This document shows, one piece after another, positions 1-44,298 of a stretch of 44,298 bases of DNA. The DNA lies in the NCBI GenBank assembly GCA_000998275.1, contig LCDA01000005.1:1-44298 (forward strand). Direction: 5' to 3'. Position 1 is the stretch's first letter. Every line of letters starts with the position of its first letter. The notes under the pieces are model-generated. The model was not told where the DNA came from. It was given only the letters and a program-made list of their open reading frames with translations, and ran no database searches. The DNA is from Candidatus Collierbacteria bacterium GW2011_GWA2_42_17. Lineage in GTDB: Bacteria; Patescibacteriota; Microgenomatia; UBA1400; MFAQ01. Position numbers and translations under genes: made by a program.

Positions 1-243
1 GAGTTTGTCTTTGCCATGTCGGTTCGTCAGATAAAACTCTTAATTCAAGCCAAGTCCGGTCCATCGTTTATCAAACTGGCTCCCTACCCCACGAGATTGA
101 TTACCCAACAAGCGACCTATTTTACCCTTGATCATTTACTATCTTTGTATAAGATCCTCTCCGATATCGATATAAAAATAAAGACGGGAACCAGTAGCAA
201 CACTATTGATAATTTATTGGCAAATTTTTTCCAAAAAATCTAA
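1..243 (+). CDS. holA: C-terminal part of DNA polymerase III delta subunit-like protein (5' truncated by window edge)
   Basis: Open frame from base 1 to TAA at 243; C-terminal text '...LDHLLSLYKILSDIDIKIKTGTS..' resembles the HolA C-terminus. Confidence 0.6.
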   Translation, partial: EFVFAMSVRQIKLLIQAKSGPSFIKLAPYPTRLITQQATYFTLDHLLSLYKILSDIDIKIKTGTSSNTIDNLLANFFQKI

Positions 244-244
244 A

Positions 245-2104
245 ATGATATTACGAAATAATATTATGAGAAAACTATTAATTTCTTTGCTTGTTCTCTT
301 TGGCATCTTGCTTTTTCCAACACCTTCCTTTGCCAAAAGCTACACCATTGATGATGCCAATATTGATATCGTCATTAACAAAGACGGCTCGGCCAATATC
401 CAAGAAACCCGTACCTATACCTTCTCCGGTCACTTTGAAAATGGCTGGTGGTCTACCGGAACAAAAAAAGCTTGCACTGATACCAAATGCGATCGGTTGA
501 TAATAAATAACCTTCAAATTAAAGAAGGTAGTATTCCAATAAACTTCACCACCAAGACAGAAAACAATCAACAAATCGTCAGCTGGAAATATACTGCCGA
601 TGACGAAACCAAAGACTTTACCGTCTTCTATACCATTGAAAATGCCGTCAACAACTATCTTGACACTGCCGAGTTCTACTGGCAGATTATTCAAGAAGGT
701 TGGGGAGTACCAACTCAAAATCTAATCGCTACTATTCACCTTCCGTATCCATCCCCGAACGAATCACTAAAAGCCTGGGGGCACGGTCCTCTTACTGGCA
801 AAGTATCTATTCTCGACGCTCAAACTGTCATTTTTTCCGCCAAAAATATTCCCGCCGATACTTTTGTTGAAGGTCGTGTTCTCTTTCCCAAACTTCCCGG
901 AGTTAGTACTGAAAACGAAAATGCCCTCGGACGTATTGTGAACGAAGAAGCTAACTGGATAAACGAAACCATTAATACTACAAAAACCTCGGCAGAACCC
1001 ATCAACTATGCTTTTGTGTATATCGTCCTACTAATCACCGGCCTTTTATTTCTGGCTAGATTTATTTACTGGTTAATCAAATGGGGAAAGGTGGGTAAAG
1101 ATTTACCCTTACCGGTGATCAATCTCGCTGGTAGTCTTCACGAACCCCCAAGCAACACCGAACCCGCTATCGTTGAAGCCATTCTCAACCCATCTCATAC
1201 GCCTACCGCTAAATCCATCACGGCTACAATTCTGGAACTCTGTCGCAAAAAATTACTAAAAATATCTCAAGAATATCGCAGTCCGATTTTGGGAATCTTT
1301 CCTCAAGAACCGGAGATATGGTTTGAATTACAGAAAAACAAAGGGCAAAGTTTCACCAAAAATGAAGAGGACATCATCCACTTGCTTTACTTAGACGAAG
1401 AAACAAAAATTTCCAAGTCAAAAATGCTCAGTAAGCTAAAAACCAATACCAAAGCCAGATCACATTTTCAGTCATGGAAATCACAGTTCGAAGACATCTT
1501 GTTAAAAAATGACTTTCTCGACAAAAAAAGTCATACCGTACAAGGTACCTTGGCCACCGATATCGCCATTGGCATTGTCTTCGGAGCGGCACTTTTAATC
1601 ATCATGGAATCCATCTCCCAAACGGACACCGCCACACCCGTAATTATGACTGGATTACTCATCCAGTTTATTATCTTCGCCATTGGCATTGGCACCCTCA
1701 GCGGTTTTATGGATAGATTAACCCCCAAAGGAGCCCAAGAAAAAGCTTCCTGGATCGCCTTTAAAAAATATCTCAAAGACTACTCAGTTACCAAAAAATC
1801 TCCGCTTGAGTCTGTCATTATTTGGGAGAAATATCTTGTTTATGGCGCCGCCCTAGGTATATCACTAAAAGCTCTTTCGGAACTACCGCTTAAGTTTGGT
1901 GATGAAGCCAGATCATCTTTTGTCTATCTGGCTGCTATGAATACCTCGGGAAATAATCTTGATTTATCCTCAATCGGATCCGGTCTGGAATCCGTTAGTA
2001 CCTCATTTGCCAGTTTCGGTGCCTCCGGTACGGGAAGTAGCGGTGGTTTCTCTGGGGGCGGGGGTGGTGGAGGTGGCGGGGGTGGTGGAGGTGGCATGAG
2101 CTAA
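245..2104 (+). CDS. DUF2207-type predicted membrane protein with poly-Gly C-terminus
   Basis: Signal peptide-like N-terminus, internal TM helices, Gly-rich tail GGFSGGGGGG..; start chosen after the holA stop (266 is an alternative). Confidence 0.7.
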   Translation: MILRNNIMRKLLISLLVLFGILLFPTPSFAKSYTIDDANIDIVINKDGSANIQETRTYTFSGHFENGWWSTGTKKACTDTKCDRLIINNLQIKEGSIPINFTTKTENNQQIVSWKYTADDETKDFTVFYTIENAVNNYLDTAEFYWQIIQEGWGVPTQNLIATIHLPYPSPNESLKAWGHGPLTGKVSILDAQTVIFSAKNIPADTFVEGRVLFPKLPGVSTENENALGRIVNEEANWINETINTTKTSAEPINYAFVYIVLLITGLLFLARFIYWLIKWGKVGKDLPLPVINLAGSLHEPPSNTEPAIVEAILNPSHTPTAKSITATILELCRKKLLKISQEYRSPILGIFPQEPEIWFELQKNKGQSFTKNEEDIIHLLYLDEETKISKSKMLSKLKTNTKARSHFQSWKSQFEDILLKNDFLDKKSHTVQGTLATDIAIGIVFGAALLIIMESISQTDTATPVIMTGLLIQFIIFAIGIGTLSGFMDRLTPKGAQEKASWIAFKKYLKDYSVTKKSPLESVIIWEKYLVYGAALGISLKALSELPLKFGDEARSSFVYLAAMNTSGNNLDLSSIGSGLESVSTSFASFGASGTGSSGGFSGGGGGGGGGGGGGGMS

Positions 2105-2128
2105 ACGAAATCATGTAAGATTAATTAC

Positions 2129-4543
2129 ATGAAGTGGCAGGGATTATCCGATACGGAAATTCAGGACAAAAGAAAAATATACGGTAGCAATACTTTGCCG
2201 GAGAAAGAACCAACAACTTGGTTTTCTATCGCCATAAATCAGTTCAAAAGCCCGCTAATATATATTCTCTTTTTTGTTATCGCCGCTTCCATAATCTTCA
2301 AAGAAACCGGAGATGCCATCCTTGTTTCTGCCGTGGTTTTACTGAATGTATCCATGGGCTTCTTCCAAGAATATGGAGCCCAAAAAACTCTTAAAAGCCT
2401 CCACAAGATTGTTCAACAAGTAGTTCTGGTTATCAGGGGAGGCCAAAGACTCAGCGTTGACATTAAAGAGCTGGTACCGGGAGACGTCGTTTTACTTGGA
2501 TCGGGAGACAAAGTTCCGGCGGACTGTGTTGTCCTTGAAGGCTCAATCTTTGTCAGTGAGGCGATTCTCACCGGAGAAGAAGAACCTGTCGAAAAAAACA
2601 CGTATCCTAAAAACAATCGTCTCTTTATGGGAACTATCGTTCTCTCGGGCAGATGTACTGCCAAAGTCGAAAAAATAGGTATCACAACCGAGGTGGGCAA
2701 AATTGGTGTTAGTTTGACAGAAATTAAAGAAAGAAAAACTCCTCTTCAAATTAAGCTTGAATTGTTCTCTAAAAAACTCGCTCTCTTGGTTGCCGCCATT
2801 GGTATCCTCATATTTATCATCGGGGTTTTAAACAATCATGGCATTTTTGAAATGATACGTTTTTCCATCATCCTTTCAATTGCCGCCATACCCGAAGGAC
2901 TACCCATTGCCGTGACGGTAATTCTCTCTCTAGGAATGAATCGAGTCTTAAAACATAAAGGACTAGTCAAAAAACTTCTCTCCATTGAAACTCTTGGCTC
3001 GACATCCGTGATTTGTACCGATAAAACCGGCACCATTACCGAAGGTGTAATGAGAGTTGTCAGAACTGATACCAAAGATGAAGAAAAACTTCTAAATGGT
3101 CTTGCTGTCTTAAATACCAGAAGAACAAGTCTGGAAATAGCCACATGGGAGTACCTCAAAAAAAAGTTAAAAATTGACCCACAAATAGTAATTGATAAAT
3201 ATAAAATTCTTCACGAAGAAATTTTTGAAAGTGAAAAAAAATATGCTCTGACTATGGTTCAAAAAGGTAAAAGTAAAGAGACTTTTATTTTAGGAGCTCC
3301 TGAAATTATTCTCAAATTTTGTCGGGATGACCCAAGAACAAAAATAAAAATAAACAAACAATTCTTTCAGTGGACCAGTGAAGGTCATCGAGCTGTTGGT
3401 TTAATACACAAAAACAATATCTCAAAAACAAAAACGGATTTCAAATGGCTAGGATTAATCGGAGTTGAAGATCCCATTAGACCTGGGGTAAAAGAGGCCA
3501 TCAGGAAAGCCCTAAACGCCGGTATTGACGTTAAGATTGTTACCGGTGATTTTAGAAATACGGCCGAAAAAGTATCCGAAAATATTGGTCTCGTTATCAC
3601 CAAAGATAGTGTTATGGAAGGTGAAGATCTGGAAAAAATATCAACTAAAGATCTCGGTTCAAAAATTGACCGTATTAATTTATTTTGTCGCGTCTCTCCC
3701 CATCAGAAATTAAAAATCATTTCTGTCCTTCAAGAAAAAGGGGAGGTGGTTGCCATGACTGGAGATGGAGTCAATGACGCCCCGGCACTTAAAAAGGCTG
3801 ATATTGGAGTGGTGGTGGGTTCGGCTACCGATGTAGCTAAAGACTCAGGAGACCTAATTCTTCTGGATAATAACTTCAAAACTATTGTTTCCGCCTGTGA
3901 GGAAGGTCGCATAATTTATCAAAATATTATTAAGGTGGTAGGTTATGTCTTATCAAACTCTCTCGCCGAAATAGTACTTATCGTAGGCGCCATGATTCTC
4001 AATGTCCCGTTTCCCTTGACTATTGTGCAAATTCTTTGGCTTCATCTGATCTGCGACGGTCCACCGGACATTGCGCTCGGGTTTGAACCGGGAGACCCCA
4101 AGATCATGGAAGAAAAGCCAAATAATCATCAAAAAGAAAATATTCTCAGTCGCTCCATGCTTTTCCTCATTTTTGCCATAAGTCTCACGGCAGGGCTAAT
4201 CTCACTTGCAATATTCACTCAGCAACTAAAATTCGGAGACCTTGATTTAGCGCGCACTACCGTTTTTGGCATCATTGGCTCTATAGACCTTATCTATGTC
4301 TTCGCTTACAAAGACCTTCGTAAACCGGTACTCAGGCTTCAAAGGATACTCAACAATAAATTCCTACTACTGAGTATTCTTTATGGTTTTATCATTCTGC
4401 TTTTTGGCATCTATCACCCAACTGCTCAAAAATTATTACACACCGTTAGTCTACCTCCCTCCGCGTGGGTGTTAATCATTGGTGTGGCTTTGCTTACGAC
4501 GCTTTGGGTAGAAGTAGTTAAGAAGTTTAGAAAAATCTACTGA
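2129..4543 (+). CDS. P-type cation-transporting ATPase (P2/calcium type)
   Basis: DKTGT phosphorylation motif, TGEEEPVEK, MTGDGVNDAPALKKADIG. Confidence 0.93.
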   Translation: MKWQGLSDTEIQDKRKIYGSNTLPEKEPTTWFSIAINQFKSPLIYILFFVIAASIIFKETGDAILVSAVVLLNVSMGFFQEYGAQKTLKSLHKIVQQVVLVIRGGQRLSVDIKELVPGDVVLLGSGDKVPADCVVLEGSIFVSEAILTGEEEPVEKNTYPKNNRLFMGTIVLSGRCTAKVEKIGITTEVGKIGVSLTEIKERKTPLQIKLELFSKKLALLVAAIGILIFIIGVLNNHGIFEMIRFSIILSIAAIPEGLPIAVTVILSLGMNRVLKHKGLVKKLLSIETLGSTSVICTDKTGTITEGVMRVVRTDTKDEEKLLNGLAVLNTRRTSLEIATWEYLKKKLKIDPQIVIDKYKILHEEIFESEKKYALTMVQKGKSKETFILGAPEIILKFCRDDPRTKIKINKQFFQWTSEGHRAVGLIHKNNISKTKTDFKWLGLIGVEDPIRPGVKEAIRKALNAGIDVKIVTGDFRNTAEKVSENIGLVITKDSVMEGEDLEKISTKDLGSKIDRINLFCRVSPHQKLKIISVLQEKGEVVAMTGDGVNDAPALKKADIGVVVGSATDVAKDSGDLILLDNNFKTIVSACEEGRIIYQNIIKVVGYVLSNSLAEIVLIVGAMILNVPFPLTIVQILWLHLICDGPPDIALGFEPGDPKIMEEKPNNHQKENILSRSMLFLIFAISLTAGLISLAIFTQQLKFGDLDLARTTVFGIIGSIDLIYVFAYKDLRKPVLRLQRILNNKFLLLSILYGFIILLFGIYHPTAQKLLHTVSLPPSAWVLIIGVALLTTLWVEVVKKFRKIY

Positions 4544-4578
4544 ATCTATGCTACAATATCCCATATTGTTCTTACGGC

Positions 4579-4657
4579 CGAGCATTTAGCTCGTCTTGCT
4601 TGACGCTCTCACGATTGTCCAGCTAGTATTTTCCATAGGACAATCGGGGAAAACCCC
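4579..4657 (+). promoter_or_regulatory. Structured 5' leader of the DEAD-box helicase (three tandem hairpins)
   Basis: CGAGC-ATTTA-GCTCG (4579-4593); CGATTGTCC...GGACAATCG (4612-4620/4638-4646); GGGG-AAAA-CCCC (4646-4657); upstream -10-like TACAAT at 4552. Confidence 0.55.
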
Positions 4658-4665
4658 CATAAAAT

Positions 4666-5883
4666 ATGTTTAATCGACGCCCTTCTGGCGGACGTGGCTA
4701 TTCTAGCCATGGTTCAAATCGTGGTGCCAGCCACTCATTTAATAGAAATTCTTTTGGCAACAGGAGAGCTCGTTTCATGCCCAAAGCCCTAGATCCTCGT
4801 ATGTTTGTCCGCGCTGCTATGCCGGAAATTCAAGAGGAAGTAATTACTCAGCATACCTTTGAAGACTATGGTCTCTCGGAACAAATACTGCGTAATGTTA
4901 AAGCAAAAGGCTACGTTACTCCTACCCCTATCCAAGATCAAGCACTCGAAGCTGCTCTCTCTGGCAGAGATGTCTTAGGTTTAGCCGACACCGGTACCGG
5001 TAAAACTGCCGTATTTGCTTTGGCTGTCATTAAAAAAATTATTGAAAACCCCAACGACACCGCTTTAGTCGTTGCCCCAACCAGAGAGTTGGCTGTACAA
5101 ATTAGAGATGAAATTAGATCTCTTTCCGGTGGACTCCAGATATACGCCAGTCTCTTTATTGGAGGCTCGGATATTCGCCGTCAGCTGGATGAGCTCAGAC
5201 GCCGCCCCAACGTCTATATTGGTACCCCAGGACGTCTCAGAGACCTCTATAATCGCCGTGCCCTAAACTTAAACAACACTCGTACCGTCGTTCTTGATGA
5301 AGTCGATAGAATGCTTGACATGGGTTTCATTCACGAAATTACCGAACTACTCTCTTTCTTACCGGAAAATCATCAAACTCTGCTTTTCTCGGCCACAATT
5401 GACCAAAAAGTTGAAGGCATTGCCTTTCAGTTTATGAACAATCCTGAAAAGATCTCCGTCAAAACCAACGCCGGCTCGCTGAATGTTGATCAAAACATCA
5501 TTAGGGCTTCCGGAAAACAAGGTAAATATGCCGTTCTAAATGATTTACTCTCCAAAGAAACTTTTAGAAAAGTCCTTATTTTCGGACGTACTAAATATGG
5601 CGTCGAAGAAATTGCCATTACCTTACAAAAATCAGGTTTCAACGCCGACTCAATTCATGGTGACAAACGTCAAAACCAGCGTGAGACCGTTTTAAGAAAG
5701 TTCAAGGAAAATCAAATTCATATTTTGTGTGCTACCGATGTTGCTGCTCGTGGAATTGATGTCAAAGACATCACCCACGTCATCAACTTTGACCAACCCG
5801 CCACCTACGAAGACTACATTCATCGTATCGGTCGTACGGGTAGAGCTGGTAAATCGGGAACTGCACTTACCTTTGTTGACTAA
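4666..5883 (+). CDS. DEAD-box ATP-dependent RNA helicase
   Basis: ADTGTGKTAVF, PTRELAVQI, DEVDRMLDMGF, SATI, HRIGRTGRAGKSG; Arg/Gly/Ser-rich N-terminus. Confidence 0.93.
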   Translation: MFNRRPSGGRGYSSHGSNRGASHSFNRNSFGNRRARFMPKALDPRMFVRAAMPEIQEEVITQHTFEDYGLSEQILRNVKAKGYVTPTPIQDQALEAALSGRDVLGLADTGTGKTAVFALAVIKKIIENPNDTALVVAPTRELAVQIRDEIRSLSGGLQIYASLFIGGSDIRRQLDELRRRPNVYIGTPGRLRDLYNRRALNLNNTRTVVLDEVDRMLDMGFIHEITELLSFLPENHQTLLFSATIDQKVEGIAFQFMNNPEKISVKTNAGSLNVDQNIIRASGKQGKYAVLNDLLSKETFRKVLIFGRTKYGVEEIAITLQKSGFNADSIHGDKRQNQRETVLRKFKENQIHILCATDVAARGIDVKDITHVINFDQPATYEDYIHRIGRTGRAGKSGTALTFVD

Positions 5884-5938
5884 GTCGACAAAGAAAAAAC
5901 GCACGACTCAAAATAATCTGTATTGGTATACTTTATCT

Positions 5939-7345
5939 ATGCAGATAAACCCAAACATTTATCGTGGATATGATCTTCGTGGAGTATCCGGTGTCGACCT
6001 TTCACCGGAAGTCTACTATACCCTCGGACGCGGCTACGCCACCTTTTTAGCACAACGACGTATTACTCTTTGTCCCGTAGGCTGTGATAACAGACTCACC
6101 AGTGAAGAGTACAAAAACTCCTTTATCCAAGGACTTAACGATGGAGGAATTGACACCTTTGATTTAGGTCTTTCCATGAGTCAAGTAATCTATTTCAGTT
6201 CGTATGAATACTTAACCAAGGCTGGCGCCATGATCACTGCTTCTCACAACCCCAAAGATTACAACGGTCTCAAACTATCTGTAGGGTACTCCGATACTAT
6301 GGTTACGGAAGAAATCCAAGAGCTCAAAAAAATAGTCGACAAGGGCGTGTTCTCAAAAGGTCAGGGTAAAAATACCAAGAAAGATATTTTCCCGGTCTAT
6401 TTAGCAGAAATTACCAAATACTTTGATTTATCAAGGAAATGGAAAGTAGTCATTGATGGTTGTAACACCGGATCTGGGATATTTTACCCACAAATACTCA
6501 GACACGCCGGTTGTGAAGTTATTGAACAAAACTGTACTCCCGATGGCAACTATCCTCTTGGAAATCCCGACCCGACAGAGACAGAAGTGCTGGAAAGGTT
6601 AGCCAAAACGGTCACCGAAGAAAAAGCTGATATTGGTTTTGCTTATGATGCCGATGGAGACAGAGTAGCTGTTGTCGACAATACGGGGCAGGTTCTTTGG
6701 ATGGACACCATTGTTGCCTTATATGCTCAAGATGTTCTGGACTTTATTCCTGGAGCACCCATCGTTTACAACAATCTCTGTTCCAAAGTCGTCTCTGAAA
6801 CCATTGTCAATAGAGGTGGCCAACCAATCGTTTCCAGAACAGGCCACTCCTTTGTAAAAGCAAAAATCAAAGAGGTTCGTTCTCCCTTTGGAGGTGAACT
6901 TTCGGGACACATCTTTTTCATGGACAATTTCTATGGTCACGATGATGCCGCCTATGCATCGCTCCGTTTATTAAGTTACCTGGAAAGAACAGGACAAGAT
7001 CTTCATCAGGCAGTTGAAAAATTACCAAAATACTTTAGTAGCCCGGAAATTAAACTTGGTTTGGCTGACAACATAAAATTTCAATTAATTGCCGGACCAA
7101 TCAAAGAAGACTTAATCAAACTCCTTCCCTACGGAACAATCAACGAAATCGACGGTATTCGTATTGACACGAAAGAGTCCATGGTTGTTGTTCGAGCTTC
7201 GCAAAATGGACCATATCTTACTACCAAATTTGAAAGCAAAACCCTTGATGGTTACGATGAGCTAAAAAGTGGAATCGCTAAAATATTTAAAAAATATTCG
7301 GAGATAGACTGGTCCACTGGTTCAAACACTTCATCTCTGTCTTAA
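5939..7345 (+). CDS. Phosphomannomutase/phosphoglucomutase family
   Basis: YRGYDLRGV, TASHNPKDYNG, DADGDRVAVVD, GGELSGHIFF. Confidence 0.93.
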   Translation: MQINPNIYRGYDLRGVSGVDLSPEVYYTLGRGYATFLAQRRITLCPVGCDNRLTSEEYKNSFIQGLNDGGIDTFDLGLSMSQVIYFSSYEYLTKAGAMITASHNPKDYNGLKLSVGYSDTMVTEEIQELKKIVDKGVFSKGQGKNTKKDIFPVYLAEITKYFDLSRKWKVVIDGCNTGSGIFYPQILRHAGCEVIEQNCTPDGNYPLGNPDPTETEVLERLAKTVTEEKADIGFAYDADGDRVAVVDNTGQVLWMDTIVALYAQDVLDFIPGAPIVYNNLCSKVVSETIVNRGGQPIVSRTGHSFVKAKIKEVRSPFGGELSGHIFFMDNFYGHDDAAYASLRLLSYLERTGQDLHQAVEKLPKYFSSPEIKLGLADNIKFQLIAGPIKEDLIKLLPYGTINEIDGIRIDTKESMVVVRASQNGPYLTTKFESKTLDGYDELKSGIAKIFKKYSEIDWSTGSNTSSLS

Positions 7346-7385
7346 GACTATTGAGTTGACCGGGTAATTTGTATATAGTGACCTG

Positions 7386-8702
7386 ATGGGCAGAGAAATT
7401 GTCGTCGGTTTACATTTTTATCAACCTCCTAGAGAAGCAACACACCCAACACTTTCGACAATTTCCACCGATCCTCAAGATAAAAACTGGACTGCCATCA
7501 TCGAGAAACAATGTTATGAACCCTTGGCTCACGGAGGTATTCTTAATAAAGTTTCCTTTGACATCTACCAGTCGTTACTGCTCCAACTCGAAAAAATAAA
7601 CCCAGAAACCGCCGCCATCTACCAAAAAACCATGAAGGAGAATGGGATAGGGGAGGCCTTTATACACCCAATTCTTCCCGATCTCTCTTTATCCGATAAA
7701 TCCATCGTTATCTCGGCTGGGGTTGGTAGATTCAAAGATATAACTGGGGTAAACCCCAAAATATTCTGGCCGCCGGAAACCGCCATCGACACCGAAACTC
7801 TCAATGTCCTAATCGACAATGGTTACGAAGGATTTGTTTGTGCTCCGGAACAAATTATTCAAGCAAATGGTTCCGCCTCAGATAACCAACCGACGATTAT
7901 CAACCTTGAGCAGGGAAGGCAAATCATTGCCTATCCCTTTGACCGTACAATTAGTAGAAAACTTGCCTTTGATGAAAAACAAAATGCCGATTTTTTTGCT
8001 CATTCATTCGTCAAACCCAGAAATGAAAATACTCCCCAAAATCAAGTAATTATTGCTTGGACGGATGCCGAAACTTTTGGTCATCATTTTCAAAATGGAG
8101 ACAAGTTTCTGCACTATCTTCTCGACTCATCCTTACCCAGTATCGGGCTTTACCCGGTTTCCATCAATAATTTACAGCTCGACATATCCAAACTTCCAAA
8201 AGGAATGATCAGAGAAAGATCCGCTTGGAGTTGTCCCCATGGAAATCTGATTCGCTGGAATGGATCCTGCGACTGCGGTTGGGGTCAGGACACTTCCTGG
8301 AAAGAGCCTTTTATCTCTGCCATGAACTATCTCAACAATGAAGTCTCCAGCGTTCTTCAAGCTGAAATTGGCCGGGGATATGAGTCAATAGTGTCCGCTA
8401 ATTTTTATGAACTCTATGCTCACCCCGAAAAGGTTAATACTCCGGAAAAAGCTCTTATTGCCGCCAAGATATCTTCTCTTATAGCCAAAACTAGCTGTGC
8501 CACTTTCTTTTCCAGTCCGGAAGTTTCCGGAAAAATCAATCTTCTTTACGCCTATCAATCTCTCCTCTATCTGAAAGATGCTGGTCTGATCGCTACCTCC
8601 TCAAACACTGAAAAAATTCTTTTTGAAAAACTTGCTGCAATTCAGTATCCAAATGGAGAAAAAACTGCTCTGACGACTCTGAAAAAAATGCTGGCTCGGT
8701 AG
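7386..8702 (+). CDS. Glycoside hydrolase family 57-like protein
   Basis: VVGLHFYQPP near N-terminus, WPPETAID, AWTDAETFGHHF. Confidence 0.75.
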   Translation: MGREIVVGLHFYQPPREATHPTLSTISTDPQDKNWTAIIEKQCYEPLAHGGILNKVSFDIYQSLLLQLEKINPETAAIYQKTMKENGIGEAFIHPILPDLSLSDKSIVISAGVGRFKDITGVNPKIFWPPETAIDTETLNVLIDNGYEGFVCAPEQIIQANGSASDNQPTIINLEQGRQIIAYPFDRTISRKLAFDEKQNADFFAHSFVKPRNENTPQNQVIIAWTDAETFGHHFQNGDKFLHYLLDSSLPSIGLYPVSINNLQLDISKLPKGMIRERSAWSCPHGNLIRWNGSCDCGWGQDTSWKEPFISAMNYLNNEVSSVLQAEIGRGYESIVSANFYELYAHPEKVNTPEKALIAAKISSLIAKTSCATFFSSPEVSGKINLLYAYQSLLYLKDAGLIATSSNTEKILFEKLAAIQYPNGEKTALTTLKKMLAR

Positions 8703-8727
8703 GATATTGGTATACTTAATTTACGCA

Positions 8728-9798
8728 ATGAAAACTTTTCTTGATGATTCCAAGACATATGGTCAATATGACACCCTTGATGTCTATGCTTCTATTGTCT
8801 CAACTGGCCAACAATTTGAATCCGCCTGGCACGACTCACAGTTTGTAAATTTAAACTTTGAACCGGAAAGTATCAAAAACATCGTCTTTGCGGGTATGGG
8901 AGGATCAAATCTTCCGGCCCACATTGTCCTTTCACTTTCTCCTTTGTTGTTAAAAATTCCTTTTGAAATCATCTCCAACTACCGACTTCCCCAGTACACC
9001 GCCAAAAATACTCTCGTCGTTCTGGCAAGTTACTCAGGAAACACCGAAGAAATTCTGTCCTGCGCTCAAGATGCTTCCAAACGACAATGCAAAACCATCG
9101 TCATCACCGCCGGTGGAAAATTAAGAGACCTGGCTTTGTCTGAACACTGGCCCTTAATACTGCTCGACGAAAAATTAAATCGTTCACATGTGCCACGCTA
9201 CGGTATTGGTCTGATGCTCGGAGCCGTTATGGGGCTAACGATTCGTCTCAACCAAGAAACATTTCGTTTTGTCGATCCGAAAGAAATAGTTCGAACCATT
9301 GAAAGAACTCTCGATTTGTTTAAAATTGATCGACCGACAAACGATAATCCAGCAAAAGAATTTGCCCTAAAAAACAAGGGTATGTCTCTTATGGTGCTTT
9401 CCGCGAATCACTTGTCGGGAGTAGGGAAGGTCTCAACTAATTTTTTTAACGAAACCTCAAAAACATTTTCTGCTTATTTCCAGTTACCCGATCTCAACCA
9501 TCACTTTTTAGAAGGATTAGCCTTTCCACTGTCTTTAAAAGACCATGCTCGATTTATTCTTCTAAACTCCTCCCTCTACCCGGAAATAATTCAAAAAAGA
9601 TTTCAAATCACCAAAGACGTTCTCATCAAACAAAATTATCAGCTCACCGTAATCAAACCGGAATCGACCGATATCACCGCTCAAGTATTTGAGTCGCTGG
9701 TCTTTTTGATGATGATTAGCTATTATTTAAGTATAGTCAACAAGCAAGACCCCGGAACTAATCCTTGGGTAGACTTCTTTAAAAAACAACTAACCTAA
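8728..9798 (+). CDS. SIS-domain bifunctional phosphoglucose/phosphomannose isomerase
   Basis: AGMGGSNLPAHI, ASYSGNTEEIL. Confidence 0.85.
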   Translation: MKTFLDDSKTYGQYDTLDVYASIVSTGQQFESAWHDSQFVNLNFEPESIKNIVFAGMGGSNLPAHIVLSLSPLLLKIPFEIISNYRLPQYTAKNTLVVLASYSGNTEEILSCAQDASKRQCKTIVITAGGKLRDLALSEHWPLILLDEKLNRSHVPRYGIGLMLGAVMGLTIRLNQETFRFVDPKEIVRTIERTLDLFKIDRPTNDNPAKEFALKNKGMSLMVLSANHLSGVGKVSTNFFNETSKTFSAYFQLPDLNHHFLEGLAFPLSLKDHARFILLNSSLYPEIIQKRFQITKDVLIKQNYQLTVIKPESTDITAQVFESLVFLMMISYYLSIVNKQDPGTNPWVDFFKKQLT

Positions 9799-12074
9799 TG
9801 CCCAACCTACCTGCCCTGGTATTACCATTCAGTAAAATTCACAAGGACGACATTCCTCTCGTCGGAGGAAAGGGTGCCAATCTGGGTGAAATGTACAACT
9901 TCGGTATTCCTGTTCCTAACGGATTCGTCATTACTGCCCAAGCATACGAAAAAGTAATCGATCACAACGCTCTTCAGCCGGTTATCAGAGAAATCATCAA
10001 ACAAACCGAGGTAACAAACCAAAAAGAACTTGAAAAAGCGGCTATTAAAATACAAAGACTAATTCAAACAGCCGATATTCCCGCTGATCTTGTAAAGGAA
10101 ATCTTTGAAAGTTATTCCGGTTTAAAATCTGGCGACAAAAATCCTCTCGTTGCCGTTCGTTCATCGGCAACCGCCGAAGATCTTCCGGATGCTTCATTCG
10201 CTGGTCAGCAAGAGTCGTTTTTGGATATCAAGGGTGAATCAAATTTAATACAAGCAGTTCGTAGTGCCTGGGGCTCACTTTGGGGTGCCAGAGCCATTTT
10301 CTATCGTGCTACCAAAGGCTACGATCACTTTAAAGTACTTCTCGCCATCCCTGTCCAATTAATGGTTCAATCAGATGTCTCCGGCGTTCTTTTCTCTGTT
10401 AATCCTGTCACCGGCAACAAAAATCAAGTCGTCGTTGAAGCAGTCTGGGGGCTGGGTGATTTTATGGTTCAAGGAGTAGTTAACCCGGATCATTACATAA
10501 TAAATAAGTCCGACCTTTCGATTCATTCTCGTCAAAATGTACCTCAAACCATTATGGAAATCCACGACTATCCCAGCGGGGTCAAAAAAGTAAAGGTTCC
10601 GGAGAAAATGGTCAACGCTCCCAAACTCACTGACGAAGAAGTAATCGAGCTGGCTAAACTTTCCATGAAAATTCATCAGCATTATTTCTTTCCCCAAGAT
10701 AGCGAGTTCGCCGTCGAAAATGGCAAGGTTTACCTGGTTCAAACCCGTCCCATCACCACCCTCGATATGAGCAAAGGTGCCAAACAAATATCCGAATCCC
10801 AGTTGGTAAATCTAAAACAGCTAATCCAAGGAGAACCTGCTTCATTTGGTATTGGTTTTGGCAAGGTAGTTAAAATAAAATCCGCCAAGGAAATAGACAA
10901 AGTAAAAAATGGTGACGTCTTGGTTACCGAGATGACCGCTCCAGACTTTGTCCCCGCTATGAAAAGGGCAAGTGCCATTGTCACGGACAAGGGAGGTCAA
11001 ACTTCCCATGCTGCCATTGTCTCAAGAGAGTTGGGAGTTCCGGCTATCGTTGGTACCAAAATTGCTACCAAAATCCTCAAAGAAGATCAGTTGGTTACAG
11101 CCAATGGCGCCACTGGTATTGTCTATAACGGCGTTCCCGAAAAAGGTAAGGCTGTCGCCGTTAAAGAGTTTAAAGAAGAAGAGTTTCCCCAAACCGCTAC
11201 CAAAGTCTATGTCAACCTAGGAGAACCAGAACTTGCTTCAATCGTCGCCCAGGGAAATGCTGATGGAGTTGGTCTTCTTCGTGCGGAGTTTATGATGGCC
11301 GAAATAGGTACTCATCCCAAAAAAATGATTCGCGACGGCAAAAGCCAAGTCTTTATTGAAAAACTTGCTGAAAGTATTATCAAATTTACTCACAGTTTCG
11401 GAGAGAGACCAGTCATTTATCGCGCTACCGACTTTAAATCCAACGAGTACAAAAATTTAATTGGTGGCCAAAATTATGAGCCGACAGAACCCAATCCCAT
11501 GCTTGGATACCGGGGTTGTTATCGCTATATCCTTGACGAACCGGTTTTCAATCTTGAACTGGAAGCCATCAAGCTTGTAAGAAATAAATACGGCTATAAA
11601 AACCTTCACCTAATGATTCCCTTTGTTAGAACAGTTGACGAATTAATCAAGGTCAAAAGAATTATCGCCGCTAGCGGTCTTTCTAGATCCAACTCCTTTA
11701 AACTTTGGATGATGGTTGAAATTCCCTCCAACGTCATTCTTCTGGAAGACTTTATCGCCGTCGGTATTGATGGTGTTTCCATTGGGTCAAACGATCTCAC
11801 TATGTTAATTTTGGGTACGGATCGTGACAATGAAACAGTTGCCCCTGAGTTTGACGAGAGAAATCCGGCCGTTTTGTGGGCACTTGAGCACGTCATCAAG
11901 ACTGCCGCCAAGCATCACATAACCTGCTCTCTCTGCGGTCAGGCAGCTAGCCAATATCCCGACCTTGTCGACAAATTAGTATCTTGGGGAATAACCTCCG
12001 TCTCCGTTAGTCCGGATGCCGTGGATAACACCAGAAGAGTAATTTCCCTGATAGAAAAAAGGCTACTTAAATAA
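9798..12074 (+). CDS. ppsA: Phosphoenolpyruvate synthase
   Basis: GGKGANLGEM, VRSSATAEDLPDASFAGQQES, GGQTSHAAIVSRELGVPAIVG, SIGSNDLTML. Confidence 0.96.
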   Translation: MPNLPALVLPFSKIHKDDIPLVGGKGANLGEMYNFGIPVPNGFVITAQAYEKVIDHNALQPVIREIIKQTEVTNQKELEKAAIKIQRLIQTADIPADLVKEIFESYSGLKSGDKNPLVAVRSSATAEDLPDASFAGQQESFLDIKGESNLIQAVRSAWGSLWGARAIFYRATKGYDHFKVLLAIPVQLMVQSDVSGVLFSVNPVTGNKNQVVVEAVWGLGDFMVQGVVNPDHYIINKSDLSIHSRQNVPQTIMEIHDYPSGVKKVKVPEKMVNAPKLTDEEVIELAKLSMKIHQHYFFPQDSEFAVENGKVYLVQTRPITTLDMSKGAKQISESQLVNLKQLIQGEPASFGIGFGKVVKIKSAKEIDKVKNGDVLVTEMTAPDFVPAMKRASAIVTDKGGQTSHAAIVSRELGVPAIVGTKIATKILKEDQLVTANGATGIVYNGVPEKGKAVAVKEFKEEEFPQTATKVYVNLGEPELASIVAQGNADGVGLLRAEFMMAEIGTHPKKMIRDGKSQVFIEKLAESIIKFTHSFGERPVIYRATDFKSNEYKNLIGGQNYEPTEPNPMLGYRGCYRYILDEPVFNLELEAIKLVRNKYGYKNLHLMIPFVRTVDELIKVKRIIAASGLSRSNSFKLWMMVEIPSNVILLEDFIAVGIDGVSIGSNDLTMLILGTDRDNETVAPEFDERNPAVLWALEHVIKTAAKHHITCSLCGQAASQYPDLVDKLVSWGITSVSVSPDAVDNTRRVISLIEKRLLK

Positions 12075-12075
12075 A

Positions 12076-13344
12076 ATGGCAAAAATAAAATCGGTTTATG
12101 CTAGAGAAATTCTCGACTCTCGCGGTAACCCAACCATAGAAACGACTATTTGGACAGATAACAACCACGGTTCGGTTGCTTCAATTCCCAGCGGAGCATC
12201 AACAGGAAGATTGGAAGCGGTTGAATTGAGAGACGGTGATCCTGAGAGATTCAATGGCCTTGGGGTTTTAAAGGCGGTAGCTAATGTTAACCAAATAATC
12301 AGCAAGTACATCATCGGTCAAGATCCGACCCTTCAAAACAATATCGACCAAATTTTATTAAACCTTGATGGCACGGAAAACAAATCAAAACTCGGTGCCA
12401 ACGCCATGCTTTCTGTTTCACAAGCCTGTTTTGAACTGGGTGCTGCCTGCGAAGACAAACCCACCTTCCAGTACACCGTCGAAAAATATGGTCTGGCCAC
12501 TCCAACCGCCCTTCACCTACCAACTCCTATTTTTAATCTCATTAACGGAGGTAAACATGGTGCCGGAAACCTTGATTTCCAAGAGTTTCATATCATTCCC
12601 AGCAGTCAAAAGAAATTCTCCGAAGCCTTGGAAATCGGTAGTGAGCTTTATCATAATTTAAAAAATATTTTAGTAGAAAAAAAAGCCATTCATTCTGTCG
12701 GTGATGAGGGGGGCTTCGCTCCCAACTTGTTCAGCAACACCGATGCCATCGAACTACTGGTAGAAACTGTCGAGTCCAGTCGTTACAAACTTAATCAAGA
12801 CGTCTTCATTGGTTTGGATATCGCCGCCAACGGCCTTATCAAAAATGGTAAATACAAAATTAGTGACGTCAAAGATAATCTCTCCAATGAACAGTTCCGT
12901 GACTTCCTCATCGATCTGAATCAGAAATATAGTTTACTGTCCATCGAAGACCCCTTTGGTGAAGATGACTGGAAAGGCTGGTCCGAGCTAACCTCAAGTA
13001 TTGGTAAACAACTGATGATTGTTGGCGATGATCTTCTCGTCACCAACAAAAAACGCTTACAGGAAGCCATCGAAAAAAATGCTTGTAATGCTATTTTGGT
13101 AAAGCCAAATCAAATTGGCACCATTTCTGAAACAGTCTCGGTTATAAAACTGGCTAAGAAAAATAATTTTTCCGTTATTGTCTCTCACCGCTCCGGTGAT
13201 ACGGACGAAGATTTTCTGGCAGACTTTGCTGTTGGCGTTGGTGCAGATTTCGTCAAATTTGGTGCCCCGGGTAGGGGAGAGCGAGTTGCTAAATACAATC
13301 GTCTATCTTTCATTCAAGAATATCTTAGTAGTCTGCATGGATAA
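12076..13344 (+). CDS. eno: Enolase
   Basis: AREILDSRGNPTIE, SIPSGASTG, GDEGGFAPN, VSHRSGDTDEDFLADFAVG. Confidence 0.97.
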   Translation: MAKIKSVYAREILDSRGNPTIETTIWTDNNHGSVASIPSGASTGRLEAVELRDGDPERFNGLGVLKAVANVNQIISKYIIGQDPTLQNNIDQILLNLDGTENKSKLGANAMLSVSQACFELGAACEDKPTFQYTVEKYGLATPTALHLPTPIFNLINGGKHGAGNLDFQEFHIIPSSQKKFSEALEIGSELYHNLKNILVEKKAIHSVGDEGGFAPNLFSNTDAIELLVETVESSRYKLNQDVFIGLDIAANGLIKNGKYKISDVKDNLSNEQFRDFLIDLNQKYSLLSIEDPFGEDDWKGWSELTSSIGKQLMIVGDDLLVTNKKRLQEAIEKNACNAILVKPNQIGTISETVSVIKLAKKNNFSVIVSHRSGDTDEDFLADFAVGVGADFVKFGAPGRGERVAKYNRLSFIQEYLSSLHG

Positions 13345-14857
13345 GAAAGCGGTAATTCTCTGCGTTCTCGATGGTTGGGGAATAGCGCCTCCCGGCCCTG
13401 GTAACGCCATAAGCATTGCCAATCCCCAAACCTTTAATTACCTACTTCAAAACTATCCTTCCACTCAGCTTTTAGCTTCAGGACCAGCGGTCGGTTTGCC
13501 GGAAGGCCAAGATGGTAATAGTGAAACTGGTCATTTGAATATTGGTGCGGGAAGAGTTGTTTTTCAAGATCTGGCTTTAATTAATATGGCCATAGCCGAC
13601 GGAAGTTTTTTTGTCAACAGAGCTTTACTGGATACCGTCAAACATCTTTCTTCTTTTCAATCCAATCTCCATTTAATCGGTATGATTGGCAACTCCGGCG
13701 TACACTCCTACAACGAACACCTCTTTGCTCTATTACTATTTGCCAAAAAAAATAATCTGCAAAATGTTTTTCTACATCTGATTACCGATGGGCGTGATAG
13801 TCCGCCCGATAACGCTATCGAACAAATAAAAATAGTTCAGCAAAAGATACAAGAAATTGGAGTGGGCTCAATCGCCTCAATTATTGGACGATACTACGCT
13901 ATGGACAGAGATCAACGTTTGGACAGGACACAAAAAGCATACGACTGTCTGACTAACACCAATCTTAAGTCGGAACAAAACCCTATTACCTATTTGGAAA
14001 AATCCTACGCAGCTAAAGTTTATGATGAGTTTATTACTCCCGCTTCTATTGGAGATAACTCCAACAACTCCAGAATCAAATCGGGTGATTCTGTTGTCTT
14101 TTTTAACTTCAGAACCGATAGACCAAGGCAGTTAACGGAAATGTTTTTCAGATCCGGAATTCCCAATTTACGATTTGTCACCATGACCAAGTATCGTAAA
14201 GACTATCAAAATCCGGTCATGTTCCCTACCACCACGCTTTCCAACACGTTGGGAGAAGTAATTTCCAACCATAATTTAAATCAATTAAGAGCGGCCGAAA
14301 CGGAAAAAATCGCCATGGTTAGTTACTATTTTAACGGCCAGAGCGAAGTTCTCCTTCCTGGAGAAACACACCTCTTTATCGATTCTCAAAAAGTAACTAC
14401 CTATGATCTCACTCCCCGTATGTCCACCGACAAACTCATCGAGGAGTTTCAAAGAAAAATCAGAGAAGATAACTTTACTCTCTCCGTTATTAATATCGCC
14501 TGCCCAGACATGGTTGCTCACACCGGCAAGATAGACAAAACCGTTGAAGCTATCAAAGCGGCCGATGACGCCATAGGAAATTTAGTCAATCTTGCCAAAG
14601 AAACAAACTCCTATTTATTAATTACCGCCGACCACGGTAACGCGGAAGAACTGCTAAATCCCAAAACAGGCAAGGTGAACACCCAGCACTCAAATTTTCC
14701 TGTGCCCTTCATCATTTACCATCCAACCGACAACAAATTTAAGCTCCAACCGGGTAAGCTGGGTGATGTTGCTCCAACTATACTTTCACTTCTGGATCTT
14801 CCAATACCAGCAGAAATGAACGGTAAAGACCTAATCCTAAGAGAAAAACTCCTTTAA
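13337..14857 (+). CDS. gpmI: 2,3-bisphosphoglycerate-independent phosphoglycerate mutase
   Basis: LCVLDGWGIAP, GNSETGHLNIGAGR, TADHGNAEEL; starts 8 bp inside the eno 3' end. Confidence 0.96.
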   Translation: MDKKAVILCVLDGWGIAPPGPGNAISIANPQTFNYLLQNYPSTQLLASGPAVGLPEGQDGNSETGHLNIGAGRVVFQDLALINMAIADGSFFVNRALLDTVKHLSSFQSNLHLIGMIGNSGVHSYNEHLFALLLFAKKNNLQNVFLHLITDGRDSPPDNAIEQIKIVQQKIQEIGVGSIASIIGRYYAMDRDQRLDRTQKAYDCLTNTNLKSEQNPITYLEKSYAAKVYDEFITPASIGDNSNNSRIKSGDSVVFFNFRTDRPRQLTEMFFRSGIPNLRFVTMTKYRKDYQNPVMFPTTTLSNTLGEVISNHNLNQLRAAETEKIAMVSYYFNGQSEVLLPGETHLFIDSQKVTTYDLTPRMSTDKLIEEFQRKIREDNFTLSVINIACPDMVAHTGKIDKTVEAIKAADDAIGNLVNLAKETNSYLLITADHGNAEELLNPKTGKVNTQHSNFPVPFIIYHPTDNKFKLQPGKLGDVAPTILSLLDLPIPAEMNGKDLILREKLL

Positions 14858-15558
14858 CTACCCACAGAAATCAGCAAAACCAACTCACCTTTAATTCTTT
14901 TTTCTTTCGACGCTTCAAGCAACTGACTCAAGCTTCCTCTTATAATTTTTTGTGACACCTTTGTCAGGTCCACTGCCAAGCATGCCGGGGTATCTTTGCC
15001 CATAATTGCCACTGCCTCTGGTAAGATTTTTTGAAGCCTCAAGGGATTTTCATAAATAACCGCCGTCATCTTTGAAATCATACCCATTTCCTTAATAGTC
15101 GTCAAAACCGCAGTTCTTTTTCCGATTTTCTTTGGTAAAAATCCCACGAACAAATATCGATCGGTTGGTAATCCTGAAACGGCCAAGGCAGCACTTTCTG
15201 CTGTTGGTCCCGGAATCACATCAACTTCCCAGTTCATTTCTACGGCCTTGCTGACCAGTTTGTATCCCGGATCAGAGATTAGAGGCATGCCGGCATCGGA
15301 AACCAAAACTACAGACTCCAACGAACAGATCTCTGCCAGTATTCTTGGTAGTATCTTAGCTTCGTTAAAATCGTTAATAAATCTAATTGTTCCGGTGAAT
15401 TTTTGCACATGTCCCATCTGCATCAACTTACTCCACAAATTATTAAACATTCTGCTGTCTTCACAAATCAAATACTTGGCTTCCTGTAAAGTTTTTAAAG
15501 CCCGAAGAGATATATCCTCAATATTACCTATTGGGAGTCCAACTATGGTTAGTTTCAT
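14854..15558 (-). CDS. rsmI: 16S rRNA (cytidine-2'-O)-methyltransferase
   Basis: LTIVGLPIGNIEDISLRAL, VSDAGMPLISDPG, PGPTAESAALAVSGLPTDRYLFVGFLP. Confidence 0.93.
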   Translation of the reverse strand: MKLTIVGLPIGNIEDISLRALKTLQEAKYLICEDSRMFNNLWSKLMQMGHVQKFTGTIRFINDFNEAKILPRILAEICSLESVVLVSDAGMPLISDPGYKLVSKAVEMNWEVDVIPGPTAESAALAVSGLPTDRYLFVGFLPKKIGKRTAVLTTIKEMGMISKMTAVIYENPLRLQKILPEAVAIMGKDTPACLAVDLTKVSQKIIRGSLSQLLEASKEKRIKGELVLLISVGS

Positions 15559-15561
15559 AAA

Positions 15562-16179
15562 TTAAAATTTGCGTATAACGCCAACGCACTTACCCTGTAC
15601 TTTAACATTAATTGCAAAAATAGGGGACATAGATGAGTTTGCTGGCTCCAAACGAACTCTGGTTCTCTCGCGGAAAAATCTTTTTAGGGTAGCCAAACCA
15701 TTTTCCAACAAAGCCACCACAATGTCGCCGTCCTTCACCCCAGTTGCGTCACATTCTTCAATAATTACATAATCATGATCAAAGATTCCCTCCTCAATCA
15801 TCGAGTCTCCTTTGACTTGCAAAACAAATGCTCGTTTTTTGCCCGAAAGCATTGATGATGCCACCTTCATGGACGCATTTGGATCGGTCAGAGGTTCAAT
15901 TGGCCTTCCGGCTGCGATAAAACCCAGAATCGGTAACTCGATTGAAGCCGACTCCACGCTTCCACGATCAACCAGTGAAATTCCTCGAATCGCGCCCTCA
16001 AATTTTTTAATGATATTTTTCTTTTCCAAAGCCTGAAGATGTTCATGAACAGTAGCCAAGGAAGAAACTCCGATTGCACCAGCAATTTCCGAAAGGGTGG
16101 GGGAGTAACCATTTTTTTGAATAAACTGGGAGATAAACTCCACGATTTGTCTTTGTCTTCGGTAAAGTGTTACTGTCAT
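15562..16179 (-). CDS. lexA: LexA repressor (S24 family)
   Basis: N-terminal wHTH 'GYSPTLSEIAGAIGVSSLATVHEHLQAL', C-terminal 'VKGDSMIEEGI'; upstream TTGACT-TAATAAT promoter; extended start 16200 possible. Confidence 0.92.
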   Translation of the reverse strand: MTVTLYRRQRQIVEFISQFIQKNGYSPTLSEIAGAIGVSSLATVHEHLQALEKKNIIKKFEGAIRGISLVDRGSVESASIELPILGFIAAGRPIEPLTDPNASMKVASSMLSGKKRAFVLQVKGDSMIEEGIFDHDYVIIEECDATGVKDGDIVVALLENGLATLKRFFRERTRVRLEPANSSMSPIFAINVKVQGKCVGVIRKF

Positions 16180-16288
16180 AACTTCATTATTACCAAACAA
16201 TACCCAAAAGTCAAGCGCTCGAAACTTCGTGCTTGCAGTGATATAATCGCAACCAACACTCGAATTTGCATCTTAACAGGAGGGTCTC

Positions 16289-16624
16289 ATGCTCAAAAAA
16301 TTTCTGGACAAGATTTTGGGGATCAAAGAAAAACCTCACACAGAAAACTCCCAACAGATGGCTGAGGAAGCTATAGCCGAAGCCGGACCAAGAAAGGAAA
16401 TTCTCACGGGAGGGTTTGTTTACATACATCCCGAAGAGCGTGAAGGCTATGCTTTGTATACCGATAACATTGGCAATGCCGCCAAATTCATTCTCTCGGC
16501 CAAAACATCCAAAGAAAAGAAAGAGAGAGAAAAACTCTACACGGAAGTAATGGAAAGAGAAGCCTTCTATTTCACAAATGCAATCGAGGCAAGGGTACAA
16601 AAGTATATAAAATCAAATCAATAA
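16289..16624 (+). CDS. Hypothetical protein (111 aa)
   Basis: ORF preceded by an AGGAGGG Shine-Dalgarno and a TATAAT box about 45 nt upstream. Confidence 0.75.
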   Translation: MLKKFLDKILGIKEKPHTENSQQMAEEAIAEAGPRKEILTGGFVYIHPEEREGYALYTDNIGNAAKFILSAKTSKEKKEREKLYTEVMEREAFYFTNAIEARVQKYIKSNQ

Positions 16625-16632
16625 AAAAACCA

Positions 16633-16658
16633 CCCGATCACCCGATCGGGTTTTTTTT
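16633..16658 (+). terminator. Rho-independent terminator
   Basis: CCCGAT-CACCCG-ATCGGG followed by T8. Confidence 0.8.
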
Positions 16659-16675
16659 CGGGTAAAATATAGACT

Positions 16676-18724
16676 GTGGAATTTAAGATCAAATCAGACT
16701 ACCAACCTACCGGGGACCAACCTCAAGCAATTGAGAAACTTTCCACAGCTATTTCTTCCGGAAATCCGCACCAAACTTTGCTAGGTGTTACCGGCTCAGG
16801 AAAAACATACACTGTCGCGAAGGTAATCGAAAAAACTCAGCTACCGACTCTTGTCATCTGCCACAACAAAACTCTCGCCAGTCAGCTATATCAAGAGTTT
16901 CGTGATTTTTTTCCGGACAACGCTGTTAGTTACTTTGTCAGCTACTACGATTACTACCAACCAGAGGCATATCTACCCAGTTCGGACACTTACATCGAAA
17001 AAGAAGCCGACATAAATCCGGAGATCGATAAACTCAGACTTACCACTACGGCCAACCTCTTGTCTCGTCCGGATAGTATTGTCATTGCCTCAGTTTCCTG
17101 CATCTACAACATCGGCTCACCCCTAGATCAGGAAAAAAACATTCTCACTCTGATGAAAGGGCAGGTTATTGCCCGGGACACCGTACTTATGAGACTCGGT
17201 GACCTCCAGTACACCAGAACCAATGCCGAACTTTCCCGAGGCACTTTTAGGGCCATCGGTAGTACTGTTCAGTTATATCCCTCGTATAAGGACATCGTCA
17301 TCTCCATGGTTTTTGAAGGTAATGTTTTAAAAACAATCGACATTCTCGATCCCTACAACTTTACTAAGATTGTCGATCTAGACCTTGAAAAAAGCAGCTT
17401 AATCACCATAAATCCGGCCAAGCTCTTCATTACCGACCCCAAAACGCAGGGACAAGCCATCGATAATATTCGCAAAGATCTACAGACTCAAATTGAAAAA
17501 TTTAAGAGTGAAGGTAAAACCATCGAAGCGTACCGACTAGAACAAAAAGTTAACTACGATCTCTCCATGCTGGAAGAGGTTGGTTACGTAAACGGCATTG
17601 AAAACTACTCTCGTTACTTTGACGGACGCAAACCGGGAGAACCCCCTTATTCCTTACTGGAATATTTTCACTACAACACCAAAAAGTTTCACAAAAAGGG
17701 TTTCCTCACCGTTATCGATGAATCACATATTAGTCTGCCCCAAATTCGCGGCATGTACAACGGTGACCAGTCAAGAAAAGAAAATCTCATCAACTATGGT
17801 TTCCGCTTACCCAGTGCCAAAGACAACCGCCCACTGACCTTTACTGAGTTTCAATCCCGCACACAACAAAACCTTTATTGTTCCGCTACCCCAGGCGAGT
17901 ACGAACTATCTCTATCCAAATCAAGCATTATTCCTACGGTAGCAGAGCAACTTATCCGCCCAACCGGCCTTTTGGATCCGGAAGTATTTGTCCGTCCCGT
18001 TAAAGGTCAGATCGAAGATATTAGTAGGGAAGTTCTTGAAAGAAAGATAAAAGGAGAGAGAACCTTGGTTTTGACCATGACGAAAAAAATGGCTGAAGAT
18101 CTGTCGGAACATCTCAAAGAAAAATACAAAATTAAAGTTGAGTATCTTCACTCGGACATCAAAACTTTAGACCGGGCCGATATTCTTGAAAGCCTTCGTC
18201 TGGGAAATGTCGACTGCCTAGTGGGTATCAATCTTCTCCGTGAAGGTTTGGATCTACCGGAAGTCTCTCTGGTTGCCATACTCGACGCCGACAAAGAAGG
18301 TTTTCTCCGTACACCAACAGCCTTAATACAAACAATGGGAAGAGCTGCCCGCCACATCAACGGTCAGGTCATTCTTTACGCCGACAAAATCTCGCCCTCA
18401 ATGGATATCGCCATGAAAGAAACCGCCAGAAGAAGAATTACCCAAGCTCTCTACAACAAAAAACACAGTGTTACTCCCATCGGCATCAATAAACCCATAA
18501 GAGAGGCTCTGCTCCATCGCAACTCAAGTGGTCCGGCTCCAAAAATCAAAGAACTTGCCGAGTTCGGTTGGACAGAAATTGAAGATGTTAATCCCCAATC
18601 GTTAACTCCTCAAAAGAAAAAAGTACTCATTGTGAAACTTAAAAAAATGATGACCCAGGCCGCTAACTCCTGGAATTTTGAACTGGCGGCTCGTTACCGT
18701 GACACCATCAAAAAGTTACAATAA
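16676..18724 (+). CDS. uvrB: Excinuclease ABC subunit B (GTG start)
   Basis: DYQPTGDQPQAIEKL, GVTGSGKTYT, YFVSYYDYYQPEAY, C-terminal UVR motif. Confidence 0.97.
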   Translation: MEFKIKSDYQPTGDQPQAIEKLSTAISSGNPHQTLLGVTGSGKTYTVAKVIEKTQLPTLVICHNKTLASQLYQEFRDFFPDNAVSYFVSYYDYYQPEAYLPSSDTYIEKEADINPEIDKLRLTTTANLLSRPDSIVIASVSCIYNIGSPLDQEKNILTLMKGQVIARDTVLMRLGDLQYTRTNAELSRGTFRAIGSTVQLYPSYKDIVISMVFEGNVLKTIDILDPYNFTKIVDLDLEKSSLITINPAKLFITDPKTQGQAIDNIRKDLQTQIEKFKSEGKTIEAYRLEQKVNYDLSMLEEVGYVNGIENYSRYFDGRKPGEPPYSLLEYFHYNTKKFHKKGFLTVIDESHISLPQIRGMYNGDQSRKENLINYGFRLPSAKDNRPLTFTEFQSRTQQNLYCSATPGEYELSLSKSSIIPTVAEQLIRPTGLLDPEVFVRPVKGQIEDISREVLERKIKGERTLVLTMTKKMAEDLSEHLKEKYKIKVEYLHSDIKTLDRADILESLRLGNVDCLVGINLLREGLDLPEVSLVAILDADKEGFLRTPTALIQTMGRAARHINGQVILYADKISPSMDIAMKETARRRITQALYNKKHSVTPIGINKPIREALLHRNSSGPAPKIKELAEFGWTEIEDVNPQSLTPQKKKVLIVKLKKMMTQAANSWNFELAARYRDTIKKLQ

Positions 18725-19357
18725 TTAGCGAAATTTAGAGGCCGTAACAACCCTACCACCAATAGCGTCTCTGGAGGTCGAGGTGTCAATCTTTCTATCA
18801 CCAATCGCTAGGTCATCTGGATCAAAATTATTATTTTCCAAAAACTCCGCCAGTACCCTTAGTGCTTTCTTGCCATAAAACTGACTTTCTCTAGTTCGAT
18901 TGTCCAAGAGAATGAATAACTGTGTCCCTTTTTTGCAAAACCTTTCAATATCACCCAACAAACCTTCCTCGACGATGCTTTGAGGATTGGGGGCCACCAT
19001 CATTATCAAATCGGCTTTTACATCCGGTAGTTCATCGGTATAACTAGGTACAAGCACTCTTTTTGAGTCCTCATCAACCCTTACCGAGCCTTTTCGAAAA
19101 TCAATATTATTTGCGTTGATTGCCCGATCTACTCCAATCCATAAATCTCCCTTTCTCTGACTAACTGATAAATTTGTTCTCTCTCCTCCTGGTCCAATAT
19201 CCAAAACCACAAAATTTCTACCAACACGGAGGCTGTCCATCTTTTCTTTTTTTTCAACGGCACTCAGACTGCCAAAATCGACAACTTCGTAATCTAGGCG
19301 ACTGTCAAATTCAACCTTCTTTGATTTTTCCGAGCCTTCGGTATGTGCTACTTCCAT
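18725..19357 (-). CDS. Hypothetical protein, possible Rossmann/methyltransferase-like
   Basis: VLDIGPGGERTNLSV..WIGVDRA resembles a SAM-binding motif I region. Confidence 0.5.
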   Translation of the reverse strand: MEVAHTEGSEKSKKVEFDSRLDYEVVDFGSLSAVEKKEKMDSLRVGRNFVVLDIGPGGERTNLSVSQRKGDLWIGVDRAINANNIDFRKGSVRVDEDSKRVLVPSYTDELPDVKADLIMMVAPNPQSIVEEGLLGDIERFCKKGTQLFILLDNRTRESQFYGKKALRVLAEFLENNNFDPDDLAIGDRKIDTSTSRDAIGGRVVTASKFR

Positions 19358-19431
19358 ACCACCATTATAAGCATATTTGTGTTAACAGTCATTCGGGTAT
19401 TTTAGGGTAAAAAATGTTAAAATATAGCGTT

Positions 19432-22356
19432 ATGCCGGAAATCTCACCTTCAACTCATCTCATCATCAGGGGAGCCCGTCAACATAATCTAAAAAATGTT
19501 GACTTGGTAATTCCCAAAAATAAACTGGTGGTTTTTACCGGTGTCTCGGGTAGTGGCAAGTCCAGCATGGCTCACGATACCATCTATGCCGAGGGTCAAC
19601 GCCGCTATGTCGAGTCTCTAAGCTCGTACGCCAGACAATTCCTAGGCATTATGGATAAACCAGATGTTGATCAGATTGAAGGTTTATCTCCGGCCATTCT
19701 CATTGACCAAAAACAAGGTAGTCATAATCCCAGAAGTACCGTCGGTACCGTTACCGAAGTTTACGATTATCTCCGTTTACTTTTTGCTCGCATCGGTCAT
19801 CCTCACTGCCCCAACTGTGGTCGGGAAATCATGCCTCAGGATATTAATCAAATCTATAAAGCAGTCGTCGAGCTGGCCATTTCCCATCCCTCATATCAAA
19901 AACAAAAGGGGACCAGAATTATGATTCTTGCTCCTTTGGTAAAAAATCAAAAAGGGGAATTTGCCGATTTATTTCCTAATTTATACAAGCAAGGTATAGC
20001 ACAAGTTAGAGTTGATGGAAAAATTCTTTCAACCCAATCAACCTTAAGTCTTTTCAAAAATAATCGTCACAATATTGAAGCCGTTATCGATAAACTGGTC
20101 ATCGGTCAGCTAAATAGTGGCGTCGAATATGAAAAACAGCGTTTAATCGACTCCATTGAGCAGTCCATCAAAATGGCTGACGGTGAAAGTATCATTAGTA
20201 TTGTTGATGACCCGTCTCTTTCCTTTCCCGAGAACCCGGAGAAAATGGAAGACCATCTTTTCTCTCAAAAACTATCATGTCCTGTTTGTAATATTTCGAT
20301 TCCTGAAATAGAACCTCGTTATTTTTCCTTCAACGCTCCCGATGGAGCCTGTCCTGAATGTACCGGCTTGGGTACCAAAATGGTTCTCGATATAGATAGC
20401 ATCATTTCTCCAACTCTTACACTCTACGAAGGAGCTATCATTCCCCTGGCTTCCCAGTTCGAAACCCGTACCTGGCTGGCTAAACTCATTGTCGAAGCAA
20501 TGGGTTCTGTAGATTTTTTACCCACCACTCCATTGATTCAAATGACCGAGAAACAAAGTCAAACACTGTTCTTCGGCACCGGAGACAAAATTTTCTCCGT
20601 CAAAGGGATCAACCGCCATGGAAAATCTGTTTCGTGGAAAAGTAAGTACGAGGGACTTGCCAAAGAATTTGAACGCCGCTACACCGAAACAAGTTCCGAT
20701 GCTCTTAAAGAAGAAATTGAAAAATATTTAATCAAAAAAACCTGTCCGGTTTGTCAAGGAACCCGTCTCAAACCGGAAGTTCTTGCTGTTCACGTTGATG
20801 GCAAATCCATTAGTGAAGTAACTGCACAATCAATTGAAAGCGATGTCACCTTTTTTGCAGAATTAAATAAAAAACTTACTCCTTCAGAGCAACAAATTAG
20901 TCTACCTATCGTCAAAGAAATAGAAGATCGACTCAGTTTTCTTGTCTCGGTTGGCCTAGATTATCTAACTCTAGGTAGAGAGTCCGGAACTCTATCAGGT
21001 GGTGAACTTCAGCGAATTAGACTGGCAAGTCAAATCGGTTCACGTCTCACCGGTATTCTCTATGTTCTTGACGAACCCACCATCGGTCTTCATCAAAGAG
21101 ACAACGCCAAGCTCATCAAAACACTTCAAGAGCTGGTAAATCTCGGCAACTCTCTCGTCGTGGTCGAACACGACCAGCAAACAATGGAGTCGGCTGATCA
21201 CCTGGTTGAATTTGGACCCCAGGCAGGAGAACTCGGTGGCAAAATTACTTTCCAAGGAACGATAGGGGAAATGAAAAAATCCGGTTGTATTACCGGAAAA
21301 TACATCTCTGGTGTAAACAAAATTATCGCCAGCAAACCCAAAAATCCACCGGAAAGTCAGGGTTCAATTCGTCTATTAGGTTGTAACCACCACAACCTCA
21401 AAGATGTCGATGCCGAGTTCCCCCTGAATAGATTTATTGCTGTTACTGGTGTTTCCGGTTCCGGTAAATCGTCTCTTGTAGTTGAAACACTCTACGAAGC
21501 TTTATCTCAAAAATTAAACTCCATGCATCGCAAACAAGACATTACCTACGGCTCTATCTTAATTCCTGACGCCGTCAAACGTGTCTCTTTAATTGACCAA
21601 AGTCCAATTGGTAAAACCCCAAGAAGTAATCCGGCTACATATACCAAAGTCTTTGACCATATTCGTTTACTTTTTTCAAATACTCAAGAGGCTCGTTTCC
21701 GTGGATATGGACCCGGACGTTTTAGTTTTAATGTCAAAGGGGGTCGCTGTGAAACCTGTCAGGGTGATGGTCAGTTGAAAATCGAGATGCAGTTTATGGG
21801 AGACATCTATATTACCTGTGACACCTGTAAAGGAGCGCGGTTCAACGAACCCACACTAGAAGTTGAGTACAAGGGCAAAAACATTGCCGACGTTCTCAAC
21901 ATGACCATGGACGAAGCCGCTATCTTTTTCAAAAATATTCCTACTATAAACAAAAAGCTCGACACTATACGGAAAGTCGGCCTGGGGTACATCAAGATGG
22001 GTCAGTCTGCTCCGACTCTCTCTGGAGGAGAAGCTCAACGTGTTAAGCTCGCCACCGAACTAGCCAAAACCGGCAATGGCCACACCGTTTACATTCTTGA
22101 CGAACCAACCACAGGACTCCATTTTGCCGATCTTAGTAAACTTGTCCAAACTTTAGTTGACCTGGTCAATCAAAACAACACCGTTATTGTTATCGAACAT
22201 AATCTTGATGTCATCAAAAACGCTGATTACTTAATTGATATGGGCCCCGAAGGAGGAAATGAAGGCGGAGAAATAATTGCCACAGGAAGTCCTCAAAAAG
22301 TTGCTGATCACTTTGACACCGCAACTTCACAGGAATTAAAGAAGCTTCTGTTGTAA
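19432..22356 (+). CDS. uvrA: Excinuclease ABC subunit A
   Basis: GVSGSGKSSMAHDTIYAEGQRRYVESLSSYARQFL, two ABC signatures, CxxC zinc motifs. Confidence 0.97.
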   Translation: MPEISPSTHLIIRGARQHNLKNVDLVIPKNKLVVFTGVSGSGKSSMAHDTIYAEGQRRYVESLSSYARQFLGIMDKPDVDQIEGLSPAILIDQKQGSHNPRSTVGTVTEVYDYLRLLFARIGHPHCPNCGREIMPQDINQIYKAVVELAISHPSYQKQKGTRIMILAPLVKNQKGEFADLFPNLYKQGIAQVRVDGKILSTQSTLSLFKNNRHNIEAVIDKLVIGQLNSGVEYEKQRLIDSIEQSIKMADGESIISIVDDPSLSFPENPEKMEDHLFSQKLSCPVCNISIPEIEPRYFSFNAPDGACPECTGLGTKMVLDIDSIISPTLTLYEGAIIPLASQFETRTWLAKLIVEAMGSVDFLPTTPLIQMTEKQSQTLFFGTGDKIFSVKGINRHGKSVSWKSKYEGLAKEFERRYTETSSDALKEEIEKYLIKKTCPVCQGTRLKPEVLAVHVDGKSISEVTAQSIESDVTFFAELNKKLTPSEQQISLPIVKEIEDRLSFLVSVGLDYLTLGRESGTLSGGELQRIRLASQIGSRLTGILYVLDEPTIGLHQRDNAKLIKTLQELVNLGNSLVVVEHDQQTMESADHLVEFGPQAGELGGKITFQGTIGEMKKSGCITGKYISGVNKIIASKPKNPPESQGSIRLLGCNHHNLKDVDAEFPLNRFIAVTGVSGSGKSSLVVETLYEALSQKLNSMHRKQDITYGSILIPDAVKRVSLIDQSPIGKTPRSNPATYTKVFDHIRLLFSNTQEARFRGYGPGRFSFNVKGGRCETCQGDGQLKIEMQFMGDIYITCDTCKGARFNEPTLEVEYKGKNIADVLNMTMDEAAIFFKNIPTINKKLDTIRKVGLGYIKMGQSAPTLSGGEAQRVKLATELAKTGNGHTVYILDEPTTGLHFADLSKLVQTLVDLVNQNNTVIVIEHNLDVIKNADYLIDMGPEGGNEGGEIIATGSPQKVADHFDTATSQELKKLLL

Positions 22357-22365
22357 TATCAATTG

Positions 22366-24177
22366 ATGATGAAGAGAGTCTCTGTTCTAACACAACTAAT
22401 TCTCTTTATCGCCGGTTCTCTCATTTTTTCCCCCAAAGCCTTTGCCATCGTCAAGTTTAGTACCGATTTCCAAAATTATTATCGTGTCGATCCTAGTGGA
22501 AATACACACGTCTCTTTTATCATTAACCAAAAAAATAATCTCTCGGTTGTTTATGCCACAGACTTTGGACTTAACATCAACGAAACCAAAGTCACCAATG
22601 TAAAGGTCATCGATGAAGGAACTTACATTATTCCTGATATCGTCAAAACCCTCAACCAAACAACTATTTCTTTTCCCTTTGCCAATAAAGTTGTGGGGAG
22701 AGACAAGATTCATTCATTTACCATCGAGTACGACACAACCGATATTGCCACCAAGATTGGCAACACCTGGGAAATTAACATCCCTCGTCTGGAAACAGAT
22801 GAGAACATCTCCAATCGAACCGTCGCCCTTGCTGTACCCGATAACTTTCCCGTCCCTGCATACATTGATCCAAAACCCGACACGATCAATAAAAATGTCT
22901 ATTACTTTAACGGTAGTAACCTTGGAAACAAAACTATCAGTGCTGTTTTTGGGCAGACGCAGTTTTATAAAGGAAACATTTCTTATCACCTAGTTAATGA
23001 ATCAAAATCCAAAATTACTACCGAAATTGCCCTGCCTCCTGACACTGCCTATCAAACTGTTTATTACGAAAGGCTTGACCCTATGCCCCTAACTGTGGTT
23101 TCCGATGAAGACGGTAACTATCTGGCCAGGTACTCTTTGGAACCAAACTCAAACATAGAAGTACGGTTAGACCTCTATATCAAGCTCAACTTTACTCCCA
23201 AACCAACCACTCAAACACCTTCCGATAAATATTTACTCTCCAACTCAACCTGGAACTTTGATAACACTGTCTTCACTACGCCTGAAATACAAAACCTAAC
23301 CACCCCAAAAGCAATTTATGACTATGTCGTAGATAAATTGAAGTATGACTACGAAAAAATAAATCGTCAAAAATCTCAAAAGACACCAGCCGCCGAGTCA
23401 CTAATCAATAATCAGAGCGCCATCTGTACCGATTTTGCCAATGTTTTTGTTAGTCTTGCCAGAAAAACTGGCATTCCCGCACGAGAGCTTGAAGGTTTCG
23501 CTATTTCCGATAATCCTAGTCTAAAGCCTTTATCTCTAACCCAAGACGTTCTTCATGCCTGGCCAGAATACTACAACCAAGCCACTAAAACCTGGGTTCA
23601 AGTTGATCCTACCTGGTCAAACACTACTAGGGGAGTAGACTATTTTAACAAACTGGATTTCAATCATATTGTTTTCGCCATCCACGGAGTCAGTCCCGAC
23701 TATCCAATCCCTGCCGGTGGATATAAATATAAACAGGAAAAAACCAAAGACATTACTATCAAACCTGTTCAATCTCTGGCCTTCCCCGAACCAAACTTTA
23801 CAATTGCCAACTCAAATCAAAAAGGGGCTGAACTAGTTTTCGAAATCACAAACAACTCGGGCGTGTCCTACACCGGAAATACAATTGTCGAACGCAATGA
23901 AACCACTGCCGAGACAGAACAGGAAATCACAGTTCCGCCCTTTGGCACAACCCAGTTAAAGATTAAATTAACAAAACAGCCATTCATCGGTCAAATTAAA
24001 ACAAAAGCTATAATCTACATCAATGGAAACCGTTTTGAACAACCAATCACCATACAGCCAACGATACCTCAGGTTGGATTTTTCTCCCTTATCGGAGTCT
24101 TTTTGGGACTCGCTACCTTCCTTACCAGGCGTTTACATCTTCGAAGACGCAAACAAAAAACCGTTGTATATCGGTAA
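22366..24177 (+). CDS. Exported transglutaminase-like domain protein with C-terminal TM
   Basis: Signal peptide; 'SAICTDFANVFVSLARKTGIPARELEGF..HAWPEYYNQATKTWVQVDPTWSNT' Cys-His-Asp transglutaminase core. Confidence 0.85.
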   Translation: MMKRVSVLTQLILFIAGSLIFSPKAFAIVKFSTDFQNYYRVDPSGNTHVSFIINQKNNLSVVYATDFGLNINETKVTNVKVIDEGTYIIPDIVKTLNQTTISFPFANKVVGRDKIHSFTIEYDTTDIATKIGNTWEINIPRLETDENISNRTVALAVPDNFPVPAYIDPKPDTINKNVYYFNGSNLGNKTISAVFGQTQFYKGNISYHLVNESKSKITTEIALPPDTAYQTVYYERLDPMPLTVVSDEDGNYLARYSLEPNSNIEVRLDLYIKLNFTPKPTTQTPSDKYLLSNSTWNFDNTVFTTPEIQNLTTPKAIYDYVVDKLKYDYEKINRQKSQKTPAAESLINNQSAICTDFANVFVSLARKTGIPARELEGFAISDNPSLKPLSLTQDVLHAWPEYYNQATKTWVQVDPTWSNTTRGVDYFNKLDFNHIVFAIHGVSPDYPIPAGGYKYKQEKTKDITIKPVQSLAFPEPNFTIANSNQKGAELVFEITNNSGVSYTGNTIVERNETTAETEQEITVPPFGTTQLKIKLTKQPFIGQIKTKAIIYINGNRFEQPITIQPTIPQVGFFSLIGVFLGLATFLTRRLHLRRRKQKTVVYR

Positions 24178-25357
24178 ATCGATAAGCGTCAAAACACGGA
24201 TTAAGCAACACTATGAGGGCTTCCAAAGTGGAACAACCTCTGCGGCAAACTTTATTCCCAAAACTCATTATCTATATTTTAAAGTCGTTAACAACGATCT
24301 TGAAGCCGTTATTACCGAGGCTAACTTCATCAAAACATATCAACCCCGTTATAACGCCATTACTAAAGATGGTAAATCCAATATTTACATTATCTTCACC
24401 AATGAACCGGACACCAAAATTAAAATCATCCACGCTACAGATATTCAATCACTTGAACTCGACGACTACAAAAAACAAGTTTTTGGTCCATATACCTCCA
24501 GTAAGGTTGCTGAAACCCTAGTTAAGCTGAGTCGGCGCATCTTTGGCTACTGCAGTGCTCCATTTAATTCTCGAAGCAGGGCTTGTTTCAACTACCACCT
24601 GCATCAATGTCCTGGCGCCTGTCAATTCTTCATTACCCCCAAACAGTACCATCGTCATCTCGGACAAATCAAAAAATTTCTCTCCGGCCAGTTCGTCCAG
24701 TTAAACAAAAGCTTGAATAGACAAATCGTAGTGGCCATTAAAAAACAAAACTTTGAGTTGGCCAATGATCTAAAAAATAAAATCATGAGCCTAGACCAGG
24801 CACTAAAAAATCAAAATTCCAGCCTCCTTTTAAAACTTTCGGATGCTACAGACCAGGTTCAACATCTAATTGTCAGCAGCCTCAAACACCCGTTACTTTT
24901 TGAACCGCCCGTAAGAATTGAGTGTTACGACTTGGCACATCTCCAGGGAGACAACTATGTCGGTTCAATGTCAGTGTTCATCAATGGGACTCCAGAGCCT
25001 TCACTTTACCGCCATTTTAATATCAAAGGTGAAAAAAGATCAGATCCCCATGCCATGAAAGAAATTATTTCTCGTCGTTTTGATCATCTGGAGTGGGGGA
25101 GACCCGATCTTTTGATTCTTGATGGTGGAGTACCCCAACTTTCTATTGCCTCTTCAGTAATACCCCCAAACATTCCGACGATAGCCTTAGCTAAAAAGAG
25201 AGAGACTATTTATTTTTACGACAACAATAAAGTCACCTCTCTAAATCTAAATCTTGAAGATCCCGTACTCAATCTCCTAAGGAATATTCGTGATGAGGCG
25301 CATCGTTTTGCAACCACCTTCCATATCAAAAAACGACAAGGATCGTTCCTAGCATAA
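24023..25357 (+). CDS. uvrC: Excinuclease ABC subunit C, short form
   Basis: GIY-YIG 'LPGVYIFEDANKKPLYIGKS', UVR-like segment, RNase H-like 'RIECYDLAHLQGDNYVGSMSVF'; true start uncertain (24023 is the first in-frame ATG). Confidence 0.88.
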   Translation: METVLNNQSPYSQRYLRLDFSPLSESFWDSLPSLPGVYIFEDANKKPLYIGKSISVKTRIKQHYEGFQSGTTSAANFIPKTHYLYFKVVNNDLEAVITEANFIKTYQPRYNAITKDGKSNIYIIFTNEPDTKIKIIHATDIQSLELDDYKKQVFGPYTSSKVAETLVKLSRRIFGYCSAPFNSRSRACFNYHLHQCPGACQFFITPKQYHRHLGQIKKFLSGQFVQLNKSLNRQIVVAIKKQNFELANDLKNKIMSLDQALKNQNSSLLLKLSDATDQVQHLIVSSLKHPLLFEPPVRIECYDLAHLQGDNYVGSMSVFINGTPEPSLYRHFNIKGEKRSDPHAMKEIISRRFDHLEWGRPDLLILDGGVPQLSIASSVIPPNIPTIALAKKRETIYFYDNNKVTSLNLNLEDPVLNLLRNIRDEAHRFATTFHIKKRQGSFLA

Positions 25358-25417
25358 TACTCAAGTTTGTAGCGAAGTTATCGACAAAAACTGGGCAAGC
25401 TCTTATATACTGGTATT

Positions 25418-25831
25418 ATGAAAGCCTTTTTAAGGGCAATTTTAATCAACCTTCTTGTCGTCTATTTGGTGGACGCCGTTTATCCCGGCTTCTCGATACT
25501 TCACGATGCCAAAACTCTTATCACCGCCGCCGTTATCTGGCTCTTGCTTAATAAGATAGTGAAGCCGATTATCAAGCTCTTCCTCCTCCCCATCAACCTC
25601 ATCACTCTCAACCTGTTTTCCTGGGTAGTCAGTCTCATCACTCTCTTTTTACTGCCCCTAATCGTCAGCGGTGTCAAGATTTCTCCTTATGATTTTCCGG
25701 GGTTTAACTATCAAGGCTTTAGCGTTCCTCCGTTTCACCTCAATTTGTTCCTGTCGTTTCTCGTTGCCTCTAGTTTCTTGAATTTATTCCACAACATAAT
25801 AGTTTGGATTATCAAGAAGGACTCAGATTAG
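25418..25831 (+). CDS. Small membrane protein, phage holin family 4/YvlD-like
   Basis: Four hydrophobic segments, 'LLLNKIVKPIIKLFLLPINLITLNLFSWVV'. Confidence 0.7.
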   Translation: MKAFLRAILINLLVVYLVDAVYPGFSILHDAKTLITAAVIWLLLNKIVKPIIKLFLLPINLITLNLFSWVVSLITLFLLPLIVSGVKISPYDFPGFNYQGFSVPPFHLNLFLSFLVASSFLNLFHNIIVWIIKKDSD

Positions 25832-25855
25832 AAACACTAGCGCTATAATTGACCC

Positions 25856-26077
25856 ATGAAACTATCACTCGTCATTCAAATTCTCCTTTCGTTGATCCTC
25901 ATTGTCCTGGTTACTCTTCAATCAAAAGAGACATCGCTCGGTTCTGGTTTCTCCTCGGTGACTCAGAGTGGTCTTCACACCAAACGCGGGCCTGAAAAAA
26001 TGATTTACTTGGCCACAATCATTGTAGCAATAGTTTTTGTGATATTTTCTTTCCTTAATATTGCTATTTGGAAATGA
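25856..26077 (+). CDS. secG: Preprotein translocase subunit SecG
   Basis: Small two-TM protein 'LQSKETSLGSGFSSVTQSGLHTKRGPEKMIYLAT'. Confidence 0.85.
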   Translation: MKLSLVIQILLSLILIVLVTLQSKETSLGSGFSSVTQSGLHTKRGPEKMIYLATIIVAIVFVIFSFLNIAIWK

Positions 26078-27411
26078 TCAAGACCATAAGAGAGAGAGTC
26101 TGGTTCATCAAAGGCTTTCTTCAAAAATACAGCAAGCAGATTGTTATCAGTGTTATCATCACTATTGCTTTTTCTTTACTCGCAAATATACTCACCAAAA
26201 ATGTCTCCGGTAGAAGAACAGAAATTAAAATTGGCATTGTGGGTCAGTTCGGCGCTGGTCAGCTTCCTTCATACATCATCGACTACTTGAATGCCGGATT
26301 AGTCTCCATCGACGAAAATCTTGAACCCATCCCCGGACTCGCCGAAAAATGGGATATTGAAGACGGAGGCAATACCTACACCTTCTATTTAAAACCAGAT
26401 TTAAAGTGGTACGGAGGCGCAAACGTTAAAGCTTCAGACATCAAGTTTTCCATTCCCAACATTGTCGTCGAGACTCAAGACCCCAATATCATAAAATTCC
26501 GAATTCCCACAAAATTTGCACCTTTTCTCTCACTTTTAAACATTCCTCTTCTAAACTCAAAAGGGGCAATTATTGGCGATTTTGATATTCGTTTAAAACA
26601 AAAAAGTTCAGGCATAATTACCCAGATTATTCTCGAATCAGACACCAAAAAAATAGTCTTTAATGTTTTTTCTACCGCCAAACAGGCAATCACTGCTTTC
26701 AAGCTCGGTCAGTTGGACTTGATACTTGGATTACCTTCAGAATACTCAAGCGATCTAACCTCTTATGCCAATCTGGAAAAAAAGACTGATTTTAATCGTG
26801 TTGTCATGTTGGTTTTTAATCAAACAGATCCAAACTTAAAAGACAAAAATCTTCGACAGGGGATTGCCTATGCTCTAGATGACAAGTCCTTTGGTCAGAT
26901 CGAAGCACTTACTACCATCAACCCAAACTCTTGGGCATTTAGCCCCCTCGTAAAAACCTATGACTACAACATACAAAGAACAAAAGAGTTAATCACTACT
27001 CCCGTCGTACTGGAACTTGCTACAACTCCGGAACTACTCCCAGTCGCCGAAGTCATTAAATCCAGACTAGACTCGGAGCTAATAACCATAAACACCAAGG
27101 TCGTAACCTCCACTCCCGATCAGTTTCAACTACTTCTCACCACCTACAATATCCCCACAGACCCGGACCAATATCGAGACTGGCACTCAACACAAACCAC
27201 TAATATCGGTAAGGGGGCCGACGAAAAAATCGATAAGCTACTGGAGGACGGACGTGTTAACTTAGATCAAAAAGAAAGAAAGAGAATCTATATTGAATTC
27301 CAAAAAACCTTTTCTGAAGAACTGCCCGCTCTGGTTCTTTATCATCCAACCGTCATCGACGTCGCGAGAAACAAAGCAAACTTTAATATCATCAGTAGCG
27401 GTAGCTTGTAA
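26074..27411 (+). CDS. ABC transporter peptide-binding protein (SBP family 5-like)
   Basis: N-terminal anchor; 'LEPIPGLAEKWDIEDGGNTYTFYLKPDLKWYGGANVKASDIKFS'; ATGA overlap with secG. Confidence 0.82.
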   Translation: MIKTIRERVWFIKGFLQKYSKQIVISVIITIAFSLLANILTKNVSGRRTEIKIGIVGQFGAGQLPSYIIDYLNAGLVSIDENLEPIPGLAEKWDIEDGGNTYTFYLKPDLKWYGGANVKASDIKFSIPNIVVETQDPNIIKFRIPTKFAPFLSLLNIPLLNSKGAIIGDFDIRLKQKSSGIITQIILESDTKKIVFNVFSTAKQAITAFKLGQLDLILGLPSEYSSDLTSYANLEKKTDFNRVVMLVFNQTDPNLKDKNLRQGIAYALDDKSFGQIEALTTINPNSWAFSPLVKTYDYNIQRTKELITTPVVLELATTPELLPVAEVIKSRLDSELITINTKVVTSTPDQFQLLLTTYNIPTDPDQYRDWHSTQTTNIGKGADEKIDKLLEDGRVNLDQKERKRIYIEFQKTFSEELPALVLYHPTVIDVARNKANFNIISSGSL

Positions 27412-27417
27412 CCAGAG

Positions 27418-27491
27418 TGGACCCTGAGGGATTCGAACCTTCGACCTCCTCGATGTAAACGAGGCGCTCTAACCAACTGAGCTAAGAGTCC
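27418..27491 (-). tRNA. tRNA-Val(TAC)
   Basis: Cloverleaf on minus strand; anticodon arm CCTCG-TTTACAT-CGAGG. Confidence 0.92.
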
Positions 27492-27504
27492 GACACAAAT
27501 ATTG

Positions 27505-27588
27505 TGCGCGGGAGAGGACTTGAACCTCCACGCCTTTTAGGGGCACTAGCACCTCAAGCTAGCCTGGCTACCATTACAGCACCCGCGC
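27505..27588 (-). tRNA. tRNA-Leu(GAG)
   Basis: Acceptor GCGCGGG/CCCGCGC, anticodon arm CTAGC-TTGAGGT-GCTAG, long variable arm. Confidence 0.9.
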
Positions 27589-27597
27589 GCACAAAAT

Positions 27598-28227
27598 TCA
27601 TCTGCTTAAAATCTCATAGATTTTATCTCTTTTTCTAGATAAACAGACGACATCGCTATTATAATACAGCTTCCTGATTAAAACCAACGATTCCTTCTTA
27701 GCATATCTTAATTGGTACACAGAACTTGACTTCGTTTTGGTCAAACATCCATAGATGTTTATAGTAGATTTAAGCATCTTCCGTATCCATTTGATGTGAT
27801 TCTCGCTAGCCGAAACAAAACTCATATAAAACATTAAGCTTGATTTCCATCGAGAATCTTTATAGGCATATACAGAACCGTCGCCATCGAAATGTCCACG
27901 AAGAAAATCAAAAAAATACTTATTAGGAATAAATATCGATCCAATAGTTTTCGATTTATGAGAAGAAAGTCCAATACCCAACAGGAAACGATAAAGAGAT
28001 ACATCGCTAAATTGAACTCTATAACATTCATTTCCGGATCCTGATTTCTTTATCCCAATTTTACATTCACGATGCAGACAAAATAACAAATTTTTGATCT
28101 GCTCGATGTCAATGGAAGAAAAATCGATGTGTCTTCCGTCAATAGAAAGGCTCCCGTCAGTAACAATTAAACCAATAGCATATGCAAATTGTCGGCTCCA
28201 ACGCCTAGTATACTTTGATATCTTCAC
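27598..28227 (-). CDS. LAGLIDADG homing endonuclease-like protein
   Basis: Two LAGLIDADG-type motifs: YAIGLIVTDGSL and FLRGHFDGDGSV; GTG start. Confidence 0.8.
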   Translation of the reverse strand: MKISKYTRRWSRQFAYAIGLIVTDGSLSIDGRHIDFSSIDIEQIKNLLFCLHRECKIGIKKSGSGNECYRVQFSDVSLYRFLLGIGLSSHKSKTIGSIFIPNKYFFDFLRGHFDGDGSVYAYKDSRWKSSLMFYMSFVSASENHIKWIRKMLKSTINIYGCLTKTKSSSVYQLRYAKKESLVLIRKLYYNSDVVCLSRKRDKIYEILSR

Positions 28228-28250
28228 CTAACAAATATTACGCTAAGAAA

Positions 28251-28296
28251 ATCACATTCTCAAGGTAATAGCGTCTACCATTTTGGCAACCCGTAT
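28251..28296 (-). pseudogene. tRNA-Leu-like 5' half remnant (GAG-type anticodon loop)
   Basis: Minus-strand ATACGGGTTGCCAAAATGGTAGACGCTATTACCTTGAGAATGTGAT aligns with the D-arm/anticodon region of tRNA-Leu(CAG) at 28323-28403; no T-arm or 3' acceptor follows. Confidence 0.6.
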
Positions 28297-28322
28297 CTTT
28301 TACCTTATTAGGTACAATTATG

Positions 28323-28403
28323 TGGGCGGGGAGGGACTCGAACCCTCATGAGTTGCCTCACAGCGTCCTGAACGCTGCGCGTCTACCATTTCGCCACCTG
28401 CCC
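28323..28403 (-). tRNA. tRNA-Leu(CAG)
   Basis: Anticodon arm CAGCG-TTCAGGA-CGCTG, long variable arm, T-arm GGGTTCGAGTCCC. Confidence 0.9.
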
Positions 28404-28476
28404 AACCCTCATATTATCTCATTAAAATAGGCTCCTGTGATAAAATATCTCATCCCAAACCATTCGGAGGTGACCT

Positions 28477-28722
28477 TTGAAAAACGAAAGAGAGATTATA
28501 AGAGCTAGGACCTTAACCGAAGAAAGAGAAAAGGCCTGTGCCGCTTGCAACCTTCTTCAGCAGGCCCAGCACGAAGTTCGACTTCAACTGAAACAAGCCA
28601 TGATTGACCAAGATGCAGAGAAGATTACTTCTCTGCGCCTTCAACTCAAAAAGAATCGTCGGGGTTATACCGGCCTCCGCCATCTGAACAAAGTTCTTTT
28701 TCGTCTCCGTCAATATATCTAA
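28477..28722 (+). CDS. Hypothetical protein (81 aa, TTG start)
   Basis: Preceded by GGAGGTGA Shine-Dalgarno, followed by a terminator. Confidence 0.65.
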   Translation: MKNEREIIRARTLTEEREKACAACNLLQQAQHEVRLQLKQAMIDQDAEKITSLRLQLKKNRRGYTGLRHLNKVLFRLRQYI

Positions 28723-28730
28723 ACAAAATC

Positions 28731-28756
28731 AGCCACTCCACAAGAGTGGCTTTTTT
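28731..28756 (+). terminator. Rho-independent terminator
   Basis: AGCCACTC-CACAA-GAGTGGCT then T-run. Confidence 0.85.
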
Positions 28757-28774
28757 GATATAATCTAGGCTGTT

Positions 28775-28847
28775 GCCGAGGTAGCCAAGGTGGTCACGGC
28801 GGGAGTCTGAAAAACTTCAGATGTCAGTTCAATTCTGACCCTCGGCA
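28775..28847 (+). tRNA. tRNA-Phe(GAA)
   Basis: Acceptor GCCGAGG/CCTCGGC, anticodon arm GGAGT-CTGAAAA-ACTTC, T-arm GTCAG-TTCAATT-CTGAC. Confidence 0.9.
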
Positions 28848-28891
28848 CAAAACAATGTTGATGTTTTTCAGACTAAGTCGTATGATGGTAT

Positions 28892-29329
28892 GTGAAAAAG
28901 TGCTCAAAATGTCACGTTGAGAAGGAACTATCGGAATACTATTTTCGACATAAGGGCAAAAGAGCAGGTGAGCATTACAATCATTGTAAGGAATGTTTAA
29001 GAATTAGAGGAAAAACATACTATCAAGAAAACCACGAGAGACAACTTCGGTTATCAGTAAATAGAAACCGAACTCGCAGAAAAGATCAAAGAGAGTTCGT
29101 AAGTGCTCTGAAAAATTTACCCTGTGCCGACTGTGGAAGAAAATATCCACCATATGTTATGGATTTTGACCATCGTGATAAAAACTACAAACATGGAAAT
29201 ATTGGCACACTAGTCAGTCAAGCATACTTTACCAAAGAGAGACTTCTCAAAGAAATACAAAAATGTGATCTTGTTTGCTCGAACTGTCATAGAATCAGGA
29301 CTTTCAGAAGAAATCATCCAAACGGTTGA
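28892..29329 (+). CDS. HNH endonuclease-like protein with N-terminal zinc ribbon
   Basis: CSKC..CKEC, CADCGRKY, MDFDHRD, CDLVCSNCHRIRT. Confidence 0.8.
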   Translation: MKKCSKCHVEKELSEYYFRHKGKRAGEHYNHCKECLRIRGKTYYQENHERQLRLSVNRNRTRRKDQREFVSALKNLPCADCGRKYPPYVMDFDHRDKNYKHGNIGTLVSQAYFTKERLLKEIQKCDLVCSNCHRIRTFRRNHPNG

Positions 29330-29363
29330 AAATTCCCTTCATTAAAGCTAAAATACAGGCATT

Positions 29364-29477
<114 letters not shown>

Positions 29478-29631
29478 AATGGTGTATCACGGAACGACAC
29501 GCCATGAGCAGGAGCGAATGTGGGCGACGGCAGGCACTGCCTAGTACTTTAGCATTCGGATTCCCGCTACCCGCTCCTAACGAGAATAAATTGAAATTTC
29601 TTCAGATTTAGCCCTGAATTCAACAAATAGT

Positions 29632-29654
29632 CTGGTTTAAACCAGGTTTTTTTT
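29632..29654. terminator. Palindromic terminator CTGGTTTAAACCAG + T8
   Basis: Perfect 14-bp palindrome followed by T-run. Confidence 0.6.
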
Positions 29655-29678
29655 GGAGTTTAGCCTGGGGGTGAAAAA

Positions 29679-29703
29679 TGCGGGTAACGAGAATCGAACC
29701 TAA
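29679..29703 (-). repeat. R0: tRNA 3'-end-like / TAGGTTCGA boundary repeat
   Basis: Minus-strand TAGGTTCGATTCTCGTTACCCGCAT; shares TAGGTTCGA and CGTTACC with R1 and R3. Confidence 0.5.
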
Positions 29704-30524
29704 AAAGAATCTAATAATAATTGAATCAGAGCATCCGCTTGGTATAAAAATGCTCTAGTTTTCTCGGTATCTAATTGGCCTGGTGTATGTGCCTTACTCA
29801 ATAAAGCATAAATGTCATTTAGTGCCTGTTCTTGGGCAAGAAAAGCGGCTTGTGCAGATGGTTTGATTATTGATTTCAAGTAATTTATCTTATGTCTACC
29901 TGTTATTTTGTCTCCAGGAACTAACGAATGATACTTTCTAACTTTGATCTCTGGAGCAAAAAAATCAAGCAATCTGCGTTCGACTTCCCTCATTAGGAAC
30001 ATCGGTGAGCGGGTAGGGTCTTGAGTGGCCTGGTGCAATGTTTGCCAAGCGTTATCATATTCTTGGCCTAATGACTGATCAATTGTATGAAGTCTCTGCG
30101 AGATCGCAGATCGTTGACTGTACCTCTCTTCAATTAGATTTACTTGAACAAGGGCTTGTGAACGATATCCTGGTGGGTATGAGAGCGAGGCTCCAGAAGC
30201 AGCGACAGAATTTATTGTTAGGGTAGTTGTCCCCAAAGCTTGTAGCTGATTTGCCCAACTTGGATTCGAGACGTGCGTCTTTAAATCTTGTGATAATTGT
30301 TGAAGTATGTAAGTTAATGCAACACCAGAGGCTGTGATTGGTTGAGGAGGTGTGACATTCTGTCCTTTCATTTCTTCCCATAAGCCAATTGCCGATTCAA
30401 TTTGTCCTTCTTGTTTCCCTAGCTGAATTGTGTATTCGCTCAACTGTTTTTTTGACTCAGAAGTTGCGTCCAACGATGATTCAAGGTTCTGAATTATTAC
30501 ATCAATATCATTTTTGTTACTCAT
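29700..30524 (-). CDS. Hypothetical protein, fourth gene of island operon
   Basis: 274-aa ORF; 4-bp ATGA overlap with the upstream gene; stop codon lies in R0. Confidence 0.75.
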   Translation of the reverse strand: MSNKNDIDVIIQNLESSLDATSESKKQLSEYTIQLGKQEGQIESAIGLWEEMKGQNVTPPQPITASGVALTYILQQLSQDLKTHVSNPSWANQLQALGTTTLTINSVAASGASLSYPPGYRSQALVQVNLIEERYSQRSAISQRLHTIDQSLGQEYDNAWQTLHQATQDPTRSPMFLMREVERRLLDFFAPEIKVRKYHSLVPGDKITGRHKINYLKSIIKPSAQAAFLAQEQALNDIYALLSKAHTPGQLDTEKTRAFLYQADALIQLLLDSF

Positions 30525-31510
30525 TTGTCTCCATTCAGTTTAAGAAAATTAATAAATATTCTACCGAAACCTGTATTAATAAATCCTCCGGGAGCATCGA
30601 ATTGGTCAGGTCGTTTTCCTTTATACAACTCATCCGCAGTCGGAGCTTCAGTAATAGTGGGAGCACTAATTTTCATGGGTTGAATAAGTGATTCTGACTG
30701 TAGTCGCTGCAGAGATCGATCAATAACAGCTTCGTCCATATTGCGGTCTTTAAGTAAGGTACAAATAGAATCTCTGGTTACACCCTTAGCACCATTTCCT
30801 CCATTTTGGGGTAAATTTGAAAGAAAATGCTTGTCCATAGTTTTAAGCACCAAAAGATCTACGCTGTCCAGGCTTAGGAGTGTAGATAGTACAAGATCTT
30901 TAGTTTTGGGATGAAGATCCATGTTTTCTAATGCGCTAGCAACAAATTCAGCTATTACTTCATCAAAGCCTCTGCCGGGATTTGTTAATAATTTCCGAGT
31001 TATTTCTTCAAGTTGAAACACAATTGTGTTTTCAAAATAATCGACCGCTTCTTGCTTTATCTCAACTGAAGACAAACGTCTATTCAAATAGCCCAGAAAA
31101 GAATCAATCTCTTGTTGTCTTTTCTTATTAACCTTTTGATCATAATAATCTTTTATGGTCCCCGCACCTACGGCATATCCAGGAACGACGACTGAGGCAA
31201 GGTTGTGAAGTAATAAACCCACCACACTTACAAACTCCTTTTTATTATTTATTGTGACATTCTCAGCTAACTCTCCAGCCGATTTTTTTAGCTGACTAAT
31301 CCCCTGAGTTACCAATGCTTTATCATCTCCGTTCATATTTTGATACCTATTTGCAAGCGATCTCTGTGGCCATGATGGATCACAAACTAGTATTGTGCCA
31401 TCACTTTTCCTCGCTTCTTGTTCTTTTTGTTTCTCTTGTTCGGGCAAGAGTATCTGCTTTTTTAAACCTTTCTGTCTGCATAGCTTCCTCTTTGATTTCT
31501 TGATTTTCAC
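30521..31510 (-). CDS. Hypothetical protein, third gene of island operon
   Basis: 329-aa ORF (GTG at 31510; ATG at 31336 is an alternative start). Confidence 0.7.
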   Translation of the reverse strand: MKIKKSKRKLCRQKGLKKQILLPEQEKQKEQEARKSDGTILVCDPSWPQRSLANRYQNMNGDDKALVTQGISQLKKSAGELAENVTINNKKEFVSVVGLLLHNLASVVVPGYAVGAGTIKDYYDQKVNKKRQQEIDSFLGYLNRRLSSVEIKQEAVDYFENTIVFQLEEITRKLLTNPGRGFDEVIAEFVASALENMDLHPKTKDLVLSTLLSLDSVDLLVLKTMDKHFLSNLPQNGGNGAKGVTRDSICTLLKDRNMDEAVIDRSLQRLQSESLIQPMKISAPTITEAPTADELYKGKRPDQFDAPGGFINTGFGRIFINFLKLNGDK

Positions 31511-32195
31511 TCATTAGCCCTGAATGCTTTTCAGCAAAGTTGGAAATGACTTTGACGCCTTTGTAACTTTGGCTTACTTCATACCATAAACCCATTATTG
31601 CAAGGGTTGTGTTAGCCAACCGCCAAAGAGCTGTCTTTTCCATGTAGTCATCCTGAAAGTCGAAGTATGATACCTGAATCTGAGCTCCTTCTTTAGAAGG
31701 GAGAAACCTATATCCTCTGGTAGAGTCAACTAAGTTTGAATGACTTGAAACCTGCACGGGTTTCTTTATTTTCAATATAGCATTGGAAGTAGTAGGGTAA
31801 TTTTTACTTAACCATTTATATCTTTTGCTCTTGAGTTTGTCTGTGGAGTCCATAATCCCAAACTCGTCTGTTTTTGCGAACTTCTCTACATCAGGGAATG
31901 CAATAGAATAAGCGGCATCTGTCCCAGATTCAATTAATTGTCTTAAATTGAGAGATGACTGTACATGATGTTGGCGTATTATTGAAAACAAGGTAAGCAG
32001 ATAGAAGTTTCGAGCGGAATAATAGAATCTTAAAAAGATATCCTGTGGAGCATTAAATTCAGTAATAAAGCTTTCAAGAAGTTGAAAAGTCTTCAAGTTA
32101 TGAGCAAAGTTGTTTCCATATTTATTGAGAGCGTTTAAAGTTTTAGTATGTTCACCTTCTATGATTTCGGACAGGGTTCCAGTGTGTTTTTTCAT
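31401..32195 (-). CDS. Hypothetical protein, second gene of island operon (helix-rich)
   Basis: 264-aa ORF; ATGA overlap with the upstream gene. Confidence 0.75.
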   Translation of the reverse strand: MKKHTGTLSEIIEGEHTKTLNALNKYGNNFAHNLKTFQLLESFITEFNAPQDIFLRFYYSARNFYLLTLFSIIRQHHVQSSLNLRQLIESGTDAAYSIAFPDVEKFAKTDEFGIMDSTDKLKSKRYKWLSKNYPTTSNAILKIKKPVQVSSHSNLVDSTRGYRFLPSKEGAQIQVSYFDFQDDYMEKTALWRLANTTLAIMGLWYEVSQSYKGVKVISNFAEKHSGLMSENQEIKEEAMQTERFKKADTLARTRETKRTRSEEK

Positions 32196-33061
32196 TTTAT
32201 TTTTTTAATTTCGACCAAAAACTCTGCATATTCTTCATAACCATCGAGAAATTCATACAATTGTTCTTGATTTAATAGGCGTGTATTGACCTGTGGCTTA
32301 TTCACTAATGGAACTACAGTTGTAACCTCATATACTGCATCCATGTATTCATTCAATTCTTTTTTATTTATTCTTTTTTTGGAAGCTGGGGCTATAAATT
32401 TTTGGAAAAGAATATAGTCTAATTCATCAAGGATCTCAGAACCGATATTAAGAATCTTATCGATATTTGTTTCTGTGGGAATATCTTCTCCGTGAACGAC
32501 CCGGTTAAGAATAGAGGTTACATCCAAAATTAAACGCCTCAACTTATTGCTAATAACACCGGTTCCAGCCAAAACCTGAGTCATCATTTTTATACCTGAA
32601 GGGACAGTTTCTTTAAACGTATACAGTCTTTTTAGTTTTTTCTCAATTTCGATACGTAATTTTGCAAGTGCCAAAACGGGATCCTTTGCTGCTAATTCTT
32701 CCAATTCCTCAATAACTGAATTTTTCTTAATTACTTGTTCTTTATCTCCACCTTCCGATTTAATTTCTTTGGCTTGTTGTTCAGCCTTTTTTATATCTTG
32801 ATTGATTTCAGCTTCAAAATCTCCGAACTTGATTTTCTTTATATGAGAAGCAAAGGGCGTCAGTAGAACCAGGAGCATCAAGAGTATGGTTGTGTTATCT
32901 ATCTGAACAAAAGAAGCTCGAAATAAATGCAAAAGTAAAATAATTACATTAAAACAAAAAATTATAACAATAATTTTGCCGCTCTTAAAAAACTTATTAA
33001 GCCATTCTTTTATCATATTCATATCCCCCCGAAGGGCGATCCCGTAGCTAAGATGAATCAC
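32192..33061 (-). CDS. Membrane-anchored protein with a possible DUF4145/HEPN-like helical domain, first gene of island operon
   Basis: Two N-terminal TM helices then a charged coiled region and 'LRRLILDVTSILNRVVHGEDI'; an internal start near GGGGGGAT-ATGAATATG is plausible. Confidence 0.7.
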   Translation of the reverse strand: MIHLSYGIALRGDMNMIKEWLNKFFKSGKIIVIIFCFNVIILLLHLFRASFVQIDNTTILLMLLVLLTPFASHIKKIKFGDFEAEINQDIKKAEQQAKEIKSEGGDKEQVIKKNSVIEELEELAAKDPVLALAKLRIEIEKKLKRLYTFKETVPSGIKMMTQVLAGTGVISNKLRRLILDVTSILNRVVHGEDIPTETNIDKILNIGSEILDELDYILFQKFIAPASKKRINKKELNEYMDAVYEVTTVVPLVNKPQVNTRLLNQEQLYEFLDGYEEYAEFLVEIKKIK

Positions 33062-33073
33062 AAAAGTGTCATC

Positions 33074-33118
33074 AGTTCCCTAAAAGTAAGGTACCTTCAC
33101 CACAGGGATCATTCGGTA
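33074..33118. repeat. P1: 45-bp repeat, copy 1
   Basis: AGTTCCCTAAAAGTAAGGTACCTTCACCACAGGGATCATTCGGTA; 43/45 identical to 34754-34798. Confidence 0.9.
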
Positions 33119-33257
33119 AGCAGAGTATAGCTCATATGTATTACTTTTTCCTTCTTTTAACGGGTCTTTTGATATATGGATCTTTGAAACTTAAAAGACC
33201 CATGTGGCGCTTTAATTCCTTGAGTTGTACAATCAGTCTAGGAGTTAAAAGATCGTA

Positions 33258-33346
33258 TAGGTTCGAGCACATTATCGTTACCAGCTCCAAATGCACAGAA
33301 ATCACCATAAACATACATAAAGTTACTTGAAATTACACAAAATAAC
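33258..33346 (+). repeat. R1: cassette-boundary repeat, copy 1
   Basis: TAGGTTCGAGC..CGTTACCAGCTCCAAATGC..ACAGAA..ACATACATAAAGTTACT.. Confidence 0.8.
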
Positions 33347-33904
33347 ATGGATGACGAAAATAGAGTTGGTATAATCTTGGTCGCTACTCCTACTCAAAAG
33401 GAAGCAGATGAAATTTCCAAATTGCAAAAGCAATGCTTTGTAGATGTTGATGGTGAAGAGGCGAATGAAGATTTTTATCATAAGCCAGCGATTCAGGTAC
33501 TTGCTTATACTGATGACTCTTTAGTTGGTTGGGCTGGTGTTCATATTGCCGAGCAAAACTACAAGGGGCGACAGATAAAACTCGGCGGGTATGGTATTTG
33601 CACTCGCCCAGATTTTAGGCATATGGGTATAGCCACCAAAGTTGCTGGAGAAGCAATGAAATACTTAAAAGAGAAGGGCTGTGACATTGGCTTTTTATCG
33701 GTTAATCCTAACGATGAAAAATCAATAAAATTACATCAAAAATATGGATTTGTAATGCTACCCCAACATTTTTCATGGAAAAACAATAAAGACCGAATCA
33801 AGGAAGATACTGGTGGTATGGTTGCTTCAATTGAATCTAATGAATTATTTAACTACGTGTTAAACGGCCAGGAAACTCTTTACGTTGGCAACGGGTATTG
33901 GTAA
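33347..33904 (+). CDS. GNAT family N-acetyltransferase
   Basis: LGGYGICTRPDFRHMGIATKVAGEAM..FLSVNPNDEKSIKLHQKYGF. Confidence 0.85.
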   Translation: MDDENRVGIILVATPTQKEADEISKLQKQCFVDVDGEEANEDFYHKPAIQVLAYTDDSLVGWAGVHIAEQNYKGRQIKLGGYGICTRPDFRHMGIATKVAGEAMKYLKEKGCDIGFLSVNPNDEKSIKLHQKYGFVMLPQHFSWKNNKDRIKEDTGGMVASIESNELFNYVLNGQETLYVGNGYW

Positions 33905-34065
33905 TGACTAAATTCGGAAAAGTCTTGATTCCAAATAAATCTTTCAAAATGTTTAGGTGTAGAATTAGACCAGCTGTAACGTAATAGCGAAGGCCGATTT
34001 TACTTTAGAAATAAGTGCTAAATCGGAGACGGTAGATACTTTTTGATATACTCTTCCTGGCTAAG

Positions 34066-34152
34066 TAGGTTCGAGCCAATTATGGTATCTCGCTCCAGAT
34101 GCGACAGAAGTCACTACAAACGTACATAAAGTTACTAGAAAATTACAATAAG
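34066..34152 (+). repeat. R2: cassette-boundary repeat, copy 2
   Basis: TAGGTTCGAGCC..CGCTCCAGATGCGACAGAAG..ACGTACATAAAGTTACTAGAAAATTACA. Confidence 0.8.
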
Positions 34153-34704
34153 TCATATTTTCCCTTGTTCCAGGCTTTTCTTCCAAAGAATATCTTTTTC
34201 TTCACAATCGTAATCAATAAAGGCAACCGTTTCTAGATTGAATTTATTGGGGAAAGTATTTTGAATAAGTTCTAAAGCAATGGGTATTTTTTCAAGTTTC
34301 ACCTCTCGAGCAATTTTCATATGATCACCTATTGTTTTTCCATACAGTCCTTCGTAGTTGGAGTTGGCTTTGATGGAAAGTCCTTTAAAAACTAGCTTGA
34401 AATTTTCTACTAATTGGTTTAAGGCAGAAGGGTCAAACATTGCAACTATCTTTTGGTCCCAGTTTACAATTTCTTTAACATTAATCTGGAAACTTTTTGG
34501 TAAGTCCATCTTTTTAAGGCTATTTATTACTGCCTCTATCTTTTCCTTCGTTAGTTCTTCTTCAATATAGGTTAACGTTATATGCGGAAGAACTTTTGCT
34601 CTTGAATCAACAATTCCAAATTGTTTCTCTACCAACTCTTTTCTGATCTTGTAGATTAGGTCGATTGTATCTTTGTCTGGGGTGATTACTAAAAAAGGAT
34701 TCAT
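34153..34704 (-). CDS. 2'-5' RNA ligase / 2H phosphoesterase-like protein
   Basis: PHITLTYIEEE and a second H-containing segment GDHMKIAREV; start MNPFLVI chosen (ORF extends to 34752). Confidence 0.6.
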   Translation of the reverse strand: MNPFLVITPDKDTIDLIYKIRKELVEKQFGIVDSRAKVLPHITLTYIEEELTKEKIEAVINSLKKMDLPKSFQINVKEIVNWDQKIVAMFDPSALNQLVENFKLVFKGLSIKANSNYEGLYGKTIGDHMKIAREVKLEKIPIALELIQNTFPNKFNLETVAFIDYDCEEKDILWKKSLEQGKI

Positions 34705-34753
34705 ATTTATTCGTTCGGTCCCTGCGGTTAAGAGGATCACAATTTGTGCCATT

Positions 34754-34798
34754 AGTTCCCTAAAAGTAAGGTACCTTCACCGCAGAGATCATTCGGTA
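34754..34798. repeat. P2: 45-bp repeat, copy 2
   Basis: AGTTCCCTAAAAGTAAGGTACCTTCACCGCAGAGATCATTCGGTA. Confidence 0.9.
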
Positions 34799-34920
34799 CT
34801 AGTAGTATATCAAGAACGTCGGAAACTCTTAATGCCCATTCTATCTTTGAGTAAATTGAGTTTTAGAACTAATTCAGGTGTAATATAGTCACAGAGTTTA
34901 GAAAACAACCAAAGTGGGAA

Positions 34921-35010
34921 TAGGTTCGAGCTGAGTACCGTTACCAGCTCATAAAGTAACAGAAATAAACATAAATGTGCAGAAGGTTACTAGAAAAGTA
35001 CACAAATGGC
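34921..35010 (+). repeat. R3: cassette-boundary repeat, copy 3
   Basis: TAGGTTCGAGCTGAGTACCGTTACCAGCTCATAAAGTAACAGAAATAAACATAAATGTGCAGAAGGTTACTAGAAAAGTACACAAA. Confidence 0.8.
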
Positions 35011-35015
35011 TAGTA

Positions 35016-35414
35016 ATGATTAATAAAGAACAATTTCAAGAAGCTGTTGTCAAATCTGGGAAAAAGGAGACTTCTATGTCTCCAGATCACTGGAACGAGG
35101 AAAATCCTACACTAGGCCATTGTGCGGTGGTTGCCTTAACAGCACAGGATATTTATGGAGGCAAACTGTTGAAAGCATCTCTTGAGGGGACAGGGTTTGC
35201 TTATGGCAGATCGCATTACTGGAATTTGCTTCCGGATGGATCAGAAATTGATTTTACAGAAGCACAATTCGAAGGAAGAAAGCCTCAGTTAAATGGTGAA
35301 GTGAGAACTCGTGAATACGTACTTAGCAACGAACTTACCAAACAAAGATATGAACTACTTAAAGTTATTATTTTGATTGAACTTAGCAAAGTTCTTGACG
35401 CCTGTTCGAGCTGA
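35016..35414 (+). CDS. YunG-like protein
   Basis: 'NPTLGHCAVVALTAQDIYGGKLLKA..SHYWNLLPDGSEIDFTEAQF'; stop codon lies within R4. Confidence 0.65.
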   Translation: MINKEQFQEAVVKSGKKETSMSPDHWNEENPTLGHCAVVALTAQDIYGGKLLKASLEGTGFAYGRSHYWNLLPDGSEIDFTEAQFEGRKPQLNGEVRTREYVLSNELTKQRYELLKVIILIELSKVLDACSS

Positions 35415-35431
35415 GCACCGTCACCCGTTCA
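35403..35431 (+). repeat. R4: partial cassette-boundary repeat, copy 4
   Basis: TGTTCGAGCTGAGCACCGTCACCCGTTCA aligns with the first 30 nt of R3. Confidence 0.6.
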
Positions 35432-35470
35432 TTTTAATAAAGAATTATCTTTTGGGTATAATATATCTAC

Positions 35471-36316
35471 GTGAACAGTGAACACCAACCACACCTTGAA
35501 TTTGAAAAAAAATTAGTCTCAGAGTATTTCAGGCTAGGTTCTATCAATAAAGTCTTTCAGCAGCACAAATACAGTCTTCCTATTTCTTTTGCCGGTTTTG
35601 ACCGTGTTCTGAATAAGTATGGTGTTGTCAAATCCGCTGGTCCAAACTCAAAGCTTTCCGAATCACTTTTCATCCTCAGTCTCCTGGCAAACTACAAAAT
35701 TCCTCTCGAAAAGGTCTATCATCAGTTTGCCCCGAAATCGATTCAAGTCTCCACTAACACCCTCCATCGTATTCTTCACTACACTCGTTTGGGGCTGACT
35801 CGCAGACAGGGAGTTGCTCTAATTATCTCGCCAAAAGGTAAATCACACCAGGTTTTGGTTGGCAAAGATCTGAGCTTAACTAAATCATCACTGGGCAATA
35901 GGGGAGATCTCTCCTTACCCATGGGTCACTCTAAAATTGGAGAACCCATCAAAGACAGCATTGCCCGCATTCTTCAAAACGAAGTCTTTACCGATAATGT
36001 CATAAGTAAAACTTTTCCCTGGGAAGTCATTCCGGAGCATATCAAACCGGTAATGTACATCAACATTACCGATATCCAAGTTTCAGTTTACAAACTGGAG
36101 TTACCACAAAATCTAAATAAATTTTCCAGTTTCAAGCTTGAAAAACTAAAATATATCAACCTAGACAACCTACCAAAATCAAGCTTCCGTCCGGGAGTTA
36201 AAGATATTCTTGATCATTACTCAAATCTATATACCAGCAACTATTCCGAAACACTCATTCATAACTCGGAACTAAACACTAAGATTTATGCTCTTGCCAA
36301 GGAGCCTGTAAAGTAA
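35471..36316 (+). CDS. HTH-like N-terminus plus NUDIX-like C-terminus, function unknown
   Basis: 'LSLPMGHSKIGEPIKDSIARILQNEV' resembles a degenerate NUDIX box; GTG start. Confidence 0.55.
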   Translation: MNSEHQPHLEFEKKLVSEYFRLGSINKVFQQHKYSLPISFAGFDRVLNKYGVVKSAGPNSKLSESLFILSLLANYKIPLEKVYHQFAPKSIQVSTNTLHRILHYTRLGLTRRQGVALIISPKGKSHQVLVGKDLSLTKSSLGNRGDLSLPMGHSKIGEPIKDSIARILQNEVFTDNVISKTFPWEVIPEHIKPVMYINITDIQVSVYKLELPQNLNKFSSFKLEKLKYINLDNLPKSSFRPGVKDILDHYSNLYTSNYSETLIHNSELNTKIYALAKEPVK

Positions 36317-36350
36317 ATCCTCGAAGCTAATGGTAAAATACAACTGGTAT

Positions 36351-36422
36351 TGCCGAGTCGTCTAGTGGTAGGACGCCTCCCTTTGGAGGAGGATATCCTA
36401 GGTTCGAGTCCTAGCTCGGCAA
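36351..36422 (+). tRNA. tRNA-Gln(TTG)
   Basis: Acceptor TGCCGAG/CTCGGCA, anticodon arm CCTCC-CTTTGGA-GGAGG, T-arm CTAGG-TTCGAGT-CCTAG. Confidence 0.92.
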
Positions 36423-36428
36423 CAAAAC

Positions 36429-36460
36429 AATATTCTTCCTTTATGGGGGAATATTTTTTT
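36429..36460 (+). terminator. Terminator after tRNA-Gln
   Basis: AATATTCTTCC..GGGGGAATATT then T-run. Confidence 0.7.
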
Positions 36461-36526
36461 GTATGATGATAAGACTCGAAAGACCGAGTATTTCACCACA
36501 AACATATTGCTCTCTACCGCAGATCT

Positions 36527-37315
36527 ATGTATATTGATCTCATGCCTGAAGGACATAATTCTGAAATACCACAAGGAAATAATCGAATCGATGAACAGCT
36601 GCGAAGCCGCATCATAAACAACATTAACATTGTAAAAAACCAAGAAAAGACGCCCTTAGATAGGGAGATTAGAATTTTCGGAGACACTTTTGAAATGGTT
36701 GCTTTAGCAGAAAACCACTTAAATCATCCGGAAACGCAAATACAACAAGACCTCAGAAAACTAATCGAAAAGGTTTATCAAAACGCAGAGCTTGTTCTCG
36801 GAACAGCTCATGAAAGACCGAGCAAACCGGATAGCATCAGTGTAACTTTCGATCGTCAAGGCAAACTGGTCATCGACGAAGTTGTCGAGCTCAAATCCTC
36901 AAACAACGCCTTTATCCATGGACTCAAAAAGGAACAGCCCGCAAAAACTCTGGAAACCATCGGTGCAGTGGTCACCATTCTCAATCGGCTTAAAAAGGGA
37001 GAGGAAACTTCCAAAATACTCCCCAAAGATAGCGATCTATCACTAGACAAGAGAATCAAAAGAGACGTCGAGCTCAAAAAAATAAAGGGGCAGGTGCTCT
37101 TGATTGCCGGGGATAAAGGTCCAATTACTTTTTCTCCCGACATGATTTATCGCATTATTGTTCCCAAAGGTGAGGAACTGCCTACTTTTAATTCTCGCCT
37201 TCTCGAAGAGTTTGGTTATGCTGTAACCTTAAAAATTTCTCATAGTGACTTCTCCAAAAAAGACATTCATGAAATCATTAATAAAATTAACTCCGAAGAG
37301 TCTATTTATCATTAA
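36527..37315 (+). CDS. Hypothetical protein
   Basis: 262-aa ORF with core-like codon style. Confidence 0.7.
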   Translation: MYIDLMPEGHNSEIPQGNNRIDEQLRSRIINNINIVKNQEKTPLDREIRIFGDTFEMVALAENHLNHPETQIQQDLRKLIEKVYQNAELVLGTAHERPSKPDSISVTFDRQGKLVIDEVVELKSSNNAFIHGLKKEQPAKTLETIGAVVTILNRLKKGEETSKILPKDSDLSLDKRIKRDVELKKIKGQVLLIAGDKGPITFSPDMIYRIIVPKGEELPTFNSRLLEEFGYAVTLKISHSDFSKKDIHEIINKINSEESIYH

Positions 37316-37341
37316 CAAAAATTAGTTTAGAATGTCATCTT

Positions 37342-37788
37342 ATGGACAACAAAGCCACCCAAACAACACTACCAGCAGATACCAACAAAGAGGTTACCAG
37401 CTTGTTTACCATTGAGAACCTAATCAAAACTCATATTTCACACATCGAGACTGTTAAGACTGAGCTCGGTAAACAAGTCGAGATGATGAACGATATTCAA
37501 AATAATGATCCGGAATTCAAAGCAGCTGCTGACCAAGGCAAAGAAATAAACAAAAAGAAGGCCGAAGCCAAACAAAACATTCTCAAATCTCCCTCCAATG
37601 CTTCTCTAAACCAAAAGATTAAAGATATGCGCCAAGAACTAAAAGATCTCAAAGGTGCTCTTTCCAACTACCTTCAACAATATCAAAAAATTGCCGACAC
37701 CGACCAAATCGAAAGCGAAGATGGAGAAGTTCGCCAAATAGTCTACTCCGCTCGTTTGGTGAAACTCACCTCAAAGTTCGGTAAGTAG
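37342..37788 (+). CDS. Hypothetical coiled-coil protein
   Basis: 148-aa Lys/Gln-rich ORF. Confidence 0.7.
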   Translation: MDNKATQTTLPADTNKEVTSLFTIENLIKTHISHIETVKTELGKQVEMMNDIQNNDPEFKAAADQGKEINKKKAEAKQNILKSPSNASLNQKIKDMRQELKDLKGALSNYLQQYQKIADTDQIESEDGEVRQIVYSARLVKLTSKFGK

Positions 37789-37875
37789 CTAAGATGGCTA
37801 CAAATCCGCTCTTATAGGGTGTATAATAACCAGGTTAATCGCCTGCCCGGCGTCTAAAACGCCCAAACCCAAACT

Positions 37876-39702
37876 ATGTTAAATATCAGAAATATCGCGG
37901 TCATCGCTCACGTTGACCACGGCAAAACCACTTTAATTGATGCCTTCATCAAACAGTCTCACATTTTTCGTGATAACGAAGAAGAGATGACCGAAACCTG
38001 TCTTCTGGACAGTAATGTGTTGGAGCGGGAAAGAGGCATCACTATTCTGGCCAAAAACATTTCCGTTAACTACAAAGGCACCAAGATCAACATCATCGAC
38101 ACCCCCGGTCACTCTGACTTTTCCGGTGAAGTTGAACGCACCCTAGGTATGGCCGATGGTGCCTTACTTATTGTTGACGCTCAAGAAGGCCCCATGCCTC
38201 AAACCAGATTTGTTCTTAAAAAAGCCTTTCAATTAAATCTCAAAGTCATTGTCGTCATCAATAAAATTGATAAACCCAATGCCAATATTTCTGCCACCGA
38301 ACACAAAATCGGTAACCTCTTCCTTGAACTGGCAACCAGAGACGATCAGCTTGAATATCCTGTTCTTTACGCAGTCGGTAAAACAGGCAAGGTTTTCAAG
38401 ACTATTCCCGAGGATTTCAACCAGGAAGGTAACGTTATTCCCTTGCTTGATGAAGTTCTAAACTACATCCCCGCTCCCACTAACGACGAAACGGGCTCGT
38501 TCAAAATGCTTTGTTCCTCTCTAAACTACGATAATCATCTCGGAAGAATCATGGTTGGCAAAATTTTTAGAGGCACCATTAAACCTGGTCAGAAAGTTTT
38601 ACTTCTGGGTGAAATTAATAAACCGGGAACCATCGATAAAGTCTTTGTTTCCAAAGGCCTAGAAAGATGTGAAGTTTCGGAAGCCAATGCCGGCGATATC
38701 GTTTCTATTACCGGACTTGCTGATGCCAAAATTGGTCAAACTATTTCCACGGTAGGGGACACCGAGTCTCTCCCTAGTGCCGAAATTACCGAACCCACTC
38801 TTCACGTCACTGTCGGACCAAATACCTCTCCTTTATGTGGCCGAGAGGGTGAATTCACTACTGCCAGGCAGATTGAGGAACGACTGGCTCGTGAACTGGA
38901 AACAAATCTATCCTTGAAACTCGAAAAACTTGAAAGTGGTAAATACCAAGTCTCTGGAAAAGGTGAACTTCATCTCGCCGTCTTACTTGAAACCTTAAGA
39001 CGTGAGGGCTATGAAGTAGAAGTTGGCAAACCGGAAGTTATCTACAAAACCATCAACGGACAAAAATGCGAGCCTATGGAAGAAGTCAACATCGTCGCTC
39101 CTAAAGAATATCTCGGCACCATCACCCAAGAAATCGGTAAAAGACTAGGACAACTAAAACACATGGATCCCATTAATGACCAAGAGGTTGAGTTTGTCTA
39201 CATTATGCCCACTCGCACAATCTTAGGTTTGAGATCCCTTCTTCTCACCGCTACCAAGGGTACCGTCATTTTTAACTCCCAGTTCATCGACTTTGAACCA
39301 GTTGGCCCATTTCTCCCCAAAATGAGAAAAGGCGCCCTTATCGCCTCAGACTCAGGCGAAGCCCTTTCCTACGGCCTTCAGGCGGCTCAGGAACGTGGTG
39401 TTACCTTTGTCGAACCAGGTGAAAATATCTATGAAGGCCAGATCGTCGGCATGAACCAAAAAGAAGAAGATATTGAGATCAATGCCGCCAAAGGCAAACA
39501 TCTTACCAACATGCGTTCCAAATCCAGTGACGGTGTCATTCAACTCACTCCGGCTATCAAATACTCTCTCGAACAATGCCTCGACTTCCTTGAGTCTGAT
39601 GAGTTACTGGAAATTACTCCCAAAAGTCTTCGTTTACGCAAAAAATACTTAACCAGTATTGAACGTCGCCGACACAGAGAAGAATTAAAGAATATTTACT
39701 AA
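37876..39702 (+). CDS. typA: GTP-binding protein TypA/BipA
   Basis: AHVDHGKTTLIDAF, DTPGHSDFSGEVERTLGMADGALLIVDAQEGPMPQTRFVL, NKID. Confidence 0.96.
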   Translation: MLNIRNIAVIAHVDHGKTTLIDAFIKQSHIFRDNEEEMTETCLLDSNVLERERGITILAKNISVNYKGTKINIIDTPGHSDFSGEVERTLGMADGALLIVDAQEGPMPQTRFVLKKAFQLNLKVIVVINKIDKPNANISATEHKIGNLFLELATRDDQLEYPVLYAVGKTGKVFKTIPEDFNQEGNVIPLLDEVLNYIPAPTNDETGSFKMLCSSLNYDNHLGRIMVGKIFRGTIKPGQKVLLLGEINKPGTIDKVFVSKGLERCEVSEANAGDIVSITGLADAKIGQTISTVGDTESLPSAEITEPTLHVTVGPNTSPLCGREGEFTTARQIEERLARELETNLSLKLEKLESGKYQVSGKGELHLAVLLETLRREGYEVEVGKPEVIYKTINGQKCEPMEEVNIVAPKEYLGTITQEIGKRLGQLKHMDPINDQEVEFVYIMPTRTILGLRSLLLTATKGTVIFNSQFIDFEPVGPFLPKMRKGALIASDSGEALSYGLQAAQERGVTFVEPGENIYEGQIVGMNQKEEDIEINAAKGKHLTNMRSKSSDGVIQLTPAIKYSLEQCLDFLESDELLEITPKSLRLRKKYLTSIERRRHREELKNIY

Positions 39703-39705
39703 AAC

Positions 39706-39734
39706 AAAAACCCTCCCAAAAAGAGGGTTTTTTT
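39706..39734 (+). terminator. Terminator after typA
   Basis: AAACCCTC..GAGGGTTT then T-run. Confidence 0.85.
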
Positions 39735-39735
39735 G

Positions 39736-39809
<74 letters not shown>

Positions 39810-39813
39810 ATGG

Positions 39814-39897
39814 TGCCGGGGGCGGGAATCGGACCCGCACTCCTTTAAAGGGAACGGGATTTTAAGTCCCGCGTGGCTACCATTTCACCACCCCGGC
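39814..39897 (-). tRNA. tRNA-Leu(TAA)
   Basis: Anticodon arm CGGGA-CTTAAAA-TCCCG, long variable arm, CCA encoded. Confidence 0.92.
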
Positions 39898-39949
39898 GTA
39901 CACGTATATTTTAACTCAAAAATCCCCGGCTGACCCGAGGATTTAATGG

Positions 39950-40021
39950 AGCGGGTGAGGGGAGTCGGACCCCTTTTATCAGGTTGGAAACCTGGAGTAA
40001 TAACCGTTATACGACACCCGC
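39950..40021 (-). tRNA. tRNA-Gly(TCC)
   Basis: Acceptor GCGGGTG/CACCCGC, anticodon loop TTTCCAA. Confidence 0.9.
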
Positions 40022-40046
40022 ATAACCACTAAATTATATCAAACTT

Positions 40047-40721
40047 TTATGATTGGCTAGCCACAGCATTAACCCATCCCAATATTCTTCTATGAAGGGA
40101 TACGCCAAATTTTGGATTACCCTTAGCTAAAACTCGTAACTGTACCGTGCCATGAGGTAATTTATGCTTACTATGCTTACCTGTCCTGTTATCGATTTGT
40201 GTCTTACCAAATTGGTTTTTGGGAATACCAGTAACATCAGACCAATAAGACAAATCGTCGTCGATAACATTATCGGGATAAGAGTGTAATGCCAAGGACA
40301 GATTATTGATACTTAAACCAATTACTTCCATAAACCATTTAATCGCAATCTTAATCACTCTTGGATCAGAATTAGTAACTCTTACAGACTCAATATTTTT
40401 TGTCCCTTCACCTAGATATAGACCTATTCCAAATAGCCATAAGTCTCTTGAAGACAATATTCCAATTTCATTAATAGCCGAAGACTGAATCTCCGCTGTA
40501 ACATTCAATCTTTTTTTATGCCTATTATTTGCAGAAAGTGCAGTCCCGTTCTTAATACGTTCTAAACTTGATAAATTTGGTGTATAAGGAATTAATTTCA
40601 ACCAATCACTAAGTGTACTCTTGGGTAATATAAGCTCCTTCTGAATAAATGAATACGAATAACCCTCTTTTCTAAGCCATATAGCACGAGCCTTAAGAAT
40701 TTGTCGTTTTTGAACAGTCAT
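40047..40721 (-). CDS. HTH + LAGLIDADG-like endonuclease
   Basis: N-terminal HTH 'RKEGYSYSFIQKELILPKSTLSDWLK', 'LWLFGIGLYLGEGTKN' LAGLIDADG-like motif. Confidence 0.6.
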   Translation of the reverse strand: MTVQKRQILKARAIWLRKEGYSYSFIQKELILPKSTLSDWLKLIPYTPNLSSLERIKNGTALSANNRHKKRLNVTAEIQSSAINEIGILSSRDLWLFGIGLYLGEGTKNIESVRVTNSDPRVIKIAIKWFMEVIGLSINNLSLALHSYPDNVIDDDLSYWSDVTGIPKNQFGKTQIDNRTGKHSKHKLPHGTVQLRVLAKGNPKFGVSLHRRILGWVNAVASQS

Positions 40722-40787
40722 TTATATCTAAGTATACCAAACTGTGTGTACGAAAAGATTTACAACCACCTACAAACGCCCACGTTG

Positions 40788-40861
40788 TCGGGGTGGTGAG
40801 ACTCGAACTCACGACCCCTGCGTCCCAAACGCAGTACTCTAGCCATCTGAGCTACACCCCG
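40788..40861 (-). tRNA. tRNA-Pro(TGG)
   Basis: Anticodon arm CTGCG-TTTGGGA-CGCAG. Confidence 0.92.
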
Positions 40862-40920
40862 ATGCCTATATTTTACCTCAAATGATGTAAAATATATAAG
40901 TTCATTCATGAACAATTTAT

Positions 40921-40995
40921 GGTGGGTGTAGCTTAGCTGGCTAAAGCGCCTCCCTGTGGAGGAGGAGATCGCGGGTTCGAATCCCGTCATCCACC
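40921..40995 (+). tRNA. tRNA-His(GTG)
   Basis: Anticodon arm CCTCC-CTGTGGA-GGAGG; 8-bp acceptor with G-1:C73. Confidence 0.93.
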
Positions 40996-41035
40996 CCAAA
41001 TAAAATCTCTCACTTGTCGGGAGATTTTTATTTGG
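40996..41035 (+). terminator. Terminator after tRNA-His
   Basis: CCAAATAAAATCTC..GAGATTTTTATTTGG. Confidence 0.75.
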
Positions 41036-41114
41036 ATAACCCTGCGGGATTCGAAAGTCGTAACCGATTCCGCAATGAAACTAGCAAGGCGGGACAACCA
41101 CGCAAAGAAAGTAA

Positions 41115-42035
41115 TTATCTACTCAAAAAATCTAAAATACGTGACACCAAACTCTGCTGAATTCCCAAAATGGCCAAATCAGTCGGGTTTACCTGAACAG
41201 TTTTCTCAATTTTTACCGGAACAATACCTAAGAATTTTTCGTCTTTAAAACCTTTTAGGTCATAAACTGCGCTGCTGTTGGTAGCTACCAGTGATGACTC
41301 AGGTGTACCCTCTGGAGTTACGGATAATTCATCCAAAACTTCTATATTCTTCAATTTTTCCAATAAATTGTGAGGTGTGTTAATCGTTTTTATGTCTCCA
41401 TTGGGTAGATCTACTTCCATTGTGTCCTTACCTGGTTCAACAGAGATCGGGTCATCAAAATTTACTTTAGTTCCTTTATCGTCGACCTCAGTTCTCCCAT
41501 CTTTACTGCTAACATTCATATCTTCACCCAAATCCATTTTTATACTTGAGTCTTCAATTTTCCTCAAAGAACTACTTTGCAAAGCATCAATTGCTTGGTG
41601 CTCCTTCTCGATCTGTGTTTTAAGATTTTCTCTCTGTTTTTCCGTAATATTACCGGCTTCAGTCAGCGCCTCTAAGGCGTTCTTTAACGATTCGCGCTTT
41701 TGTTCCAATGCTTTCTTGAGTGTCTCATTCATTAATTTTTTCTGTCTAATGTTCACAAATACTTTTGTATCTTCAGAATTTATACTCACCTTTAAATCCT
41801 TCCCCTCAACCTTAATCTCTTCCTTTTTAATATCAGTTTGTTGATCTTCTGTTTTTTGCGAATCACCCTCCTGTTTGTTTTCTTGCTGGTCCTCATTATC
41901 ACCAAGCACTGCTCCCTTAGTCAAAACTATCCTGTCCTGTGAATAATTTACAACTGTATAGGCAAAGCTTGGTACTACTGACACCTGAAAAACAATCAAC
42001 ATTAATAGTGTTAATGAAATTTTTTTACTTATCAT
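41115..42035 (-). CDS. Exported hypothetical protein, coiled-coil and acidic
   Basis: Signal peptide MISKKISLTLLMLIVFQVSVVPSFA. Confidence 0.75.
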   Translation of the reverse strand: MISKKISLTLLMLIVFQVSVVPSFAYTVVNYSQDRIVLTKGAVLGDNEDQQENKQEGDSQKTEDQQTDIKKEEIKVEGKDLKVSINSEDTKVFVNIRQKKLMNETLKKALEQKRESLKNALEALTEAGNITEKQRENLKTQIEKEHQAIDALQSSSLRKIEDSSIKMDLGEDMNVSSKDGRTEVDDKGTKVNFDDPISVEPGKDTMEVDLPNGDIKTINTPHNLLEKLKNIEVLDELSVTPEGTPESSLVATNSSAVYDLKGFKDEKFLGIVPVKIEKTVQVNPTDLAILGIQQSLVSRILDFLSR

Positions 42036-42237
42036 GAAATTCAGTATATCTCATCCCACAAAAACTATTAAAAATATCTTCTAATTTTCTAATTTGTGCA
42101 CAAACCGATCCCTACCCAAGCCATGGAAAAAGTTGTCAAAACAATGACGCAATAAATAATCTTAAAAACCTCTCGATAAGTAAGAAGGTGCATCTCTGTT
42201 GGGGGTGCATTTTATTATTCTGGTGTATTATCACTCT

Positions 42238-43035
42238 ATGCCAATCGCCCCAGAATTAAAGAAACTACCGGAGATCATCGGAAAATTCAACCGGGCAGGT
42301 ATGACATCTGAGTTGATTAATGCCTTAATCAAGGAAGAAACAAATAGGGACCTTGTTGAAGATGCAAGAAGGCTGATGGTTGAGTTTGGTGGAGACAAAT
42401 TAGTTAACATACAAGGACTGGAAAACATACCTAAGAAGACAGGTTGTTTAGTAGTTTTCAATCATCCCAATATGGATGTTTTGCTACCCGCACTGTTGTC
42501 TTTAATGGTAAAAGTTCACGACAATGGCGGTCACACTCCAACAATCTTAATGGGAGGTGAAATTCCCTTACTCGCCAAATTTAACGACACATACCCCTTA
42601 CCCGGATCTATCAAGTTGATTAATAAATTTCATCGGCTATACCCTGAAAACATCATTTCGGTGCCTATTTCCACCAAACGCAAAGATTACCATTCTGGTC
42701 GGTTTTTAGCAATTAGAAAAACCATGATCGCGCTTAAAAACGGGAATATGGTCGTGGTGTCACCGGAAGGACATGTCGAGAAGGATAATGTCATCTCTCC
42801 AATTGACACCCTACATTCCGGTTCCGGAGGTTTATCCATCATGGCCTCAAATCTGGGAATCCCGGTAGTACCGGTAGGCATCTGGGAAATGCACAAGGGT
42901 GAACAAGCAAACGTCAACATCGGAAAACCTTTTTTTGTAAAAACTAAGGACAAAGAAGAGGCCGTGTGTGAGTTAATGTATCGCGTGTCGCAGGTAATGC
43001 CCGAAAAATTTCGCGGCCAGTTTGAGTGGGAATAG
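42238..43035 (+). CDS. 1-acyl-glycerol-3-phosphate acyltransferase-like (PlsC family)
   Basis: VVFNHPNMDVLLP (HX4D-like), VVSPEGHVEKD. Confidence 0.75.
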   Translation: MPIAPELKKLPEIIGKFNRAGMTSELINALIKEETNRDLVEDARRLMVEFGGDKLVNIQGLENIPKKTGCLVVFNHPNMDVLLPALLSLMVKVHDNGGHTPTILMGGEIPLLAKFNDTYPLPGSIKLINKFHRLYPENIISVPISTKRKDYHSGRFLAIRKTMIALKNGNMVVVSPEGHVEKDNVISPIDTLHSGSGGLSIMASNLGIPVVPVGIWEMHKGEQANVNIGKPFFVKTKDKEEAVCELMYRVSQVMPEKFRGQFEWE

Positions 43036-43050
43036 CCTTGGTGTAAGACT

Positions 43051-43734
43051 TCAATCAAATGTTATTACCTCACGCTTAGCAAGCTTATAAATCAGTGCCG
43101 GTCTGTGCGCCAACCCCGACTTCTTTTTGCCCGTAGACACCAACAATCCCGAAGCCAATATCCATTTTCTGAAATTACGCTTATCAATCTTTTTCCCATA
43201 AATTACCTCATAAATATTTTGCACTTCAGATAGAGAAAAATTCTTTGGTAACAAACCAAACGCAATGTTGCTATAACCAATCTTGCTCTTTAGCCTCTTA
43301 AAGCCAAAATTGATAATTCGTTTATGATCAAAAGCCATTTTAGGCAAACCATTTACCGGAAAATACTTAGCTTCTTTGACTTCACTTTTTTGAATCTTTT
43401 TAATCTCCGTAATAGGAGCCAAAGCATAATAGGCCACCGTAATTACTCTTGTTCTTGGATCACGCTTTGGGTCACCAAATGTAAAGAGTTGTTCCAAAAA
43501 TAAATTTTTCACCCCGCACTCTTCGTATATTTCTCTGGCGGCCGCTGATTCCAAATCTTCTTCCATTCTCACAAAACCTCCTGGCAAAGCCCAGTATCCC
43601 TTAAAAGGCCAAGCCGCTCTTTTGATAAGCAACGCCTGCAACTTATTATCTTTTATCGTAAAAAACAGTACATCAACCGTTACTGAAGGTTTTTCAAAAA
43701 CTTCCTTTTTGTATTCTTCTATAGTGTCAGCCAT
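43051..43734 (-). CDS. NUDIX hydrolase with C-terminal winged helix (NrtR-like architecture)
   Basis: GGFVRMEEDLESAAAREIYEECGV NUDIX box. Confidence 0.85.
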   Translation of the reverse strand: MADTIEEYKKEVFEKPSVTVDVLFFTIKDNKLQALLIKRAAWPFKGYWALPGGFVRMEEDLESAAAREIYEECGVKNLFLEQLFTFGDPKRDPRTRVITVAYYALAPITEIKKIQKSEVKEAKYFPVNGLPKMAFDHKRIINFGFKRLKSKIGYSNIAFGLLPKNFSLSEVQNIYEVIYGKKIDKRNFRKWILASGLLVSTGKKKSGLAHRPALIYKLAKREVITFD

Positions 43735-43764
43735 ACACCAACTCTAGCACTAGCTTGGTTAATG

Positions 43765-44298
43765 TCAAGTAAACTCCTTTTCCACGACCTCCCAAAACTT
43801 ATACGCCCCATCCGGACCAACCTCTCCGGATTTAATGGTTTCATCAGAAAACTCATATTTTTCTGAACTCATTTTCAAAAATAGACCCGAGTCCACCCCC
43901 CACATAATAAAGTCGGAGGCCAGTTTTGGATCATCCGGTAATCGAATCGCCCTCGGAGTCAGTTTTTTTGCCCCCAGCATCAAATCTTGTCGCTTCAAAA
44001 ACTCAATATTTTCATACTCTTGCCGACCAACTGGAGAAGTGAACAACAACAAACTTCCCCCTATCAAACTTGGGGGGAGTATTGCCTTAAATGCTTGTTC
44101 ACTGGGTTTGGTAATCTCCAAATGTATTAGATTATCTTCATAAAGTAGTTCATACAAACTAATCATCTCGTTGTCATTTTTCCCGGTAATCAAATGCACG
44201 CCGGGAAGCTTTGACAGCTTTGATAAGAACATCTCGGTATACACCGCCTTTCTAACCAAAACCCAAAAATGAAAACGTTTTGATTTCGCCAACATGAC
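43765..44298 (-). CDS. Hypothetical protein (possibly truncated at window edge)
   Basis: 176-aa ORF running to the window end. Confidence 0.6.
   Translation of the reverse strand, partial: VMLAKSKRFHFWVLVRKAVYTEMFLSKLSKLPGVHLITGKNDNEMISLYELLYEDNLIHLEITKPSEQAFKAILPPSLIGGSLLLFTSPVGRQEYENIEFLKRQDLMLGAKKLTPRAIRLPDDPKLASDFIMWGVDSGLFLKMSSEKYEFSDETIKSGEVGPDGAYKFWEVVEKEFT

Follow-up and report, generated by a model that had tools for sequence, protein, structure and literature searches.

Stacked units with phage serine-integrase half-sites at the 3' end of a tRNA-Gly gene: a probable cassette array in Patescibacteria

Phages of the phiC31, A118 and TP901-1 type encode a large serine recombinase (LSR) with Resolvase (PF00239) and zinc-ribbon (PF13408) domains, and their prophages end in attL and attR sites that share a very short core. 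The prophages to which we relate the present locus are alike in these respects, but here attB is the 3' end of a tRNA-Gly gene, attP lies within the LSR gene, in its 3' end, so that integration alters the C-terminus of the enzyme, and the prophage ends recur in a family of cassettes that lack an integrase. PICI-like phage satellites and tycheposons are small non-autonomous or cargo elements that sit at tRNA genes and depend on other elements. The units described below resemble them in this, but are mostly 0.4-2.5 kb long, carry one or a few genes and no integrase of their own, and are stacked in arrays. With integrons and CALIN the locus shares head-to-tail, mostly co-oriented single-gene cassettes, short recombination sites between them and an array without an integrase; it differs in having no IntI and no attC structure, a tRNA gene as target and a phage serine integrase. 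SSV1-type suicidal integrases likewise have the recombination site inside the integrase gene and a tRNA target, and integration alters the integrase gene. Those enzymes are split tyrosine recombinases, whereas here a serine recombinase of bacterial phages keeps its catalytic part whole and has about 35-75 C-terminal residues swapped. A 2021 review calls the SSV1-type integrases, which disrupt their own gene, exclusively archaeal (PMC8371274). Genomic islands and prophages have been reported in Patescibacteria in a paper whose main text does not mention tRNA, integrases or cassettes (PMC12455944), and our literature search found no description of a tRNA-Gly/LSR cassette system.

The tRNA-Gly anchor and the repeats of the window

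The DNA analysed here (the window) is a stretch of 44,298 nucleotides. A preliminary description had placed in it copies of a ~87-bp repeat (R) at 33258, 34066 and 34921 and a short one near 35403, and all are there, the last as a degenerate short repeat at 35404 (R4). The genes it listed (GNAT, LigT/2H, YunG and a four-gene minus-strand block) also lie where it put them, and the block contains neither a tyrosine nor a serine integrase, as it had said. Its left boundary, R0 (29703-29679), was wrong: R0 is not an R but an inverted tRNA-Gly 3'-end fragment, and the true left anchor is tRNA-Gly(gcc). The features of the locus (29364-36316) are as follows:

29364-29440, plus: tRNA-Gly(gcc), integration target (attB) and left anchor
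29555-29577, plus: tRNA-Gly 3'-end fragment (local alignment), possibly the footprint of an earlier insertion
29680-29699, minus: inverted tRNA-Gly 3'-end fragment (the former R0), 18/20 identical to tRNA-Gly(gcc)
29700-33061, minus: unit 1 cargo, four overlapping ORFs of 274, 329, 264 and 289 aa (ORF list, domain search), the first with a weak pP_pnuc_1 match below cut-off
33026-33135, minus: X RNA copy 1, with an extended -10 promoter
33162-33287, minus: unit 1 peptide tail, LSR C-terminus remnant (E=9.3e-10)
33258-33287, plus: R1, attR of unit 1 (right-half model, E=7.8e-11)
33284-33341, plus: unit 2 type-1 left end (E=5.4e-7)
33347-33904, plus: unit 2 cargo, GNAT acetyltransferase (PF00583, E=8.8e-15)
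33903-34095, minus: unit 2 peptide tail, disrupted, in two pieces (E=1.6e-8 and 1.8e-6)
34066-34095, plus: R2, unit 2 right end (E=1.9e-13)
34092-34155, plus: unit 3 type-1 left end (E=2e-12)
34153-34752, minus: unit 3 cargo, 2H/LigT-like phosphoesterase (PF02834, E=6.8e-5)
34705-34815, minus: X RNA copy 2 (107 bits)
34810-34950, minus: unit 3 peptide tail (E=7.1e-17)
34921-34950, plus: R3, unit 3 right end (E=8.6e-15)
34947-35007, plus: unit 4 type-1 left end (E=6.5e-9)
34977-35414, plus: unit 4 cargo, YunG-family protein (PF24585, E=1.4e-25), its true start codon likely further in
35402-35433, plus: R4, degenerate outermost right end (E=0.0055)
35471-36316, plus: host gene after the insertion, which directly follows tRNA-Gly(gcc) in genome G015

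The motif TAGGTTCGA occurs five times in the window, where 0.39 matches are expected, a number reached in 0 of 100 shuffles; one of the five, at 36399, is the T-arm of a tRNA-Gln and not an R copy. Half-site models of R were built without the window sequence and then run on it: the right-half model recovers R1 to R4 and the left-half model matches directly after R1, R2 and R3 (E values above). Because separate right-half and left-half matches are found at each ~87-bp copy, each copy is the junction of two units, and by these models it consists of the ~29 bp right end of one unit and the ~50 bp left end of the next. R1, R2, R3 and the decayed R4 are the attR sites, on the right-hand side, of elements that have inserted at the tRNA-Gly(gcc) 3' end. 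GCTC is common to the tRNA-Gly, R and the left ends, and the unit junction falls at it. The left end of unit 1 is of neither type found elsewhere (types 1 and 2, below), which counts against our best explanation. The idea that R merely mimics a tRNA was rejected, as an alignment of R1 with tRNA-Gly needs gaps.

The preliminary description had overlooked three things: that a tRNA-Gly anchors the array, that there is a second repeat (X), and that the minus strand beside R encodes a conserved peptide. X, present twice in the window, is a new covarying structured RNA that marks some unit borders; it has no Rfam match and was rejected as a known RNA.

A tRNA-Gly is the nearest same-strand upstream tRNA in 45 of 46 R runs (11 gcc, 16 ccc and 18 tcc isoacceptors), and at many different tRNA-Gly loci the units start exactly at the tRNA 3' end. 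The R pattern occurs in 53 of 374 genomes of the class, with 0 matches in controls, and the 49 exact R matches in genome_contigs are all titled Patescibacteria (CPR) or uncultured-bacterium MAG. In 12 of 57 cases R is close to a contig end (4.3 expected, p=0.0016), as is expected for variable or repeated sites. An empty site exists as well: the same-genus genome G015 lacks the ~6 kb block, and in it no more than 86 nt separate tRNA-Gly(gcc) from the gene that in the window comes after R4. Comparison of orthologous sites, which had been proposed, found both this empty site and differing cargo, and R goes with tRNA-Gly and with unit borders and is not an ordinary dispersed repeat. On both counts the earlier picture of a modular, possibly mobile locus survives, though its R0 boundary does not.

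One might suppose that only the founding phage insertion was site-specific, and that stacking and loss then proceeded by homologous recombination of R and left-end repeats with DNA imported by natural competence. The similarity of R copies within one array over ~87 bp would suit this, but the repeats are short, diverged and a poor substrate for homologous exchange, and the exact start at the tRNA 3' end recurs across many tRNA-Gly loci; we regard it as improbable.

Source prophages and an attachment site within the integrase gene

A conserved minus-strand peptide is encoded in the left flank of R. It is under purifying selection (53% of single-base codon differences are synonymous, against 21% expected), and its tails are often frameshifted or stopped. 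In 277 genomes no long gene was found to end in it. A free-standing protein was rejected, as the peptide has no consistent start codon, no Pfam match and no relative in viral_contigs, and its AlphaFold model is of low confidence (pLDDT 66). Its origin is indicated by the Gottesmanbacteria genome G287, where this R serves as attR to a prophage of ~38 kb with its LSR directly beside tRNA-Gly, in the order tRNA-Gly(ccc), LSR, terminase, portal-like, head protein and endolysin genes, R. Joining attL and attR of this prophage (LSR at L315:2496-4148, PF00239/PF13408, phrog_95 9.7e-62) gives one open LSR frame of 557 aa that ends in SDMELVTVIGSDLFSLVNYITPDLQLQFSALKEHMGIDSFALPQ before the stop. The same join gives open frames in G031 (565 aa, the prophage being split over two contigs) and G190 (582 aa, the ends being ~75 kb apart and the middle partly read), and in all three prophages the C-terminus of the joined LSR is the R-adjacent peptide. 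The peptide is the LSR C-terminal tail, and its reading as a cargo tag was dropped once the attP join was made. Since the joins restore the LSR frame with this tail, they place attP within the gene of the integrase, whose C-terminus is swapped on integration. The "unknown recombination chemistry" of the preliminary description gives way to this, the ends being those of LSR elements.

These reconstructions also bear on whether R could be an attC or dif-like site for a tyrosine recombinase of an integron-like or Xer-type system. The layout is cassette-like, and every genome of the class sample has a tyrosine recombinase, most often two; but the R boxes GTTCGAG and GTTACC(A/C) both misfit the attC box GTTRRRY, a 32-sequence profile finds no tyrosine integrase in R loci, tyrosine recombinase numbers in R-bearing genomes resemble the class baseline, and the attL/attR reconstruction, in which R serves serine-recombinase prophages as their attR, contradicts it. 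We therefore consider such a site very improbable. An integron proper was rejected on sequence and integrase tests (R has no attC boxes, GTTRRRY / RYYYAAC, flanking a hairpin, and there is no adjacent intI, G000 having two Xer-like genes only), as was Xer-driven insertion on the baseline counts.

The LSR gene lies at the element end beside the att site in the source prophages and is absent from the cassettes, within which a serine integrase search found none. LSRs are only weakly more frequent in R-bearing genomes (42/52 against 157/225), a point against our best explanation, as is the lack of a PF07508 match in R-bearing G021 (below).

Cassette units, their cargo and their possible movement

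Cargo does not repeat and differs between sites (122 proteins in 113 families). Units have left ends of two types. The type-2 (T2) left end preserves a remnant of an LSR gene's 3' end: its profile matches the LSR 3' ends at tRNA-Gly of prophages outside its training set (E=3.9e-9, 1.2e-6 and 1.1e-5). The type-1 left end is a conserved ~50-nt sequence, closely kept across many genera, in which no similarity to LSR genes was detected; its recognition by an LSR is assumed. Type-1 units have a median length of 779 bp, 15 of 21 hold a single gene, and in 18 of 21 the first gene is co-oriented with the tRNA-Gly (p=0.0015).

We conclude that the locus is likely an array of stacked non-autonomous units with phage LSR half-sites at the 3' end of tRNA-Gly(gcc), where they would have been inserted one behind another. 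R is the attR half-site, together with a C-terminal gene fragment, of a Microgenomates temperate phage family with an LSR directed at the 3' ends of tRNA-Gly genes. While the phage is circular, attP lies within the LSR gene, at its 3' end; after integration the LSR at attL has a C-terminus read from the antisense of the tRNA, and its true C-terminal tail is stranded at attR. Cassettes retain the right half-site and tail, with an LSR remnant (type 2) or the type-1 sequence on the left, and, having no integrase, may be inserted, excised or exchanged in trans by the LSR of a related phage. Crossover would take place within GCTC, and read-through from tRNA-Gly may express the cargo. No circular cassettes or excision products were seen, which counts against a mobile array.

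The main rival to such mobilisation in trans is that the units are decayed prophages, inserted at tRNA-Gly and then deleted save for their ends and one or more accessory genes, so that they are immobile relics accumulated serially. The T2 remnants of LSR 3' ends, the frequent disruption of tails, the decay of R4 and the LSR prophages at the same sites all agree with this, as does single-contig G021, which has an R unit and no PF07508 match. Type-1 left ends, however, are closely conserved over many genera and hold no LSR sequence, and random deletion would not produce one and the same precise left end again and again; type-1 units are also compact and mostly of one gene and one orientation, and the cargo is varied (restriction-modification, GNAT, NUDIX, glyoxalase) and not phage structural. 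We judge decayed prophages rather unlikely. Tentatively, the arrays may act as a functional, integron-like platform for gene capture, with a phage serine integrase acting in trans, tRNA-Gly as attachment site and promoter, cassette exchange via LSR half-sites, and the C-terminal swap to a tRNA-antisense peptide as a switch of direction.

R, the two left-end types and X RNA are markers by which such arrays can be found. The source prophages provide a bacterial-phage serine integrase with attP in its own gene, set against the view that own-gene-disrupting integrases are exclusively archaeal (PMC8371274), and a C-terminal swap that sets the direction of recombination, if true, could serve serine-integrase tools. 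For the streamlined CPR bacteria, the arrays would be a route by which single genes (restriction-modification, acetyltransferases, NUDIX and others) may be gained or swapped at a defined site.

The insertion site behind tRNA-Gly

The preliminary description reported a repeat of about 87 bp (here R), and its three copies are present at 33258, 34066 and 34921, followed by a short, decayed copy (R4) at 35404; the rest of the 731-kb genome holds no further copies. The supposed inverted copy at 29703-29679 is instead an inverted fragment of the tRNA-Gly 3' end. The features of the region include a second repeat, X, on the strand opposite R:

27598-28227 (-): LAGLIDADG-type protein between two tRNA-Leu genes
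28892-29329 (+): Cys-rich HNH-like protein between tRNA-Phe and tRNA-Gly, no clear Pfam match
33026-33135 (-): X repeat
34705-34815 (-): X repeat
35471-36316 (+): gene conserved in the family, no Pfam match; HTH and NUDIX-like by eye
40047-40721 (-): possible LAGLIDADG-like ORF between tRNA-Gly(tcc) and tRNA-Pro, by eye only

The first two products are possibly free-standing homing endonucleases of one tRNA cluster. The gene at 35471-36316, which flanks R4 and adjoins the same tRNA cluster in most genomes of the family, was used as a marker to trace orthologous sites across the order. The earlier reading of the block as a modular gene-capture locus or mobile element is partly supported by two of these: in a genome of the same genus (G015) the equivalent gene lies within 86 nt after tRNA-Gly(gcc), so the ~6 kb between them in the window is an insertion and G015 carries the empty site, and a genome of another genus (G001) has R at the corresponding position, preceded by other cargo.

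Spread, anatomy and cargo of the units

Of 374 class genomes, 53 contain the R pattern (reversed control, 0 matches). The exact degenerate pattern matches 49 stretches across a genome collection covering 85,462 species; their titles name Microgenomates (Woese-, Davies-, Gottesman-, Ames-, Roizman-, Levy-, Shapiro-, Collierbacteria and others), one WWE3, one labelled Paceibacterota and some MAGs without lineage name. Loci of 6-20 kb were cut out around R sites for comparison. A tRNA on the same strand and no more than 9 kb away accompanies 46 R runs; the closest one is tRNA-Gly in 45 (11 gcc, 16 ccc and 18 tcc) and tRNA-Thr in the sole exception, at distances from 56 nt to 7.6 kb. More R blocks than expected lie at most 1 kb from a contig end (12 versus 4.3, p=0.0016), a bias in keeping with variable or repeated sequence. 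The host interval from tRNA-Gly(ccc) to tRNA-Thr(cgt) is syntenic in six loci (L104, L106, L119, L138, L185 and G287:C4); its cassettes differ by genome, and in G287 a whole prophage occupies it.

Left ends of units start directly behind the GCTC of the tRNA-Gly 3' end and are of two types, with some units fitting neither. Type-1 units (GCTC..AAGTGACAGAAATAAACA..TTACTAGAAA; n=21, median 779 bp) hold a single gene in 15 cases, and in 18 of the 21 the first gene reads away from tRNA-Gly (p=0.0015); models trained without the window find type-1 left ends at all three of its junctions. Type-2 units (GCTCCATAYSGGA..CCCGAGTTCGAGCC; n=22, median 2.3 kb) have no orientation bias. The 122 cargo proteins fall into 113 families, with representatives such as EcoRI-type restriction and modification, 5-hmdU DNA kinase, GNAT, NUDIX, glyoxalase and tRNA-synthetase-like proteins. 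A search of R loci turned up no tyrosine integrase, and the serine-recombinase profile had no match within tRNA-Gly-to-R units, its matches being genes at tRNAs or fragments outside them.

X is a covarying three-way-junction RNA of ~85 nt, assigned to the strand opposite R because of U-G pairs and with an extended -10 element (TGnTATAaT) ahead of it. Two-sided changes occur in 11 of 22 pairs (34 cells versus 9.6 in shuffles, with 0 of 500 shuffles reaching 34), and Rfam contains no match. It is present in 40 of 277 Microgenomates genomes, at unit borders, beside large serine recombinase (LSR) genes and in elements at other tRNAs. Where units are on the minus strand, X sits immediately ahead of the cargo gene, of which it may be a leader.

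The tail peptide and the source prophages

On the minus strand left of R a conserved tail, [ELVTV]xxSNLF..ITPELILQLxxLKxHLxIxSF*, occurs in short and long forms. Synonymous changes make up 53% of its single-base codon differences versus 21% by chance, and difference rates by codon position are 0.35/0.26/0.50; the tail is thus coding. It is present in 52 of 277 genomes, mostly at already known R sites, and none of the 277 showed it terminating a long gene.

LSR genes abutting tRNA-Gly were reached through X RNA searches. One contig of G287 carries on one strand, in order, tRNA-Gly(ccc), an LSR gene read toward that tRNA, terminase, portal-like, major head protein and endolysin genes, R and the host tRNA-Thr; the tRNA-Gly(ccc)-to-R stretch is a ~38-kb prophage:

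G287:C4 ~197-235 kb (L315, L316, L317): prophage with attP within its serine integrase gene

Right-end prophage genes beside R are common to G287, G410 and G066 (66-93% identity). When the G287 right end is joined to the left end at GCTC, a single 557-aa frame runs from the LSR through the core into the tail, and equivalent joins in G031 and G190 give frames of 565 and 582 aa; thus the LSR gene contains attP, R is attR, and in the circular element the tail forms the LSR C-terminus. After integration that C-terminus is a peptide from antisense tRNA (..MERAKGIEPSS..). Such a C-terminus may be general among related LSRs, since these abut the 3' ends of tRNA-Gln, tRNA-His and tRNA-Glu likewise (L126 4703-6349; L142 1654-3240, oriented coordinates; L266). 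In the genome that contains the window, a single truncated serine recombinase lies where a contig ends (G000:C1:73-333) and is a candidate helper or what remains of one.

Type-2 cassette left ends are homologous to LSR 3' ends (3.9e-9, 1.2e-6 and 1.1e-5, with the prophages left out of model building), and attP, tail and this homology tie the cassettes to the LSR phage family. The main rival explanation, that the units are prophage relics, agrees well with the type-2 units but less well with type-1.

Proposed mechanism and relation to known systems

Most likely, a circular element is joined to tRNA-Gly through recombination by an LSR inside GCTC. Later insertions would stack and displace older copies of R outward, in keeping with the decay of R4. 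The cassettes have no integrase and, if still mobile, would need the LSR of a related phage in trans. LSR genes occur in 199 of 277 class genomes and are weakly enriched in R-bearing ones (42 of 52 versus 157 of 225), so helpers may be transient. To judge from their orientation, the genes of type-1 units may owe their expression to transcripts that start at the tRNA-Gly promoter and read through.

Suicidal integrases, whose own gene holds the target, are described as tyrosine enzymes confined to archaea (PMC8371274), whereas here a serine integrase undergoes a C-terminal swap; tRNA-dependent lysogeny relies on tyrosine integrases (PMC10865867). No published description of the cassettes, R or X was found in the literature. 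We file the system under phage-integrase elements at tRNA genes; its cassette mode is integron-like, and its serine integrase undergoes a C-terminal swap.
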